64,000 nt of DNA, taken from the NCBI RefSeq assembly GCF_004569295.1, contig NZ_SPQC01000001.1, forward strand, positions 1 to 64,000, given 5' to 3'. The translations under genes and the position numbers were made by a program. The stretch comes from Rothia nasimurium (lineage in GTDB: Bacteria > Actinomycetota > Actinomycetes > Actinomycetales > Micrococcaceae). The notes beneath the pieces are model-generated. The model was given only the letters and a program-made list of their open reading frames with translations, was not told the origin of the DNA and ran no database searches. Below are positions 1-64,000 of this stretch, piece after piece (within the stretch, counting starts at the first letter, position 1; every line of letters begins with the position of its first letter).

Positions 1-683
1 CTTGAGGGGGTGGGGGAGGCGGTAGAGGCGGGGGCTGCCATGTATGTGACAGTAGCTTCAGCCAGGGCCTGGAACTCGGCTGCCTCGGCTTCACCCTTGA
101 GGATGACGGTGGTTCCGTCCACCTCACCGATATAGAAGGTGGTGACCTTGCTCTTGTCGTCAGCGTCCACGAGAGAGCGCACCTCCCAGTCCACCCCCCA
201 AGCCTGCACTGTGGCCTCGGGCACGGCCTGCCCTACGGTCTGGGCAACCCAGGTGGGGTTGGTGTTGGTGGCCTGAATGAGCTCGATGAAGTCGTTGGAG
301 GGGGTGACCTGGCCGGTGGACCAGTAGTTGATGCCGTCTGCCTGGCCGGTGTTCCAGCGGGCGTAGTTGTAGTGCCAACCTTCCTGCTCGGCGGCTGCAA
401 CCGGGTAGCCTGCCTGGGCGCTGGCCTCGTAGGCAATCACTGGGAGGTCAACGGTGGGTCGGTAGGGGTTTTTGTTGGGCTGCGGCATCAGCCAGATGAC
501 CGGCAGCAGCAAGAGCACCATGACGATCATCGAAATCACCATATTGTGGGCGGGCGCATTGATGCGGCGGGCCTGCTTTTCGGTAATTTGCGGGACTACC
601 TGCTCGGTGGCGTCCGGGGCCTGGGTTTCAGGGGCGGACGCCTGGGGTAGGGGCTGGTTGCTGGGGTTAGTCGATGAAGTCAC
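1..683 (-). CDS. DUF4245 family membrane-anchored protein (C-terminus cut by window edge)
   Basis: The gene starts at a GTG at 683 and runs off the left edge, so about 227 codons are visible. After a Pro/Gln/Ala-rich cytoplasmic tail of about 48 residues there is one hydrophobic segment (residues 49-66, ending V-I-W-L-M) and then an exported domain with the W-H-Y-N-Y-A-R-W-N stretch typical of DUF4245 proteins. The visible end is rich in Ala, Pro, Ser and Thr. In actinobacteria this family is commonly encoded divergently from glpX, exactly as here. No biochemical function is established; a role at the outer face of the membrane is inferred from topology only. Confidence 0.8.
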   Translation of the reverse strand, partial: MTSSTNPSNQPLPQASAPETQAPDATEQVVPQITEKQARRINAPAHNMVISMIVMVLLLLPVIWLMPQPNKNPYRPTVDLPVIAYEASAQAGYPVAAAEQEGWHYNYARWNTGQADGINYWSTGQVTPSNDFIELIQATNTNPTWVAQTVGQAVPEATVQAWGVDWEVRSLVDADDKSKVTTFYIGEVDGTTVILKGEAEAAEFQALAEATVTYMAAPASTASPTPS

Positions 684-871
684 GCCTTCTATTCTGGTCT
701 AAAGGGGGCGCCCTGTGCCACTTGCGAGCGAGAATTGCCGGCGTCATCTGTGTCAAGTAGGGGCGCACCGGCCCGTAACACGGCGGGGAAGCGAGTAGTC
801 TAGAGGGTGGAGGCTGAGCGCCCCGCGCAGGGAGCCAGCTGGCACTGTTAGAAGCTACTCGAAGGTGAGTC

Positions 872-1867
872 ATGTCAAACGTAAGTAACGAAGATCGTAA
901 CCTGGCGCTGGAACTGGTGCGCGCAACTGAGGCTGCTGCTATTGCCTCGGGCCCGCTGGTGGGTGCAGGCGATAAGAACATGGCCGATGGTGCTGCTGTC
1001 GATGCCATGCGCGCCCGCCTCAAGACCGTTCACTTTAACGGCACCGTGGTGATTGGTGAGGGCGAGAAGGACGAGGCTCCCATGCTTTTCAACGGGGAGC
1101 AGGTGGGCGACGGCTCAGGAGCTAAGTTCGATGTTGCTGTTGACCCTATCGACGGTACCCGCCTGACCGCTCTGGGTATGGATAACGCCCTCTCTGTCAT
1201 TGCGGTAGCTGAAGGCGGCACCATGTTTGACCCTTCCGCTGTTTTCTACATGGAGAAGCTGGTTACCGGCCCCGAGGCGGCTGACCTGGTCGATTTGCGC
1301 CTGCCGGTCAAGCAGAACCTGCACCTGGTTGCTAAGGCTAAGGGCACCAGCATTAACCAGCTCACTGTCTGCGTACTGGATCGCCCCCGCCACGCCAAGC
1401 TCGTTGAAGAGATTCGCGCAACCGGTGCTCGTACCCGAATGATTCTTGACGGCGATGTGGCTGGTGCTATTGCTGCCTGCCGTGAGGGCACCGGCGTGGA
1501 TTTGATGATGGGCACCGGCGGTACTCCCGAGGGCATTGTGGCTGCCTGCGCTATCAAGGCCACCGGCGGCATTATCCAGGGTCGCCTTGCTCCTATCGAT
1601 GATGCTGAACGCCAGAAGGCCCTGGACGCTGGCCATGACCTGGACGCCGTGCTGACCACCGACGAACTGGTCACCACCGATAATTGCTTCTTTGCCGCAA
1701 CCGGCATCACCGACGGTAAGCTTCTGCGCGGTGTGCGTTACGGCCGCGACACCGTCACCACCCAGTCCCTGGTCATGCGCTCGAAGTCAGGCACCGTGCG
1801 CCTGATTGAGGCCGAGCACAAGCTCTCCCGCTACTCGGCAATGATTGCCGGGACTCTGAATCGTTAG
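872..1867 (+). CDS. glpX: Fructose-1,6-bisphosphatase, class II
   Basis: Hydrolyses fructose 1,6-bisphosphate to fructose 6-phosphate, the committed step of gluconeogenesis, in the cytoplasm. The 331-residue length is usual for GlpX. The metal-binding signature of the lithium-sensitive phosphatase fold is present: [10 protein letters not shown] at 61-70 and D-P-I-D-G-T at 91-96. The glycine-rich [10 protein letters not shown] motif lies near residue 213. The ATG at 872 follows a GAAGGTGAG ribosome-binding site. It is transcribed away from the DUF4245 gene, and actinobacteria generally rely on this class II enzyme. Identification is firm. Confidence 0.96.
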
Positions 1868-1900
1868 AACTCTAGAGCAGATTTAGGTTCGGATACTAGA

Positions 1901-2009
1901 GATTGAGCAGGTCTTCTCGAAAGCCGACTGGCTGGGGCTGGCATGAATTGGGCGAGCGCCCAGCGCGAGCCCAAGAAGGTTAGTCGGCGAAGGGAAGACT
2001 TGCTCAATC
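1901..2009. terminator. Large nested inverted repeat between glpX and the FemX gene
   Basis: Outer arms at 1901-1916 and 1994-2009 are 16 bases each and pair with one G:T wobble. Inside them 1923-1929 pairs with 1982-1988, 1935-1939 with 1968-1972, and a GGGC/GCCC stem surrounds 1954-1957. The outer 3' arm abuts the stop codon of the minus-strand femX-like gene. Position between two convergent genes suggests a bidirectional terminator, but neither strand has a strong T-tract and the concentric design is more elaborate than a simple terminator. Confidence 0.5.
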
Positions 2010-3029
2010 TTATTTACCGATACGCGCGCGAACCTTGCCGACGGCGTCCTTGGCCTTTGGGAGCAGGGTGCCGGTGGCGAACTTCTTGCCCTGGGCTAGG
2101 GCTTCGCGGCCTGCGCGGATGCCCTGGTAGGCCTTGTAGCCAGCGGTTGAGACGGGTAAGTCCCAGGTGCCGGGGTAGGCTACCGAGGTGCCGCCGAAGG
2201 ACTTCTTGAACTTGGTGAAGCCCGCCCACTCGTGGTTGGGGTCGTCGTTGGGGGCGATGCCGAAGAGGTCCATGTAGGTTAGGCCCTTTTCTTTGGCGTC
2301 CAGGATGATGGTGGAGAGCAGGGGGTTGCCGACCTTGAGTTTGCGGTGCCCATAGGAGGTGGCGGTGTGGGCGTAGACGCGGGTGTCGTCTGAATCGTAG
2401 ATGAGGGAGGCGCCGATAGGCTCGCCGTCTACCTTGGCGATGAAGAGGGTGGCGGCATCGGCGGGCATGAGGACCTGGGCGACGCGGGTGAGGTAGTCGT
2501 CCTGCTGGCGGTTGAAGCCTGCGCGACCGGCGGTTTCGTCGAGGTACTTGAGCAGAATCTTGATATCTGCGGGGTCCTGGGATTTCTCGAAGGTTACGCC
2601 CTTTTTGTGGATGTTGCGGTGCAGGTTGCGGTTGCTTGAGCCGATGTTTTTGAGTAGCTCTTCTTCGGTCAGTGTCAGGTCGATGATTTGGGTGTGGCCG
2701 GGCTGTACCTGGCGGGGTGAGAGGGTGAAGCCGCGGGCTGCGAGGAAGGCTTCGCCGCTTTGGGCGCCCCAGATTGCATCATTGATGGGCTCAACGCGGA
2801 TGAACCAGCACTTGTTGTCGGCTGCTACGCGCTTCATATCTGCGATGGCTGCGTCGAAGGCGGCGGCGTTGCCGGCCTCGGGCCCGTAGGGGGCGTAGAG
2901 GTAGCGGCCGGTGGAGCCGCCTTCGAGGGTGGCCATGTATTGCCAGCCTTCACCTTTGCCGCGGAAGACCTGGTGGCCGTTGGCTTCTTGGAGCTGGGCC
3001 CAAATATCTGACTGCAGAATTGTACTCAT
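2010..3029 (-). CDS. FemX/MurM-type peptidoglycan bridge aminoacyltransferase
   Basis: Predicted cytoplasmic tRNA-dependent aminoacyltransferase of the FemABX family, which adds amino acids to the peptidoglycan stem peptide to build the interpeptide bridge. The 339-residue product has two GNAT-like halves; the second contains G-E-P-I-G-A-S-L-I-Y and Y-M-D-L-F-G-I, both typical of the family. The pattern S-S-N-R-N-L-H-R-N-I-H-K-K-G matches the usual middle segment. ATG 3029 was chosen; a GTG two codons upstream at 3035 is possible and neither has a clear ribosome-binding site. It is monocistronic, 36 bases upstream of the LCP gene's stop. Whether it adds the first or a later bridge residue cannot be told. 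Confidence 0.87.
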   Translation of the reverse strand: MSTILQSDIWAQLQEANGHQVFRGKGEGWQYMATLEGGSTGRYLYAPYGPEAGNAAAFDAAIADMKRVAADNKCWFIRVEPINDAIWGAQSGEAFLAARGFTLSPRQVQPGHTQIIDLTLTEEELLKNIGSSNRNLHRNIHKKGVTFEKSQDPADIKILLKYLDETAGRAGFNRQQDDYLTRVAQVLMPADAATLFIAKVDGEPIGASLIYDSDDTRVYAHTATSYGHRKLKVGNPLLSTIILDAKEKGLTYMDLFGIAPNDDPNHEWAGFTKFKKSFGGTSVAYPGTWDLPVSTAGYKAYQGIRAGREALAQGKKFATGTLLPKAKDAVGKVRARIGK

Positions 3030-3065
3030 GGGCACCAGCTTACCGCTTTGCTGCTGGCCGTGGGG

Positions 3066-4628
3066 TTAGGGGACGGAGCAGGTGCCGTTCTCGCTGAGTT
3101 CTGAGGTGAGTTGTGCGCGGTAGGCGGCGGTTTCGATCACGTCGAGGCCGGAGGAGACAGATGCTGCTGGGCTGGTGCTTGCGGCGGCAGTGGCGGCAGT
3201 GGGTTGGATGCCTGAGGCTGAGTCTGCAATGACCTGCTGGACTGCGGTGTGGAGCTGGTCGAAGTCGGGGTAGGTGGGGAAGAGAGTGTCGAAGTAGGGT
3301 GGGCCCGCTGCGAACTGGATTAGGTCGTAGTTTTTGGATTTGAGGGCAACATCACCGAGGGCTGCGAGGCCGCTTTGGGGGATGTTGGTTTCGATGACCT
3401 GTTCGCCGGCGGCGGTGATGTCTGCGAATTTGGTGAGCACGTTGGCGGGGTCGAGCTGCTTGAGCATGGCTGCCTGTACGCAGCGCTGGCGGGCCTGACG
3501 GTCGTAGTCTGAGGCCCCTTCGCGGGAGCGGGCGTACCAGAGGGCGTGGAAGCCGTCGAGGTGCTGTACACCGGGTTCGATGTAGCCGTCGATGGGGTTG
3601 GGTAGGCCGGTGATTTCGTCGGTGCCGCCGCCGATGGGGACGTAGCCGCCTACGTCGATGGTGATGCCGCCCAGGGCGTCGATGAGCTGTTCGAAGCCCG
3701 ACATGTCGATGAGGATGTAGTTCTCGACGGTGATGCCGAGGACGCCTGAGACGGCATCCATGGTTGCTTCTGCGCCGGGGTCGTCGGAGCCGGGGTAGAG
3801 GTCAGCGTAGTCGGCGGTGACGGTGGGGTAGAGGGCGTTGAGGATGCATTCGTCCCCGCAGTTGAAGCCTTCTGGGTAGACGTCCCAGAGGGGGGAGCCG
3901 TCTTCAAAGATGGCGTTTTGTAGGTTGCGGGGTACTGAGATGGTGATGGCCTGGCCGGTGGTGGCGTCGATGGATACCACGGTCATGGAGTCGGGGCGGC
4001 GACCCACGCGGTCGGCGCCGGCGTCCCCGCCCATGAGTAGGATGTTGTAGCGGCCGTCCTGTTCTTTGATGGGGGTGCCGCCGGCGAAGATGTTGCCGAG
4101 TGCACCGCGCCCCACCCAGGTGATGTAGGCGGCGTAGCCTAGCCCGCCGCCGGTGAGGGCGATGCAGGCGACCAGGGCCAGGGTAACCAGGGGCTTGGAG
4201 CGGCCTTCGAGCAGGCCCGGCCGAATGGCGCGCAGGGTTGCTAGGAAGAGGTAGACCCAGCCGATAGCTAGGCCGAGGAGGGCAAGAACCACAAGTAGCA
4301 GCACCCAGGTGTTGGTGACTAGGGAAAGTACCAGGGTGCGGCGAATCATCCAGAGCAGTAGGAGAGCCAGTACAAGGCCCCAGACGGTAAAGGTGACCTT
4401 CAGGGCTCGACGGCCCAGGGTTTTCTGCCCGGTTAGTAGCTGGGCAGAGCCCGGGAAGAAGAGGGTGAGCAGGAGCAGGAGCCAGGCCCGGCGGGTACGG
4501 ACGGAGGCCGATGCCGCTTCGGGGTGCCGCAGCGGGTCGGTGTAGGTGGGGTCTACCAGGTGCTGGCCTCGCCCCCTGATACCCGTGATCGGGGCCGCGG
4601 AGCGTGGGCGCTTGCGCTCACCGGACAT
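3066..4628 (-). CDS. LytR-CpsA-Psr (LCP) family transferase
   Basis: LCP proteins transfer lipid-linked wall glycopolymers (teichoic acid, capsule, arabinogalactan) to peptidoglycan on the outside of the membrane. The 520-residue product has a basic N-terminus, four or five membrane segments between about residues 45 and 185 rather than the single one of simple LCP proteins, and the catalytic domain from about 195. There, D-S-M-T-V-V-S-I-D and S-V-P-R-N-L match the pyrophosphate- and lipid-binding motifs. ATG 4628 is preferred because GGGAGG stands 7 bases before it; the longer reading frame begins 26 codons earlier without such a site. It could attach the polysaccharides made by the loci at 24-43 and 49-56 kb, but that link is inference. 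Confidence 0.9.
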   Translation of the reverse strand: MSGERKRPRSAAPITGIRGRGQHLVDPTYTDPLRHPEAASASVRTRRAWLLLLLTLFFPGSAQLLTGQKTLGRRALKVTFTVWGLVLALLLLWMIRRTLVLSLVTNTWVLLLVVLALLGLAIGWVYLFLATLRAIRPGLLEGRSKPLVTLALVACIALTGGGLGYAAYITWVGRGALGNIFAGGTPIKEQDGRYNILLMGGDAGADRVGRRPDSMTVVSIDATTGQAITISVPRNLQNAIFEDGSPLWDVYPEGFNCGDECILNALYPTVTADYADLYPGSDDPGAEATMDAVSGVLGITVENYILIDMSGFEQLIDALGGITIDVGGYVPIGGGTDEITGLPNPIDGYIEPGVQHLDGFHALWYARSREGASDYDRQARQRCVQAAMLKQLDPANVLTKFADITAAGEQVIETNIPQSGLAALGDVALKSKNYDLIQFAAGPPYFDTLFPTYPDFDQLHTAVQQVIADSASGIQPTAATAAASTSPAASVSSGLDVIETAAYRAQLTSELSENGTCSVP

Positions 4629-4784
4629 GTGTTTGCCTCCCTGGCGTGGTGGGGCCTGAAAAATAACCGAGTGTGGTTGAGTAGCTTGAAATCTACTCAA
4701 CCACACTACTGAAAGAAGCTGGATGCTCCCGGGGTGGTCTTCCTGAACTTGCCGAAGGGGCAGGCCGGAGTGCCCGGTATCGGG

Positions 4785-5423
4785 TTAGGGAGCGTAGGGG
4801 GTCTTCTGCTGGCCGTCTTGCTCGTTGTTGTGGGCCGGGGCTGGTGCCGCCTGGGTGGGGCGGGGTGCGGCGTCCTCATCGAGTTCTGCCTTGTGCTCTT
4901 CGACCTTGGCGCGCAGGGCTGCGCCCTTGTCCATGGCGGTCTGGCGCAGGGAGGTGGCAAAGTCTACGAGGTCGGCCCGTACCTGGCGGGCAAAGTCGTC
5001 GCTGCCTGAACCCAGCATACGCAGGGCTAGCAGGCCGGCGTTGCGGGCGCCGTCGATGGAGACGGTTGCGACGGGCACACCGGCAGGCATCTGCACGATG
5101 GACAGGAGGGAGTCCATGCCGTCAAGGGACTTGAGCTTGACCGGCACACCGATGACGGGCAGGGGGGTAACAGAGGCCAGCATGCCGGGTAGGTGGGCTG
5201 CGCCGCCGGCACCGGCAATGATGACGCGGATGCCGCGGTCTGCTGCTTCACGCCCGTAGGCAATCATGTCTTCGGGCATGCGGTGGGCTGAGACCACGTC
5301 TGCCTCGTAGGGGATGCCGAATTCTTCGAGGACTTCAGCGGCTGCTTCCATGACCGGCCAGTCTGAGTCTGAGCCCATCACGATGCCGACAATGGGGTTA
5401 TTGGAGTCGTAGGGGGAGGTCAT
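4785..5423 (-). CDS. purE: N5-carboxyaminoimidazole ribonucleotide mutase
   Basis: Catalyses the second step of AIR carboxylation in de novo purine synthesis, converting N5-CAIR from PurK to CAIR. Diagnostic motifs: G-S-D-S-D at 17-21, S-A-H-R at 45-48 and [10 protein letters not shown] at 71-80. The core is about 165 residues; a tail of about 45 residues rich in Ala, Pro and Gln follows and is probably disordered. ATG 5423 has AAGGAG five bases upstream, so the longer upstream frame is not used. It lies 71 bases after purK on the same strand, a purK-purE operon in which the gene order suits coupled supply of unstable N5-CAIR. Confidence 0.95.
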
Positions 5424-5494
5424 CTTGCTCCTTGAAGGTAGGGGTGGTGCGGACGCCCGCCCCACCTGGGTAGGGCCGGGCTGGGCCTGCGGAG

Positions 5495-6676
5495 TTAGGG
5501 GGTAGAAGGGCCGTCGGTGAGCAGGGAGGCTGCCGCGGTGGCCTGCTGGCGGAGGGTGGCGAGCTCGTCTGCGGGGCCGGTCATATTGATGTGCCCAATC
5601 TTGCGGCCGGGCTTGACTGCCTTGCCGTAGTAGTGGACCTTGGCGGCCGGGTAGTCTTCCATGAGCTGCGGGTAGACACCGAAGATATCGTCGTTGGTGC
5701 CACCCAAGAAATTCTTCATCAAGGCAACCTCTCCCTTGATTCCGGTGCTACCCAGAGGGTAGTTAGCAACGGCCCGCAGGTGCTGCTCAAACTGGCTGGT
5801 GACCGAGCCGTCCTGGGTCCAGTGTCCGGAGTTGTGGGGGCGCATGGCGAATTCGTTAATGAGGAAACCCGCCTCAGAGCCGGGAACTTCAAAGAGTTCA
5901 GCGGCCATCACACCGGTGACGCCCAACTCGGTTGCAACCTTAAGGGCGGCTGCCTGGGCAGCTTCTGCTACCTCAGGGGAGATACCGGGGGCAGGGGCAA
6001 TGACTTCGTCGCAGACCGAATTCACCTGAGTGGACTCAGCTATGGGCCAGGCCATAATCTGCCCAGAATCACGGCGGGCTGCCAGGGCAGAGAGCTCGCG
6101 GGTAAAGGGAACCTTTTCCTCTACCAAAAGCGCTGAAAAATCGGTGCGGGCAGGCAGCTGCTCAAACCAGGGCGCTGACTTCTCGCGGGCATCCTGCTCA
6201 TCATCAAGCACCATCACGCCCTTGCCGTCATAGCCACCGCGCGGTGTTTTGAGGACGACCGGCCAGCCGCCCTCATTGCCAAAGGAGAGGAGCTCATCCA
6301 GGGTGCGTACTTCGGCCCAGCGGGGGTTGGGCAGGCCCAAGCGGTCAACGGCCTTGCGCATCTCAATCTTGTCCTGGGCATAGACTAGGGCAGCGGGGCG
6401 GGGCTGAACATTGACGCCCTCATCCATCAGCCGCTGTAGAAAATCAGTGGGAACATGCTCATGATCGAAAGTGAGCACATCAACCTCGCGGGCAAAAGCT
6501 GCCAGCGTATCGTAATCGTGGTAATCACCCACCGGAGCGAAAGGCACCGCCCGGCGGGCACAGACGTCTTCACTCTCAGCCAGAATACGAAGGTCAAAGC
6601 CAAGCTCGGTAGCGGCGGGCGCCATCATACGCGCCAGCTGACCGCCACCCACAACACCAATTTTTGGTCCAGTCAT
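5495..6676 (-). CDS. purK: N5-carboxyaminoimidazole ribonucleotide synthase
   Basis: ATP-grasp enzyme that carboxylates AIR with bicarbonate to give N5-CAIR for PurE, in de novo purine synthesis. The N-terminus has the nucleotide-binding glycine run G-G-G-Q-L-A-R-M-M at 10-18, and [11 protein letters not shown] is the ATP-grasp glycine-rich loop. [13 protein letters not shown], toward the C-terminus, is the characteristic metal- and substrate-binding stretch. ATG 6676 gives the usual start, [13 protein letters not shown] six codons upstream at 6694 has a weak AGG-containing site and cannot be excluded. First gene of a two-gene operon with purE. Confidence 0.95.
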
Positions 6677-6963
6677 AGGGTAAGTCACATTCACTAGGCT
6701 ACCTGGGTGGACGGTGCTTGTAAAAGCCCCAGCTATATGCTGAACAGGCACCGCCATACCGGGCTATCTCCCAGGTAATGCTCCGCTATCTGTGAGCAAA
6801 ACACTACCCCGGTAAGCGGGGTGGCAGCAGGGCCGCGCCTGTACTATGTGAACAGAATAAGACCTGCTCCCCAGTTCAGTTCGGTGCGTTGAGACGTTCC
6901 TTGCCGAACTCATATCAGTTCCCGCCGGGAGGGGCCCGCACCATACGACGAGGGAGAGAAACT

Positions 6964-7539
6964 ATGAGCGCACTCAAACAGCGTCTAGAGACCCTGTGGC
7001 ACAGTCACGGCCGGGAGATAGCCCAGTTCCTGAGCGTCGGTGGCCTGGCCTTCATCATTAACTCGGCGGTGACCTGGTCGCTCATGCACTCTATCTTTTC
7101 CGACGGGCACGCCAAGGCCAAGGTCGTAGCCGGCATTGTTGCCACCATCTTCTCCTGGGTAGCAAACCGTCTGTGGGCCTTCCGCGAAAAACGCACCGGC
7201 AACAAGGTGCGCGAGGCTATCGAATTCGGCATCGTCAACGCCATCGGCATCGGTGTTGAGGCCTCCTGCGTGCTCTTTAGCGTCTATGTACTGGGTCTAA
7301 CCAGCCCGCGGGCCTCCTTCATCTCGGGCACCATCATTGGCACCATCTTGGGCACCATCGTGCGCTACTTCCTCTACAAGTTCTGGGTCTTCTCGCAGAG
7401 CAAGAGCCACAGCGACGATAAGACCGCCGAAGAAAAGCGGGCCGAGCTGATCGAAGAGGCCACCAAGATTATGACCGGCTCCCTGCCTATCGTTGAGAAG
7501 GCAGAGACCGGGCCCGTTCGTCGCCCAAAACTCGACTAA
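6964..7539 (+). CDS. GtrA family membrane protein
   Basis: A 191-residue integral membrane protein with four predicted transmembrane segments (about residues 20-38, 45-65, 83-103 and 113-133) and the R-Y-F-L-Y-K-F-W-V-F motif that ends the GtrA domain. GtrA proteins are thought to flip undecaprenyl- or decaprenyl-linked sugars across the membrane for glycan modification. A charged tail of about 50 residues follows. ATG 6964 with GGGAGAG upstream is preferred to the longer frame. Its last 53 bases overlap the 3' end of the convergent TIGR03089 gene. The exact lipid-linked substrate is unknown. Confidence 0.88.
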   Translation: MSALKQRLETLWHSHGREIAQFLSVGGLAFIINSAVTWSLMHSIFSDGHAKAKVVAGIVATIFSWVANRLWAFREKRTGNKVREAIEFGIVNAIGIGVEASCVLFSVYVLGLTSPRASFISGTIIGTILGTIVRYFLYKFWVFSQSKSHSDDKTAEEKRAELIEEATKIMTGSLPIVEKAETGPVRRPKLD

Positions 7540-8239
7540 GACGGCTCTGTTCCCAGGTCACTGCCGGGTCGAGAACCAGAGCTGCCCGGCCTGAAGCCAT
7601 GACCGCCAGGGCCTGCTCTAGGTAAGCGGCATCGAAGTGCTCCCCCGGAACCTGGAGGGCGGCTACCTCAGGCTCGTGTTTAGCACCCAGGGCTCTAGCC
7701 TGCTCGGTGAGCTGCTCCATCAGCTGGCCATAGCTGGTGCCCTCCCATGCCTGGTCCTCTGCTGCTGGGGCAGTCCAGCCCGTATAGACGTCGGGGTGGT
7801 ACCTCACCTCAGCAGCATAATCAAGCACCTCAGATGGTAGCTGCCCCATAAACCGGGGCGCCAGCGGCTCAGCGGCGACAGCCAGCAGATACTCTGCCCC
7901 GGCCCCCTCTAGCTCTGCCGTATCAAAGGCGGCGCGGACGTCCGCCCCCGCCTGCTGTCCCCAGGCCAGGGTTGCCCCGACCCGCAGGCTAGCTGCCGCC
8001 AAAACCAGCGACCGCCAGTGCAGGCGCTGGGGGAGCGCTAGTAGGGAGCCGGGCTCAACCTCGCACTCATCCACCAAAAAATTAGCGGTCTTTGCAACCC
8101 AGTTGTCAAAAACCCGGCCCGAAAGCTCAATCCGCTCACCGGGAGTCGAATACCAGAGCAGGGCAGGGGACTGGCGCTGAGCCAAAAGAGCCATGAACTG
8201 CGGAAAAGAAGAACCGACCTGGGAAAATGAAGCTGTCAT
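7487..8239 (-). CDS. TIGR03089 family protein (acyl-CoA-synthetase-like N-terminal fragment family)
   Basis: A 250-residue protein resembling the N-terminal part of AMP-binding acyl-CoA synthetases, as in the actinobacterial TIGR03089 family. The early motif F-D-N-W-V-A-K-T-A-N-F-L and the later G-S-L-L-A-L and L-R-V-G-A-T-L-A-W-G correspond to the alternating segments of that fold. The P-loop-like SSGTTGXPK motif and the adenylate-binding C-terminal domain are absent, so it is unlikely to be a synthetase by itself. ATG 8239 is preceded by GGGAG at unusually short spacing. In many actinobacteria the family is found close to LCP and GtrA genes, as here. Function unknown. Confidence 0.78.
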   Translation of the reverse strand: MTASFSQVGSSFPQFMALLAQRQSPALLWYSTPGERIELSGRVFDNWVAKTANFLVDECEVEPGSLLALPQRLHWRSLVLAAASLRVGATLAWGQQAGADVRAAFDTAELEGAGAEYLLAVAAEPLAPRFMGQLPSEVLDYAAEVRYHPDVYTGWTAPAAEDQAWEGTSYGQLMEQLTEQARALGAKHEPEVAALQVPGEHFDAAYLEQALAVMASGRAALVLDPAVTWEQSRLSRVLGDERARSLPSQR

Positions 8240-8367
8240 GCTCCCTACTCTAAGGCACCGCCCGCCCCGCAGCCAGAGAGCCCCCGCTGCACCAAATGCA
8301 TATACCACAGAGAAACGCAAATTTTTGTGAGAGAATCTCGTGTGAAGAAGATTTTTTTAATCCCAGC

Positions 8368-8397
8368 TTGACGAACGGGCCGTTACACGCGTGTAAT
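8368..8397 (+). promoter_or_regulatory. Predicted promoter of the whiB-DUF3499 operon
   Basis: TTGACG at 8368-8373 and TGTAAT at 8392-8397 are separated by 18 bases. This gives a leader of about 50 bases before the whiB start at 8454. Prediction from sequence only. Confidence 0.6.
8383..8396. promoter_or_regulatory. 14-base perfect palindrome overlapping the whiB -10 region
   Basis: TTACACGCGTGTAA is a perfect palindrome placed across the promoter spacer and first five bases of the -10 element. A protein bound here would block RNA polymerase, so a repressor or autoregulatory operator is a reasonable inference. Confidence 0.45.
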
Positions 8398-8453
8398 TAG
8401 GTGCAGGGAAATTTTTTATTCTGTCCTCTGTTTGGGATATGAAAGGGAAGAAT

Positions 8454-8927
8454 ATGGGCCTCCACAGCCGCCTACCTCAGGGCGCTGCAGGGCGCACGCC
8501 TGATGTGGCCCAGTACCACACTATGCACTCTGCCCAGTACTTAGAAGACCAGGCTACCGCTTTGCTCGACGCCGCAGCCCCCAAAAGCCGCGGCCGCGCA
8601 AACTCACTCGCCAGCAGCTCAGCTACCGACATGTTCTCCACAGACTCCGACGCCCTCTCCCTCTGGCAGCAGGCCGCCGGCATCTACAGCACAGACGGTG
8701 ACGACGGCGAACTCTCCTGGCAGGCAGATGCCCTCTGCGCCCAGACCGACCCCGAGGCCTTCTTCCCTGAAAAGGGCGGATCAACCCGCGACGCTAAGCG
8801 AGTATGCAGCGAATGCCCCGTTCGTGAAGCCTGCCTAGAATACGCCATGGAAAACGACGAGCGCTTCGGTATCTGGGGCGGCTTATCAGAGCGTGAACGC
8901 CGCCGCCTCCGCAAGCAAGCTATCTAA
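8454..8927 (+). CDS. whiB2: WhiB-family iron-sulfur transcriptional regulator
   Basis: WhiB proteins carry a [4Fe-4S] cluster, bind the housekeeping sigma factor and control cell division, sporulation-like processes or redox responses. The four cluster cysteines are C95, C118, C121 and C127 of the 157-residue product, and the G-I-W-G-G turn is at 139-143, followed by an Arg-rich tail that contacts DNA. A long N-terminal extension rich in Ala and Ser precedes the domain. ATG 8454 follows GGGAAG; an upstream in-frame ATG at 8439 is less likely. The neighbouring DUF3499 gene favours assignment to the WhiB2/WhmD group, linked to septation, but this rests on context rather than a tree. Confidence 0.88.
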   Translation: MGLHSRLPQGAAGRTPDVAQYHTMHSAQYLEDQATALLDAAAPKSRGRANSLASSSATDMFSTDSDALSLWQQAAGIYSTDGDDGELSWQADALCAQTDPEAFFPEKGGSTRDAKRVCSECPVREACLEYAMENDERFGIWGGLSERERRRLRKQAI

Positions 8928-8945
8928 GAAAGAAGGGCTTGATTC

Positions 8946-9209
8946 ATGGCAATCACCCGCCAGTGCTCACGCCAAACCTGCCAGCGTGAGGCTATTTTCA
9001 CGCTCACCTACGCCTACGCCCAGTCAACCGCTGTGATTGGCCCCCTCTCCGTGCACCGGGAGCCCCACGCCTACGACCTATGCGAATTCCACGCCGACCG
9101 ACTCACCGCCCCGCAGGGGTGGGACGTCGTGCGCCTGGACGCTCCCGCCACCAGCCCCGCGGCAGAAAAGCAGACGGACGCGTCCTACCCGCCCCTGCGC
9201 TCAGTCTAA
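8946..9209 (+). CDS. DUF3499 family zinc-ribbon-like protein
   Basis: A short 87-residue protein of the actinobacterial DUF3499 family. C7 and C12 with C46 and H49 (C-E-F-H) form a probable zinc-binding knuckle; the arrangement begins C-S-R-Q-T-C and ends C-E-F-H-A-D-R-L-T, followed by G-W-D-V-V-R-L. It starts 18 bases after whiB with an AGAAGG site and is surely cotranscribed, ending at a clear terminator. Function is unknown; conserved linkage to whiB suggests a shared process. Confidence 0.87.
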   Translation: MAITRQCSRQTCQREAIFTLTYAYAQSTAVIGPLSVHREPHAYDLCEFHADRLTAPQGWDVVRLDAPATSPAAEKQTDASYPPLRSV

Positions 9210-9224
9210 AACCTGAGCCCGCGC

Positions 9225-9255
9225 AACCCGTTGGCCTTCCGCCAACGGGTTTTCT
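9225..9255 (+). terminator. Rho-independent terminator of the whiB-DUF3499 operon
   Basis: AACCCGTTGGC pairs perfectly with GCCAACGGGTT around a CTTCC loop and is followed by TTTCTT. It lies 15 bases after the DUF3499 stop codon. Confidence 0.85.
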
Positions 9256-9352
9256 TGTAGCCGCTATATCAAAAACAACCCCCATCCGATAAACTTTGAC
9301 GAGCACACAACACACTCGCGCCCACAGTACGTGATATAAGGAAGATAAGTTC

Positions 9353-10591
9353 GTGGTCAACCCCATCAACGCAGCCAACCGAGACGCCTTTACCCGCCGG
9401 TCCTTCGTAGCCGTCGGAGCCCTGGGCACCGTGACCCTGGCAGCCTGCTCCACCTCAGAGAGCACCACCGCCAGCAGCGCGAGTGCTACCGCAAGCGCCA
9501 CCCCCAGCCCCACTGCCAAGTTCTCCGGCACTGTAGAGGTTTACCCCGCCCTCGACGAGGTAGAAATCAACCCCATCGAGACCGTCACCGTCACCACCAC
9601 TGACTCGACCCTCACCAAGGTCACCGTCACCACCGCAAAGGGCGAAGAGCTCGCCGGCGAACTGGCAGCAGATGGCAAGAGCTGGGCCTCCACCGACCGC
9701 ATGCTCTTCCACAGCGATTACACCGTAGAGTGGGAAGCCGAAGATGCTGCAGGCACCGCGGGTACCGGTGAAAGCACCTTCTCTACCGTCTCAGCCGCCT
9801 ACGAAGTAGACACCCTCATGAACTTCGACGAGGGCGCTACCTACGGCATCGGTAAAATCATCCAGTTCAACTTCTCCGAGCCAATTCTGAACAAGGCTGA
9901 GGTAGAAAAGCGTATTACCATCAAGGGCGGCGGCGACCAGGCCGGTAAGTTCCGCTGGTACAGCGACTACATGGTGCGCTACCGCCCCGAAGACAAGTGG
10001 GCCACCAACTCCACCATCTCCGTTACCGTCGATATTTTCGGCCTTGACGTGGGCAACGGCATGATTGGCAACCACACCACCACCCGCACCTTCAAGACCT
10101 GGAACAAGCGCTACGCTTTTGCAGACAACAACACCAAGACCATCAAGATGTACGTTGATGATGTCATGGTGCGCGAAGCCTACATCACCCTGGGCAACTC
10201 TGACTGGCCCTCAGTTGTTGGCCAGCTGGTCATCATGGAAAAGGCCGAGAGCTACTATTTCAACCCCGGCTCCCTCGACCTAAAAGAAAACGATACCCAC
10301 TACTACGAACCCTTCTGGGCCTCCTGGACCTCCCGCCTGACCTCCGGCGGCGTATTCGTGCACCAGGCCCTGCCCTCAGCCTGGTCTTCGGTAGGCCGTG
10401 TGAACGTCTCCCACGGCTGCATCGGTATGCTGCCCGATGACGCTAAGTTCTTCTACAACACCTTCGGCGTAGGCGATGTGGTGGAGACCGTTAACACCGG
10501 CTACCCCCAGGCTGACCCCGATGACGGCTACGGTGACTGGAACATCCCCTTCGCCAACTACCACGACTCAAGCTGGAAGGGTAACTGGTAA
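9353..10591 (+). CDS. L,D-transpeptidase lipoprotein with Ig-like domains
   Basis: Cross-links peptidoglycan stem peptides 3-to-3 outside the membrane, a beta-lactam-tolerant alternative to penicillin-binding proteins. The 412-residue product has a signal peptide with an R-R-S-F pair and a lipobox L-A-A-C (lipid cysteine C32), a Ser/Thr/Ala linker, two Ig-like domains (about 55-250) and a YkuD catalytic domain. The catalytic motif is S-H-G-C-I-G-M with C356 as nucleophile and H354 beside it, like mycobacterial LdtMt2 homologues. GTG 9353 is preceded by AGGAAG. It stands alone between two terminators. The family is certain; physiological weight among the cell's transpeptidases is not known. 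Confidence 0.93.
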   Translation: MVNPINAANRDAFTRRSFVAVGALGTVTLAACSTSESTTASSASATASATPSPTAKFSGTVEVYPALDEVEINPIETVTVTTTDSTLTKVTVTTAKGEELAGELAADGKSWASTDRMLFHSDYTVEWEAEDAAGTAGTGESTFSTVSAAYEVDTLMNFDEGATYGIGKIIQFNFSEPILNKAEVEKRITIKGGGDQAGKFRWYSDYMVRYRPEDKWATNSTISVTVDIFGLDVGNGMIGNHTTTRTFKTWNKRYAFADNNTKTIKMYVDDVMVREAYITLGNSDWPSVVGQLVIMEKAESYYFNPGSLDLKENDTHYYEPFWASWTSRLTSGGVFVHQALPSAWSSVGRVNVSHGCIGMLPDDAKFFYNTFGVGDVVETVNTGYPQADPDDGYGDWNIPFANYHDSSWKGNW

Positions 10592-10623
10592 GACCAGAGC
10601 CTGACCGGCACAGACTGAGAAAT

Positions 10624-10665
10624 CCCCGCCCCTAGCACCGCCCTGGTGCCCGGGCGGGAGTTTTT
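10624..10665 (+). terminator. Terminator downstream of the L,D-transpeptidase gene
   Basis: CCCGCCC at the left arm pairs with GGGCGGG at the right, with an inner GCACC/GGTGC pairing, and is followed by AGTTTTTGG. Confidence 0.8.
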
Positions 10666-10726
10666 GGTTTCTAGCGCGTAGAATACACAGGCAGACGCAT
10701 CCTAGACACCCGGGAGGAAACCCGCC

Positions 10727-11749
10727 GTGGCCCAGCAGCCCGACCAGAACCAGGAGTGGAAGAAACTCAGCCCCGCCGTCACCCCGCCTAAGGCCGATAG
10801 CCTACTGTCGGCCCGCAGGGCTGAGCGCGGTATTCAGACTCCGGCTCCTACCGCCCATGAGGTAGGCGGCACCAGCCCGTCGGCAGAGCAGACCGGTGCG
10901 GACGCTCCCTCCGAGGCCACTCCCTGGATCGCCCCCCTGGCCGCGGTGGCAGTCCCCGAAGGTAGCGAATCCGCCCCCGAAACTACCCCGGCTGCAGAAC
11001 GCGCCGAAGCCCGCGAAGTCGCGGTAGACGACACGCCCCGCCTGCTGGGGCTGCGCCGGGCCCTCATCGCCCTGGCCGTTCCTGTGCTCACCATCATGCT
11101 AGCCGTCCGTGCGGTCGCCAGCCCCGCCTTCCTCTGGCTCGAATACCACCGCACCGGCTTCCCAACAGACAGCTATGGCTTCGATACTCAAGAAAGACTG
11201 CGTCTGGGCTCCTACGGGCTGGATTATATCTTGAACTTTGCCCCCCACACCTACCTGGCCGATATCACCACTGGCAGCAAAGCTGCCTTTCTCGCCAGCG
11301 AAGTTGAGCACATGACCGACGTCAAGCGGGTCATGCTAATCAGTATGACCTTTGCCATCCTCATGCTGGTGCTGGCCCTGCTCTCAGCCCGAACCCTGCG
11401 CCTGCGGACCCCGGGCGTCCTGCGCTCCTCGCTCTTCACAGGCGCCTGGCTCACCCTAGCCCTGCTCATCGGTCTGGGCGTTGCCGGCGCTATCGGCTGG
11501 GAAACCTTCTTCACCGCCTTCCACGAGGTCTTCTTCCCCCAGGGCAACTGGCAGTTCCGCATGAGCGATACCCTCATTCGTCTCTACCCGCCCCAGTTCT
11601 GGGTGGACGCTGCCGCCACCGCAAGTGCCCTTACCCTCCTCATCACGGTTGCCGTCCTCGCCATGACCTGGCCTACCCGCTACCGCAAGCAGCTAGCCCT
11701 CAAGCGCCGGGCAGAGCGTCAGGAGCTCAAAGACCTCCTGACCAAGTAA
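10727..11749 (+). CDS. DUF1461 / TIGR01906 family integral membrane protein
   Basis: A 340-residue protein with a disordered N-terminal 105 residues rich in Ala, Pro and Glu, then four membrane helices (about 106-130, 200-222, 235-260 and 290-312) and a basic C-terminal tail. Between the first two helices an extracytoplasmic loop contains T-E-V-like and H-M-x-D-V motifs resembling those of the DUF1461 family (here E-V-E-H-M-T-D-V-K). A second loop has H-E-V-F-F-P-Q-G-N-W-Q-F, diagnostic of the family. Some members in other bacteria are lipoprotein-modifying enzymes (Lit), so a related role is possible but unproven. GTG 10727 has GGAGG upstream. Confidence 0.85.
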   Translation: MAQQPDQNQEWKKLSPAVTPPKADSLLSARRAERGIQTPAPTAHEVGGTSPSAEQTGADAPSEATPWIAPLAAVAVPEGSESAPETTPAAERAEAREVAVDDTPRLLGLRRALIALAVPVLTIMLAVRAVASPAFLWLEYHRTGFPTDSYGFDTQERLRLGSYGLDYILNFAPHTYLADITTGSKAAFLASEVEHMTDVKRVMLISMTFAILMLVLALLSARTLRLRTPGVLRSSLFTGAWLTLALLIGLGVAGAIGWETFFTAFHEVFFPQGNWQFRMSDTLIRLYPPQFWVDAAATASALTLLITVAVLAMTWPTRYRKQLALKRRAERQELKDLLTK

Positions 11750-11753
11750 GCCC

Positions 11754-13361
11754 CTAAATCCAGGCGTCAAACCACATGCGCTCGCGCCACTCGGTGTAGG
11801 GGACGGTCTGGGCTGTCCAAATAGGCCAGTAGTAGATAGAGACTAACAGCGCGAAGACCACAAAGAGCCCTACCACCAGTAGCCCTGCCCGGCGGCGGCG
11901 TACGCTGTCGCCGGGGCGTCCTAGCGCCAGCCCCAAAATACCTGCCAGCATAAGAATCAGGTAGGGCTCGAAGGAGAGAGCGTAGAAGAAGAACATGGTG
12001 CGCTCGGGGTAGGCAAACCAGGGGAAATAGCCCACCGCGAAGACCGCGAAAAGGGCCGCAAAACGCCAGTCGCGGCGCAGCAGCACAATGAGCAGGGACA
12101 GGGCCGCAACGATGATGAAGGACCACCAGATGAGCGGGTTGCCGATATTCAGCACCGCCTCAGAGCAGGAGTCAACCGCACAGCCGTTAACCCCCAGGTC
12201 AGGGGATTCATAGTAGTAGCTGGTGGGGCGACCCAAAATCAGCCACTGCCAGGCCGGGGACTCGTAGGTGTGGGGGGAATCCAACCCCGAATGGAAGGCA
12301 TAGGCAGAGCGGTGGTACTCCCACAGCGAGCGCAGAGATTCTGGCAACCAGAGAAGGCCCTCGCCGGGGTGCTCTGCTGCCCAGTTACGGTCGTAGGCGG
12401 AGTCTGAGAGGAACCAGCCGGTCCAGGTCGCCAGGTAGGTGAGCAAGCCGGTGCCGATGAGGGCGAAGAAGGCAAGGACGCCGTCGCGCAGGAAGCCCGC
12501 GACATACCAGCGGCGGATGCCAGCAATGCGGCGGGCGTTAGCGTCCCAGAAGACCGTGAGCAGGCCGAAGATAGCGATGAAGAAGAGGGCGTTCCATTTG
12601 ACGCCGACCGCCAGCCCCGCGCAGATACCGGCGATGAACCGCCAGTAGCGGAAGCCTAGCCAGGGGCCGTAAAGCATAAAGTCGTCGGTGGGGGCACCCT
12701 TGTGCTCGCGGGCGTGGGCTGCGATTCGGGCAGCAAGCTGGCGCCTGCCCTGGTAACGGTCAAGCAGTAGGACCACGAAGGTGGCCAGCAGCCAGAACAT
12801 GAGGAAGATATCGAGCAGGGCAAAACGGGACTGCACAAAGTGCAGGCCGTCGATAGAAATCAGCAGGCCGGCAAGGGTTGCTACCGTCACTGAGCGGAAG
12901 AGCAGCCAACCAGCCAGCATGACTAGACCTACCGACAGGGTGCCGGTGAGTGCTGCGGCAAAGCGCCAGCCGAAGGGGTTATCGTCACCAAAAATGGCCA
13001 TGCCGAAGGCAATCATCCACTTACCAACCGGCGGGTGAACCACATATTCGGCGGTTTCAAGGATGCCTGATGGGGCTCCGGCAACGAAAGTCTCGTTGGC
13101 TGTATCAGACCAGTTGCGCTCATACCCAAAGTGCAGCAGGGAATAGGCGTCTTTAGCGTAGTAGGTTTCGTCAAAGACGATGGCGTTAGGGTTAGCCAGG
13201 TTTACAAAACGCATGAGCCCGGCCAGTATCAGCACAAGGAGGGGCGCCACCCAGCCGTAGCGGGGCAGCGGTACCGCTGTTACAGCTAGCCGCGCCCGGA
13301 GGGCTGATTCGGTGAAAGCGTCTTTGAGGGTCAGGACGGCAGAGGTTGGGTTAGATGTCAC
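11754..13361 (-). CDS. pmt: Dolichyl-phosphate-mannose--protein mannosyltransferase
   Basis: Membrane GT39 enzyme that O-mannosylates secreted proteins from polyprenyl-phosphate mannose, coupled to Sec export in actinobacteria. The 535-residue product has about ten hydrophobic segments. The catalytic acidic pair occurs in the first outside loop as V-F-D-E-T-Y-Y-A-K-D-A-Y, and V-H-P-P-V-G-K-W follows at the next loop, both family signatures. It is transcribed divergently from rsmI with 88 bases between the likely starts; this pmt/rsmI pairing is conserved in actinobacteria. Its stop lies four bases from that of the convergent DUF1461 gene, leaving no room for a terminator. Confidence 0.94.
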   Translation of the reverse strand: MTSNPTSAVLTLKDAFTESALRARLAVTAVPLPRYGWVAPLLVLILAGLMRFVNLANPNAIVFDETYYAKDAYSLLHFGYERNWSDTANETFVAGAPSGILETAEYVVHPPVGKWMIAFGMAIFGDDNPFGWRFAAALTGTLSVGLVMLAGWLLFRSVTVATLAGLLISIDGLHFVQSRFALLDIFLMFWLLATFVVLLLDRYQGRRQLAARIAAHAREHKGAPTDDFMLYGPWLGFRYWRFIAGICAGLAVGVKWNALFFIAIFGLLTVFWDANARRIAGIRRWYVAGFLRDGVLAFFALIGTGLLTYLATWTGWFLSDSAYDRNWAAEHPGEGLLWLPESLRSLWEYHRSAYAFHSGLDSPHTYESPAWQWLILGRPTSYYYESPDLGVNGCAVDSCSEAVLNIGNPLIWWSFIIVAALSLLIVLLRRDWRFAALFAVFAVGYFPWFAYPERTMFFFYALSFEPYLILMLAGILGLALGRPGDSVRRRRAGLLVVGLFVVFALLVSIYYWPIWTAQTVPYTEWRERMWFDAWI

Positions 13362-13436
13362 CCTAGCTATGCTACCCGGGGCAGCAGAATCGTGCGCGGA
13401 TGCGGAGCACCGAACCCCACAGGGCGTAAAAGTAGT

Positions 13437-13449
13437 AGGGTTTAACCCT
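13437..13449. promoter_or_regulatory. 13-base palindrome directly before the rsmI start
   Basis: AGGGTTTAACCCT is a perfect palindrome about a central T whose last base touches the rsmI ATG at 13450. No ribosome-binding site is visible, so it may be part of a leaderless promoter or an operator. Confidence 0.35.
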
Positions 13450-14334
13450 ATGGAATCCTCCTCTCATACCACGCCCGCTGCGCCGGCCGAAGGCGGCGCC
13501 CTCATCCTTGGCGGAACCCCCATTGGCAACCTAGCCGATGCCTCCCCGCGCCTGCGCGAGGCGCTCGCGTCCGCCGACGTCCTCGCTGTTGAAGACAGCC
13601 GCACCCTGCGTAAACTAGCCGCCGGGCTAGGCGTCACCACCCGGGGGCGGGTGCTGGTCAACCACGACCACAACGAGGCTGACCGTGCCGGGCAGATTGT
13701 TGAGGCTGTGGCAGCCGGGCAGACTGTGCTGCTCATGTCGGACGCCGGTATGCCCGCTGTCTCCGACCCCGGCTATGTCGCAGCCGCTGCCGTAGCCAAC
13801 GCTGGCCTGATTGTCACCGCCCTGCCGGGGCCCTCAGCCGTCGTCACCGCGATTGCTGTTTCCGGCCTGCCCTCGGGGCGTTTCACTTTTGAGGGCTTCC
13901 TCGCCCGTAAGGGCTCCGACCGTACCCGGCGCCTGGCCGCGCTCGCTAGCGAAGAGCGCACTATGGTCTTCCACGAGTCCCCCCACCGGCTGCCTGCGAC
14001 CCTGCACGATTTTGCCGAAGCCTTCGGGGCAGAGCGTCGCGCCGCTGTCTGCCGGGAACTGACCAAGCTGCATGAAGAGGTTGCCCGCGGCAGCCTGCAA
14101 GAGCTCATTACCTGGGCCGAATCTAAGCAGATCAGGGGCGAAATCGCCATCGTGGTGGAGGGCGCCGCCGAACCCGAGGCTGAAGAGGCAGAGAACCTGA
14201 CCGACCTCGTTCTGGAGCTTGTGGCCGGTGGCATCCGTCTGAAAGCCGCCTGCGCCCAGGTCGCCGAAGCTCACGGGGTGTCTAAGCGCGACCTCTACCA
14301 GGCAACCCTGGCCGTCAAAGATTCAGAAAGCTAA
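13450..14334 (+). CDS. rsmI: 16S rRNA (cytidine1402-2'-O)-methyltransferase
   Basis: SAM-dependent enzyme that 2'-O-methylates C1402 in the decoding centre of 16S rRNA. The 294-residue product shows G-T-P-I-G-N-L at 22-28, V-E-D-S-R-T-L-R-K-L, S-D-A-G-M-P-A-V-S-D-P-G-Y and F-E-G-F-L-A-R-K-G, all RsmI signatures of the tetrapyrrole-methylase fold. ATG 13450 gives the family's normal length; a frame opening at 13312 would overlap the pmt coding region. No Shine-Dalgarno is seen, so the mRNA may be leaderless. tatD follows after four bases. Confidence 0.95.
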   Translation: MESSSHTTPAAPAEGGALILGGTPIGNLADASPRLREALASADVLAVEDSRTLRKLAAGLGVTTRGRVLVNHDHNEADRAGQIVEAVAAGQTVLLMSDAGMPAVSDPGYVAAAAVANAGLIVTALPGPSAVVTAIAVSGLPSGRFTFEGFLARKGSDRTRRLAALASEERTMVFHESPHRLPATLHDFAEAFGAERRAAVCRELTKLHEEVARGSLQELITWAESKQIRGEIAIVVEGAAEPEAEEAENLTDLVLELVAGGIRLKAACAQVAEAHGVSKRDLYQATLAVKDSES

Positions 14335-14338
14335 ACCT

Positions 14339-15415
14339 ATGTGTACCGACCACACCCTGACCAACGCCGAACTCCGAGAACTTGCCGAGCGCTTTGCCTC
14401 CTACCTGCCCAGTGAGGCCGAGCAGACCGCCACCATCTTTGAGACCCCAGAGCCGATTCTGGAGGGCGAAGTACCCCCGGCCTACCAGGCTGACCGCTAT
14501 AGCACCGCGGGCGAGCCCAGCGGGGAGGGAACCCGCCGCCGCGGCGAGAAGGGGGAGGACGGACGCCGCCGCAACCTGGTCTTCCCGCCTGCTCCCGCGC
14601 CCCTGCCCTACGCCATCGTCGATAACCACACCCACATGGACCTGCTCGACGGTGAGGTCGCCGTCACCGCCCGCGACGCCCTCGATACCGGCGAAGCTCT
14701 GGGCATCGGTGCGATTGTGCAGGTGGGGTGTGATGTTCCCAGCTCTCTCTATGCTGTGCGCGCTGCCCAGGCTGATTCCCGCGTCCTGGCCGCTGTGGCT
14801 CTGCACCCTAACGAAGCTCCCAAGCTGGCAGAAGCTGGCCAGCTAGAGGCAGCCCTGGCCGCTATCGATGCGCTGGCAGCTGACCCGCGCGTCCGTGCCG
14901 TGGGCGAGACCGGCCTGGACTACTTCCGCACCGGTGAGGAGGGGAAGGAAGCCCAGGAGGAGTCCTTCCGCGCCCATATCCGTATGGCGAAGAAGCACGG
15001 TAAGGCCGTGCAGATTCACGACCGCGACGCGCACGAGGACGTCGTCCGCATTCTGCTCGATGAGGGCGCGCCCGAGACCGTGATTTTCCACTGCTACTCC
15101 GGCGGGCCTGACCTGGCTGAAATCTGTAACGAGCAGGGCTGGTACATGAGCTTTGCTGGCACCGTGACCTTCAAGAACTCGCACGGTATTCAGGAGTCCC
15201 TGAGGCTAGCCCGCCGGGAGTTGATTCTGGCTGAGACCGACGCGCCCTTCCTGACCCCCCACCCCTTCCGGGGGCGTCCTAATGCCAGCTACATGACCAA
15301 CTACACCGTCCGCTTTATGGCCGGCCATCTGGGTGCCGACCTTGAAGAGCTTTGCCGGGATATCCGAGCTAACTCCCTGGCAGCTTACGGGAGCTGGGGG
15401 ATTGAGGGCTTCTAG
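14339..15415 (+). CDS. tatD: TatD family metal-dependent deoxyribonuclease
   Basis: TIM-barrel metallo-hydrolase of the TatD group (3'-5' DNA exonuclease, DNA repair/turnover). Metal ligands are visible: H-T-H-M-D near residue 97, G-E-T-G-L-D-Y, I-H-D-R-D-A, F-H-C-Y-S-G-G and A-E-T-D-A-P-F-L-T-P. The 358 residues exceed the usual 260 because of an N-terminal extension of about 90 residues, largely acidic and then Arg/Gly rich, without known domain. The first ATG, four bases after rsmI, was kept, though the extension is unusual and a later start is possible. The 3' end overlaps a convergent mannosyltransferase gene by 47 bases. Confidence 0.92.
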   Translation: MCTDHTLTNAELRELAERFASYLPSEAEQTATIFETPEPILEGEVPPAYQADRYSTAGEPSGEGTRRRGEKGEDGRRRNLVFPPAPAPLPYAIVDNHTHMDLLDGEVAVTARDALDTGEALGIGAIVQVGCDVPSSLYAVRAAQADSRVLAAVALHPNEAPKLAEAGQLEAALAAIDALAADPRVRAVGETGLDYFRTGEEGKEAQEESFRAHIRMAKKHGKAVQIHDRDAHEDVVRILLDEGAPETVIFHCYSGGPDLAEICNEQGWYMSFAGTVTFKNSHGIQESLRLARRELILAETDAPFLTPHPFRGRPNASYMTNYTVRFMAGHLGADLEELCRDIRANSLAAYGSWGIEGF

Positions 15416-16613
15416 CCCCTAGAGCCAGGTAGGCGACCGCCCAGGCAACCGGCAGGGCATGTAAGAGAGCAAGGTGCTCGGGCCACTCGTTGCCGCCCCA
15501 GTCGTGCCCGCCAAACCAGACCGCAAAGGGCATGGCAAAGATGAGCACACCGGTGGCGGCCAGGTAGAGGTAGCCGGTGTGCGCGGTGCGCCAGCCGTAG
15601 AGGGCCGCGAAGACCAAGAAGGTGACGAACCAGACCCAATGGTGGGTCCAGGAGATGGGGGAGAGCAGCAGCCCCAGCGCCGCAACGCAGGAGGCTGCCC
15701 CCAGGTAGGCGCCGCGGACGTCCTGCCCGGCGAGCCTGCGCACGGCCAGGTAGGTGAGCACCGCCGACCCCAGGGCGGTGATGGCAAAAAGGACGCCGGT
15801 GAGCCAGGAGGGGAAGAGCATAGCCCAGGTGCCGAGCAGGTTATAGTTCAGCGCCCCGGTAATTGACCCCACGCGGGAGGATTCAAAGATTTTCTCGGTG
15901 AAGTATTCGCGGGCTACCTCGAAATCCACGGCGAAGCTCAGCAGGATAGATGCGAGGCCGGTGCCCACGAACCGGGCCAGGGACTTCCAATCGCGGGTGG
16001 CGATGAAGAGCAGCCCGAAGATAGCCGGGGTGAGCTTGATGCAGGCGGTGAGGGCAATCAGCACCCCGTGCCAGCGGGTGTTCTTGAGGTAGATGACGTC
16101 GGTGAGAATCAGCAGTACCAAAAAGAGGTTGATCTGCCCCAGTTCCATGTTGAAGCTGATAGGGAAGAACTTGAGTAGTAGGGGAGTGAGCCAGAGCCCG
16201 GCAGCTAGGGCGGGGCGCTTGCCTACCCCCATACCCCGGCAGGAGAGGTAGACCAGGGCCACCAGCGCGGCAATGTTGAGCAGCAGGAATATAGGCCCTG
16301 CGGTATCTGCACTGGTGAGCAGCACAAAGGGGGTGAAAACTAGGGCAGCAAAGGGCGGGTAGGTGAACCCGTAGATTTCTTCGGGCGGCAGAGCCCAATT
16401 GTAGAGCTGGCCGGTTTCTAGCCAGTGGGCAACCCCGCCGTAGTAGACCTGTAAGTCGAAGAATTCCCGAGCCACCATTTTTTCGTCCCAGAGGAAGGGG
16501 TAGGCGCTGATGAGGGTCAGCGCCAGGGCAGTGACTAGGGCGGGTGTGCTGGTGAGCGCTCGGGTAAGGGCGGCAATGGGCGGACGCTGGTGGGCGGCAG
16601 GTGCTACAGGCAT
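15369..16613 (-). CDS. GT87 family polyprenol-phosphate-mannose-dependent alpha-mannosyltransferase (DUF2029)
   Basis: A 414-residue membrane glycosyltransferase with about ten hydrophobic segments. The first outside loop has the acidic [10 protein letters not shown] motif, and F-T-Y-P-P-F-A-A-L follows; both are typical of GT-C family 87, which includes mycobacterial PimE and lipomannan mannosyltransferases. The likely role is alpha-1,2-mannosylation of lipoglycan or another wall glycan on the outer face. It is transcribed opposite to its neighbours and ends inside the 3' end of tatD. The acceptor cannot be assigned. Confidence 0.85.
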
Positions 16614-16718
16614 GGGGTTCCCGGGGTTGGGTGGCTTGGTACGAGCAGTAATTCTACCGGGGGTGTTCTGGGAGTAAGGAAACCTATGTGCATATACAGA
16701 CCCGGTAGACTAGAGACC

Positions 16719-17627
16719 GTGACTGAACAGCAATCTCCCGCGCCCGATGCCCTGTTGGGCCCCCAAGAAATTCGTGACCTGGCAGCTCAGCTCGGCATCC
16801 GTCCCACTAAGACCCTGGGGCAGAACTTCGTGATTGATCCCAATACGATTCGTCGTATTATCGCTGCCGCCGATATTAGCCCCGATGAGACGGTGGTTGA
16901 GGTCGGCCCGGGCCTGGGATCCCTTACCCTGGGTATTTTGGACGCTGCCCGCGACATGATTGCTGTTGAGATTGACCCGCCCCTGGCTGAGCAGTTGCCC
17001 GCTACTATCGCCAAGTTCCGCCCCGGCTCAGAAGACCGTATCGACGTGGTGCTCTCCGATGCTATGAAGGTCACTGAGCTGCCGCGCACCCCGTCCGCCC
17101 TGGTCGCCAATCTGCCCTACAACGTGGCGGTGCCGGTGCTCCTGCATATGTTCGCGACCTTCCCCTCGATTGAGCACGCTCTGGTCATGGTTCAGGACGA
17201 GGTCGCCGACCGCCTCTCGGCTAAGCCCGGTTCAAAGATTTACGGGGTACCCTCGGTCAAGGCCAACTGGTTTGCCGAAGTGTCTAAGGCCGGTGTTATC
17301 GGCACCAATGTTTTCTGGCCTGCCCCCAAAATCAAGTCGGGTCTAGTGGCTTTTAAACGTCGCCCCGAGCTACTGTCTGACCTGCCTCGTGAAGAGGTCT
17401 TTGCCATTGTCGATGCCGCCTTTGCCCAGCGCCGTAAGACCCTGCGGGCCGCCCTCGCCGGCTGGGCTGGTTCTGCTGCCCGCGCCGGTGAGATTCTTGA
17501 GGCTGCCGGTATTGACCCGCGGCTGCGCGGTGAGAAGCTCGATATTTTTGATTTCATCAAGATTGCCGAATCCGCCCGGCAGGTACCTGCCCCTGCCGAC
17601 CAGAGCGGGGAGGGTGCGTCCGCATGA
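16719..17627 (+). CDS. rsmA: 16S rRNA (adenine1518-N6/adenine1519-N6)-dimethyltransferase
   Basis: KsgA/RsmA dimethylates A1518 and A1519 near the 3' end of 16S r[13 protein letters not shown] at 31-40, [10 protein letters not shown] at 61-70 (SAM loop) and N-L-P-Y-N near 133 (catalytic motif) are clear. GTG 16719 matches where homologues begin and lies seven bases after TAGACT, a possible -10, suggesting a leaderless transcript. An ATG at 16686 with AAGGA before it is a serious alternative, adding 11 residues. The stop overlaps the ispE start by four bases, so translation is coupled. Confidence 0.94.
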
Positions 17628-18538
17628 CTCTGAGTGTTTCTGCTACCGCCCCCGGCAAGGTCAATCTGTATTTTGCGGTGGGGCCCCTGCGGGAGGACGG
17701 CTACCACGAGGTTGCCTCACTCTACGCCGCTACCGATGTGCTGGAGCTCGTGACGATTTCTTCGGCTCAAGAGCCGGGTATCGCTCAGTCTATGAGCGTT
17801 GCTGAGGGCTCTCCTGTGGCGGAGCAGGTTGTTGCCGGGGCTTTTGACCCGGCTGTGGTTCCGCTCGACGAATCTAACCTGGCCTATCGCGGCGCAGCAG
17901 CGGTGCTGGGGGAGTGCGGCCTGGAGCCCACGAACGTCGCTGTCCAGCTTCACATTGATAAGGCTGTGCCGGTTGCCGGTGGTATGGGCGGTGGTTCAGC
18001 CGACGCTGCTGCTGCCATGAAGGCGATGAATGACTACCTGGTACAGGCCGGTCTTGCTGCTGCGCCTCTTGGGCTTGAGCGCCTGTTGGGGTTGGCCGCT
18101 CCGCTGGGCGCAGATGTGCCTTTCGCCCTGTTGGGCGGCTTGGCTGTGGGTACCGGGGTGGGGGATAAGCTCACTCCGATTGAGGTACCTGAGGGTGTGG
18201 AGCCGCTGAGGTTCGGGTTTGTGCCCTCAACAGCTGGGTTATCGACCCCTGCGGTGTTTAGGGAGCTGGATGCCGGCCGGGCTGAGGGGCGCTACCCTGC
18301 TCCGGACGCCACCCTGCAGGTTTCGCAGGAGCTGTTAGACCTGCTGACCTCGGCCGAGCCGCTGCAGAGGCGCCTGTCGGCTATCGCCGGGCTTCTGCGC
18401 AACGACTTGGCTGCGCCTGCTGTTGCCTTGTTGCCTGAACTGGCAGAAACACTGAAACAGGCCGAAGCCCATCCCGAAACCGCCGCAAGTTTCGTATCGG
18501 GGTCGGGGCCTACCGTAGTGCGTATTTACAACACATAA
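17624..18538 (+). CDS. ispE: 4-diphosphocytidyl-2-C-methyl-D-erythritol kinase
   Basis: GHMP kinase of the MEP pathway for isopentenyl diphosphate; phosphorylates CDP-ME at the 2-hydroxyl. The 304-residue product begins A-P-G-K-V-N-L-Y-F and has the ATP-binding glycine loop [13 protein letters not shown], then V-S-G-S-G-P-T near the C-terminus. The ATG overlaps the rsmA stop (ATGA), an arrangement conserved in actinobacteria. A strong terminator follows, shared with the convergent ABC-F gene. Confidence 0.95.
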
Positions 18539-18545
18539 GCGGTAC

Positions 18546-18587
18546 AAAGACGGGGCAGATTATAGTTTCTATCTACCCCGTCTTTTT
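18546..18587. terminator. Bidirectional terminator between ispE and the ABC-F gene
   Basis: AAAGACGGGGCAGAT pairs with ATCTACCCCGTCTTT (one C:A mismatch) around TATAGTTTCT. T-runs flank it on the plus strand and A-runs on the left serve the minus strand. The right arm touches the ABC-F stop codon. Confidence 0.85.
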
Positions 18588-20412
18588 ACGCAATTACTTC
18601 GCTGAGTTCTATCCAGCGCATTTCTAGTTCATCGATCTCATCCTGAATGCCCTGTTGCTCAGCAGAGAGAGCCGCCAAACCTTCATAGTCTGAAGGGTCG
18701 TGGCTGGCCATCTTCTCATCCAGCTTGGATTTTTGATCTGTCAGCTTAGCCAGCTTGCGGTCAATCTGGTTGATTTCCTTCTGGGCTGCCCGTACCTCAG
18801 ATCCGCTAGCTTTAGCCGCCGAGCTGCTACCGGCGTCCTGCTTACCTAGAGGCGAAGAATCAACGGCCTTCGTCGACGGAGCGGCAGCTGCAGACGTCGA
18901 AAGCTGCAGATACTCGTCAACGCCACCCGGCAGATGCCTAAAAGTACCGTCAATCAATGCGTACTGCTGGTCGGTGACACGTTCCATTAGATAGCGGTCA
19001 TGTGAAACCACCAGGAGCGTGCCGGGCCAGGTATCGAGAAGGTCCTCCATGGCCGCCAGCATGTCGGTGTCGAGATCGTTGGAAGGTTCGTCAAGAATAA
19101 GGACGTTGGGTTCATCCAACAGAATCAGCAGGAGCTGAAGACGGCGCTTCTGACCGCCTGACAGGTCTTTAACCGGGGTTGATAGCTGGGCTGACGTAAA
19201 CCCTAGACGTTCTAGAAGCTGCCCCGGAGTCATCTCCTTACCGCCAGCTACATAAGAGGTGCGCTTGCGCCCAATGACATCTGATGCCCGGTCATTCTCG
19301 ACCTCGCGTAGCTCATCGAGTTGCTGGGTCAGCGTAGCGACCTTTACAGTTTTCCCGTGCTTAACCCGCCCGCGGGTGGGCTGTACAGAGCCAGTCACAA
19401 GGCCTAGCAGTGTTGATTTACCTGCGCCGTTGACGCCCATGATGCCGGTACGCTCACCCGGGGCGATGCGCCAGGTAACCTTCTTCAGCACGTCCTTGGT
19501 CACGCCTGGCGTGCTGGCATCGGGGTAGCTGACATCGACGTCCTTAATATCCACGACGTCCTTACCCAGGCGAGACACAGCCATCTGCGACAGCTCCACC
19601 TTGTTGCGTACCGGCGGTACGTCGGCAATCAGAGCATTAGCAGCGTCAATGCGGAACTTGGGCTTGGACGTGCGTGCGGGGGCCCCGCGGCGCAGCCAGG
19701 CAAGTTCCTTACGCATGAGGTTCTGGCGTTTTGCCTCGGTGGCAGCAGCCTGGCGGTCGCGCTCAACGCGCTGCAGAATGTAGGCAGCGTATCCGCCTTC
19801 AAAGGGTTCTACGATGCCGTCGTGAACTTCCCAGGTGTCGGTACAAATTTCGTCGAGGAACCAGCGGTCGTGGGTGACGGTTAATAGGCCACCCGCGTTC
19901 TTGGACCAGCGGGTTTTGAGATGGTTAGCAAGCCAGGTAATAGCCTCAACATCGAGATGGTTGGTGGGCTCGTCGAGCATGAGGACGTCCCAGTCACCTG
20001 CCAGCAGAGTGGCAAGGGCAACGCGGCGGCGCTGGCCGCCAGAGAGAGAAGAGACGGACGCATTCCAGTCGAGGTCCGACACCAGCCCCGAAATGACGTC
20101 GCGAATCTTAGAATCTGAAGCCCACTCGTATTCAGGTGTGTCACCGACAATAGCCTGGCCTACAGTGAGCGAATCATCGAGCATATCAGCCTGGTCAAGG
20201 AAGCCAATCCGGGTGCCGGATCGCACCGTGACCTTGCCTGAATCGGGGGTAAGCCGCCCGCCGAGAAGAGAGAGAAGGGTCGACTTACCGTCACCGTTAC
20301 GGCCCACGATGCCGATGCGATCGCCTTCGTTCAGGCCAACCGTGATGCCCTCAAAAATGGTACGGGTAGGGAATTCAATATACAGGTCTTCGCCGCCAAG
20401 TAGATGTGCCAC
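18586..20412 (-). CDS. ABC-F family ATPase (Uup-like)
   Basis: Soluble ABC-F protein with two ATPase domains and no membrane part; the family acts on ribosomes or nucleic acids. In 608 residues: first P-loop G-R-N-G-D-G-K-S at 37-44, L-S-G-G-Q-R-R-R signature and L-D-E-P-T-N-H-L-D; linker with basic stretch containing R-R-G-A-P-A-R-T-S-K-P-K-F; second P-loop G-V-N-G-A-G-K-S-T, second L-S-G-G-Q-K-R-R and L-D-E-P-S-N-D-L-D; C-terminal Lys/Glu-rich coiled coil of about 80 residues. The linker and coiled coil favour the Uup subgroup over EttA. Antibiotic resistance is not implied by the sequence. Confidence 0.93.
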   Translation of the reverse strand: MAHLLGGEDLYIEFPTRTIFEGITVGLNEGDRIGIVGRNGDGKSTLLSLLGGRLTPDSGKVTVRSGTRIGFLDQADMLDDSLTVGQAIVGDTPEYEWASDSKIRDVISGLVSDLDWNASVSSLSGGQRRRVALATLLAGDWDVLMLDEPTNHLDVEAITWLANHLKTRWSKNAGGLLTVTHDRWFLDEICTDTWEVHDGIVEPFEGGYAAYILQRVERDRQAAATEAKRQNLMRKELAWLRRGAPARTSKPKFRIDAANALIADVPPVRNKVELSQMAVSRLGKDVVDIKDVDVSYPDASTPGVTKDVLKKVTWRIAPGERTGIMGVNGAGKSTLLGLVTGSVQPTRGRVKHGKTVKVATLTQQLDELREVENDRASDVIGRKRTSYVAGGKEMTPGQLLERLGFTSAQLSTPVKDLSGGQKRRLQLLLILLDEPNVLILDEPSNDLDTDMLAAMEDLLDTWPGTLLVVSHDRYLMERVTDQQYALIDGTFRHLPGGVDEYLQLSTSAAAAPSTKAVDSSPLGKQDAGSSSAAKASGSEVRAAQKEINQIDRKLAKLTDQKSKLDEKMASHDPSDYEGLAALSAEQQGIQDEIDELEMRWIELSEVIA

Positions 20413-20585
20413 CCTTCTAGGCTACAAGGTAGGGGAGTTCTCTGTCAGCTATAGTGAATCTACTTTGCTACAACAAATGTAAATGTCTGTTAGGTTTAGT
20501 AGTTAGACAATTATCAGACAAGTAGAATGGGGAATTTCTGCAGTTCGCCTGGCTGACTTTTCTCAACTTTGTCACGGAGGTAGAT

Positions 20586-21176
20586 ATGGCGCTTTTTAAC
20601 GTCGGAGCACTGCTTAAAAACAGGAATCCTGCTGCGCCTACAGAATCCGAAAGTCAGAAGCCTGGAAAGAAAATCCTATTTGTCTGTACAGGTAACATCG
20701 CACGCAGCGCTTCCGCTCAGTATCTATCTGAACATCTTCTACCATCTAGTTCTGAATGGGTTTTTGATAGCGCTGGAACCGGGGCAGTGGTCGGTTCTGG
20801 GGTAGCGCCCTTCATTGACGAGGAACTAAAAAGGCGAGGTGTCGAGTTCCAGAGTCACCAGGCAAAACAAATTACAGAATCCTTGCTTGCTGAGTCTGCT
20901 CTTGTTCTCGTAATGGAAAAAGAACATCGTGACTGGATTGTGCGTGAATGGCCTCAGTACCACTCTAGAGTTCACCTATTGAAGCAGATGGCCAGAGTTA
21001 AAGAAACTGCTGGACGTAGAGCAGACCCCATTGCTTTTATGCTTCACCATGACGATCCTCCGCAGGCCCGTGACCGGATCGCAGACCCCTACCGCAAGGG
21101 GCCGGACGCGGCCCGGCAAGCAGTTGCTGAAATTGAAGATGCTCTCACCAAGATCATTCCTTGGCTTGGTGCTTAG
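20586..21176 (+). CDS. Low-molecular-weight protein tyrosine phosphatase
   Basis: Cysteine phosphatase of the LMW-PTP family (Wzb/Etp/PtpA). The CX5R loop is C34-T-G-N-I-A-R40 followed by S-A, and the general-acid D-P-Y motif is at D167-P-Y169. The 196 residues are longer than the usual 150 because of an N-terminal stretch of about 27 residues and an insertion before the D-P-Y loop with H-H-D-D-P-P. GGAGG precedes ATG 20586. It is monocistronic, upstream of tRNA-Gln, and on the plus strand facing the polysaccharide island. Such phosphatases often dephosphorylate capsule tyrosine kinases, so the kinase encoded at 38.5-39.9 kb is a candidate substrate. Confidence 0.92.
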   Translation: MALFNVGALLKNRNPAAPTESESQKPGKKILFVCTGNIARSASAQYLSEHLLPSSSEWVFDSAGTGAVVGSGVAPFIDEELKRRGVEFQSHQAKQITESLLAESALVLVMEKEHRDWIVREWPQYHSRVHLLKQMARVKETAGRRADPIAFMLHHDDPPQARDRIADPYRKGPDAARQAVAEIEDALTKIIPWLGA

Positions 21177-21284
21177 CTGGTGAAGGTAGCGAAACACTCA
21201 TAGGCCATCATTTCGTTCTAGGCATGAGACTTGGTAATATCTAGATTCGTCCGTACTGCTTCGCTGAAGTAGACAGGACGATAA

Positions 21285-21356
21285 TCCGCCATGGTGTAAT
21301 TGGCAACACAGCGGCCTTTGGAGCCGTTATTCAAGGTTCGAGTCCTTGTGGCGGAG
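21285..21356 (+). tRNA. tRNA-Gln (anticodon TTG)
   Basis: TCCGCCA at 21285-21291 pairs with TGGCGGA at 21349-21355, with G as discriminator. The D-arm contains TAATTGGCAA, the anticodon stem GCGGC/GCCGT surrounds the loop CTTTGGA with TTG in the middle, and the T-arm reads GGTTCGAGTCC. No CCA is encoded. tRNA-Gln upstream of glmU is a conserved actinobacterial arrangement. Confidence 0.95.
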
Positions 21357-21420
21357 CTCAACACCCCCATCATTTCGCAATTAGTATTGGGGGACTCACT
21401 CGCCCAAGGAGTACCAACTA

Positions 21421-22896
21421 GTGACTGCTACTGCTTCAGTTCCGTCCGCTGTTATTGTTCTAGCCGCCGGAGCTGGAACCCGTATGAAGTCTTCTACCCC
21501 CAAGGTCATGCACCCCATCGGCGGGCGCTCCATGGTAGAGCACGCAGTAGCTGTGGCTCGTGAACTTACCCCCAAGAACCTGGCCGTTGTTGTGCGTCAC
21601 CAGCGCGATAAGGTAGCTGCTCACGTCACCGCTTTTGACGCTGACGTCACTATTGTTGACCAGGACGAGGTTCCCGGTACCGGCCGTGCCGTTGAAGTTG
21701 GCCTGCTGGGGCTGGATGCTGAATCTGGAGAAGTCGAAGGTACCGTTGTGGTGACCTACGGTGACGTTCCTCTGCTGAAGACCGAGACTCTGCGCAAACT
21801 CATTGCCTTCCACGAAGAGGGCAAGAATGCTGTTACTGTTCTGACAACCCACATCGATGAGCCCGGGTCCTACGGCCGTATCGTCCGCAACGAAGCTGGC
21901 GAAGTAACCGCTATCGTGGAAGCCAAGGACGCTACCCCTGAGCAGCTTGCCATCACCGAGATTAACTCCGGTATTTATGCTTTTGACGCAAAGGTTCTGC
22001 GCGACTCGCTGACCCGTGTCACCACTAACAACGCCCAGGGCGAAAAGTACATCACCGACGTCCTTTCCATCGCCCGTGAGGACGGCTACCGCACCAGCGC
22101 TCTCGATATTGAGGACCGCTGGGAAGTTGAGGGTGCTAACGACCGTGTCCAGCTAGCCCAGCTGGGACGCAAGCTCAACGACCGTCTAACCCACGCGCAC
22201 ATGGTCGCAGGCGTCACTATTGTTGATCCTGAATCCACCTGGATTGACGTCACTGTAACTATCGAAAACGATGTAACCATTCTGCCCGGTACCCACCTGC
22301 GCGGCACCACCCACATCGCAACTGGCTCCGTCATCGGCCCCGATACCACTCTGACCAACGTCAAGGTAGGGGAGAACGTGACTATCTCCCGCACCGAGGG
22401 TTCTGACTCAGAAATCGCTGACGGCGCTACCGTTGGCCCCTTCGCTTACCTGCGCCCCGGTACCGAGCTTGGCCCCAAAGGCAAGATTGGCACCTTCGTT
22501 GAAACCAAGAACGCCAAAATTGGCGCCGGTTCAAAGCTGCCCCACCTCTCCTATGCAGGGGACGTAACCATCGGCGAAAATTCTAATATCGGTGCAGCAT
22601 CAATCTTTGTGAACTACGACGGCGTGAATAAGCATCGCTCCACCGTAGGGAACAATGTCCGAATGGGGTCTGACAACATGTATGTCGCACCCGTACATAT
22701 CGGAGATGGCGCGTATTCTGGAGCTGGAACCGTCATCCGCAAGGACGTCCCTGCAGGCGCCCTAGCAATTAACGAAGCCCCTCAGCGCAACATTGAACGC
22801 TGGGTCATTGAAAAGCGAGCCGGTACTGAAGCCGCAGAAGCAGCCCAAGCTGCACTGGATGCGGAATCAGCCAGCTCAGTTAAGGAAAGCGAATAG
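21421..22896 (+). CDS. glmU: Bifunctional GlcN-1-P acetyltransferase / GlcNAc-1-P uridylyltransferase
   Basis: Makes UDP-GlcNAc from glucosamine 1-phosphate in two steps, for peptidoglycan and for amino-sugar precursors. The N-terminal nucleotidyltransferase has L-A-A-G-A-G-T-R-M-K-S at about 14-24. The C-terminal left-handed beta helix with hexapeptide repeats has L-R-P-G-T-E-L, E-T-K-N-A-K-I-G and Y-D-G-V-N-K-H-R-S-T. The 491-residue length is normal. GTG 21421 has AAGGAG nine bases upstream. prs starts five bases after its stop. UDP-GlcNAc is the usual source of nonulosonic acids, which links it loosely to neuA/neuB downstream. Confidence 0.97.
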   Translation: MTATASVPSAVIVLAAGAGTRMKSSTPKVMHPIGGRSMVEHAVAVARELTPKNLAVVVRHQRDKVAAHVTAFDADVTIVDQDEVPGTGRAVEVGLLGLDAESGEVEGTVVVTYGDVPLLKTETLRKLIAFHEEGKNAVTVLTTHIDEPGSYGRIVRNEAGEVTAIVEAKDATPEQLAITEINSGIYAFDAKVLRDSLTRVTTNNAQGEKYITDVLSIAREDGYRTSALDIEDRWEVEGANDRVQLAQLGRKLNDRLTHAHMVAGVTIVDPESTWIDVTVTIENDVTILPGTHLRGTTHIATGSVIGPDTTLTNVKVGENVTISRTEGSDSEIADGATVGPFAYLRPGTELGPKGKIGTFVETKNAKIGAGSKLPHLSYAGDVTIGENSNIGAASIFVNYDGVNKHRSTVGNNVRMGSDNMYVAPVHIGDGAYSGAGTVIRKDVPAGALAINEAPQRNIERWVIEKRAGTEAAEAAQAALDAESASSVKESE

Positions 22897-22901
22897 CAGT
22901 A

Positions 22902-23885
22902 ATGACTGAGATTACGAATCCAGGCGAAAAGAAGATGGCGCTGGTCTCAGGCCGCGCCCACCCCGAACTCGCTGAACAGATTGCAGCGGAACTGGGGAAC
23001 GAAGTTCTTCCTTCATCCGCCTACACCTTCGCGAACGGGGAAACCTACGTCCGTTTCGAGGATTCAGTGCGAGGGAAGGACGCTTTCGTAATCCAGTCCC
23101 ACCCGGCACCGATTAACGACGCCATCATGGAACAGCTGATCATGATTGACTCCCTCAAACGTGCCTCAGCCCGTTCCATCACCGTGGTCTCCCCCTTCTA
23201 CCCCTACGCCCGTCAGGATAAGAAGCACAAGGGCCGCGAACCCATCTCAGCCCGCCTGATTTCAGACCTCTACAAGACCGCCGGGGCCCACCGCCTCATG
23301 AGCGTTGACCTGCATACCGCTCAGATTCAGGGTTTCTTCGACGGCCCCGTTGACCACCTGATGGCTATCCCCCTGCTCGCTGAGTACGTAGCAAGCAAGG
23401 TCGATACCGATAACGTCACCGTGGTTTCACCCGACACCGGCCGTGTACGCGTTGCTGAACAGTGGGCTGAACTTCTTGGCGGCGCTCCGCTGGCTTTCGT
23501 CCACAAGACTCGCGATGTCAACGTGCCTAATCAGGCTGTTTCTAAGACCGTTGTGGGTGATATCGAGGGCCGCACCTGCGTGCTCATTGACGACATGATT
23601 GATACCGGTGGCACTATCGCCGGCGCCGTACGTGTACTCAAGGAGCACGGTGCTAAGGACGTCATCATCGCAGCTACCCATGCTGTTTTCTCGGACCCTG
23701 CTGCTGAACGTCTTGCTAACTGCGGGGCTAACGAAGTCGTTGTTACCAACACTCTGCCCCTCAAGCCCGAGCAGACTTTCGATAATCTGACTGTACTGTC
23801 AATTGCTCCCTTGCTAGCTCGTGCTATCAAGGAAGTCTTTGATGAAGGATCTGTCACTAGTTTATTTGATGGTAGAGCAAACTAG
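22902..23885 (+). CDS. prs: Ribose-phosphate pyrophosphokinase
   Basis: Makes PRPP from ribose 5-phosphate and ATP, for purines, pyrimidines, histidine, tryptophan and, in actinobacteria, decaprenyl-phospho-arabinose. The 327 residues include P-Y-A-R-Q-D-K-K-H, D-L-H-T-A-Q-I-Q-G-F-F (substrate loop) and the PRPP motif C-V-L-I-D-D-M-I-D-T-G-G-T. It is cotranscribed with glmU, as usual. In most relatives rplY follows; here about 20 kb of polysaccharide genes intervenes. Confidence 0.97.
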   Translation: MTEITNPGEKKMALVSGRAHPELAEQIAAELGNEVLPSSAYTFANGETYVRFEDSVRGKDAFVIQSHPAPINDAIMEQLIMIDSLKRASARSITVVSPFYPYARQDKKHKGREPISARLISDLYKTAGAHRLMSVDLHTAQIQGFFDGPVDHLMAIPLLAEYVASKVDTDNVTVVSPDTGRVRVAEQWAELLGGAPLAFVHKTRDVNVPNQAVSKTVVGDIEGRTCVLIDDMIDTGGTIAGAVRVLKEHGAKDVIIAATHAVFSDPAAERLANCGANEVVVTNTLPLKPEQTFDNLTVLSIAPLLARAIKEVFDEGSVTSLFDGRAN

Positions 23886-23910
23886 CATTCAGAAATACAA
23901 AGCTGACGCT

Positions 23911-23937
23911 GGGGTCATGCACTTAGTGCATGACCCC
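23911..23937 (+). terminator. Perfect 12-bp hairpin after prs
   Basis: GGGGTCATGCAC and GTGCATGACCCC pair perfectly around TTA. There is no T-run after it. It lies between prs and the first gene of the polysaccharide island and may end glmU-prs transcription or act as a processing stem. Confidence 0.6.
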
Positions 23938-23965
23938 TCACTGTATCTATAGGAGGAGGGGGAGA

Positions 23966-25417
23966 ATGGCTGAAAGAACTTTAGCTCAGAGAGGTGCACG
24001 TGGAGGGGCTAACGCTGTTGGCGGTCAGCTGGCGAAAATTGTCATTAATCTTGTTTCACTCGCAATTTTGGCAAGACTTATCAGTCCTGGAGAGTATGGG
24101 CTAGTTGCTATGGTTATGGCTGTAATGGCAATAGCTGATGTATTTAGAGATTTCGGTCTAACATCAGCTACCATCCAAGCAAAAACGATTTCGCCTCAGG
24201 AACGAAGTAATTTATGGTGGCTAAATACCACAATGGGAGCAGTAGTTGCTGTTGCTATAGCACTTCTTGCCCCTGTTGTTGCAGCAATATATAGCGATGA
24301 TAGGCTGATTTTAATAACTCTTGTAATGTCACTAAATTTTGTTATTTCTGGGATGTCAACTCAGTATTTTGCAAACCTTCAGCGAGAGATCCAGTTTGGC
24401 AAGATTGCAGTGAATAATATTATTTCTAATATAATTGGATTGATTGCTGCAGTGATCATGGCTTTGAATGGATTTGGGGTCTGGTCTCTAGTATTTCAAG
24501 GATTAGTAATAGCTATCGCCAGCTTATTGATCTTTATTATTCAGACTAGGTGGATTCCCGGAGGCTACAATAGGTCAGTATCTATGCGTAGATTCTTGAA
24601 TTTTGGGATGCCTCTCATGTTTTCTAATCTGCTAAACTATTTCTCAGGTTTAGTTGATGTTTATATGATTGGTCATGTTGCGGGGCCTGAGGTGCTTGGG
24701 TATTTCAACAGATCTTCTCAGGCTGTTCGCACGCCACTGAATAGTTTGAGGTCACCACTAAATAATGTTGCCTTTTCTACTTTGTCGAAAAAACAATCAT
24801 CCAATGCAGAAATCGTTACTTCAATAGAAAAAGGTCAGATTCTTCTGGCCTACCCTCTAACCTTAATTGCAGGCGGCTTGGCAGCGGCATCCTCGTCACT
24901 GGTTGTCTTTTTTCTGGGTGAAAGTTGGCAAGCAGCTGCGCCATTTTTTGCTTGGATTGCGATTACCGAGGGGCTTAATTGCCTTGCGATGACAGCGGGA
25001 TGGATTTTTCTTATTCGAGGCAAGTCTAAAGGACTTATGAATCTAACGATTTTCAGCTCGATTAATAGAACTATTTTTGTTATTGCAGGTGCTTTGGTGA
25101 TGGGTCCGCTAGGAGCCGTGGTGGGGCAAGCAGTGGCTGTGATGATTCAATGGCCCTTGTCTTTGCTGTGGGTTCAGAGAGTAACGGGGGTATCCACTAA
25201 AGGTCTACTGGTTAACTCATATCGAATATTTGCTGTTGTATTATTCTCCACTGCATTAAATTATTATGTTCTTCAGGGGATGTCGGTGAATACAGTTGCC
25301 TCCATTGTTCTTGGCGTTGTGCTGCAATTGGTTCTTGCCGTAGCCTGTGCTGTCATTCCATCAGTGAGAAAGGATTATATATATATTATCAAATTTACAA
25401 AATCTTTGAAAAAATAG
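23966..25417 (+). CDS. Wzx-type polysaccharide flippase (WzxC/MOP superfamily)
   Basis: Integral membrane protein of 483 residues with 12-14 hydrophobic segments, predicted to flip undecaprenyl-pyrophosphate-linked repeat units to the outer face. The N-terminus A-Q-R-G-A-R-G-G-A-N-A-V and the following E-Y-G-L-V-A-M-V and F-R-D-F-G-L-T-S-A match WzxC/Polysacc_synt_3 proteins. ATG 23966 is chosen because AGGAGGGGG stands before it; a longer frame would begin inside the prs hairpin. The gene is markedly richer in AT codons than glmU-prs, a sign of separate ancestry. First gene of the island. Confidence 0.9.
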   Translation: MAERTLAQRGARGGANAVGGQLAKIVINLVSLAILARLISPGEYGLVAMVMAVMAIADVFRDFGLTSATIQAKTISPQERSNLWWLNTTMGAVVAVAIALLAPVVAAIYSDDRLILITLVMSLNFVISGMSTQYFANLQREIQFGKIAVNNIISNIIGLIAAVIMALNGFGVWSLVFQGLVIAIASLLIFIIQTRWIPGGYNRSVSMRRFLNFGMPLMFSNLLNYFSGLVDVYMIGHVAGPEVLGYFNRSSQAVRTPLNSLRSPLNNVAFSTLSKKQSSNAEIVTSIEKGQILLAYPLTLIAGGLAAASSSLVVFFLGESWQAAAPFFAWIAITEGLNCLAMTAGWIFLIRGKSKGLMNLTIFSSINRTIFVIAGALVMGPLGAVVGQAVAVMIQWPLSLLWVQRVTGVSTKGLLVNSYRIFAVVLFSTALNYYVLQGMSVNTVASIVLGVVLQLVLAVACAVIPSVRKDYIYIIKFTKSLKK

Positions 25418-25710
25418 TAGATTCTCTGCCGGCAGAAATCAGTATAAATTATTTTTCGTTTCAAGATTTACGAGCCGTTGGATATTTTGGCGTAATTTTT
25501 GCTTTCGGCGGAGTGTATGATTTTTTGAAAAGATTCTACAAATTTTACATTTATTGTAATTTTTAGATGTGCTGGCAGTGCGTAATTCTATATTTGTTTA
25601 TGGGGTTAGATTTCATTTTTAAGATTGGAAAAATATTGAAATTCTGATAGAATGGTATTGAAATTTTCAATTTTTCTATAGTGTGTCAATTCTGAGGGGG
25701 GATGACTTCG
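25418..25710. other. AT-rich intergenic region with promoter, before the glycosyltransferase operon
   Basis: This 293-base stretch carries no gene. It has a 12-base palindrome TCTGCCGGCAGA at 25425-25436 just after the flippase stop, a long AT-rich middle, and a strong promoter near its right end. It separates the flippase from the main glycosyltransferase run. Confidence 0.6.
25625..25653 (+). promoter_or_regulatory. Predicted promoter for the 25.7-37.2 kb glycosyltransferase operon
   Basis: TTGGAA at 25625-25630 and TAGAAT at 25648-25653 are separated by exactly 17 bases. A 15-base inverted repeat, ATTGAAA-T-TTTCAAT at 25657-25671, overlaps the expected start of transcription and could be an operator. 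Confidence 0.6.
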
Positions 25711-26676
25711 ATGGATAATAATATGGTGGATCTGTCAATCGTCATACCTTTTTATGGAGATCCGGCAGATACTTTAAACCTTGTGGATCAGATTCAGGCG
25801 CAGGAGTCTGTGGCTTCGGTGCAGATTATTGTTTCTGATGATGCCTCTCCGCAACCTTTTCCCGAACTCAGCGGTGTAACTACTGTTCGTCGCGAATTCA
25901 ATGGTGGGTTCGGCGTCAACGTCAATACGGGTGTTGCTGTTGCTGAAGGTAAATGGGTGCTTATCCTTAACAGTGATTTAACCCTGCCTGACGGTTTTAT
26001 TGATGATATCTGTAAAGCAGCAGAGGAAGAACAAGCTTTTTATGGGGGAAGGGGGGTTATGGTTGCTCCTCACATCGTGGGGCATGACAACGAGTCACAG
26101 TGGGTTGGCCGATTCTTCCCCAAAACGCGTCACCACGCCTGGGAATGGTTCACCCCAGTAGCTCGCTTCCGGCCCACCAGGGTTTGGCATGCAATGGCTG
26201 GTCACGATTTAGCATGTACCACTGGCAAACGGGCAGAACCTGATTGGCTCATGGGTGCCTGTATGATGATTCGCCGAGAAGACTTCAATACAGTCGGAGG
26301 GATGGACGAACGATTCTTCATGAACAGCGAAGAAGTTGACTTGCAGCGCAGGCTCGCCACCCATGGTATCAGACGTATCTTTCGAGGCGATATAGTAATA
26401 GAACACGTAGGTGGCGGCTCATCTGGAGCTTCTGTCCAGCGTCGTCAATGGGTTCTCGACTCTCGCTTTATTTACAACTCAAAGTGGATTGAAGGTAAGC
26501 ATCTGGCTACTGCCTTGAGGATTGTATCTATTGGCAATTTCCTCTTTAATTCCATCCGTGCGGTCCGCAACCGGACTGTTACTCCTTACATGACTCTCCA
26601 CGAAGAACTAACCTACATCAAGAAAGCAGAAAGCAGAAAGCAAACGATAAATGGCAGAGAAACTTCTCATCATTAG
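25711..26676 (+). CDS. GT2 family glycosyltransferase (rhamnosyltransferase-like)
   Basis: Cytoplasmic GT-A enzyme of about 321 residues. The start L-S-I-V-I-P-F-Y-G-D and S-D-D-A-S mark the nucleotide-binding region, N-S-D-L replaces the usual DxD, and M-G-A-C-M-M-I-R-R-E-D-F with D-E-R-F-F-M-N-S-E-E-V-D-L is typical of rhamnosyltransferase-type GT2 proteins. ATG 25711 has GAGGGGGG at good spacing; ATG 25702 is too close to that site. It overlaps the next gene by 26 bases. The dTDP-rhamnose genes at 40-43 kb make rhamnose a sensible donor, but that is inferred. Confidence 0.88.
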   Translation: MDNNMVDLSIVIPFYGDPADTLNLVDQIQAQESVASVQIIVSDDASPQPFPELSGVTTVRREFNGGFGVNVNTGVAVAEGKWVLILNSDLTLPDGFIDDICKAAEEEQAFYGGRGVMVAPHIVGHDNESQWVGRFFPKTRHHAWEWFTPVARFRPTRVWHAMAGHDLACTTGKRAEPDWLMGACMMIRREDFNTVGGMDERFFMNSEEVDLQRRLATHGIRRIFRGDIVIEHVGGGSSGASVQRRQWVLDSRFIYNSKWIEGKHLATALRIVSIGNFLFNSIRAVRNRTVTPYMTLHEELTYIKKAESRKQTINGRETSHH

Positions 26677-27658
26677 CCCTGCTTTCCATGGCTATTGCTA
26701 CTCCATCGCAGAGGGCTTCACTCAACTAGGATACGATGTAACGGTACACCGCTACGACGCCTTCGACACCGTCAAGGACAAGCTGCGCAATAAAGCCCTC
26801 TACGAGCTCCCTTCAAAGGTTGGCTTCGACGGGCAAAAAGCTGCTGAAAAAGCGGCTACTGCTAAAGCCCTGCAAGTTCTCCGTAACCTTAGTCCCGACA
26901 AGCTTATTGTTATAAAAGGTGACGCCTTAGGGGATAGCTTTTGGCAGGCTGTTGCAGACCGCAAAATTCCCTACATCCTTTGGCTATACGATGATCTCAA
27001 GCGCTGTCGCTACACCAAGAAATTCTTACAGGAGTTACCTCTGGTAGTTAGTTATGCCCGTACGGAAGCTGAGGAACTCGCTTCAGATGGAATAAACGCG
27101 CATTTTGTCGCCAACGGCTATGATCCGGCTCTAGCTGGTTTTCCACAAAAACGAAACAACGAGATTGTATTCGTAGGGTCACGGTATAAAAACCGGGAAG
27201 AAATGATAGTCAAACTATCAAATTCTGGGGTTCCGGTACGAGCCTACGGCCGTGCATGGTCCCATCACCCCTTCGACCGTTTGCGTACCTGGGAAATAAA
27301 ACGTCCAAACATTCCTTCTGAGCGAGATATCACCTTGGCGCAGGCTTATGAAGTTCAGGCGTCTGCTGCTGCTGCACTTAACATTCACGGTCTACAGGCT
27401 GGTCTAGCTATGCGTACCTTTGAGGTGCCTGGTATGAATGGCCTTCAGCTGATTGACAGGCCAGATGTTGAAGAGTTCTATGATGTTGGCTCTGAAGTGC
27501 TCGTCTACCAGAGCACAGAAGACCTTATTGAACTGTGCCAGCGTATTATCAGTGACCCCACCTGGAGCGACTCTATTCGAGCGGCTGGTCTCAAACGTAG
27601 CCAGGCTGAACACACTTTCTTCCATCGTGCACAGAAAATGGATACCCTGTGGGTCTAG
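26651..27658 (+). CDS. CgeB-like glycosyltransferase (GT4-related)
   Basis: A 335-residue GT-B-fold protein. The N-terminal half begins L-L-I-I-S-P-A-F-H-G-Y; the C-terminal half has F-V-G-S-R-Y-K-N-R-E and A-L-N-I-H-G-L-Q-A-G-L-A-M-R-T-F-E-V-P-G, ending with D-V-E-E-F-Y-D-V-G-S-E-V-L-V-Y. This order of motifs belongs to the CgeB (spore-maturation-protein-like) glycosyltransferases that decorate surface polymers. It overlaps the upstream GT2 gene by 26 bases and the downstream gene by 10, so translation is coupled. Sugar specificity unknown. Confidence 0.85.
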   Translation: MAEKLLIISPAFHGYCYSIAEGFTQLGYDVTVHRYDAFDTVKDKLRNKALYELPSKVGFDGQKAAEKAATAKALQVLRNLSPDKLIVIKGDALGDSFWQAVADRKIPYILWLYDDLKRCRYTKKFLQELPLVVSYARTEAEELASDGINAHFVANGYDPALAGFPQKRNNEIVFVGSRYKNREEMIVKLSNSGVPVRAYGRAWSHHPFDRLRTWEIKRPNIPSERDITLAQAYEVQASAAAALNIHGLQAGLAMRTFEVPGMNGLQLIDRPDVEEFYDVGSEVLVYQSTEDLIELCQRIISDPTWSDSIRAAGLKRSQAEHTFFHRAQKMDTLWV

Positions 27659-28719
27659 TTTATCCTGAAGATCTCGAAGGTTGGAGTAAGTGGCAAGCTA
27701 ACGCTCATCCTATCCGTAGAGCTAAAGTTGCGATAAAGGAAGTGCCAGCCGGAGTACGCAATCACAGAGAGCTTTCTAACTTATCTACCTCTGTATCGGG
27801 TTATCTACATACAGTAGGTAAAACCCCTCAGACTCTTATTGCGCTTGACTCCACATCGCCCACCTCTTTAGGCTCGTTGGTACGACCAGCTCATTTCCTT
27901 TCAGCTGAATCGTATGCGGTGTGGGCTCCCGAGGACGTTACTGCCCACCTCTCTGAGGGTGAGTGGGCTGTTACCCGCTTAGATGAGGTCGAACTCTATA
28001 ATAAACTAGTTTCTCTCCGCCAGGTTCTTGCATTAGGGCACTACATGGCATGGGGCGGCGCGGCTTACCGGCTGGCCCAGCGTATGGGCGCTCGTTTCAT
28101 TACCGTCCAGCACGGTTTGCATACCCCCTATGCCCCGCCGTTGGCTCCTGGTACCCACCTTCTTGCTTTTAGCCAAGCTGATGCTGAGTTTTGGATATCA
28201 GGACGAGGCGACGTTACTTATGACGTAGTTGGGTCGCAACTTTTATGGGAATCTGCTCAGACCCCTCGTATAGATGATTCCGAAATAGCGGATTTACCTA
28301 TATTCCTGGGGCAGATGCATGGAGCCGAGCTTTCTCGACTTTCATATGCTCAAGCAGGATACAGATTCTGTAAGGAGACCGGGGCCCGTTACCGACCTCA
28401 CCCTAACGAAAAGGACAAACTGTCTGTACTTACCCATGCTTTATGGGACAAAGTGGGTATAGAGATTGACCGAGGTCGCGAGCCCCTAAACACGCTGACT
28501 AACCCTGTAGTATCAATTTTTTCTACAGGGGTACTTGAAGCGGCAATTAGGGGATTCCCGGCTTGGGTTTATCATCCCAATCCGCCTGCGTGGGTTAGAG
28601 AGTTTTGGGATAGGTACGGTCTTAGTCGGTGGGGAGAGGCTCCCACGCCAGCACCGGCTGTGCCTTCAAGGCCTCCAGCACAGACTATTGCACAATATTT
28701 AGAGGAGAAACTTAAATAG
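27649..28719 (+). CDS. HP-motif glycosyltransferase, candidate nonulosonate (CMP-sugar) transferase
   Basis: I do not recognise a named family with certainty. The 356-residue protein has Q-H-G at 154-156, R-P-H-P at 249-252 and S-T-G-V-L-E-A at 292-298. This order resembles bacterial polysialyltransferases and the KpsC/KpsS Kdo transferases, GT-B enzymes that use CMP-linked acidic sugars. The GTG start overlaps the previous stop and neuA begins immediately after this gene's stop, so it is cotranscribed with CMP-nonulosonate synthesis. A role in transferring the nonulosonic acid into the repeat unit is inferred. It could instead be another polysaccharide transferase of the same fold. Confidence 0.72.
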   Translation: MGLVYPEDLEGWSKWQANAHPIRRAKVAIKEVPAGVRNHRELSNLSTSVSGYLHTVGKTPQTLIALDSTSPTSLGSLVRPAHFLSAESYAVWAPEDVTAHLSEGEWAVTRLDEVELYNKLVSLRQVLALGHYMAWGGAAYRLAQRMGARFITVQHGLHTPYAPPLAPGTHLLAFSQADAEFWISGRGDVTYDVVGSQLLWESAQTPRIDDSEIADLPIFLGQMHGAELSRLSYAQAGYRFCKETGARYRPHPNEKDKLSVLTHALWDKVGIEIDRGREPLNTLTNPVVSIFSTGVLEAAIRGFPAWVYHPNPPAWVREFWDRYGLSRWGEAPTPAPAVPSRPPAQTIAQYLEEKLK

Positions 28720-29439
28720 ATGCGCGTTCTATGCGTGATACCCGTTCGCGGCGGGTCTAAGGGAATTCCGCGCAAGAATCTCAAACCTATTGCGGGTAAA
28801 CCCCTCGTTGCCTGGACCATCGAACAGGCCCTTGCTGCAAAGGCTGAGCTAGATGGCGAGCACCTGGTTGACGTGGTGGTATCAACGGATGACGCTGAGC
28901 TAGCTGGTATTGCACGCCAGCACGGGGCAGAAGTACCCTTCATGCGCCCGGCTCACCTGGCGGAAGACACCACCGCCACCGAACCGGTGATTGAGCACGC
29001 TATCGAGTTCTATACAGCGGAGGGCAAGCGTCCGGACGCCGTCATGCTCCTGCAGGCGACCTCACCCGTCCGCCTACCCGGCACCCTGGCCCGTGCTATC
29101 CGCCAGTTCGCTGCCTCTGCATCAGATTCCATGGTGGGTGTCATCCCTATCGGCCCCTTCATCTGGGCTGCCACCGAGCCTCCCATTGCCCAGTACGAGG
29201 TCATGGCCCGCCCCCGCCGTCAGGAACTCACCCGTGAGACCTTCCGGTACCGCGAAAACGGCTCCATGTACATCACCAAGACCGAACTCTACGAAACCCT
29301 GCACAACCGACTGGGCGGCAACATCGAGCTCTTCATGCTTGATGAAGTTGAAGGCGTAGATATTGACGCCCCCATCGACTTCTCCGTCGCAGAACACCAG
29401 CTGCTCATCACACTCGCATCAGAAGAAAACGAAGGCTAA
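28720..29439 (+). CDS. neuA: Acylneuraminate (nonulosonate) cytidylyltransferase
   Basis: Activates a nonulosonic acid with CTP to the CMP-sugar. The 239-residue product starts V-I-P-V-R-G-G-S-K-G-I-P-R-K-N-L, the P-loop-like motif of NeuA, and contains L-Q-A-T-S-P-V-R and R-Y-R-E-N-G-S-M-Y-I-T, also diagnostic, followed by D-I-D-A-P-I-D-F. Substrate may be Neu5Ac, legionaminate or pseudaminate. It is GC-rich, unlike the glycosyltransferase genes around it. Five bases separate it from the neuB-like fusion. Confidence 0.93.
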   Translation: MRVLCVIPVRGGSKGIPRKNLKPIAGKPLVAWTIEQALAAKAELDGEHLVDVVVSTDDAELAGIARQHGAEVPFMRPAHLAEDTTATEPVIEHAIEFYTAEGKRPDAVMLLQATSPVRLPGTLARAIRQFAASASDSMVGVIPIGPFIWAATEPPIAQYEVMARPRRQELTRETFRYRENGSMYITKTELYETLHNRLGGNIELFMLDEVEGVDIDAPIDFSVAEHQLLITLASEENEG

Positions 29440-29444
29440 AAACC

Positions 29445-31688
29445 ATGATTATCGAACGTAATATCACCGCCTACATCGTTTTCTCTGAGGACCCGGTACT
29501 CACCGCCCTGCAGAAGATTTCTGCTAACGGGCAGCGCATTATCTTCCTGGTCAACGAATCGGGTGTGCTTAAGGGATCCCTGTCAGACGGCGACTTCCGC
29601 CGCTGGCTCATCGCTAACCCCACCGCGTCCCTCGAAACTAGTGCCCTCGAGGTAGCTAACCAGGGCGTTAAGACCGCCCCTATTGGTTCAGAGCCCGCAG
29701 ACCTCCAGGGCGAGTTTGCCAAGGGTATTAGCCACCTTCCCCTGGTAGATGAACGCGGCCACCTGGTTGCTATCGCCATGGACGAGCAGAACGTGCTGCG
29801 TATCGGCCGCACCGAAATCACCGAAGACTCACCCACCTTCATTATTGCCGAAATCGGCAACAACCACCAGGGTGACGTTGACCTGGCAAAGCGTCTGGTT
29901 GACCTGGCTGTTGATACCGGTGCAGACGCCGTTAAGTTCCAGCTACGTGACATGGACGCCCTCTACCGCCAGAAGGGCTCAAAGTCAGCCGGCGAAGACC
30001 TGGGCGTGCAGTACACCCTTGATCTGCTCTCTCGTTTCTCTCTGACCGTAGACCAGATGTACGAGGTCTTTGATCACGTCAAGCAGCATGATATGGACAT
30101 CATGTGTACCCCCTGGGACGGCCCCTCGGTCCAGGCCCTGGTTGACTACGGTATCCAGGGTCTCAAGGTCGCTTCTGCTGACCTAACCAACCACGAACTG
30201 TTGCGCGATATGGCATCCCGCGGTCTGCCCATGCTGGTCTCCACCGGTATGAGCCGCGAAGAAGAGATCCGCGAATCGGTGAACCTGCTGCGCTCCCTGG
30301 GCGCTTCTTACGCCCTGTTGCAGTGCCAATCCACCTACCCTGCGCCTTTCAAGGACGTCAACCTGGCCTACATGAACCGCCTGGCTGGAATCGGTCAGTG
30401 CCTGGTGGGCTACTCAGGCCACGAACGTGGCTACCATGTGCCCATCGCGGCTGTTGCCCGCGGTGCAAAGATTATTGAAAAGCACTTCACTGTCGATAAG
30501 ACCCTCGAAGGTAACGACCACACCGTCTCCCTGCTACCTGACGAGTTCAAGGCTATGGTGCAGCAGATTCGTGAAGTAGAGGAATCTATCGGTACTTCAG
30601 CCCCCCGCGAGGTTTCCACCGGCGAGCTGATGAACCGCGTCAACCTTGCTAAGTCGCTGGTTGCTACCCGCACCATTGCTAAAGGCGAGGTCGTGACCGA
30701 GGCGGACGTCGAGGTCAAGTCACCCGGCCGCGGCCTGCAGCCCAACTACCTGCCCCAGCTTCTGGGCCGCACCATGCAGCGTAAGGTCGAAGCCGGCACC
30801 TTCTTCTTCGAGGGCGACCTGAAGGACGACCTCGTGACCCGCCGCGACTTCAAGTTTGACCGCCCCTGGGGCCTGCCCGTTCGTTACCACGACTACAAGC
30901 CCCTGATTGAGGACGCCGAGCCTGACTTCCTGGAGTTCCACTTCTCCTATAAGGACCTTGAAGTCAACATCGATGAGGTCTTCGACCGTAAGCTCGACAT
31001 GTCCTTCACCACCCACCTGCCCGATCTCTTCGCCGGTGACTTTTTGGTAGACCTGGCCTCTCGCGACCAGGAAACCTGGGAACGCTCCATCGCAGAGGTC
31101 CAGCGCACCATAGACATCACCCGTGACCTGACCCGCTACTTCACCGTGGATGACGACCCGGTTATGGTCGTTACCATGGGTGGCTTCACCAAGGACGGCC
31201 ACATCGCACCGTCCGCTCGTGCCGACAAGTATGAGCGCATCGGCGAGGCCCTGGCCAAGCTCGACACTTCAGGCGTGCGCATCGCGGCCCAAACCCTGCC
31301 CCCCTATCCCTGGCTCATGGGCGGACAGCAGTACCACAACCTCTTCCTTGACCCCAAGGACACCGCTGACTTCTCCGACACCTACAACACCGCCCTCTGC
31401 CTAGACATCTCCCACACCATGCTGGCGGCCAACTTCCTCAAGATTCCTCTCTCTGAGGCCGTTGAACTGCTCGCCCCTCGCTCCATCCACCTGCACCTGG
31501 TAGACGGTATCGGTGTGGACGGCGAAGGCGTTCAGGTCGGTGAAGGCGACGTGGACTGGGCCGCGCTCGGTAAGCAGCTGCGCGAACTGACCCCCAAGTC
31601 CTCCTTCATTCCCGAAATCTGGCAGGGCCACGTCAACAACGGCGAAGGCTTCTTCACCGCACTCGATAGGCTCGAAAAGTGGCTGTAA
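29445..31688 (+). CDS. neuB: NeuB-type nonulosonic acid synthase fused to CBS, SAF and TIM-barrel domains
   Basis: Condenses phosphoenolpyruvate with a six-carbon sugar to make a nine-carbon nonulosonic acid. The 747-residue protein is about twice the length of plain NeuB. Domains in order: CBS pair, 1-120; NeuB barrel, about 128-385, with A-E-I-G-N-N-H-Q-G-D, G-Y-S-G-H-E and I-E-K-H-F-T; SAF/antifreeze-like domain, about 397-460, with S-P-G-R-G-L-Q-P; and a xylose-isomerase-like TIM barrel, about 468-747, with D-I-S-H and H-L-V-D-G. The last domain could isomerise or epimerise the sugar substrate and the CBS pair could bind a regulatory nucleotide; both are inferences. Related long NeuB proteins are known in other phyla. 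Confidence 0.9.
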   Translation: MIIERNITAYIVFSEDPVLTALQKISANGQRIIFLVNESGVLKGSLSDGDFRRWLIANPTASLETSALEVANQGVKTAPIGSEPADLQGEFAKGISHLPLVDERGHLVAIAMDEQNVLRIGRTEITEDSPTFIIAEIGNNHQGDVDLAKRLVDLAVDTGADAVKFQLRDMDALYRQKGSKSAGEDLGVQYTLDLLSRFSLTVDQMYEVFDHVKQHDMDIMCTPWDGPSVQALVDYGIQGLKVASADLTNHELLRDMASRGLPMLVSTGMSREEEIRESVNLLRSLGASYALLQCQSTYPAPFKDVNLAYMNRLAGIGQCLVGYSGHERGYHVPIAAVARGAKIIEKHFTVDKTLEGNDHTVSLLPDEFKAMVQQIREVEESIGTSAPREVSTGELMNRVNLAKSLVATRTIAKGEVVTEADVEVKSPGRGLQPNYLPQLLGRTMQRKVEAGTFFFEGDLKDDLVTRRDFKFDRPWGLPVRYHDYKPLIEDAEPDFLEFHFSYKDLEVNIDEVFDRKLDMSFTTHLPDLFAGDFLVDLASRDQETWERSIAEVQRTIDITRDLTRYFTVDDDPVMVVTMGGFTKDGHIAPSARADKYERIGEALAKLDTSGVRIAAQTLPPYPWLMGGQQYHNLFLDPKDTADFSDTYNTALCLDISHTMLAANFLKIPLSEAVELLAPRSIHLHLVDGIGVDGEGVQVGEGDVDWAALGKQLRELTPKSSFIPEIWQGHVNNGEGFFTALDRLEKWL

Positions 31689-32806
31689 ATTCCAGCCTGC
31701 CGGTAGCGCTGCACTGTGTTCCGGTACCCGAATTTGGCGGTGTAGCCCGGCATATCAGCGACCTCGCTGAGGCCGGGCTACCCGGCTATCACCTGATTAT
31801 TCTTTGCCCAGCAGGTGCTCTTTCAACGCGACTCAAGGAGCTGGGGGCGGACGTGCGCGAAGCTGACTTTGGTACGGACGCCGGGTTTGCGGCGTCCTTG
31901 CGTACGTTAGATATCCTCATTGATGACCTTAAACCGGCCATCGTCCACTCACACTTGGCCTATGCGGATGTAGTAGTAGCAGCTGTCGTCAACCTCCGGA
32001 AGGCCCGCAAACTTGTTCGCCGTGGAACCTATGTACCAACGCTGTTCACCACAGAGCACGGTATCGCAGGGGACGATGCGGTCTATCACGGCGCCTCTTG
32101 GCGCTCACGTCTGATGGAAACCGTGCACCGGGTACGTCTGTGGGGCACTGACGGGAAAATTGCTGTCTCGCGCTCAACCGCTGACCAGATGAGGCGGAAG
32201 TGGGGCGCTCGCGGTGTTGACACGGTGTATAACGGGATTGATGTTGTTGAAACCTTCGATGCTGTTGCCGCGCACCGTGTAGAGGCGGGGGAAGGGGCAC
32301 TACGTGTGCTGTCCCTATCGCGCCTGGCACCTGAGAAGGGGCTTGATATCTTGGTTGAGGCTTTTGCTCGGGTTCACGAGCAGGTACCGGGCGCAGCCTT
32401 GGAGATTGCCGGTGCTGGTGAACTAAAGGACGCTCTTACGCGACAGGTGGCAGAGCTTGGGCTTGAGAAAGCCGTAACCTTCCCCGGCTTCGTTGACCCC
32501 ATCGAGGCTATGGGCAGGGCGGACGTTCTGGTACAGCTTTCTGTCTGGGAAAACTGCTCTTATACCCTGCTGGACGCTAAGGCAGCAGGCCTGAATGTTG
32601 TTGCGACCGCTGTGGGCGGTAACCCGGAGATTCTTGACGGCTCTGAGCTGGTGCCCTCAATGAACCAAATGAATCGGAAGGCTGCTGTTGCAGCTGTTGC
32701 CCAGAAGATTCTGGAGGCTAAGGAGTCTTCTAACGAACCCTTGAACTGGGTGAGCACAACAGATATGGGGCAGCAAATAGCTGACTTGTATAGGAAGGCG
32801 GACTGA
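31679..32806 (+). CDS. GT4 family glycosyltransferase
   Basis: A 375-residue retaining GT-B enzyme. F-G-G-V-A-R-H-I near the N-terminus and L-S-R-L-A-P-E-K-G-L-D-I-L in the second domain, then W-E-N-C-S-Y-T-L-L-D-A-K-A-A-G (the EX7E position), are typical of GT4. The GTG start overlaps the neuB stop by 10 bases. Codon use is GC-rich like neuA/neuB and unlike the next gene. Likely adds one sugar of the repeat unit; specificity unknown. Confidence 0.9.
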   Translation: MAVNSSLPVALHCVPVPEFGGVARHISDLAEAGLPGYHLIILCPAGALSTRLKELGADVREADFGTDAGFAASLRTLDILIDDLKPAIVHSHLAYADVVVAAVVNLRKARKLVRRGTYVPTLFTTEHGIAGDDAVYHGASWRSRLMETVHRVRLWGTDGKIAVSRSTADQMRRKWGARGVDTVYNGIDVVETFDAVAAHRVEAGEGALRVLSLSRLAPEKGLDILVEAFARVHEQVPGAALEIAGAGELKDALTRQVAELGLEKAVTFPGFVDPIEAMGRADVLVQLSVWENCSYTLLDAKAAGLNVVATAVGGNPEILDGSELVPSMNQMNRKAAVAAVAQKILEAKESSNEPLNWVSTTDMGQQIADLYRKAD

Positions 32807-32807
32807 C

Positions 32808-34055
32808 ATGGCATTTGTTGGTGTAAGCGAGCAAGGCAAGCTTACCGTGGGTGAGAAAACCATGGGAGAGCTGGCCCGTGAAGCAAGCGAGCGAGCCAAA
32901 ACGGAGGCTTCACAGATACGACTGCCTGAGTTCTTAATGTTTGCATCACTAATTTATGGCCGGCATGTTCCAGGCATAGGGTTACCATTCAACCAACTTA
33001 TGGTGTTTGTGATTGTTGGTTATGCTGTCACCCGTAAGCCCGTCTTTGAGCTGAGCAAGTGGTCAAGACTTTTTGTGGTGCTCGGACTGTTACTGGCCTA
33101 TGTTGCAGTCGTATCTGTCTTTGCTGACCCTAGTGAATACGCGTCTGATTGGACAAGACGATTACTGCGTCTAGTTGCTATGACTGCGCTCATATATGTT
33201 ATTGCGGTTGGGCAAGTTCATTTACGATCAGCAATTCTTGGCTACTCAACAGCACTGCTTATTAATGCTGTGCTCTTTTTTGCTGGTTTGGCTCCAGACA
33301 CCTACGGAGGGTATCTCACAGGCTACCTAGGCGATAAGAACTATGCAGGGCTAGTCCATGCACTGTTTGCGTTGCTCATTATGACAGCCCTGATAAAACG
33401 CTGGCAGCAGATAACCGTACTTATCGTTTCGTCATTCTTGCTCTGGGAAACTGGATCGCGTACATCACTGGCCGCTCTTTTGTTTGCTTATTTATGGATT
33501 TTGCTTGCTCCACGATTGGTTCCGCTTGCAAAGGTGGCCTTGCTCGGTGTTTTTTGGTGGGCGATTGGCCTTATAACGGAGGACTTTGCGGATGCCGCGG
33601 TTTTTGGGGACCGAACAGGTACGGATATACTGCGTGCTCGGATTGATGAAATGTCCTGGGAAAAAGTTCAACAAACAGGTTTCTTTGGCCAGGGATTAGG
33701 TGAAGCCTACGTGTATGACTTTAAGGGAGAACGCACTTGGTTTTTCCATAACTCCTATTGGTCGGCTTTTGTAGAAGGCGGATGGATCTGGGCTATAGCT
33801 ATAGCATTAGTTACTCTCCTGATAGCGGTGCGCCCCTTAAACAAAAATGAGGGACAAAATTTTTACCAGTTTATTGGGCAAGGCCTTGGGGTTGCTCTAT
33901 TAATTTGTGCTTTGCGGCTGGGGGAGGTCTTCTATACTTTGCCCTGGGCTATCTGCATGGGATATGTTCTTCGCACGCTGGTGATGGCTGCCCAAGAAAA
34001 CCGACATTTACGTCTTTTTGGATACGATCAAGAGATTGCTAATCGGAAAATATAA
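32808..34055 (+). CDS. Wzy-type O-antigen polymerase/ligase
   Basis: A 415-residue protein with about ten to eleven hydrophobic segments and a long outside loop near 260-320 containing G-F-F-G-Q-G-L-G-E-A and F-F-H-N-S-Y-W-S-A-F-V-E-G-G, which matches the conserved G-x-G and H-N loop of Wzy_C/O-antigen ligase proteins. It would polymerise flipped repeat units. It begins two bases after the upstream GT4 stop. It is AT-richer than neuB. Polymerase rather than ligase is inferred from the Wzx and Wzc genes in the same island. Confidence 0.85.
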   Translation: MAFVGVSEQGKLTVGEKTMGELAREASERAKTEASQIRLPEFLMFASLIYGRHVPGIGLPFNQLMVFVIVGYAVTRKPVFELSKWSRLFVVLGLLLAYVAVVSVFADPSEYASDWTRRLLRLVAMTALIYVIAVGQVHLRSAILGYSTALLINAVLFFAGLAPDTYGGYLTGYLGDKNYAGLVHALFALLIMTALIKRWQQITVLIVSSFLLWETGSRTSLAALLFAYLWILLAPRLVPLAKVALLGVFWWAIGLITEDFADAAVFGDRTGTDILRARIDEMSWEKVQQTGFFGQGLGEAYVYDFKGERTWFFHNSYWSAFVEGGWIWAIAIALVTLLIAVRPLNKNEGQNFYQFIGQGLGVALLICALRLGEVFYTLPWAICMGYVLRTLVMAAQENRHLRLFGYDQEIANRKI

Positions 34056-34058
34056 ACT

Positions 34059-35099
34059 ATGGAAATTTATATAGCCTCTAATAATGGAGAAATTGGTGGG
34101 GGGGAAGTTATGCTTCTCCATCTTGCGCGGGCCGCTCGGTCTCTTGGTCATAAACCTGTAATTGTAGGTCCTAAGCAGCCAGCAGAACTTATCGAAGCTG
34201 CTCAGGATGAGGGCTTTCCTACTATCACAATACCTGCTGCTAACCGCAAAGCTTATATCGCGGGCTTACGAGCATGGCGTGTACGCAATAAACAAAAACT
34301 GCTGTGGTGCAATGGTTTAGTCCCCTCATTCGCAACAGCGGGTTTGGGGCAGCGTATAGTCCATCTGCATCAGATGCCTTCTGGGCTTCAACAACTTGCC
34401 ATGAAAGTAGCAATAAAAGGTGCGCAGGCGGTACTTGTTCCGAGCTCATTCATGGCTGATAGCATTCGCAATGCTCAAATATTTGAAAACTGGGTATCAG
34501 AAGTGCAGCCGGATACGCGCCACATGCCGACCCGCGGAAAGGTGCGCGTTGGATTCTTGGGTCGGGTATCTGAGATAAAAGGAACTGATCTTCTGGCTGA
34601 GGCTATTTTTCAGCTTAACCAGAATAAAGATTTATCATACGAATTAGTTCTGGGGGGTGAAAATAGATTTGTAAAAGAAGAAAGTAAAAGTAGGGTAGAT
34701 TCTGCTCTTGAAAAAATTAATGATCATGTAAGTTATCTGGGATGGGTGGAGCCAGAAGACTTTTTTAAAAAAGTAGATTGTGTCGTCATGCCTTCACAAT
34801 GGGAGGAACCTTTTGGCTTAGTTGCTGTGGAAGCTATGAGCGCTCGTATTCCTTTGCTGGTTACTCGTTCCGGAGCGCTACCTTCTATCGTAGGAGAAGA
34901 CTACCCTTGGATCCTTGAACGGGGGAGTAGTAAAGCTCTTGCAGAGGGAATCGGTAGTTTTACTGAGACTCTAATGGGCGAACAAGAAAAGTTAGATACA
35001 ATTCTCGGCAAAAGTTATTGGCGGTGGTATGAAAATTATTCACCCCAAGCAGGAAAAGAAAGACTCCGTATTCTGTTAGAAACATTCGAAAGAAGCTAA
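34059..35099 (+). CDS. GT4 family glycosyltransferase
   Basis: A 346-residue GT-B protein. G-G-G-E-V-M-L-L-H-L-A-R-A-A marks the acceptor domain; V-G-F-L-G-R-V-S-E-I-K-G-T-D and W-E-E-P-F-G-L-V-A-V-E-A-M mark the donor-binding domain with the EX7E pair. It lies three bases after the Wzy gene and is AT-rich. One of the repeat-unit transferases; sugar unknown. Confidence 0.9.
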   Translation: MEIYIASNNGEIGGGEVMLLHLARAARSLGHKPVIVGPKQPAELIEAAQDEGFPTITIPAANRKAYIAGLRAWRVRNKQKLLWCNGLVPSFATAGLGQRIVHLHQMPSGLQQLAMKVAIKGAQAVLVPSSFMADSIRNAQIFENWVSEVQPDTRHMPTRGKVRVGFLGRVSEIKGTDLLAEAIFQLNQNKDLSYELVLGGENRFVKEESKSRVDSALEKINDHVSYLGWVEPEDFFKKVDCVVMPSQWEEPFGLVAVEAMSARIPLLVTRSGALPSIVGEDYPWILERGSSKALAEGIGSFTETLMGEQEKLDTILGKSYWRWYENYSPQAGKERLRILLETFERS

Positions 35100-35106
35100 T
35101 CGAAAT

Positions 35107-36051
35107 ATGAGCACTTACTCAGCTGCTGTTATTATACCTACGAGGGGTGGAGCTGCTAAGCTGCATTACCCTCTCACTGCCCTAGAACAGCAGACAGAAA
35201 AAGACTTCCAGGTCATTGTAGTCATCGACGGCGATATTGATCAATCAGCTGATGTTGTCCAAAGCTATATCAATCGTGGGTTCCTTAACCTTTCTATGAT
35301 TGTCTTTGAAGAAAATCATGGGCGGGTAGCTGCGCTCAATGCAGGTCATCGGGCTGCTGATGCAGATGTTCTTATCAGATGCGACGATGATATTGAGATG
35401 AAACCTAACTACGTTGCCACGCATCTTTCATACCATAAGGAAAAGCCTAACCGAGCTGTGATGGGACTGGTGCATAACCTCTACCCAGATACACCACACG
35501 CGCGAGCCTATGGTTATTTCCGAGATCAGAAATTTCGCGAAGATGCGTATTTAACCCCTCAAAGTAATCACTGGAAGTTCTGGGCTGCCAATTGCTCTAT
35601 GCCAGCAAATCTATACAGTCAGGTAGGAGGGTACGACCCTCGCTATCGTCTCTACGGCTTCGAAGATGTCGATATGGGGAAGATGCTTAAAGACGTAGGG
35701 GCAGAATTCGTTCTCGCTTACGATTTAGAGGTTAAGCATCATATTGCTGCTACTACAACAGCTGGAAAAGCTCGACGTGCGCTATTCTCCGGCGCAGCAC
35801 GTAATATTTTTCTAGAAAAGCATGGCTTTGACTCTCTTCCGGCTGTAGAATCTAACGGCTTATGGGGGGGTGCGGTTAAAGCACTTGCCAAGATATCTAC
35901 AGAGACTAGCGTAAAATATATGGGTAATGCTGTAGATTCAGTAGCTGAAAAAATACCTGCCGCCATCGCAGAAAAACTTATTTCTCTCGTTGTAGAATCA
36001 GCAAGCTACGCAGGTGCTACATACCCATACCGTGCACAGAAAACCTTCTAA
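35107..36051 (+). CDS. GT2 family glycosyltransferase
   Basis: A 314-residue GT-A enzyme. It starts A-A-V-I-I-P-T-R-G-G, has V-I-D-G-D-I-D and the metal-binding run R-C-D-D-D-I-E-M-K-P, then G-F-E-D-V-D-M-G-K-M near the end of the catalytic domain. Inverting transfer within repeat-unit assembly is expected. It follows the previous GT4 by seven bases; the ribosome-binding site is weak (TCGAAAT). AT-rich. The C-terminal 60 residues are of uncertain function. Confidence 0.88.
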   Translation: MSTYSAAVIIPTRGGAAKLHYPLTALEQQTEKDFQVIVVIDGDIDQSADVVQSYINRGFLNLSMIVFEENHGRVAALNAGHRAADADVLIRCDDDIEMKPNYVATHLSYHKEKPNRAVMGLVHNLYPDTPHARAYGYFRDQKFREDAYLTPQSNHWKFWAANCSMPANLYSQVGGYDPRYRLYGFEDVDMGKMLKDVGAEFVLAYDLEVKHHIAATTTAGKARRALFSGAARNIFLEKHGFDSLPAVESNGLWGGAVKALAKISTETSVKYMGNAVDSVAEKIPAAIAEKLISLVVESASYAGATYPYRAQKTF

Positions 36052-36067
36052 TCGAAAGAGCTGCCCG

Positions 36068-37192
36068 ATGCGTCTTAACAGTGAATCCCCGGCTAATGAG
36101 CGGTACCCCATCGCTATAGCCCACGATTACCTCACTCAACGTGGCGGCGCAGAACGGGTGGTGCTTGCTCTCCATAAGGCATTTCCTGAGGCTCCTATCT
36201 ATACGACCTTCTACGATCCCGAGAATACCTATCCTGAATTTAAAAATTCAACTATCATTGTTTCGCCCCTAAACAAGATAAGTATTTTTCGAAAAGATCA
36301 CCGCCTAGCGCTTCCTCTCCTTCCCTATTTTTCAGGGAAAATAAAAGTTCAGGCGGAAAAAGTAATCGTATCTACAACGGGATGGGCCCATGGGTTTGAC
36401 CTCCCCGATGCTAGTTTCATTTACTGCCACTCACCAGCTCGATGGATTTACTTGACGGATCAGTATATGGGGAGTCGCATCAATAAAAGCATCGCAAGGG
36501 TGTTTAAGGCTATGAGGCCATTCTTGCGCCAGTGGGACAGGAAAGCAGCGAGAAGGCACAAAAATTATGTAGCGAACTCGTCTACGATTCAACAGCGTAT
36601 TTTTGATGTATACGGTAGGCGAGTAGATATTATCTTCCCTCCCTACTCAATTGGAGAGCATGGGCGACAAGAACCTATTCCTGGGCTAGAGACTTTCATG
36701 GAAGACGGGTATTTCATGATTGTCTCTAGGCTTCTTCCCTATAAAAATGTGCAGCATGCAGTAGAAGCATTTGCTGGGATGAACGAAAAGCTGCTTGTTG
36801 TAGGAGCTGGTCCCATGGCAGATGAACTAAAAGCAATGAGTACTGACAATATTGCTTTTGCTCACAATATCTCGGATGAACAAATGCAGTATGCCTATGC
36901 AAATGCAAAAGCTTTACTAGCTGTATCGCATGAAGACTTTGGTATAACTCCCCTAGAAGGTGGAGCCTTTGGAAAACCTACGATTGCTCTTCGTGCCGGA
37001 GGGTTTCTCGACACTATCGTAGAGGGCCTGAATGGCACCTTTATCAAAACTCCTAGTGCCTGCGATATTAAGGAAGCCGTCGAGAAATTTAATTCTCAAG
37101 AGTTTTCAGCGGACAAAATTAAAAAACACGTTGAAAAATTTAGCGAAGAGCGATTCATTCGCGAGATTAAAGAGAAAATAGATAATTTATAG
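36068..37192 (+). CDS. GT4 family glycosyltransferase (mannosyl/rhamnosyl-type)
   Basis: A 374-residue GT-B protein. A-H-D-Y-L-T-Q-R-G-G-A-E-R at the N-terminus and Y-C-H-S-P-A-R-W are typical of WbaZ-like mannosyl- and rhamnosyltransferases; S-H-E-D-F-G-I-T-P-L-E-G-G-A-F-G is the donor-site EX7E segment. ATG 36068 is preferred over a longer overlapping start because GAAAGAG precedes it. Last gene of the plus-strand operon, convergent with pqqD. AT-rich. Confidence 0.89.
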   Translation: MRLNSESPANERYPIAIAHDYLTQRGGAERVVLALHKAFPEAPIYTTFYDPENTYPEFKNSTIIVSPLNKISIFRKDHRLALPLLPYFSGKIKVQAEKVIVSTTGWAHGFDLPDASFIYCHSPARWIYLTDQYMGSRINKSIARVFKAMRPFLRQWDRKAARRHKNYVANSSTIQQRIFDVYGRRVDIIFPPYSIGEHGRQEPIPGLETFMEDGYFMIVSRLLPYKNVQHAVEAFAGMNEKLLVVGAGPMADELKAMSTDNIAFAHNISDEQMQYAYANAKALLAVSHEDFGITPLEGGAFGKPTIALRAGGFLDTIVEGLNGTFIKTPSACDIKEAVEKFNSQEFSADKIKKHVEKFSEERFIREIKEKIDNL

Positions 37193-37232
37193 AAGTCTGA
37201 AGACAATAGGTATATCAGAGGTGAATAGCTTT

Positions 37233-37547
37233 TTAGACTCCTTCTTCTAATATAATAGCTTCTGAAACTTTTACTAGTCCCTGTGCTTTTAGATCATAAA
37301 GAAAATCTAGTACGCTCGCTGCAACAGTTTCTTTCGAGACCCCGTAGATTTCAGTTATCTCTAAAATTAGGTCTTCCGAAGTCGTTGGGTTTTCTAAAAT
37401 TTCCCATATCATGGCGCTAGAACCGTTGAGCACCGCAATATTTGAGGTCAGAAGATTAGCTACATATGAGGCATCATCTGTAGCGTCTTCGCTCTCAAAA
37501 CCCATGACAAAAGCAGTATGAGGGCATCTACTGTATACAGCACCCAC
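37233..37547 (-). CDS. PqqD-like protein (RiPP recognition element fold)
   Basis: A 104-residue protein of the PqqD family, winged-helix domains that bind peptides in RiPP systems. N-G-S-S-A-M-I-W-E-I-L and the pattern T-S-E-D-L-I-L-E-I-T-E-I-Y followed by V-L-D-F-L-Y-D-L-K-A-Q-G-L-V match the family core. The GTG start shares one base with the stop of the nucleotidyltransferase gene, so the two are translationally coupled. No radical SAM enzyme, peptidase or precursor peptide was seen near. Its client protein is unknown; such genes are also seen with polysaccharide loci in other bacteria. Confidence 0.8.
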   Translation of the reverse strand: MGAVYSRCPHTAFVMGFESEDATDDASYVANLLTSNIAVLNGSSAMIWEILENPTTSEDLILEITEIYGVSKETVAASVLDFLYDLKAQGLVKVSEAIILEEGV

Positions 37548-38401
37548 TATTTTCTCCCTAGACTCTGGGCAAGGCCCTTAAACCTACTAAAAAATTTCTC
37601 ACGAATTTCTTGCTGACTTGGAGCATGGCCAAGCTCCATAGCTAGATGGTCTTTGTTAACAAGGAAGATACTTGCGATGATCTTTGCTTTGTTCTGGAGA
37701 CCCTTTGCATGGGTAATACGAGCTTTCCACTGTACGTATTCTGGGGTGTCTTCTGAAACAGATTTCCAGAGTAGGTAATCCGGGTGATTCCGGTACTGAT
37801 CTAAAGTGCCTAGTGCCGCCGCGTATGCAAGATTAGCTTGGAGCTGAGGCACCCTAAGATCCATCTCTCCCCATTCTTCTGGAGTCAGAGTCTCACGTAA
37901 GTGCTCTATGTCTGGATTTTTCTCATGAGTGGAACGAGCTCCGTGAACAACCACTAGAATGCGGGAATCTACAACTGAAGGTAGGGAGCAAGGGTAGTTG
38001 GCAATATCTTTGCTACGGCGCTGCTTCCATAGAGTTTCAAAGGCGGAACCTTCTGCATCGCCAACACCAGGAAAATAGCGGTGGATATCTACTAACCCCC
38101 AAGAACCATGGTAAAGAGTCATAGCATGTTCAAAAATTGAACCTGTCTCAAAATGAGTAAGAATCTCCCACCCATCTGCTAGCACAAGTTCAATAAAACG
38201 TTCTAGATGTGATGGTCTGACGAGCAAATCGACATCTGTACTTTTGCGGCCGGGGCGATAAACCTCTTGGGCAAAGGCATAGCCTTTTATGTGCAGCAAA
38301 TCAATTCCGTTGCTATTAGCGAGATGCTGAAAATATGCATGGGATAGCTGAATACGAATAGCTAAGGGAACATCAAGATGCTGGGCATCGGGAGTACTCA
38401 T
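37547..38401 (-). CDS. Nucleotidyltransferase family protein (NTP_transf_5-like)
   Basis: A 284-residue protein. H-I-K-G-Y-A-F-A-Q-E-V-Y near 37-48 with S-T-D-V-D-L-L-V-R-P near 55-64 corresponds to the K-G and D-x-D metal motif of the uncharacterised NTP_transf_5 nucleotidyltransferases. H-G-S-W-G-L-V-D-I-H follows and is a conserved later element. Together with PqqD it forms a pair seen in polysaccharide and peptide-linked loci. It follows the tyrosine kinase gene on the same strand, separated by a hairpin. Substrate unknown; protein AMPylation or sugar activation are both possible. Confidence 0.8.
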   Translation of the reverse strand: MSTPDAQHLDVPLAIRIQLSHAYFQHLANSNGIDLLHIKGYAFAQEVYRPGRKSTDVDLLVRPSHLERFIELVLADGWEILTHFETGSIFEHAMTLYHGSWGLVDIHRYFPGVGDAEGSAFETLWKQRRSKDIANYPCSLPSVVDSRILVVVHGARSTHEKNPDIEHLRETLTPEEWGEMDLRVPQLQANLAYAAALGTLDQYRNHPDYLLWKSVSEDTPEYVQWKARITHAKGLQNKAKIIASIFLVNKDHLAMELGHAPSQQEIREKFFSRFKGLAQSLGRK

Positions 38402-38435
38402 AGGACCAACTCAATACAATAGTAGAAGATAAGTC

Positions 38436-38469
38436 TTATGCCAGCCTAACGTCAAGCAGGCTGGCATAA
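38436..38469 (-). terminator. Perfect 12-bp inverted repeat between the kinase and nucleotidyltransferase genes
   Basis: TTATGCCAGCCT and AGGCTGGCATAA pair perfectly around ten bases. There is only a weak T-run on the minus strand, and the downstream gene begins 35 bases later, so partial termination (attenuation) is as likely as full termination. Confidence 0.6.
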
Positions 38470-38495
38470 AACCAATATATGATGAAGCAAACAGC

Positions 38496-39914
38496 TTAGG
38501 CAGAAGCCTGGTTTTTCTTCTTTCTCTTTTTTGAGGTCTTCTTGCCCTTCTCCTCAGAACCGTAGTAACTGGTGTATGCACCAGTGGAGCTATAGGCAAA
38601 ACCGTAGTAGGAATTGCCTAATCCGGTGCGAGGTGCTCGGTTAATGACGACACCGAGAATACTGGCGCTTACTTTACGCAGATTACTGGTTGCTTCTGCA
38701 AGGTTTTCTTTACGAGTCTTTCCAACAGTTGCTACCAGTACCACGCCGTCAACAGCTGTGGAGAGAAGCGCAGCATCGGTTACGGGCAGCACCGGAGGCA
38801 CATCCACTACAACTGTAAACTCACCTGACAGCTCAGAGATAAGCTGATGCATTTTATCTGATCCGAGAAGTTCAGATGGGTTCGGAGGAATACGGCCTGC
38901 GGGCAGAATGAAGAGCTGGGTGTCTTCAAACTGACGGACTGCATCAGCTAACTCAACCTGCCCAGCAAGGACTTGAGTCAAACCAACTTTCGAATCAATC
39001 TTGAATTTCTTCGCAATGGTAGGACGGCGTAGGTCAGCATCGATGATGATGACAGGTGCCCCAGCGTCAGCAAGCGCCCTGGCAATAGAGGTTGAAACTG
39101 TTGACTTACCTTCACCAGGCTCTGCGGAAGTAACGATGAGTGATTTCGGCGGGTTATCAACATTAACGAACCGGAGATTGGTGCGCATCTGACGAATAGA
39201 TTCCTGTGCGGTATGATCACTGCCAGTTCGAAGAATATTTTCTTCTGTGAGCTCTTCAGATATGGGGAGTACACCTAGTACACCTGAATCGGTTGCCTTG
39301 GTTGCATCATCGCGTGTACGGAGCTTCGTATCAACAGTGCGACGCAACAGAACAGCGGCTAAGACGAGTGCTAACCCGCCACCGGCTCCCATCAAAACAA
39401 GCTTTTTGGTATCTGGGCTTACGGGAGACTGGTTCAATGTAGCATCTTCGAGAGGGATGACCCGAACAGCGCTGGAGCCGTCAAGATCATTTGCGACCTT
39501 TGCTACAGCCTCGAGAGAGCTATTCGCCAAAGCCTGGGAAGCTTCAGGAGATGAGGCGGTTGCAGAAACATTAATCAGTGCAGAATTCGAATCAACTGTT
39601 GCTGACAGACTGCCCTGAATTTGTCCGCGAGTGAGATTGAGTTCTGGGTTGGCCGCGATAATCTCATCGGCAACAGCTCCACTGTTAACCAGCGCAAGAT
39701 AAGCGGCTGCTTTTTCCTTGGCGGCAGTTGACCCTGAAATAACATCTCCGATGCCGGCTCCGTCCCCTACGGTTACGTAACCGGTGGAAGAAGAAGCATA
39801 AACTCGTGGCTGGAACAAGGAATAGCCAAAACCAAGTAGAGCGCCTAAAACAAGACCTATCAGCAGAAGCTTTAGGTTAGCGCGTAGCATTCTCACGAAA
39901 TCAAGTATGGTCAT
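38496..39914 (-). CDS. Wzz-type chain-length regulator fused to bacterial tyrosine kinase
   Basis: Controls polymer length and export by cycles of tyrosine autophosphorylation. The 472-residue protein joins a Wzz domain (membrane helices about 15-33 and 171-191 around an outside loop) to a cytoplasmic BY-kinase. Walker A is A-E-P-G-E-G-K-S-T at 264-272, Walker A' is I-D-A-D-L-R-R-P at 291-298, and V-V-V-D-V-P-P marks Walker B. The C-terminus has tyrosines at 436, 437, 441, 447, 450 and 451 and then a Lys-rich tail. First gene of a minus-strand operon with a nucleotidyltransferase and PqqD. The phosphatase at 20.6 kb is a candidate partner. Confidence 0.93.
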   Translation of the reverse strand: MTILDFVRMLRANLKLLLIGLVLGALLGFGYSLFQPRVYASSSTGYVTVGDGAGIGDVISGSTAAKEKAAAYLALVNSGAVADEIIAANPELNLTRGQIQGSLSATVDSNSALINVSATASSPEASQALANSSLEAVAKVANDLDGSSAVRVIPLEDATLNQSPVSPDTKKLVLMGAGGGLALVLAAVLLRRTVDTKLRTRDDATKATDSGVLGVLPISEELTEENILRTGSDHTAQESIRQMRTNLRFVNVDNPPKSLIVTSAEPGEGKSTVSTSIARALADAGAPVIIIDADLRRPTIAKKFKIDSKVGLTQVLAGQVELADAVRQFEDTQLFILPAGRIPPNPSELLGSDKMHQLISELSGEFTVVVDVPPVLPVTDAALLSTAVDGVVLVATVGKTRKENLAEATSNLRKVSASILGVVINRAPRTGLGNSYYGFAYSSTGAYTSYYGSEEKGKKTSKKRKKKNQASA

Positions 39915-39975
39915 GGGAGCCTTAAAGACATAGTGGTGTAGTGTACTTAGGGTTCGGGCAAGAACCCCAGAAATA

Positions 39976-40004
39976 ATTCTAACAGCGTATAGACCCTACA
40001 AAAA
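39976..40004 (-). promoter_or_regulatory. Possible promoter of the kinase-nucleotidyltransferase-pqqD operon
   Basis: On the minus strand TAGAAT (39976-39981) lies 17 bases after a weak -35, TTTTTG (39999-40004). A GGGTTC/GAACCC hairpin at 39950-39967 falls in the leader. Confidence 0.4.
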
Positions 40005-40059
40005 CGGAAATGGATATACAAGAGACTCATGACTAGCCCGTAGCTATCTGTCTGGCTCT

Positions 40060-40920
40060 TTATTTTATAAGGCGCATCAGGTACTTGCCGTACCCGCTTT
40101 TGAGGAGAGGCTGAGCAAGCTGCTCAAGACGCGCGTCGTCAATCCAACCCATACGCCAGCTAATTTCCTCTGGGGAACCGATAGACAGTCCCTGACGAGC
40201 TTGCACGGTACGGATAAAGCTGGTGGCATCTGCTAAGGAATCAAAAGTTCCGGTATCTAGCCAGGCGGTTCCGCGAGGAAGAACTTCTACTCGGAGCTTT
40301 CCTTGCTCAAGATAGACACGGTTAAGGTCAGTAATTTCAAGCTCTCCACGCGCTGAAGGCTTAATACTCTTCGCATATTCGACTACGTTGTTATCGTAGA
40401 AATAAAGACCGGGGATTGCGTAATCACTCTTAGGGACTGCAGGCTTTTCTTCGATGGAGAGAGCTTTGAAATTATCATCGAACTCTACTACGCCGTAGGA
40501 CGTGGAATCGGCAACTCGGTAGCCAAAAACTGCGGCTCCATCTACGTCATTATATTTACGGAGCTGGTTTCCGAGGCCCGGGCCATAAAAAATGTTATCG
40601 CCCAATACTAGAGCTGCGGAGTCGTTCCCAATATGCTCTTCACCCAAAATGAAAGCTTGCGCTAACCCGTCAGGGGAGGGCTGCACCTGATAGCTGAAGT
40701 TAACTCCGAACTGAGAGCCGTCGCCTAAAAGGCGCTGGAACTGCTTCTGGTCCTGGGGCGTGGTAATTATCAGAATATCCTGAATCCCCGAGAGCATAAG
40801 AGTTGAGATGGGGTAATAAATCATCGGTTTGTCGTAAACCGGGGTCAGTTGTTTGCTGATGCCGAGCGTGATGGGGTGGAGGCGTGAGCCAGTACCACCT
40901 GCGAGTAAAATTCCCTTCAT
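40060..40920 (-). CDS. rmlA: Glucose-1-phosphate thymidylyltransferase
   Basis: First step to dTDP-L-rhamnose. The 286-residue product has [14 protein letters not shown] at the N-terminus and G-D-N-I-F-Y-G in the middle, both nucleotidyltransferase signatures, followed by E-E-K-P. ATG 40920 is usual for the family; GGGAG stands only one base before it, so the ribosome-binding site is poorly placed and an ATG nine codons upstream cannot be excluded. It is transcribed divergently from rmlB. Confidence 0.95.
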
Positions 40921-40982
40921 GCTCCCATTCTGGCATGAACACCACATTGTTAGGAGCTACCAGAAACCCAAAACCAGGGTGA

Positions 40983-42001
<1,019 letters not shown>

Positions 42002-42002
<1 letters not shown>

Positions 42003-43417
42003 TGCCTAAAGAGTTAGCCGTCCGTACAACGGAGATTCCGGGTCTGCTCGTTATCGATATTCCTCAGCACGGTGATAACCGCGGCTGGTTTAAGGAAAAC
42101 TGGCAGCGCGAGAAAATGATTGCTGCGGGGCTGCCGGATTTCGGCCCCGTGCAGAACAACATTTCCTTTAACGCAACAGCAGGTACTACCCGCGGCATCC
42201 ATGCGGAACCTTGGGACAAGTACGTCTCGGTAGCTACCGGTCGTATTTTTGGTGCCTGGGTCGATCTGCGTGCCGGTAAGTCCTTTGGCAAGACCGTCAC
42301 TGTAGAGCTTGGCCCTGATACCGCTGTTTTTGTTCCCCGAGGGGTAGGCAACTCTTTCCAGACCCTGGAGGACAACACCGCCTACACCTATCTGGTGAAT
42401 GACCACTGGTCAGCAGACGCCCAGGGGGAGTATTCCTTCCTTAACCTTGCAGATGAGACAGTAGCAATTGAATGGCCGATTTCTCTGGACCAGGCAGAGC
42501 TCTCTGAGAAGGACAAGAACCACCCCCGGCTTTCTGAGGTAGAGCCCCTTGCTCCTGCCTCCCTGCTGGTGGTTGGCGCTAACGGGCAGTTGGGGCGTGA
42601 GCTGGTCAAGCAGCTTGAAGCGTCTGGTACCCCCTATATTGCTGCGACTCGCGCGGAACTTGACCTGGCGCGTCCTGAGAGCTGGGCTTCTGCCTATCGC
42701 TGGCGTTCGCTACGCGGCATCATCAACGCGGCAGCCTACACCGCGGTTGATCAGGCTGAGACTCCCGAAGGGCGCACGGACGCCTGGGCCGCCAATGCGA
42801 GTGGCGTTGCGGCTTTGGCCAGGGCGGCGGACGAAGCCAGTATCCCTCTGGTACACGTTTCTACCGATTACGTTTTTGATGGCTCTTTGCCCTTAGGCGA
42901 AGAGTATGCAGAGGACGCCCCGCTGGCACCTCTCGGGGTGTACGGCCAGTCAAAGGCTGCCGGTGAGATAGCCGTGCGTTCAGTGCGACGCCACTATATT
43001 GTGCGTACTTCCTGGGTTATGGGCGACGGTAAGAACTTTATTGAAATTATGAAGTCGCTGGCTGAACGCGGAGTGAACCCCACAGTGGTGAACGACCAGT
43101 ACGGTCGCCCCACTTTCACCGAGGACCTTGCTGGAGCGATGCTGCACCTCGTAGAGAACAGCTGTGAGTTTGGTACTTACCATGTTTCCAACTCGGGCGA
43201 AGTCGTGACTTGGGCTGACCTTGCCAAAGCGGTATTTGAGGCTACAGGGCATTCCGCAGACCGGGTAACTCCTGTGACGACAGCTGAATATTTTGCGAGT
43301 GCTGAATATTTTGCGATGCGTCCAAATAATTCCTCGTTGAAACTCAATAAAATAATTGATTCAGGATTTACACCCAGAAATCATGTAGATGCACTAAATT
43401 CCTATATTAGGCGGTAA
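42002..43417 (+). CDS. rmlCD: Fused dTDP-4-dehydrorhamnose 3,5-epimerase / reductase
   Basis: One 471-residue chain carries the last two rhamnose steps. RmlC cupin, about 1-180, keeps R-G-I-H at 64-67, but the usual G-F-A-H-G-F stretch reads G-V-G-N-S-F at 114-119. RmlD, about 186-471, begins with the NAD(P) loop G-A-N-G-Q-L-G at 192-198. A 16-base sequence is repeated with 18-base period at 43283-43316, duplicating A-E-Y-F-A near residue 428, and the last 100 bases become abruptly AT-rich. Such fusions occur in other Gram-positives. With rmlA and rmlB the dTDP-L-rhamnose pathway is complete. Confidence 0.93.
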
Positions 43418-43454
43418 CCTTATAAAAAACATTTCTTTCTAGAAAGGTATTTAA

Positions 43455-44235
43455 GTGCATATTGTTGTTGTGGACCCTTCGCCTATCTACTAAGATGGTG
43501 GGCAATACTTTCTCCCAGAGAGAAGCTATCTGGGATATTTTGCATATAAAAAATATCTGCATATAATTTTCTGGAAAGTCTTGAAGAAACTGCAGTAGTG
43601 CTATCTCTCTTGAAGCCTGATTCATACGTGCTTGCTGAGCTGTCCCATAGGCTTGTATATCTTATTGAGTTTACGCCCTCAATTCGCCGTGATATTCAGT
43701 TTGCCGCCCCTGGCTTAAGTTTCCTTGATCGGATAAGAGTTAACCTGGAGCTGGTGCGTCAGTATATTGAAGAAGTGAAAATTATTAAGAAGTCTGCTGG
43801 CGTTCAATTTAATGGGCCAGCGGCGGCTTCTAGATATTCAAAATTTACTAAAAATTCAATTACTTTCTTTGATCATAGAGTTTCTGAGCTCCCAGAAAGA
43901 AATGCTATATTTAAGAGGGATTGAGATGGGTTTTCAGTTGCTTTCTCGGGGCGCTTAAGCGTGATGAAGGGGGGCGGATTATATTGCTGATATCTCTAGT
44001 AAATTATATGATATAAACCCAAAACTATCTTGCGGCTCAGGGGTTGGGGTGGACGGTTTCAAGAGGGGACACTCAGAAGCTAGTGAGCGAAATTGTTAGA
44101 CTTGCAGGTCACCCTGGGGAAATTGTGGATAGATCGAAATCGGCTATCGACTTCATGTCGAGCATTTTGTATGACCAGACGGTTGCTCGCCGTATGAATC
44201 ATCTGATTGCTATTGCTCAAGAATCAAAAATCTAG
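43455..44235 (+). pseudogene. Decayed GT4 glycosyltransferase
   Basis: A GTG at 43455, preceded by GAAAGG, opens a start like M-H-I-V-V-V-D-P-S-P, which hits a stop within 13 codons. In other frames the sequence resumes with S-Q-R-E-A-I, then about 43560-43923 with E-F-T-P-S-I-R-R-D-I and Q-F-N-G-P-A-A (acceptor-domain language), a G-tract frameshift near 43970 around F-S-G-R-L-S-V-M-K-G, A-D-Y-I-A-D-I-S beyond it, and a C-terminal piece at 44044-44235 (G-W-T-V-S-R-G-D). The middle is much shorter than an intact enzyme, so at least one deletion and several frameshifts occurred. It cannot encode a working enzyme. Confidence 0.85.
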
Positions 44236-44246
44236 CGCTAGCCATG

Positions 44247-44274
44247 TTTTCTGTCTGTACTTTTGCTGTATAAT
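44247..44274 (+). promoter_or_regulatory. Predicted promoter for rplY
   Basis: TATAAT at 44269-44274 is a perfect -10; TTTTCT at 44247-44252 is a modest -35 at 16 bases. Transcription would start near 44282, leaving a leader of about 160 bases. Confidence 0.5.
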
Positions 44275-44279
44275 TTGTA

Positions 44280-44420
44280 GAAGGCTCTATTTGTGGAGCC
44301 AAAAGCCAAGGCAGTGGAATGCTGGTGGGAAACCCCGGTAGGTCCGGAACTGACGGTGGCTGGTTAGAAAGCGATTTCTGGCGCCAGTTCACTACACCAC
44401 TTGGCGCATCGACAACTAAC
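44280..44420 (+). ncRNA. Structured leader or small RNA upstream of rplY
   Basis: Contains the hairpin GGCTCTA-TTTG-TGGAGCC at 44283-44300, then GGAA, a GGTG followed by GGAAACC, then AGGTCCGG and GGAACTGACGG, and a later AGAAA-GCGA-TTTCT hairpin with TGGCGCCA. The order GGAA, GGTG, GAAACC, CCGGAACTG resembles the core of cobalamin riboswitches, but key positions are uncertain. A leader controlling the ribosomal protein is an equal alternative. Confidence 0.35.
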
Positions 44421-44439
44421 CATAGAAAGGATGGCCCTC

Positions 44440-45063
44440 ATGTCAGAGACCATCAAGATTTCCGCAACCGTTCGCACCGACTTCGGTAAGGGCTACGCCC
44501 GCCGCATCCGTATGGCCGGCGACATTCCCGCCGTCATCTACGGCCACGGCGAAGAGCCCAAGCACGTCGTACTGCCCGGTCACGCAACCACCCTGGCAGC
44601 CCGCGTCCCCAACGCAATCCTCGACCTCGACATCGAAGGTGACTCACACCTGGCCATGATCAAGGACATCCAGCGCCACCCCATCCGCCCCGAACTGCAG
44701 CATATCGACCTGCTGACCGTTAAGCGTGGCGAGCGCGTTGAAATCGAGGTTCCTGTACACGTTGAAGGCGAGCCCGCCGTTGGCGCCGTTGCAAACCAGG
44801 AAGAAACCGTACTGCTCGTTGAGGCAGACGCCCTGAAGGCCCCCGAAGTTCTGGTTGTTAACATCGAAGGCCGCGAAGCAGGTGCCCACGTTCACGCTTC
44901 CGACGTTGAACTGCCCGCCGACGTAACCCTCGTAGCAGACGCAGAACTGCTGGTTGTCAACATCTCCGAGCCCGCTGAACTCGACGTACCCGAGGTTGGC
45001 GAAGAAGGCGAAAACGCTCCTGAGGGCGCAGAAGCTGACGCCCAGGTAGACGAAGCTAAGTAA
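44440..45063 (+). CDS. rplY: 50S ribosomal protein L25 (CTC form)
   Basis: Binds 5S rRNA. The 207-residue product has the L25 domain (about 1-95, with [13 protein letters not shown] and I-Y-G-H-G) and the TL5/CTC C-terminal beta domain with an acidic tail. ATG 44440 gives the standard start; AGAAAGG is nine bases before it. It normally follows prs but is separated here by the island. A terminator follows, then pth. Confidence 0.95.
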
Positions 45064-45089
45064 GCTCTATAGCTAGCTCACCTTTTTGT

Positions 45090-45130
45090 AAGGCCCGTAC
45101 CGTAGTTAACGACGGTGCGGGCCTTCTCTT
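45090..45130 (+). terminator. Terminator after rplY
   Basis: AAGGCCCGTACCGT pairs with ACGGTGCGGGCCTT (one mismatch) around AGTTAACG and is followed by CTCTT. Confidence 0.85.
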
Positions 45131-45188
45131 AACTCGATACACTCTTTGTATGCTTACCGCATTCTTGCGTCCTAGGAGAAGCGAAAAT

Positions 45189-45773
45189 ATGTCAGATGCA
45201 TGGCTGATTGTAGGTCTAGGCAACCCCGGCCCCGAGTACGCAGCAACCCGTCACAACATCGGGCAGATGGTGCTCGATGAGCTCGCAAACACTGTGGGCG
45301 GTAATTTCAAGAAGCACAGTAAGACACGAGCCCAGGTGCTCGAAGGACGCCTCGGCGTAGGGGGTGCGAAAGTTGTGCTAGCTAAGCCCCTGACCTATAT
45401 GAACGTATCGGGTGGCCCGGTGTCTGCGCTGGCTCAGTTCTACGGTATTGACCCTGAAAAGATCATCGTGGTGCACGATGAGCTCGACATCCCCTTTGAT
45501 TCCATCAAACTAAAAATCGGTGGGGGAGAGGGCGGCCACAATGGCCTGCGCGATATTACTAAGGCTCTGGGCACCAAGAACTATTACCGGGTTCGTACCG
45601 GTATTGGCCGCCCTCCTGGCCAGATGCAGACCGCAGATTTTGTGCTGAAGCCTTTTACCACCGCGGAGAAGAAGGACTTGCCCTTCCTCATTTCTAATGC
45701 AGCTGACGCTACGGAGACGCTGATTAAAGAGGGCCTGCTGGCTGCCCAGCAGCGCTACCACGCAGCTTCCTAA
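45189..45773 (+). CDS. pth: Peptidyl-tRNA hydrolase
   Basis: Releases tRNA from peptidyl-tRNA dropped by stalled ribosomes. The 194-residue product has [10 protein letters not shown]-x-x-T-R-H-N-I-G with the catalytic H, and H-D-E-L-D-I-P with [13 protein letters not shown], all Pth signatures. ATG 45189 is chosen because AGGAGA precedes it; a longer frame starts 13 codons upstream. Usually followed by mfd, which is 14.5 kb away here. Confidence 0.96.
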
Positions 45774-45901
45774 GAGTGGCCAAGGCTGCTGACTGGGAGG
45801 AAAGCCGTATAGCGTAGCCTAACTACCAATTCCGCCCGGCAGGGAATAGGCTAGAAAAACATGCCGTTATACCAGGCGTACCCAACGGAAAGGCAAAGAC
45901 A

Positions 45902-47209
45902 GTGGCCAGCAGCTACCGCACTCCCGCCGGAGTAGAGCTCACCAACGAACTCGTCACCGACCTGCGCAAGGACTACTCCATCCTCAGCCGCGAGGTCAAC
46001 GGCCACCCCCTGGCCTACCTCGACACCGGAGCCACCAGCCAAAACCCCCTGCAGGTACTTGACGCCGAACGTAACTACTACCTCGGCGCGAACTCAGCCG
46101 TCCACCGCGGCGCCCACACCCTCGCCGTCGACGCCACCGACGCCTTCGAAGACGCCCGCCGCACCGTCGCCTCCTTCATCGGCGCCGCCGAGAACGAACT
46201 GGTCTGGACCTCCAACGCCACCGAAGCCCTCAACCTGCTCACCTACTCCTTCGGCAATGCGTCCGCTGGAATCGGTGAGGACGCCGCCGCCCGCTTTGCG
46301 CTGGGGGAGGGTGACGAAATCGTCACCACCGAGCAGGAACACCACGCCAACGTCATTCCCTGGCAGATTCTGGCAGCCCGCACAGGCGCTACCCTGCGCT
46401 ACATCCCCGTCACCGATGAGGGCCTGATCGACTACGAGGCCGCCGAAAAAATCGTCACCGACCGCACCCGCGTCCTAGCCTTTACCCACGTCTCAAATGT
46501 GGCAGGCTCTATCACTGACGTCGACTTCATGGTCTCACTCGCCAAAAAGGTTGGGGCCCTCACCGTGCTGGACGCCTGCCAGTCAGTGCCCCACATGCCC
46601 GTTGACGTTAAAAAACTCGGCGTGGACTTCGCAGCTTTCTCTGCCCACAAGATGCTCGCTCCCACCGGTATCGGAGCCCTCTACGGCCGAAACGAGTTGC
46701 TTGACGCTATGCCCCCCTTCCTCACCGGCGGCTCCATGATCACCAAGGTCACCATGACCGAAGCCGAATGGATGCCCGCCCCCATCAAATTTGAGGCAGG
46801 AACCCAGCGGGTCTCCCAGGCCGTAGCCTGGGCCGAAGCCGTGCGCTACCTACAGCACCTGGGCATGGAACAGGTCCATGCCTGGGAATCCAAGCTCGGC
46901 CAGCTCCTTGCCGAAGGCGTGAGCTCAATCCCCGGCGTCCGCCTCATTGGCCCGGCAGCCGGCCAGCCCCGAGCTGGGCTCACCTCGGTACACGTCGAAG
47001 GCGTACACCCCCACGACGTCGGCCAGCTCCTCGACGAAAAAGGTATCGCCGTGCGCGTAGGCCACCACTGCGCCCAGCCCTTGCATCGGGCTCTTGGCAT
47101 CACCGCCTCAACCCGTGCCAGCGCCTACATCTACAACACCACTGACGATGTAGAACGCTTCATCGAAGAACTCGCTAAGGTGCGCCGCTACTTCGGCTAC
47201 ACCGACTAA
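45902..47209 (+). CDS. sufS: SufS-type cysteine desulfurase
   Basis: PLP enzyme that takes sulfur from cysteine for iron-sulfur cluster assembly. In the 435-residue product the PLP lysine is K250 in F-S-A-H-K-M, after D-A-C-Q-S-V-P; the persulfide cysteine is C390 in G-H-H-C-A-Q-P. GTG 45902 has GGAAAGG upstream. sufU follows after 46 bases, a standard sulfur donor-acceptor pair, although no sufBCD genes are near. Confidence 0.95.
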   Translation: MASSYRTPAGVELTNELVTDLRKDYSILSREVNGHPLAYLDTGATSQNPLQVLDAERNYYLGANSAVHRGAHTLAVDATDAFEDARRTVASFIGAAENELVWTSNATEALNLLTYSFGNASAGIGEDAAARFALGEGDEIVTTEQEHHANVIPWQILAARTGATLRYIPVTDEGLIDYEAAEKIVTDRTRVLAFTHVSNVAGSITDVDFMVSLAKKVGALTVLDACQSVPHMPVDVKKLGVDFAAFSAHKMLAPTGIGALYGRNELLDAMPPFLTGGSMITKVTMTEAEWMPAPIKFEAGTQRVSQAVAWAEAVRYLQHLGMEQVHAWESKLGQLLAEGVSSIPGVRLIGPAAGQPRAGLTSVHVEGVHPHDVGQLLDEKGIAVRVGHHCAQPLHRALGITASTRASAYIYNTTDDVERFIEELAKVRRYFGYTD

Positions 47210-47255
47210 AGACAAGCGCAACTAGCCACCACACCGTGAAAGAAGGACACCGACT

Positions 47256-47711
47256 ATGAGCGGCCTTGAACAGCTCTACCAACAGATTATTCTGGAACAC
47301 TCCAAGCAGCGCTCCGGCGAGGGCCTCATCGACCCCGCAGACGGAACCCGCGTCGCAACCAACCACCAGTACAACCCCACCTGCGGCGACGAAATCAACC
47401 TGCGCGTCATCCTCAACGACGACGGGAACACCATCGACTCCATCTCCTGGGAAGGCGACGGCTGCTCCATCTCTATGGCCGCAGCCTCCGTACTCTCAGA
47501 AATGGCCCCCGGCATGAGCACCCAGGAATTCCAGCAGCTCGTCGATGACTTCCGCGAAATGCTCCGCTCCCGCGGCCAAATTGAGTCCGACGAAGAAGTC
47601 CTCGGCGACGCCGCAGCCTTCGCCGGTGTCTCCAAGTTCGTAGCCCGCGTGAAATGCGCCATGCTTTCATGGGTAGCGGCCGAAGAAGCCACCAAAGAAG
47701 CAGCTGTCTAA
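47256..47711 (+). CDS. sufU: SufU-type sulfur acceptor / scaffold
   Basis: NifU/IscU-like zinc protein that accepts sulfur from SufS. Metal ligands C43, D45, C70 and C134 are present in C-G-D-E, G-C-S-I-S and K-C-A-M-L of the 151-residue product. AGAAGGA precedes the ATG at good spacing. Second gene of the sufS-sufU operon. Confidence 0.95.
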   Translation: MSGLEQLYQQIILEHSKQRSGEGLIDPADGTRVATNHQYNPTCGDEINLRVILNDDGNTIDSISWEGDGCSISMAAASVLSEMAPGMSTQEFQQLVDDFREMLRSRGQIESDEEVLGDAAAFAGVSKFVARVKCAMLSWVAAEEATKEAAV

Positions 47712-47940
47712 CCCGGCATAAAATCCCAGCTCAGCGCACAGAACCCACCTCAAGCGTCCGCCCTACCGGGCGCAAGGGGGTGGGTTTCCTGTTACCCCAA
47801 CCATGCTCTGACCTGGGGTGTCCCCCAAAGTGGCCCCGGCTGCGTCCTTACCCTGCTCCGAACCATAACGTAGGGTTAAAAGACAAACACACCCGTACTA
47901 GCGCGCTCGCACCGCGCCCACACGCACACCTGGGGGACCC

Positions 47941-48375
47941 ATGAACATCGGCTATGCCGCCGGCGCCTTCGACCTTTTCCACGTAGGCCACCTCAACATC
48001 CTGCGCCAAGCTAAAAAGAACTGCGACTACCTGATCGCCGGAGTGGTCTCCGACGAGATGCTAGAACTCACCAAGGGCCGTAAGCCCATCGTGCCCCTGG
48101 CCGAACGCATGGAAATCGTCTCCCACATCGACTTTGTAGACGAAGTCCGGGCTGAAACCGTGGTCGACAAGCTCGAAACCTGGGAGCAGGTGCGCTTCAA
48201 TACCTTCTTCAAGGGCGACGACTGGAAGGGCACCCAGCGCGGCATTGACCTAGAAAACCGCTTCGCTGAGGTCAGCGTGCAGGTAGTCTACTTCCCCTAC
48301 ACCGCCCACACCTCCAGCACCAAGCTGCGGGCAGCCCTCGAAGCCCTCAACACTCCGGTAGCAGCTGCCGCCTAG
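47941..48375 (+). CDS. Glycerol-3-phosphate (or related) cytidylyltransferase, TagD-like
   Basis: A 144-residue nucleotidyltransferase with the H-V-G-H signature (14-17) in A-F-D-L-F-H-V-G-H-L-N and K-G-D-D-W-K-G-T. The closing R-T-E-G-I-S-T-T motif of TagD is replaced by T-A-H-T-S-S-T-K-L, so the polyol substrate may differ. CDP-glycerol, CDP-ribitol or CDP-ethanolamine are possible products. It lies near the plus-strand side of the second polysaccharide locus and ends at a strong terminator. Confidence 0.85.
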   Translation: MNIGYAAGAFDLFHVGHLNILRQAKKNCDYLIAGVVSDEMLELTKGRKPIVPLAERMEIVSHIDFVDEVRAETVVDKLETWEQVRFNTFFKGDDWKGTQRGIDLENRFAEVSVQVVYFPYTAHTSSTKLRAALEALNTPVAAAA

Positions 48376-48412
48376 GCCTTTCTCAGACCTAGCAAAAAGC
48401 CCAGACATAACG

Positions 48413-48467
48413 AAGGACGCCCTGCCCTCCTTCCCCTTGAAAGGGGAGTGGAGGGCGGGGCGTCCTT
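48413..48467. terminator. Strong bidirectional terminator between the TagD-like and DUF2505 genes
   Basis: AAGGACGCCCTGCCCTCC and GGAGGGCGGGGCGTCCTT form a long stem, with TTCCCC/GGGGAG above it around a TTGAAA loop. It sits between two convergent genes. Confidence 0.85.
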
Positions 48468-48482
48468 GGTATCTAGAGACTC

Positions 48483-48989
48483 TTAGTAGTTAGCCTTGAT
48501 GTACTCTTCGGCGCTGGTGCCCAGGGCTGAGAAGACGCGGCCAATCTGGGGCTCAGCTGCAGCGGCAATCTTCTTACCAACTAGGGGAATGGAGCACTTG
48601 ACCTCACCGTCGACTTTAACCTCGGTGGTCTCACCGGCAGGGGTCAGGGTCTGGGTTGCGTTACCGGTAACGGGGATACCCTTGACAGTGACCTCAGAAA
48701 CTACGGTGCGGGAGCCGTCTGCTGCGGGAGCTGAGACACGGTCAACCTGAGAAACAGTTACACCGTTGGATACGCCGGGGAGCTTCTTGGCCATATCGGG
48801 AATGCGGTCTGCGGGGATAGCGCGCACGGTGGTGGCGGTGAAGGCACCGGCGGGGTCGCCATCAACAGAGAAGGACTCGAAGGAGATACGCACCTTTTCG
48901 CTGGCGAAGCGAGCGAAGTTCTCATCGGCAAAGGCGCGAATAACGTTGTCGATAGAAGCGTTGATAGTGGTTGAACTCTGAACAGCCAT
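48483..48989 (-). CDS. DUF2505 family protein
   Basis: A 168-residue protein of the actinobacterial DUF2505 family, related to SRPBCC/START-like hydrophobic-ligand-binding folds (polyketide-cyclase-like). S-S-T-T-I-N-A-S-I-D-N-V near the start and P-L-V-G-K-K-I-A near the end, before E-P-Q-I-G-R-V-F, are typical. There is no signal peptide. Monocistronic, ending at the terminator shared with the TagD-like gene. Function unknown. Confidence 0.88.
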   Translation of the reverse strand: MAVQSSTTINASIDNVIRAFADENFARFASEKVRISFESFSVDGDPAGAFTATTVRAIPADRIPDMAKKLPGVSNGVTVSQVDRVSAPAADGSRTVVSEVTVKGIPVTGNATQTLTPAGETTEVKVDGEVKCSIPLVGKKIAAAAEPQIGRVFSALGTSAEEYIKANY

Positions 48990-49078
48990 GGGCTCTCTCT
49001 TTCAGGGGCGGTGATAAAGGTGTCGTGCCCTATTCTACGGGGTGTGCTTGAGGGCGCGAAAGCGCGGAGCAACCTTGC

Positions 49079-49675
49079 TTACTGAGAGCGGAATCCGGCA
49101 ATAATCTGGGCGGTCCGGCGGATGAAACCGCTGTTATAGGCTGTGTCCAGGGCCTCTAGCTCGGCTGAGAGGTTATCTGAAGCCTGGTCGCTACCGGGCA
49201 CCCGGTAGGTGCCCCGGAGTGAACCGGGGGCGGCAAAGGCCGCGTCCAGCTTGTTTCTCAGGTCTTCGGGGCTGGTAACAACGATAGCCTCACCGTGGGT
49301 CTCCATAACCCGGGAGAACTCGACCTGGTGGTTATCAACGACCTCGTCGAGCTCAGCCACACGCGGTACGGCAAGAGGGATAGCCCCGACCTCGCGGGCA
49401 TCGAGAATTGAGCCCGGGCCGCCCTGAACCAGTACCACCTTGGTAGCCCGGTAAAGGTCGAGCAGGTCGGCCCGGGGCATGCGCTCGACGGCGTCCGCAT
49501 GCTGGGGAGGAGCAGTGAAGCCGTGCTGTACCAGGGCAGTAACCTCTGGCCGGTCTGAAAGGTAAGCATCAACCCACTGGATGAGCCGGTCAAAATGATG
49601 GTGATCGGTGCCTAGCGAGACAACCAGGTCGTAGGCCTTAGCCTGGGCGACGTCGGGGCGCGGGGTTTCTGTCAC
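49079..49675 (-). CDS. Alg13/PssE-like glycosyltransferase catalytic subunit
   Basis: A 198-residue protein resembling the C-terminal half of GT28 enzymes. V-V-S-L-G-T-D-H-H-H-F-D near the start and Q-G-G-P-G-S-I-L-D-A-R-E-V-G-A-I-P are the nucleotide-sugar site. In Alg13/14-type pairs this subunit binds the sugar nucleotide while the Alg14 partner binds the membrane. The partner ends nine bases upstream. It probably adds the second sugar to the lipid-linked primer. Last gene of the minus-strand operon. Confidence 0.87.
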   Translation of the reverse strand: MTETPRPDVAQAKAYDLVVSLGTDHHHFDRLIQWVDAYLSDRPEVTALVQHGFTAPPQHADAVERMPRADLLDLYRATKVVLVQGGPGSILDAREVGAIPLAVPRVAELDEVVDNHQVEFSRVMETHGEAIVVTSPEDLRNKLDAAFAAPGSLRGTYRVPGSDQASDNLSAELEALDTAYNSGFIRRTAQIIAGFRSQ

Positions 49676-49684
49676 GGCAGCCTC

Positions 49685-50134
49685 CTAAAGGATATGGCCG
49701 ATATTGACGGCTTCGGGGAAGATCTTTTTCTGCTCATCCCACTGCACCACAAAGAGATCGCTCATGGGGTAGCACATGCGGCCGGTGAGGGTAGGCATGA
49801 TAATGCGGTCGTAGGCCTCGATAAAAACGGTCTTGATGCCCAGCAGCTTAGCAATGATAAAGAAGGGCACAGCGACCGCGGCTCCGGTGGAGACAACCGC
49901 ATCGGGACGCTCCTTGCGGAGCACCCGCCAGGCTACCCCGATATTGCGAATAGCGTTGGGAATGTTGCGGGTGGTGGGGAAGTACACCCAGTAGGTGCGC
50001 TCGCCCTCTAGAGCAGCTTTGACTTCGGGCAACTCGAAGGTAGCCCAGGCACGGTCGTGTTCTTTCCAGAATTTATCGAGGGCAATGAGCTGGGCCAGGT
50101 GGCCGCCAGCACTTGCGGTGAGGAGTACTTTCAT
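49685..50134 (-). CDS. Alg14/PssD-like membrane-anchoring glycosyltransferase subunit
   Basis: A 149-residue protein with A-S-A-G-G-H-L-A-Q-L at 7-16 and V-S-T-G-A-A-V-A-V-P-F, as in Alg14 and Cps14F/PssD. A hydrophobic stretch near 90-110 would attach it to the membrane. It pairs with the following gene to form a split GT28 enzyme. It begins six bases after the Wzz-like gene. Confidence 0.87.
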   Translation of the reverse strand: MKVLLTASAGGHLAQLIALDKFWKEHDRAWATFELPEVKAALEGERTYWVYFPTTRNIPNAIRNIGVAWRVLRKERPDAVVSTGAAVAVPFFIIAKLLGIKTVFIEAYDRIIMPTLTGRMCYPMSDLFVVQWDEQKKIFPEAVNIGHIL

Positions 50135-50140
50135 GGCTGC

Positions 50141-51346
50141 TTATTTCTGGGTGAGTGCGTCGAAGTAGACGGGGATGACCTGGGTGGAGCTGGCCGGGGT
50201 GAGCTCGTCGAAGAGTCGCTGGGCGCTCTTGACGGTGCTCTTTGAGGTAAAGGGCAACAGCAGCACACGGGTATGGTCGGCGGCAAGCAGGACCTTTGAG
50301 GTCGAGGCAGACGCGGGGGCATCGATGATGACGGGGGAGTTCTGCTTGATGTGGTCCTTGAGGTTCTCCAGGCCCAGGGCGTTGAAAGTAGCGGCGTCGG
50401 CGATGCTGTAGTTGCTGTCGGTGAGGACGCCGGTGAGCAGGGAGGTCAGCGAGGCTGCTGCGCGGGGGGTGGGGGAGAAGATGGTGATGCCGTGCAGGTC
50501 GGCGTTTTTGAGGCGGCCGTCTGCCACGCCGATACGGCGTAACAGCTGGGTTGCTGATTCGGTTTCGGCGCTGCGGGCAATGATGGAGACGGGAGCCCCT
50601 GAGATTTCTGAGAGGCGCTCTGAGTAGCCCAGGGTGCGGTTGGTGCGGTCTACAATGTAGGCTGTGAAGATGCCGATGAGTAGACCCATAGCTCCACCGA
50701 TGAAGATGGTCTGGGCCAGGCTAAAGTTTGAGGGGGCGTCGGGCACCTGGGCCTCTGAAATGATGGTGCCGCTGTCGGTAGAAGTCGCTTCTAGGGTCAG
50801 AATTGCCTGGTCAACGAGGGCCTTATCCATACCGTTAGAGACAGCGTCGATGTTCTCTCGGGTCTCTTCTCGGCTGGCACGCAGGGTATCTGACCGATGG
50901 GCCAGATAAGCGCGGGCAACGGTGTTGGCGATATCTGCTGCCTCGTTGGGGTCCTTGGCATTGACGATGATATCGAGGATAGTGCTATTCGAGTGCCCCG
51001 CTGTGGTGACCTGGTCTTTAAGGTCGGCTACGTCCATACCCAGCTCGTCAGCTGCAGCCTGCAGAACTACCCAGGAGGACGCGATGGCTTCTTCGGTGTC
51101 CATATCGATGGAGTTGAGGGCGGCACGCAGGCCACTGGCACCGGCGCTGGGCTGGGTGACGTTAATGACGGCCTTGGACTCATAAGAGTGGGGCAGGGCT
51201 AGGCCGGCGACTGCGCCCAGGGTAGCGAAGATGAGGGCGCTGATGAGCACAACAATCTTATGGCGCAGGATGCGGCGGACTGCGGCTCCCAGCGAAATGG
51301 GGGTAGCCTGCTGGTCGTTGGCTCTGGCTCGTGAGGAGCTTTCCAT
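50141..51346 (-). CDS. Wzz-type chain-length protein with P-loop-less kinase-like domain
   Basis: A 401-residue protein. The Wzz domain spans about 1-232 with membrane helices near 30-50 and 212-232. The remaining cytoplasmic part resembles a BY-kinase in order but F-S-P-T-P-R-A-A-A-S at 290-299 stands where Walker A should be and lacks the GK(S/T). V-I-I-D-A-P at 339-344 keeps a Walker B-like strand. No C-terminal tyrosine cluster is present. It may regulate chain length without kinase activity. It is third from the end of the seven-gene operon. Confidence 0.88.
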   Translation of the reverse strand: MESSSRARANDQQATPISLGAAVRRILRHKIVVLISALIFATLGAVAGLALPHSYESKAVINVTQPSAGASGLRAALNSIDMDTEEAIASSWVVLQAAADELGMDVADLKDQVTTAGHSNSTILDIIVNAKDPNEAADIANTVARAYLAHRSDTLRASREETRENIDAVSNGMDKALVDQAILTLEATSTDSGTIISEAQVPDAPSNFSLAQTIFIGGAMGLLIGIFTAYIVDRTNRTLGYSERLSEISGAPVSIIARSAETESATQLLRRIGVADGRLKNADLHGITIFSPTPRAAASLTSLLTGVLTDSNYSIADAATFNALGLENLKDHIKQNSPVIIDAPASASTSKVLLAADHTRVLLLPFTSKSTVKSAQRLFDELTPASSTQVIPVYFDALTQK

Positions 51347-51375
51347 GTGTGTTCCTTCCCTAGGAGTGTATGGGC

Positions 51376-52905
51376 CTAGCGGCGAAGTTTGCGAGTGATT
51401 GATGCGACGAGAGATTCAAGACCGATTGCTCGGCGGAAACGGTATATCAAGGCTAGATAGAGGGGGATAAGAAGTAGCGCATAGGCAGCTAAGGCTAGTA
51501 GATTTTGCCCCCATACGAGGATGGTCAGCGCTGCCCCCAAGCCCGGCGTCAAGGCTGCTAGAGCCATGACCGGCAAAATTTCGCCAAGGCGCGGGCGGAC
51601 GCCCAGCTTGCCGTAGACCTGGGCCGTAGCCAGGCCGCAGTCGGTGAGGACGGCTGCCGCCCAGGCTGTTGCTGCCCCGGCAAGCCCCCAGAGGGGGATG
51701 AGGGCCAGATTCAGCACAAGCGCCACCAGCAAAGCCGAAAGCTTGTTGTAGAGCTGCCAGCGGGCGCGTCCGCTCATCAGCAGAACCGACTGCACACCGC
51801 CTGCCGCCATCTGCACCAGCATCGCCGCCCCAATGATAATGAAGAGCGGGGCGCCTTCCGTAAAGCCCTCACCGAAGAAACCCAAGAGAACCGGCCCAAA
51901 GGCGGCGAGAGTGATGAAGAAGGGCCAGCCGACAGCAACCAGAATACGGGTAGCAGAGACAAAAATCTGGCGGGCCCGGGGCTGGTCGCCGGTAGCGATA
52001 GCCGCTGAGATATCGGGGCCGGTAACCACCCGGGCGGTGTGCTCAACCATAGCACCAACCCGCACACAGCGATTGACAGCACCGTAGATACCGCTAGCAG
52101 CGGGCCCCAAAAAGAGACCGATGAGCAGCACATCAACCCACTCCAGCACCGCTTCGACCATAGCCGATACGCCGCGAGCCGAGCTAAAAGCCCAGAACGA
52201 ACGGGCCGACTCGGGAGCCGCCACAGCGGTAGGAGGCACCTGCTCAACCGCAAGATGGCGAGCCGGGTAACTGGGCACGTCCTCCTGCTGGGGCATATAT
52301 TTCCGTACCCAGAGCGCCGCAACCACACAAACCACCAGAAGGGGCACAGCCCAGGCAAGCGCCAGGTAAGCGATAGCTCCAGAGAAGGCCACCGCCAGTA
52401 ATACCGCACCGATACGCAAGGTCGGCAGCAGGGCTGACTGCAAGAAAGTGAACTCAACCGTGTGCCCCAGCCCGCGCAGGGCACCAAAACACAGGGTCAT
52501 CCAGGCCGCCACCACCACAAAGGGAGCTGACACGAGAACTGCGGCGCGGACGTCCGCCCCCAGAGTCGGGGTCACAGCCGGTAGCGCACAGAACAGGGCG
52601 GCTACAGACAGCACCAGGGCAATGACGGTGGCCGGCCCGAAAGCAAAACGCATCAGCTGGGGCAGGCTAGAGTAGCGCCCCACAGTGCGCTGGGCACTCA
52701 TGGTACGCACCAGGCCGGTGTCGGCACCGAATACGCAAAGAGATGTGGCAATCGCGAAGAAAGCCATGACCTGGAAGAAGGCACCGGCACCGGCCTCGCC
52801 CACCCCGTTAGAAACAATCAGGGTAGCCACGAAAGCCGCAGCAGAACCGTACATCACATAGAGGGAGGAGAAAGCCCCGCTCCGAGCAAGAGAACGAGCC
52901 ATCAC
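51376..52905 (-). CDS. Wzx-type polysaccharide flippase
   Basis: A 509-residue MOP-superfamily membrane protein with about 12-14 hydrophobic segments. G-A-G-A-F-F-Q-V-M-A and F-G-A-D-T-G-L-V-R near the start, and G-P-A-A-S-G-I-Y-G-A-V-N-R in the middle, match polysaccharide flippases. The start overlaps the end of the Wzy gene by four bases. The second flippase in the window; its GC-rich codon use differs from the AT-rich flippase at 24 kb. Confidence 0.9.
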   Translation of the reverse strand: MMARSLARSGAFSSLYVMYGSAAAFVATLIVSNGVGEAGAGAFFQVMAFFAIATSLCVFGADTGLVRTMSAQRTVGRYSSLPQLMRFAFGPATVIALVLSVAALFCALPAVTPTLGADVRAAVLVSAPFVVVAAWMTLCFGALRGLGHTVEFTFLQSALLPTLRIGAVLLAVAFSGAIAYLALAWAVPLLVVCVVAALWVRKYMPQQEDVPSYPARHLAVEQVPPTAVAAPESARSFWAFSSARGVSAMVEAVLEWVDVLLIGLFLGPAASGIYGAVNRCVRVGAMVEHTARVVTGPDISAAIATGDQPRARQIFVSATRILVAVGWPFFITLAAFGPVLLGFFGEGFTEGAPLFIIIGAAMLVQMAAGGVQSVLLMSGRARWQLYNKLSALLVALVLNLALIPLWGLAGAATAWAAAVLTDCGLATAQVYGKLGVRPRLGEILPVMALAALTPGLGAALTILVWGQNLLALAAYALLLIPLYLALIYRFRRAIGLESLVASITRKLRR

Positions 52906-54188
52906 AAACCCTCCCCGTACATACGAGAGCGCATCATCAGAGCCACCGAGAGCATCAGCACGGTTAGCTGGATCACGTCAAAAGAGTAGAAGAAGACAAC
53001 GGCCAGGGCAGAAACAATGACCGAATGCACCCACATACCGGTAATCGAGGCGATATTCCAAGTATTAACCAGTACCGAAACCACATAGAGCAGGAAAAGA
53101 CCCAATCCCACAAAGCCAAAGCAGAACATCAACGCCCAGACCTGGCCCTGGGTACCCATCGACACACCCACACTATCGGACATCTTCGAGGTACCGTAGC
53201 CCACCAGGGGAGAGCGCAGGGCGTATGCAAAGGTCAGCTCATAGAGCGAGGCACGGCCGCCGGTGGAATCAGAATACTCCTGCCGGCCCAAAATATCGCC
53301 CACAGCACCAGAAACCAGCAGATAGGTCACCACGCCAACGCCCAGCACTGCACCGATACCCAGCGCCCGCCAGTCACCCTTGAGCAAGAGCCGGAAGAGC
53401 ACATAGGCAAAAGCTGACCCCAGACCAATGAACATACCCCGGTTAGAGGTAGCCACAGCAGGCACCAGCGACAGGGCCACAGCAAACCCCAGCCCCAGCT
53501 GAATCTTCTTCGAGTGCACACCGGTCATCACCGCAAACACCACCGGGGTCAGCAGTGCATAGGCCAGACCCCAAGAGTTAGCGTAGGGGAAAGGCGCGGA
53601 TGGACGGATATAAGCCACCTCAGCCCCCCAGGGCCACTGCACCTCAGCCATAGGCGGAATCACATAGTCCTTAACCAGCTCGTTATTAAGCAGGGCCCCC
53701 GGCAGAATGAAACTCATCGGGGTCGGCAGACGGAAATCGGGGAAGGCCAAGGCCAGGTACCCCAAAATGACGACCGTGAACCAAATCGTCAGCAGCCCAC
53801 CCAGCATGATGTGGTTGGGAATGCGCTCGCGGGCGTTGAAGAAGTAGAGGGTGTAAATGCCCACGTTAAAGATATTCATGTAGCGCTGGAACCAGCCCAG
53901 GAACTCTGAAACGGTATCGACCGAGACAATACAGATGAGCCCCCAGAACATGAGGGCAAACCAAATCCACATGGTGGAGTGCACCAGCATATGACGGCGC
54001 ATGACCATCAAGACAATCATGGCAGCAGCCAGCAGGGTGGGAGCAAACTGCATCATGCCCATAGCCCACACCAGGGGGAAGCCATAGAGCAGAACCAGAA
54101 CAGGCCAGGCCGGGAGAGGCGCCCCGGCGGTGGATGCAACCGCGGTTAAAAACCGGTTGTGGCGGTGAGTGGGGGTAAGAAGGGTCAT
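52902..54188 (-). CDS. Wzy-type O-antigen polymerase/ligase
   Basis: A 428-residue protein with about ten to twelve hydrophobic segments and a large outside loop (about 120-190). R-G-M-F-I-G-L-G-S-A and L-V-G-Y-G-T-S-K-M are the usual positions of conserved Arg and Gly residues in O-antigen polymerases. It is followed by the flippase gene with four-base overlap, so polymerisation and flipping are produced together. Confidence 0.86.
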   Translation of the reverse strand: MTLLTPTHRHNRFLTAVASTAGAPLPAWPVLVLLYGFPLVWAMGMMQFAPTLLAAAMIVLMVMRRHMLVHSTMWIWFALMFWGLICIVSVDTVSEFLGWFQRYMNIFNVGIYTLYFFNARERIPNHIMLGGLLTIWFTVVILGYLALAFPDFRLPTPMSFILPGALLNNELVKDYVIPPMAEVQWPWGAEVAYIRPSAPFPYANSWGLAYALLTPVVFAVMTGVHSKKIQLGLGFAVALSLVPAVATSNRGMFIGLGSAFAYVLFRLLLKGDWRALGIGAVLGVGVVTYLLVSGAVGDILGRQEYSDSTGGRASLYELTFAYALRSPLVGYGTSKMSDSVGVSMGTQGQVWALMFCFGFVGLGLFLLYVVSVLVNTWNIASITGMWVHSVIVSALAVVFFYSFDVIQLTVLMLSVALMMRSRMYGEGL

Positions 54189-54192
54189 TTGG

Positions 54193-55104
54193 TTAGAGGC
54201 CTCGACCGGTCTTATTCACAGCTGCCAGTAGAGCAGAAGGGCTCACCAGCCCCAGGGCAACAGGTAGCGCCGCCCAGGCACGTAGCTGGGCCGGGTCACG
54301 GCGCAGTGTCGCACGTACGTAGGCCAAGGCCAGCTTCTTATTTCCCAAAGCGGCGTGAATAAAAGCAATCTGCCCTGAGATACGGGCTAGACCCTTGGGG
54401 TCGCTTTCAAACTCGGGGAACTTGCGCAGAAGATAGATGAGGCCAGCAGCCATGTTTTCCCACTTGCCGGCAAAGAAAGACGGACGATCCCAGAGAATCA
54501 GGACCAGCGGCTTTTCGACCGAGTAGATATCCCCGAACTTAGTGGCGCGCAGGAGCAGGTCGTAGTCCTCACCGTAGGCAGCCGGAAGGTCCTCGTCAAC
54601 GAGCCCCACGCGTCCTAGCAAATCTGAGCGACGGTAGAGCATTGCCGAAGGGTGAATCTCGGTAATGCGGGAGCGGAGAAAATCTGTGAACGTAGCTCGG
54701 GCTGGGGCCAGACGGTCGATGTCTTTACCGCCGGAACGTACCTTGATACCCGATGAAATTGCAATTGCCTGCGGGGCACGCTGCCAGAGCTCTAGCTGGT
54801 CGGCCAGCTTGGTCGGCAGCCAATAGTCGTCGTCATCGCAGAACCCCAGTATCTCACCCGCAGCGGCCTCAATACCGGTGTTGCGGCCACCGGCGAGACC
54901 CTGGGAGTGGGCATTCGGGATGGTGCGCAGGGAGCGATTTTCTGGGACAGGGACGTCGGTGAGCGGGTCAATCTCAACGTGGTCAAAGACCACCAGTACC
55001 TCAACCGGGCCGGTGTAGGTCTGCTCGAAAATTGCAGTTAGTGCGGTACGCAGCAGCTCGGGGCGCTTACTGTTGGTCGCGATAACGACGGATACACTCT
55101 GCAT
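54193..55104 (-). CDS. GT2 family glycosyltransferase
   Basis: A 303-residue GT-A enzyme with V-S-V-V-I-A-T-N-S-K-R-P at the start, G-G-R-N-T-G-I-E-A-A-A-G-E-I and the metal site F-C-D-D-D-D-Y-W near residue 93. D-E-D-L-P-A-A-Y-G-E-D-Y-D-L is the acceptor-side motif. The start shares its last base with the stop of the CDP-alcohol phosphotransferase gene. Probably extends the repeat unit; sugar unknown. Confidence 0.9.
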   Translation of the reverse strand: MQSVSVVIATNSKRPELLRTALTAIFEQTYTGPVEVLVVFDHVEIDPLTDVPVPENRSLRTIPNAHSQGLAGGRNTGIEAAAGEILGFCDDDDYWLPTKLADQLELWQRAPQAIAISSGIKVRSGGKDIDRLAPARATFTDFLRSRITEIHPSAMLYRRSDLLGRVGLVDEDLPAAYGEDYDLLLRATKFGDIYSVEKPLVLILWDRPSFFAGKWENMAAGLIYLLRKFPEFESDPKGLARISGQIAFIHAALGNKKLALAYVRATLRRDPAQLRAWAALPVALGLVSPSALLAAVNKTGRGL

Positions 55105-55850
55105 TAGGCACCTGCCAGCTGAGCGAGAGTAAGGAACTTACGACGCATAGAGAGCAAGACGGTGGCCGCATTGGCTGCAAAGAGCAGGCCGTAGACCAAC
55201 ACAAAGCCAAGCCCGGTACCCCAGAAGACGAAAATCCAGCAGAAGGTACCGGCGTCCATATGCAGGTTGACGAAAGAACGGAGGGTACCCCCGGTAGCCG
55301 GGGCAGCAGTACCCCGATTGTTGCGCAGCTGTTCAGCCAGAATCTGGCTCATAAAATGCCCGGTGACCAGCACAGTAAAGGCAAGAGGGAGCCACCAGAG
55401 CTGCCAGGCGGTGAACGGGAAGGCGTCCGAGTACTTGATAAATCCCACCAGGATTGTCAGGTGCATGGCAGGGGTACGCATAGCATCAACCACATGGTCG
55501 AGCCACTCACCGGCAGGGGAGGAGGCTCCCGTCACGCGGGCGACCTGGCCGTCCGCCGAATCCAAGGCATAGCCCAAGGCAAAGAGCAGAGCCACACCCA
55601 AGCCCAGCAAGGGCGTAGGCGGGAAGAAAATCATCAAGAGCATACCCAGCACAGAAACACTGGCACCCAGCGCTGTAACCCCGTTAGGGCCAAGGCCAAC
55701 CTTGACCGCAGCCGCAGCGAAAATGCGGGCAACACGGCGGTTAATCCAGCGGGTATAGGCAGGCACCCCAGCCCCAGACTTCTGAGCAGAGTTCAGCTGT
55801 GTCAGTGTTTCCCTAAACCCGCGAGGGGCCAAAGTGCGCGTGCTCGTCAT
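55104..55850 (-). CDS. CDP-alcohol phosphotransferase family protein
   Basis: A 248-residue membrane enzyme with the complete CDP-alcohol phosphotransferase signature: D100-G-x2-A104-R105-x8-G114-x3-D118-x3-D122, all metal- or CDP-binding residues. About six hydrophobic segments. It heads the polysaccharide operon. It would transfer a phosphoalcohol from a CDP-linked donor to a lipid or glycan acceptor; the TagD-like enzyme at 47.9 kb could supply a CDP-polyol. Whether it makes an ordinary phospholipid or modifies the polymer is not settled. Confidence 0.9.
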   Translation of the reverse strand: MTSTRTLAPRGFRETLTQLNSAQKSGAGVPAYTRWINRRVARIFAAAAVKVGLGPNGVTALGASVSVLGMLLMIFFPPTPLLGLGVALLFALGYALDSADGQVARVTGASSPAGEWLDHVVDAMRTPAMHLTILVGFIKYSDAFPFTAWQLWWLPLAFTVLVTGHFMSQILAEQLRNNRGTAAPATGGTLRSFVNLHMDAGTFCWIFVFWGTGLGFVLVYGLLFAANAATVLLSMRRKFLTLAQLAGA

Positions 55851-56165
55851 AACCCTAGTTAATCCTTGAAATACGTGTGTGCAACCGGCAAAGTCCCGGC
55901 AGGGTAAGCGCTACCTCAACGTGCGATGAAAGAGGTAGCCTCAGTGGGGCAGTAAGTCCGGGCATTTAATTTTAGGTGAACGGGTGAGCTAGTTACAGGT
56001 GAAAACCAGCCCACAAAACTATGACCTTCAAGATGTTCCTGCCCCCAATCGGCCTACCGGAACAGGGCCAGCTGGGCCCGGCATCCGCCCTACTGCCCCA
56101 ATAAATACCTGTGGCCCGTGCGTAAGAGGCACGGGCCACAGGCTATTTATTGGCAGCTAGCAGTC
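55851..56165. other. Intergenic region between the operon start and the fibrinogen-domain gene
   Basis: No gene is seen. It includes a possible minus-strand -10 (TAAAAT near 55970), a GCTACCTC/GAGGTAGC inverted repeat at 55910-55939, and the long hairpin at 56098-56153. The operon promoter must lie here because the first gene begins at 55850. Confidence 0.5.
56098..56153 (-). terminator. Long inverted repeat downstream of the fibrinogen-domain gene
   Basis: CCAATAAATACCTGTGGCC continuing to CGTGC pairs with the reverse arm ending TATTTATTGG, about 24 base pairs with one bulged C, around a GTAAGAG loop. It starts 13 bases after the stop codon of the minus-strand gene at 56166. Confidence 0.75.
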
Positions 56166-59100
56166 TTACTTGGTGCGCAGAACTGCTTCCATATCGAAGG
56201 TTGCGCTTTCAGAGCGGCGGTAAGAGTGAACCTCAACGGCAATCACGTTCTTACCCCGGTTCAGCTGGCTTGCCGGGACAATCACGGTAATCGGAGTTGC
56301 CTTAGCCAGTGAGTAGGGAACAGCCTTCTGCGCCGGGGTATTGGGGGCCGCATTTGCCATCAGGTTGGTGCGGTTAACCTCGCGACCGTTGACGTAGATA
56401 GCCATACCGTCATCTGCGTAGGTGGTCAGAACCAGCTCCTGGTTAGCCTGCGGAGTCAGCTGCAGTTCCTTACGCAGGAACATCGACATGGGCTGATTGT
56501 AGTAGGCGAACTGAACGCGGGTTGCTAGGGAGAACTCGCCCCAACCGAGTGAGGTCGGTGCAACGTACCACTGGCGGGCGGTGTTGTAGGCGTAGTTGGT
56601 GCTGCGCCAGGTCTTGTCGTACTCATTGGTGAGGTAGAAAGCAACGTCCCAGTTATCGCCCGAGGCAACAACCTTCTGGTCAGCAGGCTTGACCGGCTCG
56701 ACCGGGGCCACCGGCTCAGCAGGCGCGGGGTTCTCCTCAACTACCGGAGGCGCGGGCTCTTCAGTAATTTCCTCAATAGGCTTGACGCTTGCGGTAGGTT
56801 CAGCGGACGGAGCAGCGGTAGTGGGCTCAGCGGTCGGCTCAACCGGAGCCTCGGTAGTGGGATCTACCGTGGGCTCGGGGGTGGGCTGGGGCTTGGCCGC
56901 TAGGGCCACCGGGGTGGATGCTGAGACGTTACCGGCTGCATCTGCAACGCGAACGAAGTAGCGAGCGTCCTCAGAGGTGGGCAGCTTGTAGCTGGTTTCT
57001 GAAGTGGAGGCGATGACTCGGTTGTCGCGCAGAATCTGGTAGGTGACGCCGCGTTCTGAGACACCGGTCCAGGTGAGGGTATCGGTGGTGCCGTCGGTGG
57101 TAACGGAAAGGTTAGAAGCGGTAGCCGGAGCCGTGGAGTCAGCGGGGGCGTAGCGGGCAAAGCCTACAGTCTGCTGGACCCCGTTGTAGCCCAGGGAGCG
57201 GGTGATGTCGCCGCCTACCCAGAGGGTGCCGGTGGAGTCAGTGAAGGAGGCCCAGATACCGTGACCGCTTGCACCCTGCACTCTGGGGTTGAACTGGGGC
57301 AGAATCTCGCCGGTCTGGGCATCAAAAGCCGCAATCAGGCGGATAGTGTTCACACCGTTGTAGGTGGGAGCGTCCCAGGGATTGTCGTGGGTGGTTGCAC
57401 CGTAGTAAATCCAGTCACCACAGTGGCAGGCTGCGTACAGCACGTTGTTGCTATCTAGCGATAGGTCCTGGAAGTCGCCGCCGCTCTTGGTAATAGCTGT
57501 GGTCAGGCGGTTCTTCAGGTTGGCCTTGTCGTACTGGGCTACCAGGTGTTCTGCACCGGCGGTCCAGACCGTCGACCCGGCGTCCTGCACATCAAACTGG
57601 AAGCCGTCACGGGGGTTGGGATTAGAAGCACGGTGGGACAGGGGCCACTCCCACTGCTGGGCCAGGGCACCGTCGGTGGTGTTCAGGTAGGCCAGCTTCC
57701 AGGAGCGCTGGTTGTTGACGGTAGAGAAGTAACCGGCCAGGGCAACACCCTGGTCGCTTGCAGCAATACCGTTGACGGTACCGTTGGTGGTGGGGCGCCA
57801 GGACCAGTCCACTGAGTTATCGTTCAGGCGGAAGCGGGCTACGTTCTTTGAGTAGGCGTAGGTATCAGAGGTAGCGCCCTTAACGTGGGTGAAGTTACCG
57901 CCGATGTAGACGTAGCTGCCCTGGACCGTGATGGACTTGACGAAGGCAACACCGCTGGCGTTGCGGTTAACAACGCCCCAGCCCAGTGAGGTGTCGGTAG
58001 CGCCGGTGACGGGGTCAAGGATAACGAAGCCGTTAGCTGCCTGGCCGTTGACATGGGTGAACTCGCCGCCTACGGCAAGCTTGCCGTTAGGCAGGGGCTC
58101 GATGGCCTTAACCTGGCCGTTGAGCTGGGGGGTGAAAGTGCGTACCAGTTCGCCGGTATTGACGTTGTAGCCCGCGATGAACTTCTGCTGTACCTTTTCG
58201 CCGGTGATGGCGTTTTCAACGAAGGCAAAGTCGCCGCCGGTGTAGACGGTATCGCCCAGCTGGTTGATGGCCTGCACACGGGTGTTGAGTTCGCCGGTAT
58301 TGCCGGTGCCGCTGTTAGCGCTGGTGCGCCAGATGACGCGAGAAGAGAAGCTGGCAGGCAGGGCGCGCTCGGTTGCCGCTGCGGTGCCGCTATCTGCGAT
58401 GTCGGTCAGGTTCAGGTCTGCCTGGGTGAGCTTGGGGCGCACGAAGACCTGGGTAAAGGGGATGGCGTAACCTGCCAGGCGGGGCGACCAGAGGTAGGAG
58501 GTCGCGGTATCGGTACCCTGGATGAAGCGGCCGTAAGCGAAGCCGATCTTCCAGGACTGGTTGCTACGACCATAGAAGTTATTGGCGTAGTAGTAGTCGT
58601 TGTTGTTGGCGATACGGTTGACTGCGGTCGCGTAGCTACGGTCAGCGCCCAGGGCAGGGTCGTTGTCGTAGCGGATGTTATCCCAGGGGTGGTAGGCCGA
58701 GAGGGTCCAGGACCAGTTTTCGGTCTTGGTGCGGCTGGCGTACATGTTCTGCCAGGTGGTGCCCCCTGCGTTGCCCGCGCGGTAGAAGCGGACGCCGTCC
58801 TCAAGGTCCTGCACCTTGGTGTCGCCCAGCAGGGCGTCCACGGTGGCTGAGGGGAGCTGGACGGGGGAGAAAGCATCCGTACCGTCGGGGTTGGTTGCTA
58901 GCTCGCGGGGGTCGCCCTTACCTGCGTAGTCCTCGCTCCAGCCTTCACGTCCGCGGCCAATCATAACCCAGCCGCCACCGTTGGTTTCCTGGTCGCAGTA
59001 GAACTGGGCGGGGGCATCCATCTCATCGGTCCAGAGCCAGTAGGCGCCAGACTTCGACTCGGGGTCGTTCTGCTTGATTTCCCAGCAGGAGGCTGCTGCG

Positions 59101-59225
59101 GTTTCGCTGGTGAGACCGTTGGCTACGTACTCGTTGGTGGCGATAGCGCCGGGGATGACGGAGACGCCAACGCCCAGGGCAACCGCACCAACGGCGATTT
59201 TAGTAAATAGTGAGGGTTTCTTCAT
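56166..59225 (-). CDS. Secreted multidomain protein with fibrinogen-like domain
   Basis: A 1019-residue exported protein. Signal peptide 1-29. Fibrinogen-like domain about 46-266 with A-S-C-W-E-I and F-Y-C-D-Q-E-T-N-G-G-G-W-V-M. A beta-propeller of DUF5122-like repeats about 290-695 with repeated G-G-x-F and V-x-I-G-G-N-F-T. A fibronectin type III domain about 696-775. A Pro/Glu/Thr linker 776-850. A beta-sandwich 851-1019 with Y-A-D-D-G-M-A-I-Y-V-N-G-R-E, like carbohydrate-binding or jelly-roll domains. No LPXTG motif or membrane anchor is seen, so it is secreted or non-covalently bound. Adhesion or glycan binding is inferred. The lipoprotein gene ends six bases before it. Confidence 0.88.
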   Translation of the reverse strand: MKKPSLFTKIAVGAVALGVGVSVIPGAIATNEYVANGLTSETAAASCWEIKQNDPESKSGAYWLWTDEMDAPAQFYCDQETNGGGWVMIGRGREGWSEDYAGKGDPRELATNPDGTDAFSPVQLPSATVDALLGDTKVQDLEDGVRFYRAGNAGGTTWQNMYASRTKTENWSWTLSAYHPWDNIRYDNDPALGADRSYATAVNRIANNNDYYYANNFYGRSNQSWKIGFAYGRFIQGTDTATSYLWSPRLAGYAIPFTQVFVRPKLTQADLNLTDIADSGTAAATERALPASFSSRVIWRTSANSGTGNTGELNTRVQAINQLGDTVYTGGDFAFVENAITGEKVQQKFIAGYNVNTGELVRTFTPQLNGQVKAIEPLPNGKLAVGGEFTHVNGQAANGFVILDPVTGATDTSLGWGVVNRNASGVAFVKSITVQGSYVYIGGNFTHVKGATSDTYAYSKNVARFRLNDNSVDWSWRPTTNGTVNGIAASDQGVALAGYFSTVNNQRSWKLAYLNTTDGALAQQWEWPLSHRASNPNPRDGFQFDVQDAGSTVWTAGAEHLVAQYDKANLKNRLTTAITKSGGDFQDLSLDSNNVLYAACHCGDWIYYGATTHDNPWDAPTYNGVNTIRLIAAFDAQTGEILPQFNPRVQGASGHGIWASFTDSTGTLWVGGDITRSLGYNGVQQTVGFARYAPADSTAPATASNLSVTTDGTTDTLTWTGVSERGVTYQILRDNRVIASTSETSYKLPTSEDARYFVRVADAAGNVSASTPVALAAKPQPTPEPTVDPTTEAPVEPTAEPTTAAPSAEPTASVKPIEEITEEPAPPVVEENPAPAEPVAPVEPVKPADQKVVASGDNWDVAFYLTNEYDKTWRSTNYAYNTARQWYVAPTSLGWGEFSLATRVQFAYYNQPMSMFLRKELQLTPQANQELVLTTYADDGMAIYVNGREVNRTNLMANAAPNTPAQKAVPYSLAKATPITVIVPASQLNRGKNVIAVEVHSYRRSESATFDMEAVLRTK

Positions 59226-59231
59226 GTGTGT

Positions 59232-59987
59232 TTAGCAATCTGCGTTATTGGGGAAGTCATGGGAAGCGATTTTCCATGCCCCGTTTTCTTCTACCAGAGT
59301 GAAAATGTTGAGTGAGCGGGTGAACTGCGGTGCGCTGACGGTATTACCGTTGGCATCGAGTACCTTGACCTGGGAGGAGTCCAGGCATACTTCTAGAATT
59401 TTGGCGGACTGCCCCTTGTAGTCGCCGTCGGCGATGCGGGGGGTGCCGACTACGGTGGAGGTTCCCTCTACGTGCCAGCCAGCAAGTGCGTATTCGGTGG
59501 CTGTGGTGAGGTACTGGTCGAGGGCGGTGCCGGTGGCCGCTGCTTCAAGCTGTGAGGTGGTTTCGGCTGATACGTAGCTTTCGACCGCGTTCTCGTTGGC
59601 TTCTACGGTTTCGGTGTCGCTGGCGATGTCGCTTGAGGTATCTTCTTGCGATACTGAGGTGCTGGCCGGCTGGATGCCTGCCAAAGCTCCCTGGACGTCG
59701 CTATAGAGCTGTTCTGTGGTCTGAACTTCTTCGGTGTCTACGGCGGCTTCACTGGCCTGGGCTAGAGCTTCGGAGCCTGCGAAGTTTTCGGTGAGGGTCT
59801 CACCGGCGCTATTGGTGCTTGCTGCTGCGCTAGCTGAGCTGGATGCGCTGCTGGAACTGGCGCTTCCGCTGTCTGATGAACCGCAGGCCGCCAGGGCCAG
59901 GGTTGCACTGGCACACAAGGCAAGGACGCCGGTGCGCAGGCTGGGTGTGCGCAGGGCAGTAGAGAGGGGTGTCCCTAATCGTTTCAT
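59232..59987 (-). CDS. Ser-rich lipoprotein of unknown function
   Basis: A 251-residue lipoprotein. Signal peptide with lipobox L-A-A-C (C35), then a Ser/Ala-rich linker of about 35 residues, an acidic region (about 70-135) and a compact C-terminal domain of about 110 residues beginning A-L-D-Q-Y-L and containing Y-K-G-Q-S-A-K-I-L-E-V-C-L-D. That domain resembles secreted SnoaL/NTF2-like lipoproteins with a V-E-E-N-G-A-W-K-I end, though this is tentative. The downstream fibrinogen-domain gene is six bases away, so the two are cotranscribed. Function unknown. Confidence 0.82.
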   Translation of the reverse strand: MKRLGTPLSTALRTPSLRTGVLALCASATLALAACGSSDSGSASSSSASSSASAAASTNSAGETLTENFAGSEALAQASEAAVDTEEVQTTEQLYSDVQGALAGIQPASTSVSQEDTSSDIASDTETVEANENAVESYVSAETTSQLEAAATGTALDQYLTTATEYALAGWHVEGTSTVVGTPRIADGDYKGQSAKILEVCLDSSQVKVLDANGNTVSAPQFTRSLNIFTLVEENGAWKIASHDFPNNADC

Positions 59988-60338
59988 TAAGTCCCTAAAA
60001 AATGTGGTGCGTGGGTTGGGGCCAAGCCTCTTGGTTCTCCGCGCGAAAGGAGTGGGGTTCTACCAGAGGGCATTGCCGGTCATCTCATATTACCGGTTGG
60101 GCCTCGGCTGGGTTAATAACTTTAGAGTGAAATTACCGGGTTACTCGGTAGTAACTTATGGGGACAAGAAAAGTTTTATATGAAAATAGTATTGGTGTTT
60201 ATCACACCTGTATTAGTGGTTATTTTTATGCGTATTATTTCGGCCCCTCGTGTTCCTGCCAGCTATGAAGCTACGGGGGTGTAGGGCCTATGGGATAATA
60301 GAGCCTGCACCAGTCGGCCTTACCCCAGGGGAGCGAAG
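59988..60338. other. Intergenic region between the lipoprotein gene and mfd
   Basis: Divergent promoters must be here. GATAAT at 60294-60299 is a candidate -10 for mfd, with no good -35. The AT-rich stretch 60170-60240 could serve the minus-strand operon. No gene or hairpin of note was found. Confidence 0.45.
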
Positions 60339-63300
60339 ATGTCACTGAGCGGCCTTGCCCAAGCCCTCACCCATGAGCCCAGCTATACCGCAATCATCAC
60401 CCAGGCAGGTGCAGACCCCAAAGCCCGCCTCGACGAATTTTTGATTGGCTCTCCTGACGGGGCTAAGCCCTTTCTGCTTGCCGGTATAGCCCAGCAGTTT
60501 GCCGCTCAGAACGAGCCGACCCCGCCCGTCCTGCTGGCTGTCACGGCCACCGACCGCGAAGCCGAAGACACCGTCACCGCCCTAGAAGCGGTGCTAGAGC
60601 CTGGGCAGGCCCAGCTCTTCCCGGCCTGGGAAACCTTACCCCATGAGCGCCTCTCCCCGCGAAGTGATACCGTGGGCCAGCGCCTAGCGGTCTTGCGCGC
60701 CCTTGCCGAGGGGGGTGCGTCCGCTCCTCGCGTGCTAGTTGCTCCTATCCGCTCGGTGCTACAGCCCCTGGTTACAGGTCTCGAAAAAATGCAGCCGGTC
60801 ACCCTGCGGGTGGGTGAAGAACAAGACTTTGATGCGCTGATTAAATCTCTTGCATCGGCCGCCTATTCCCGTGTTGACCTGGTATCAAAGCGCGGAGAGT
60901 TTGCCGTGCGCGGCGGCATTATCGATATTTTCTCACCGACCGCAGCCCACCCTGCCCGTATTGAGTTCTTTGGGGATGAGGTCGACAATATCCGCTGGTT
61001 CTCGGTCGCTGACCAGCGAACCCTGCCCGGCAAGGACCACCCCACCGAGCTGCTCGCTCCTCCCTGCCGTGAACTCCTGATTACCCCCGGTGTGATGAGC
61101 CGGGCAGCCAGGCTCAAAGGGTCTTTCCCAGGCGCTGCCGCCATGCTCGAAAAAATTGCCGGTGGTATCTACGTCGAAGGCATGGAATCTCTGATTCCCC
61201 TGCTGGTTGACGATATGGTGACCCTGCTTGACCACCTGCCCCAGGGGTCTCTGCCCCTCATTATCGAGCCGGAAAAGGTGCGCTCTCGCGCAACCGACCT
61301 GGTTGCTACCAACGAGGAGTTCCTGCTGGCTGCCTGGGATTCTGTCACCGACACAACGGACGCCCCCATCGACCTGGGCGCCAACGGCCCCGACGGGCTG
61401 AGCGCCGGTAGCTTCCGCACCATTGCCGCCCTGCGAGAAGCCGCTCTCGCGAAGGGCTTTGGCTGGTGGACTATGACAGCTCTGGGCGTTGACGATGCTA
61501 TCGATGACGGGATTGACTCGGTCCAGCTGGCTGCCCGTGCCCCCCACACCTACTCGGGCAACGTGACCGAGCTGCTGACCGAAGTCGGGAAAAAAGTGAA
61601 GGACGGCTGGCGGATTACCGTGGTCACCGATGGGCCCGGCCCGCTCACACGTCTGCTTGATCTTTTCCAGGAAGCTGAGATACCGGCGTCCCGCGTGGAC
61701 AGCCTGACGAATCTGCCTGAGCCGGGCATCATCGAGATGACCACCGCCTCTATGGGGCGAGGCTTCATGATGGACGGCGAAAAGCTGGGTCTGCTGACCG
61801 AGGCAGATATCCTGGGTCGCACCAGCCCCTATGCCACCCGCGACCTGCGCAGCGGCAAGCTACCAGTGCGCCGCCGCAAGAACGCGGTTGACCTCATGAG
61901 CCTGTCAGCCGGCGACTATGTGGTGCACGAACAGCACGGTATCGGCCAGTTCGTCGAGCTGATCCAGCGCCCCATCGCCGGGGCCACGGTCATGCCCGGG
62001 CAGCCCAAGCCCATGAAGGAATACCTGGTACTGGAATATGCCCCCTCCAAGCGGGGCGGGCCCAAGGACCGCCTTTTTGTGCCCTCGGACCAGCTAGACC
62101 AGGTCTCTAACTACGTGGGCGGCGACGCCCCGGTGCTCTCAAAGATGGGTGGCTCCGACTGGGCTAAGACCAAGTCAAAGGCCCGCAAGGCCGTCAAGGA
62201 AATTGCTGCTGACCTGATTAAACTCTACTCAGCCCGCCAGGCCTCCCGCGGCCACGCCTTCGGCCCCGACACCCCCTGGCAGCGGGAACTGGAAGAAGCC
62301 TTCCCCTACAACGAAACCCCCGACCAGCTCTCGGCTATCAACGAGGTCAAGGCCGATATGGAGCGCGAAATCCCCATGGACCGCCTGATCTCGGGCGATG
62401 TGGGCTACGGTAAGACCGAAATCGCGGTACGTGCTGCCTTCAAGGCTGTGCAGGACGGCAAGCAGGTGGCTGTGCTCGTCCCCACCACCCTGCTGGCCCA
62501 GCAGCACTACGAGACCTTCACCGAGCGTTTCTCGGGCTTCCCGGTCTCCATCAAAGTGCTCTCCCGTTTCCAGAAGGCCAAAGAATCAGCTGAAATCGCT
62601 GAGGGCATTAAGAACGGGTCGGTCGATGTAGTCGTTGGCACCCACCGCATACTTTCCGAGTCGGTGGACTGGAAGGACCTGGGCCTGGTCATTATCGACG
62701 AGGAACAGCGCTTCGGCGTGGAACACAAGGAAAAGCTCAAAACCATGCGCACCAACGTGGATGTGCTGGCCATGAGTGCTACCCCCATCCCGCGAACCCT
62801 GGAGATGTCCCTAACCGGTATCCGAGAGACGTCCACCCTTGCCACCCCGCCCGAGGAACGCCACCCCGTTCTTACCTTCGTTGGGCCCCGCACCGACAAG
62901 CAAATTACCGCCGCCATTCGCCGCGAACTCATGCGCGAGGGGCAGGTCTTTGTGGTACACAACCGGGTCTCAACCATCGAAGAGACCGCCAACGAGATTC
63001 AAAAACTCGTTCCCGAGGCCCGCATCGCGGTGGCCCACGGGCGCATGAGTGAATCCCGCCTTGAAAAAATCATCGTGGACTTCTGGGAACGTAAGTTCGA
63101 CGTGCTGGTCTCGACCACCATCGTCGAAACCGGCCTGGATATCTCGAACGCCAACACCCTGATTGTGGACCAGGCCCAGAATTACGGCCTGTCCCAGCTC
63201 CACCAGTTGCGCGGACGCGTGGGGCGCGGCCGCGAGCGTGCCTACGCCTACTTCCTCTACCCGGCTGAGAAGGTATTGACCGAGGTCGCCCACGAACGTC

Positions 63301-63983
63301 TGAAAGCGGTGGCGACCCACAATGAACTGGGCGCCGGTATGCGCCTGGCCATGAAGGACCTGGAAATTCGCGGCGCTGGTAACCTGCTGGGCGGTGAACA
63401 GTCGGGCCATATCGCCGGGGTTGGATTTGACCTTTACCTGCGCCTGGTGGGGGAGGCCGTGGCTAACTTCCAGCATGGTGAGAAGGAAGAAGCTCCCGCT
63501 GAGATTAAGGTTGATCTACCGGTCAACGCCCACATGCCGCATGACTACGTGAGTTCAGAGCGCCTGCGCCTGTCTGCCTACCGGCAAATCGCCCAGGCCC
63601 AGACCGCTGACGAACTGGCAGAGGCCCGCGAGGAACTGGTTGACCGATACGGTGCCCCGCCTGCCCCGGTTGAAAACCTGTTCAAGATCGCTGCCCTTCG
63701 CCACCGTGCTCGTGCTGTGGGGCTGAGAGAAATTGTGGCGATGGGCCCCAAGGTGCGCTTTTTCCCGGTCAATAACCTGCCAGATTCCCGCCAGATGCGA
63801 CTAGACCGCATGTACCCGGGTGCCCAGTACCGTCAGATTCCGGGCACCGAGAACTGGCAGATTCTGGTGCCTCGCCCCAAGACGTCCGCTGTTGGGGGTA
63901 AAGACCTGGTGGATGATGCCATGGTGGAGTGGACTGAGCAGTTCATCCATGCCATCTTCGAGGCTGGCGTCGCCGGTTCATAA
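60339..63983 (+). CDS. mfd: Transcription-repair coupling factor
   Basis: Removes RNA polymerase stalled at DNA lesions and recruits nucleotide-excision repair. The 1214-residue product is complete inside the window. UvrB-homology region at the N-terminus, RNA-polymerase-interaction domain about 520-600 (V-V-H-E-Q-H-G-I-G-Q-F), RecG-like translocase with P-loop G-D-V-G-Y-G-K-T near 686 and D-E-E-Q-R-F near 787, G-R-V-G-R-G-R in motif VI, and the TRCF C-terminal domain. GGGGAGCG precedes ATG 60339. It normally follows pth closely. Confidence 0.97.
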   Translation: MSLSGLAQALTHEPSYTAIITQAGADPKARLDEFLIGSPDGAKPFLLAGIAQQFAAQNEPTPPVLLAVTATDREAEDTVTALEAVLEPGQAQLFPAWETLPHERLSPRSDTVGQRLAVLRALAEGGASAPRVLVAPIRSVLQPLVTGLEKMQPVTLRVGEEQDFDALIKSLASAAYSRVDLVSKRGEFAVRGGIIDIFSPTAAHPARIEFFGDEVDNIRWFSVADQRTLPGKDHPTELLAPPCRELLITPGVMSRAARLKGSFPGAAAMLEKIAGGIYVEGMESLIPLLVDDMVTLLDHLPQGSLPLIIEPEKVRSRATDLVATNEEFLLAAWDSVTDTTDAPIDLGANGPDGLSAGSFRTIAALREAALAKGFGWWTMTALGVDDAIDDGIDSVQLAARAPHTYSGNVTELLTEVGKKVKDGWRITVVTDGPGPLTRLLDLFQEAEIPASRVDSLTNLPEPGIIEMTTASMGRGFMMDGEKLGLLTEADILGRTSPYATRDLRSGKLPVRRRKNAVDLMSLSAGDYVVHEQHGIGQFVELIQRPIAGATVMPGQPKPMKEYLVLEYAPSKRGGPKDRLFVPSDQLDQVSNYVGGDAPVLSKMGGSDWAKTKSKARKAVKEIAADLIKLYSARQASRGHAFGPDTPWQRELEEAFPYNETPDQLSAINEVKADMEREIPMDRLISGDVGYGKTEIAVRAAFKAVQDGKQVAVLVPTTLLAQQHYETFTERFSGFPVSIKVLSRFQKAKESAEIAEGIKNGSVDVVVGTHRILSESVDWKDLGLVIIDEEQRFGVEHKEKLKTMRTNVDVLAMSATPIPRTLEMSLTGIRETSTLATPPEERHPVLTFVGPRTDKQITAAIRRELMREGQVFVVHNRVSTIEETANEIQKLVPEARIAVAHGRMSESRLEKIIVDFWERKFDVLVSTTIVETGLDISNANTLIVDQAQNYGLSQLHQLRGRVGRGRERAYAYFLYPAEKVLTEVAHERLKAVATHNELGAGMRLAMKDLEIRGAGNLLGGEQSGHIAGVGFDLYLRLVGEAVANFQHGEKEEAPAEIKVDLPVNAHMPHDYVSSERLRLSAYRQIAQAQTADELAEAREELVDRYGAPPAPVENLFKIAALRHRARAVGLREIVAMGPKVRFFPVNNLPDSRQMRLDRMYPGAQYRQIPGTENWQILVPRPKTSAVGGKDLVDDAMVEWTEQFIHAIFEAGVAGS

Positions 63984-64000
63984 CGCGGTAGGTACCATCT

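Follow-up and report, generated by a model that had tools for sequence, protein, structure and literature searches.

What does a NeuB-type synthase make when it carries a CBS pair ahead of its catalytic barrel and a second TIM barrel behind its SAF domain, and what do these outer domains contribute? Such a gene lies in the window considered here, which is the whole stretch of 64,000 nucleotides analysed from Rothia nasimurium (contig NZ_SPQC01000001.1). From the evidence set out below, the fused synthase is real and well conserved, belongs to a type known from Serratia, and is best read as Kdn-type. The gene, its domains and its immediate neighbours are as follows:

23930..25417, forward strand: MOP/Wzx-type flippase (NCBIfam matches, below cut-off)
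25702..27658, forward strand: two glycosyltransferases, one of GT2 type and one of Glyco_trans_1_2 type, in the upstream part of the cluster
27649..28719, forward strand: protein without a Pfam or NCBIfam match, candidate Kdn transferase from its R-P-H-P-N-E and S-T-G-V-L-E motifs
28720..29439, forward strand: NeuA-like CMP-sugar synthetase (CTP_transf_3), directly upstream of the fused gene
29445..31688, forward strand: fused CBS-NeuB-SAF-TIM protein, 747 aa, ATG open reading frame; predicted Kdn-type nonulosonate synthase
29475..29774, forward strand: CBS pair, residues about 11-110 (end estimated), accessory and possibly nucleotide-sensing, with a conserved D-G-D-x-R-R
29895..30596, forward strand: NeuB catalytic barrel, residues 151-384 (Pfam, E 3.2e-77)
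30651..30818, forward strand: SAF/antifreeze-like domain, residues 403-458 (Pfam, E 2.2e-10), including Ser426 (30720-30722)
30828..31685, forward strand: xylose-isomerase-like TIM barrel, Pfam match at residues 498-745 (AP_endonuc_2, E 1.9e-21)
31679..34055, forward strand: GT4-type glycosyltransferase and Wzy-like polymerase, downstream (Wzy weak, below the Pfam cut-off)

The protein scored 259.7 bits against the NeuB superfamily model PF03102 (curated cut-off 22.1) and its C-terminal barrel 77.4 bits against PF01261 (cut-off 31.1); within the 2.69 Mb window assembly, the fused gene is the sole PF03102 match. Searches with the full-length protein returned a Pfam CBS match at residues 11-55, and two PF00571 CBS stretches were detected in the isolated N-terminal 115 residues, so that the label "CBS pair" is correct. 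The sequence-only reading of this locus had proposed the same coordinates and domain order, an N-terminal CBS pair, intact NeuB motifs, and the barrel motifs D-I-S-H (residues 654-657) and H-L-V-D-G (residues 684-688); these are all borne out by the open reading frame, the Pfam matches and the active-site alignment described below. A structure model of the full-length protein reached a pTM of 0.63, for which reason we make no claim on domain packing.

Searches of GTDB contigs identified 150 stretches encoding relatives, of which the best 80 were kept (best-segment identity 59-99%), from Rothia, Kocuria, Micrococcus, Arthrobacter, Pseudarthrobacter, Sinomonas, Microbacterium, Nocardioides, Tessaracoccus and other actinobacteria. 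Translations of 79 of these best 80 exceed 700 aa and can be aligned with the window protein, which argues for a real gene rather than a chance reading frame; one (L016), truncated by its contig end, was excluded from the 80-row alignment. Rothia nasimurium records encode a protein 99% identical to that of the window. In a sample of 396 genomes from the phylum, three of the 59 NeuB matches listed at 88 bits or above were fused, namely the window's own, G322 (L125) and G341 (L113). The fusion was also identified on one of 72,556 plasmids (Ensifer canadensis, 47.5% over the whole length) and on four viral contigs (IMG/VR), three of which are near-identical to one another. It is no Rothia peculiarity, being common to many actinobacteria, an Ensifer plasmid and viral contigs, and an earlier suggestion that the novelty of the gene lies in its context is weakened by this spread and by a published Serratia counterpart.

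When 296 genomes of the phylum were queried with only the C-terminal barrel, the sole strong match was the window's own gene; 13 other genomes had matches at E 3.8e-6 or weaker, with 28-35% identity along part of the barrel. A scan of 15 wide loci (L133-L147) gave two barrel matches only, both of them fused genes (L143, L144), and no separate barrel was found near the NeuB at the 13 unfused-NeuB loci among them; a split form, with a stand-alone barrel beside an unfused NeuB, was rejected on this count (0 of 13). At one of 56 unfused-NeuB loci (L106; G306:C31), a separate, distant barrel ORF was seen at 33 bits, as the second ORF after a NeuB that carries Arg at the position discussed next and has a NeuA-like ORF ahead of it (order and NeuA assigned by eye). 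This observation is recorded as a lead only.

Closer examination of the NeuB half revealed an intact catalytic site and one consistent substitution. Equivalents of Glu25, Lys53 (which we take to be an active-site residue), Gln55, Lys129, Tyr186, Ser213, His215 and Glu234 are all present in the aligned window row. With the exception of Lys53, this list was taken from work on Neisseria meningitidis NeuB (PMC6795526; this and the other cited reports are represented here by excerpts), in which Arg314 helps to position the N-acetyl group of ManNAc, the R314A variant is inactive, and mannose is not accepted. The N. meningitidis NeuB/SiaC chains (1xuu, 2wqp, 4ipi, 4ipj) share the NeuB barrel, the SAF domain and the same catalytic residues with the Rothia protein; unlike it, they span 349-351 aa with neither a CBS pair nor a TIM barrel, and have Arg314 in the native enzyme. 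In the HMMER alignment the Arg314 position is occupied by Ser426 of the window protein, and by Ala and Lys in 4ipi and 4ipj, respectively. We infer that these two chains are the published R314A and R314K mutants, and since they differ at exactly the Ser426 column, the alignment of Arg314 is secured.

Serine occupies this position in all 80 aligned fused proteins. A broader alignment agrees, with Ser in all 12 of its fused rows (window, L019, L039, L049, L080, L125, L113, Ensifer and L098-L101, and thus including viral contigs and a distant genome) and Arg in all 16 of its unfused SAF-bearing rows. Across 58 NeuB loci sampled from the phylum, Ser is found in both fused members; unfused NeuBs with a SAF domain number 30 and divide into Arg (22), Lys (2), Ser (2) and other residues (4), and 26 loci were counted as SAF-less. 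With Ser also in two unfused NeuBs, the substitution was rejected as a perfect marker of fusion. The best NCBIfam model for the protein is that of Neu5Ac synthase (TIGR03569), at 309.5 against an equivalog cut-off of 399.65, and the SAF-domain Arg314 of a Neu5Ac synthase proper is replaced by Ser426; the pseudaminic acid synthase model (TIGR03586) likewise fell short, at 234.1 against 340.25.

In a midpoint-rooted tree of 40 NeuB rows, the 12 fused NeuBs formed one group (support 97/94), and a branch with 100/97 support separates them, together with 12 SAF-less NeuBs, from the remaining rows. Nine of these 12 SAF-less rows come from one genus of the window's class, probably Streptomyces. Kdn is reported in a wall polymer of Streptomyces (PMC11481543, PMC7831098) and also in that of another actinobacterium, Promicromonospora citrea (PMC6801904). 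All 12 SAF-less NeuBs (L115-L117, L120-L124, L126-L129) share with the 12 fused rows a Trp at the Phe112 position, and among the 26 loci counted as SAF-less this position is Trp in 22, Phe in two and a gap in two. The SAF-less group is possibly one of Streptomyces Kdn synthases.

A described counterpart is found in Serratia marcescens, in which the KL1 and KL2 capsule types possess a NeuB with an additional COG1082 domain (PMC9000132). Deletion of KL1 neuB lowered sialic acid 4-fold in a thiobarbituric assay and stopped capsule production; the sialic acid is KDN, an identity confirmed by HPAEC-PAD with purified KDN as the reference; Neu5Ac accompanies it at about 1:20 (about 5%), and both were undetected in strain UMH9 when the variable capsule region was deleted (PMC9000132). 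A 2025 paper again reports KDN as the predominant Serratia sialic acid and a capsule-null KL2 neuB mutant (PMC12077157). The Rothia locus has the same constitution of NeuB, sugar isomerase-like barrel and NeuA neighbour, the Serratia NeuBs carrying an added COG1082 sugar isomerase/epimerase domain with NeuA encoded in the same polysaccharide locus; the likeness is one of description (PMC9000132) rather than of compared sequences, and the excerpted text does not state a CBS pair for Serratia. Kdn is also formed from a mannose-type acceptor and PEP by the Kdn-9-P synthase route of Bacteroides thetaiotaomicron and Prymnesium parvum, which differs in using Man-6-P; the excerpted report describes a separate phosphatase in B. 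thetaiotaomicron and none found in P. parvum, and mentions no barrel fusion (PMC6200933).

We then considered which acceptor sugars the genome could supply. Profile searches of the whole window assembly (completeness 99.99%, a figure for this genome only) identified no member of PF02350, which we take to be the family of NeuC, WecB and LegG, and none of PF07221 (GlcNAc 2-epimerase); PseG was also absent from the genome, and ManA was present (TIGR00218). An earlier statement that the window holds no NeuC or other 2-epimerase thus extends to the whole assembly for these two families but not for NanE, of the ManNAc-6-P 2-epimerase family, which is encoded on a different contig from the fused gene. 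The sequence-only reading had named as refuting it a functional neuC or legionaminate/pseudaminate pathway elsewhere in the genome that fully supplies substrate, together with a barrel lacking catalytic residues; neither PF02350 nor PseG was found. The NanE locus (L132; G000:C46:33500-42041) places a DHDPS/NanA-family gene, a ROK kinase, NanE, NagA and NagB near one another (DHDPS confirmed by Pfam; ROK kinase, NagA and NagB by eye). By its gene content this is an apparent sialic-acid catabolism (nan) operon, which would probably allow host sialic acid to be degraded and, through NanE, makes it a conceivable source of ManNAc.

These searches were extended to 26 fused-gene genomes (the window's own and 25 from loci picked among the best 80, L021 left out). 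PF02350 was present in 15 and absent from 11, of which eight also lacked PF07221 and three possessed it. ManA was identified in all 11 of the PF02350-lacking genomes by TIGR00218; PF01238, tried beforehand as the test for mannose-6-P isomerase, gave 0 of 11, being a model of the C-terminal domain of the type I enzyme. Since ManA already occurs in all 11, a barrel making mannose-6-P would be redundant. On the Ensifer plasmid, a mannose-1-P guanylyltransferase with a mannose-6-P isomerase domain is followed by neuA and the fused gene; this mannose gene may serve GDP-mannose only.

Taken together, the loss of Arg314, the tree position and the Serratia precedent suggest formation of Kdn from a mannose-type sugar, as does the lack of NeuC family, GlcNAc 2-epimerase and PseG in a genome possessing ManA; they point away from the Neu5Ac chemistry on ManNAc that the sequence-only reading had implied. 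We infer that the product of the Rothia protein is probably Kdn. The NeuB-SAF half would join PEP to an unacetylated aldose of the mannose type, either free mannose or mannose-6-phosphate, to give mainly Kdn; the adjoining NeuA would make CMP-Kdn, and a glycosyltransferase of the cluster would incorporate Kdn into a polymer of Wzx/Wzy type. For the TIM barrel we propose a metal-dependent sugar enzyme that is active in this pathway too, most likely as an isomerase/epimerase preparing the acceptor, and the CBS pair would be an add-on regulator. Counting against this account are the possible supply of ManNAc through NanE, the PF02350 proteins in 15 of the 26 genomes, the two unfused NeuBs with Ser, and the pseudaminic acid model as best match, below cut-off, of the neighbouring cytidylyltransferase. 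As a whole, the view that two enzymes are united here to make a nonulosonic acid, mainly Kdn, for a polysaccharide of the cell surface is our best explanation, and we consider its chances evenly balanced.

With a model available for the barrel alone (mean pLDDT 88.6, pTM 0.89), we examined its fold and putative active site. The first Foldseek match was MJ1311 (3wqo), a tagatose-3-epimerase-like protein (TM 0.64, 17% identity), followed by an endonuclease IV, and the 50 rows listed also include many ketose 3-epimerases together with MbnB proteins, additional endonuclease IV entries and sugar isomerases. By both sequence and fold the best match is the ketose-epimerase-like MJ1311; ketose 3-epimerases such as UlaE and D-allulose 3-epimerase likewise have the fold of the window barrel, and MJ1311 in addition shares its D-x-x-H and H-x-H-x-x-D...G-E-G pattern. 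Conserved residues in a nine-row barrel alignment comprise 50 invariant positions, including D654, H657, H682, H684, D692, E694 and E724, while the other eight rows show 35-81% barrel identity to the window. The putative metal site, Gln616-Asp654-His684-Glu724, keeps by eye three of the four residues of what we take to be the Glu-Asp-His-Glu site of ketose 3-epimerases; the strand-5 Glu, present in MJ1311, is Gln in eight of the nine rows and is kept only in L113. Because these putative metal-site residues are mostly conserved, the barrel is very probably active, as a working, somewhat altered metal enzyme. A strand-5 Gln in place of Glu would be unusual for a two-base epimerase, and the structural similarity to the best matches is moderate (TM about 0.6). 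Which reaction it catalyses is not readable from sequence; acceptor supply is favoured as the leading guess, in which our confidence is slightly below even. A search of the open literature, with subscription papers mostly outside its scope, showed no study of the function of this barrel among the papers listed.

These features also bear on what else the protein might do. The barrel could instead be a phosphatase freeing Kdn from a Kdn-9-phosphate that the NeuB half makes from mannose-6-phosphate, in which case neuA and neuB would suffice for CMP-Kdn. Its H524-x-P...L-x-D-L-A-S stretch resembles what we take to be the third-strand His motif of Endonuclease IV, the phosphoesterase at Foldseek rank 2; conversely, among the nine residues that we presume to be the zinc ligands of Endonuclease IV, eight of the nine rows, the window among them, have other residues in place of H109 and E145, and all nine in place of H231 (by eye), and the best match by sequence and fold remains MJ1311. 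The occurrence of ManA in every one of the 11 tested genomes would suit such a phosphatase, as would the formation of Kdn in B. thetaiotaomicron, and presumably in Prymnesium, by way of Man-6-P and then a phosphatase (PMC6200933). We regard this as the strongest rival, given that the described Kdn routes run via phosphorylated intermediates and that no Pfam match to a phosphatase family was found among the nine neighbouring proteins examined, and nevertheless judge it unlikely. An ordinary Neu5Ac synthase, acting on ManNAc from host sialic acid or from a 2-epimerase (possibly the barrel itself, from GlcNAc), would agree with the intact NeuB catalytic residues, the N-acetylneuraminate synthase model as best NCBIfam match, the apparent nan operon, and the small amount of Neu5Ac made by Serratia (PMC9000132). 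It is rendered rather improbable by the score below the equivalog cut-off, by the Ser at Arg314, and by the eight of 26 searched fused-gene genomes lacking both PF02350 and PF07221; moreover, a cell already having Neu5Ac need not remake it.

Two further readings concern the barrel only. Its separate fold, placed after the SAF domain, and the general capacity of ketose epimerases with this TIM-barrel fold to accept keto sugars would be consistent with a role after condensation, e.g. epimerising or isomerising the new acid to an unusual nonulosonate. The confirmation of the Serratia product as KDN by HPAEC-PAD (PMC9000132) speaks against such a role, which we consider improbable. Still less probable is a non-catalytic or regulatory module, as might be suggested by the Gln at the strand-5 metal position, in view of the 50 invariant positions, which include the presumed pocket His, Asp and Glu. 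Returning to the Kdn-type reading, a more far-reaching version of it is rather less likely than not: NeuB-SAF-TIM would be a self-contained Kdn synthase whose barrel is an undescribed mannose-forming isomerase/epimerase or Kdn-9-P phosphatase. Two genes, neuA and neuB, would then be enough to convert a common metabolite into CMP-Kdn with no need of NeuC, and this would apply to many actinobacteria, to a rhizobial plasmid, to Serratia and probably to viruses. Annotation by best match, here N-acetylneuraminate synthase, would lead one to expect a cell surface bearing host-like Neu5Ac; should the family in fact make Kdn, many commensal and soil actinobacteria would be mispredicted in this way. 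The question of how Kdn is made by bacteria that have neither NeuC nor a dedicated phosphatase would also come down to a single protein.

The CBS pair appears to be dispensable for the core function, as it is missing from five of the 12 fused rows (L098; L099-L101, near-identical to each other; and L113). A comparison of domain architectures among NeuB homologues, put forward earlier as a check, reveals a fused form that recurs widely, both with and without this pair. Its D-G-D-x-R-R is invariant in the aligned actinobacterial family, and the pair may sense a nucleotide, a suggestion that we hold tentatively.

The flippase-like protein, glycosyltransferases and weak Wzy match surrounding the fused gene probably mark a Wzx/Wzy-type surface polysaccharide cluster. 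The NeuA-like protein has PseF (pseudaminic acid) as its best NCBIfam model, below cut-off. Across 47 loci (46 actinobacterial and Ensifer; ORFs chosen by length and GC bias, some of them spurious), ORFs clustering with the 27649..28719 protein were identified in 28, NeuA in 27 and the downstream glycosyltransferase in 27. Two alignments (A1, A2) covered 34 of the best 80 loci and the window. A short-motif screen of neighbours gave one G-T-R-P-E match in 650 ORFs and, being crude, is not taken to show absence. The 27649-28719 protein ahead of NeuA, without a family match of its own, is a candidate for a new nonulosonate transferase family. Beside the polysaccharide cluster, at 37233-38401 on the reverse strand, a small PqqD-like protein adjoins an uncharacterised NTP_transf_5 nucleotidyltransferase. 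Among the viral contigs, a GT29-family sialyltransferase lies directly before NeuA and the fused NeuB-SAF-TIM gene in L098 (3763-6885), and directly before the fused gene in L099 (4352-7750), where a DHDPS-family aldolase follows; both contigs read as virus-borne sialylation sets.
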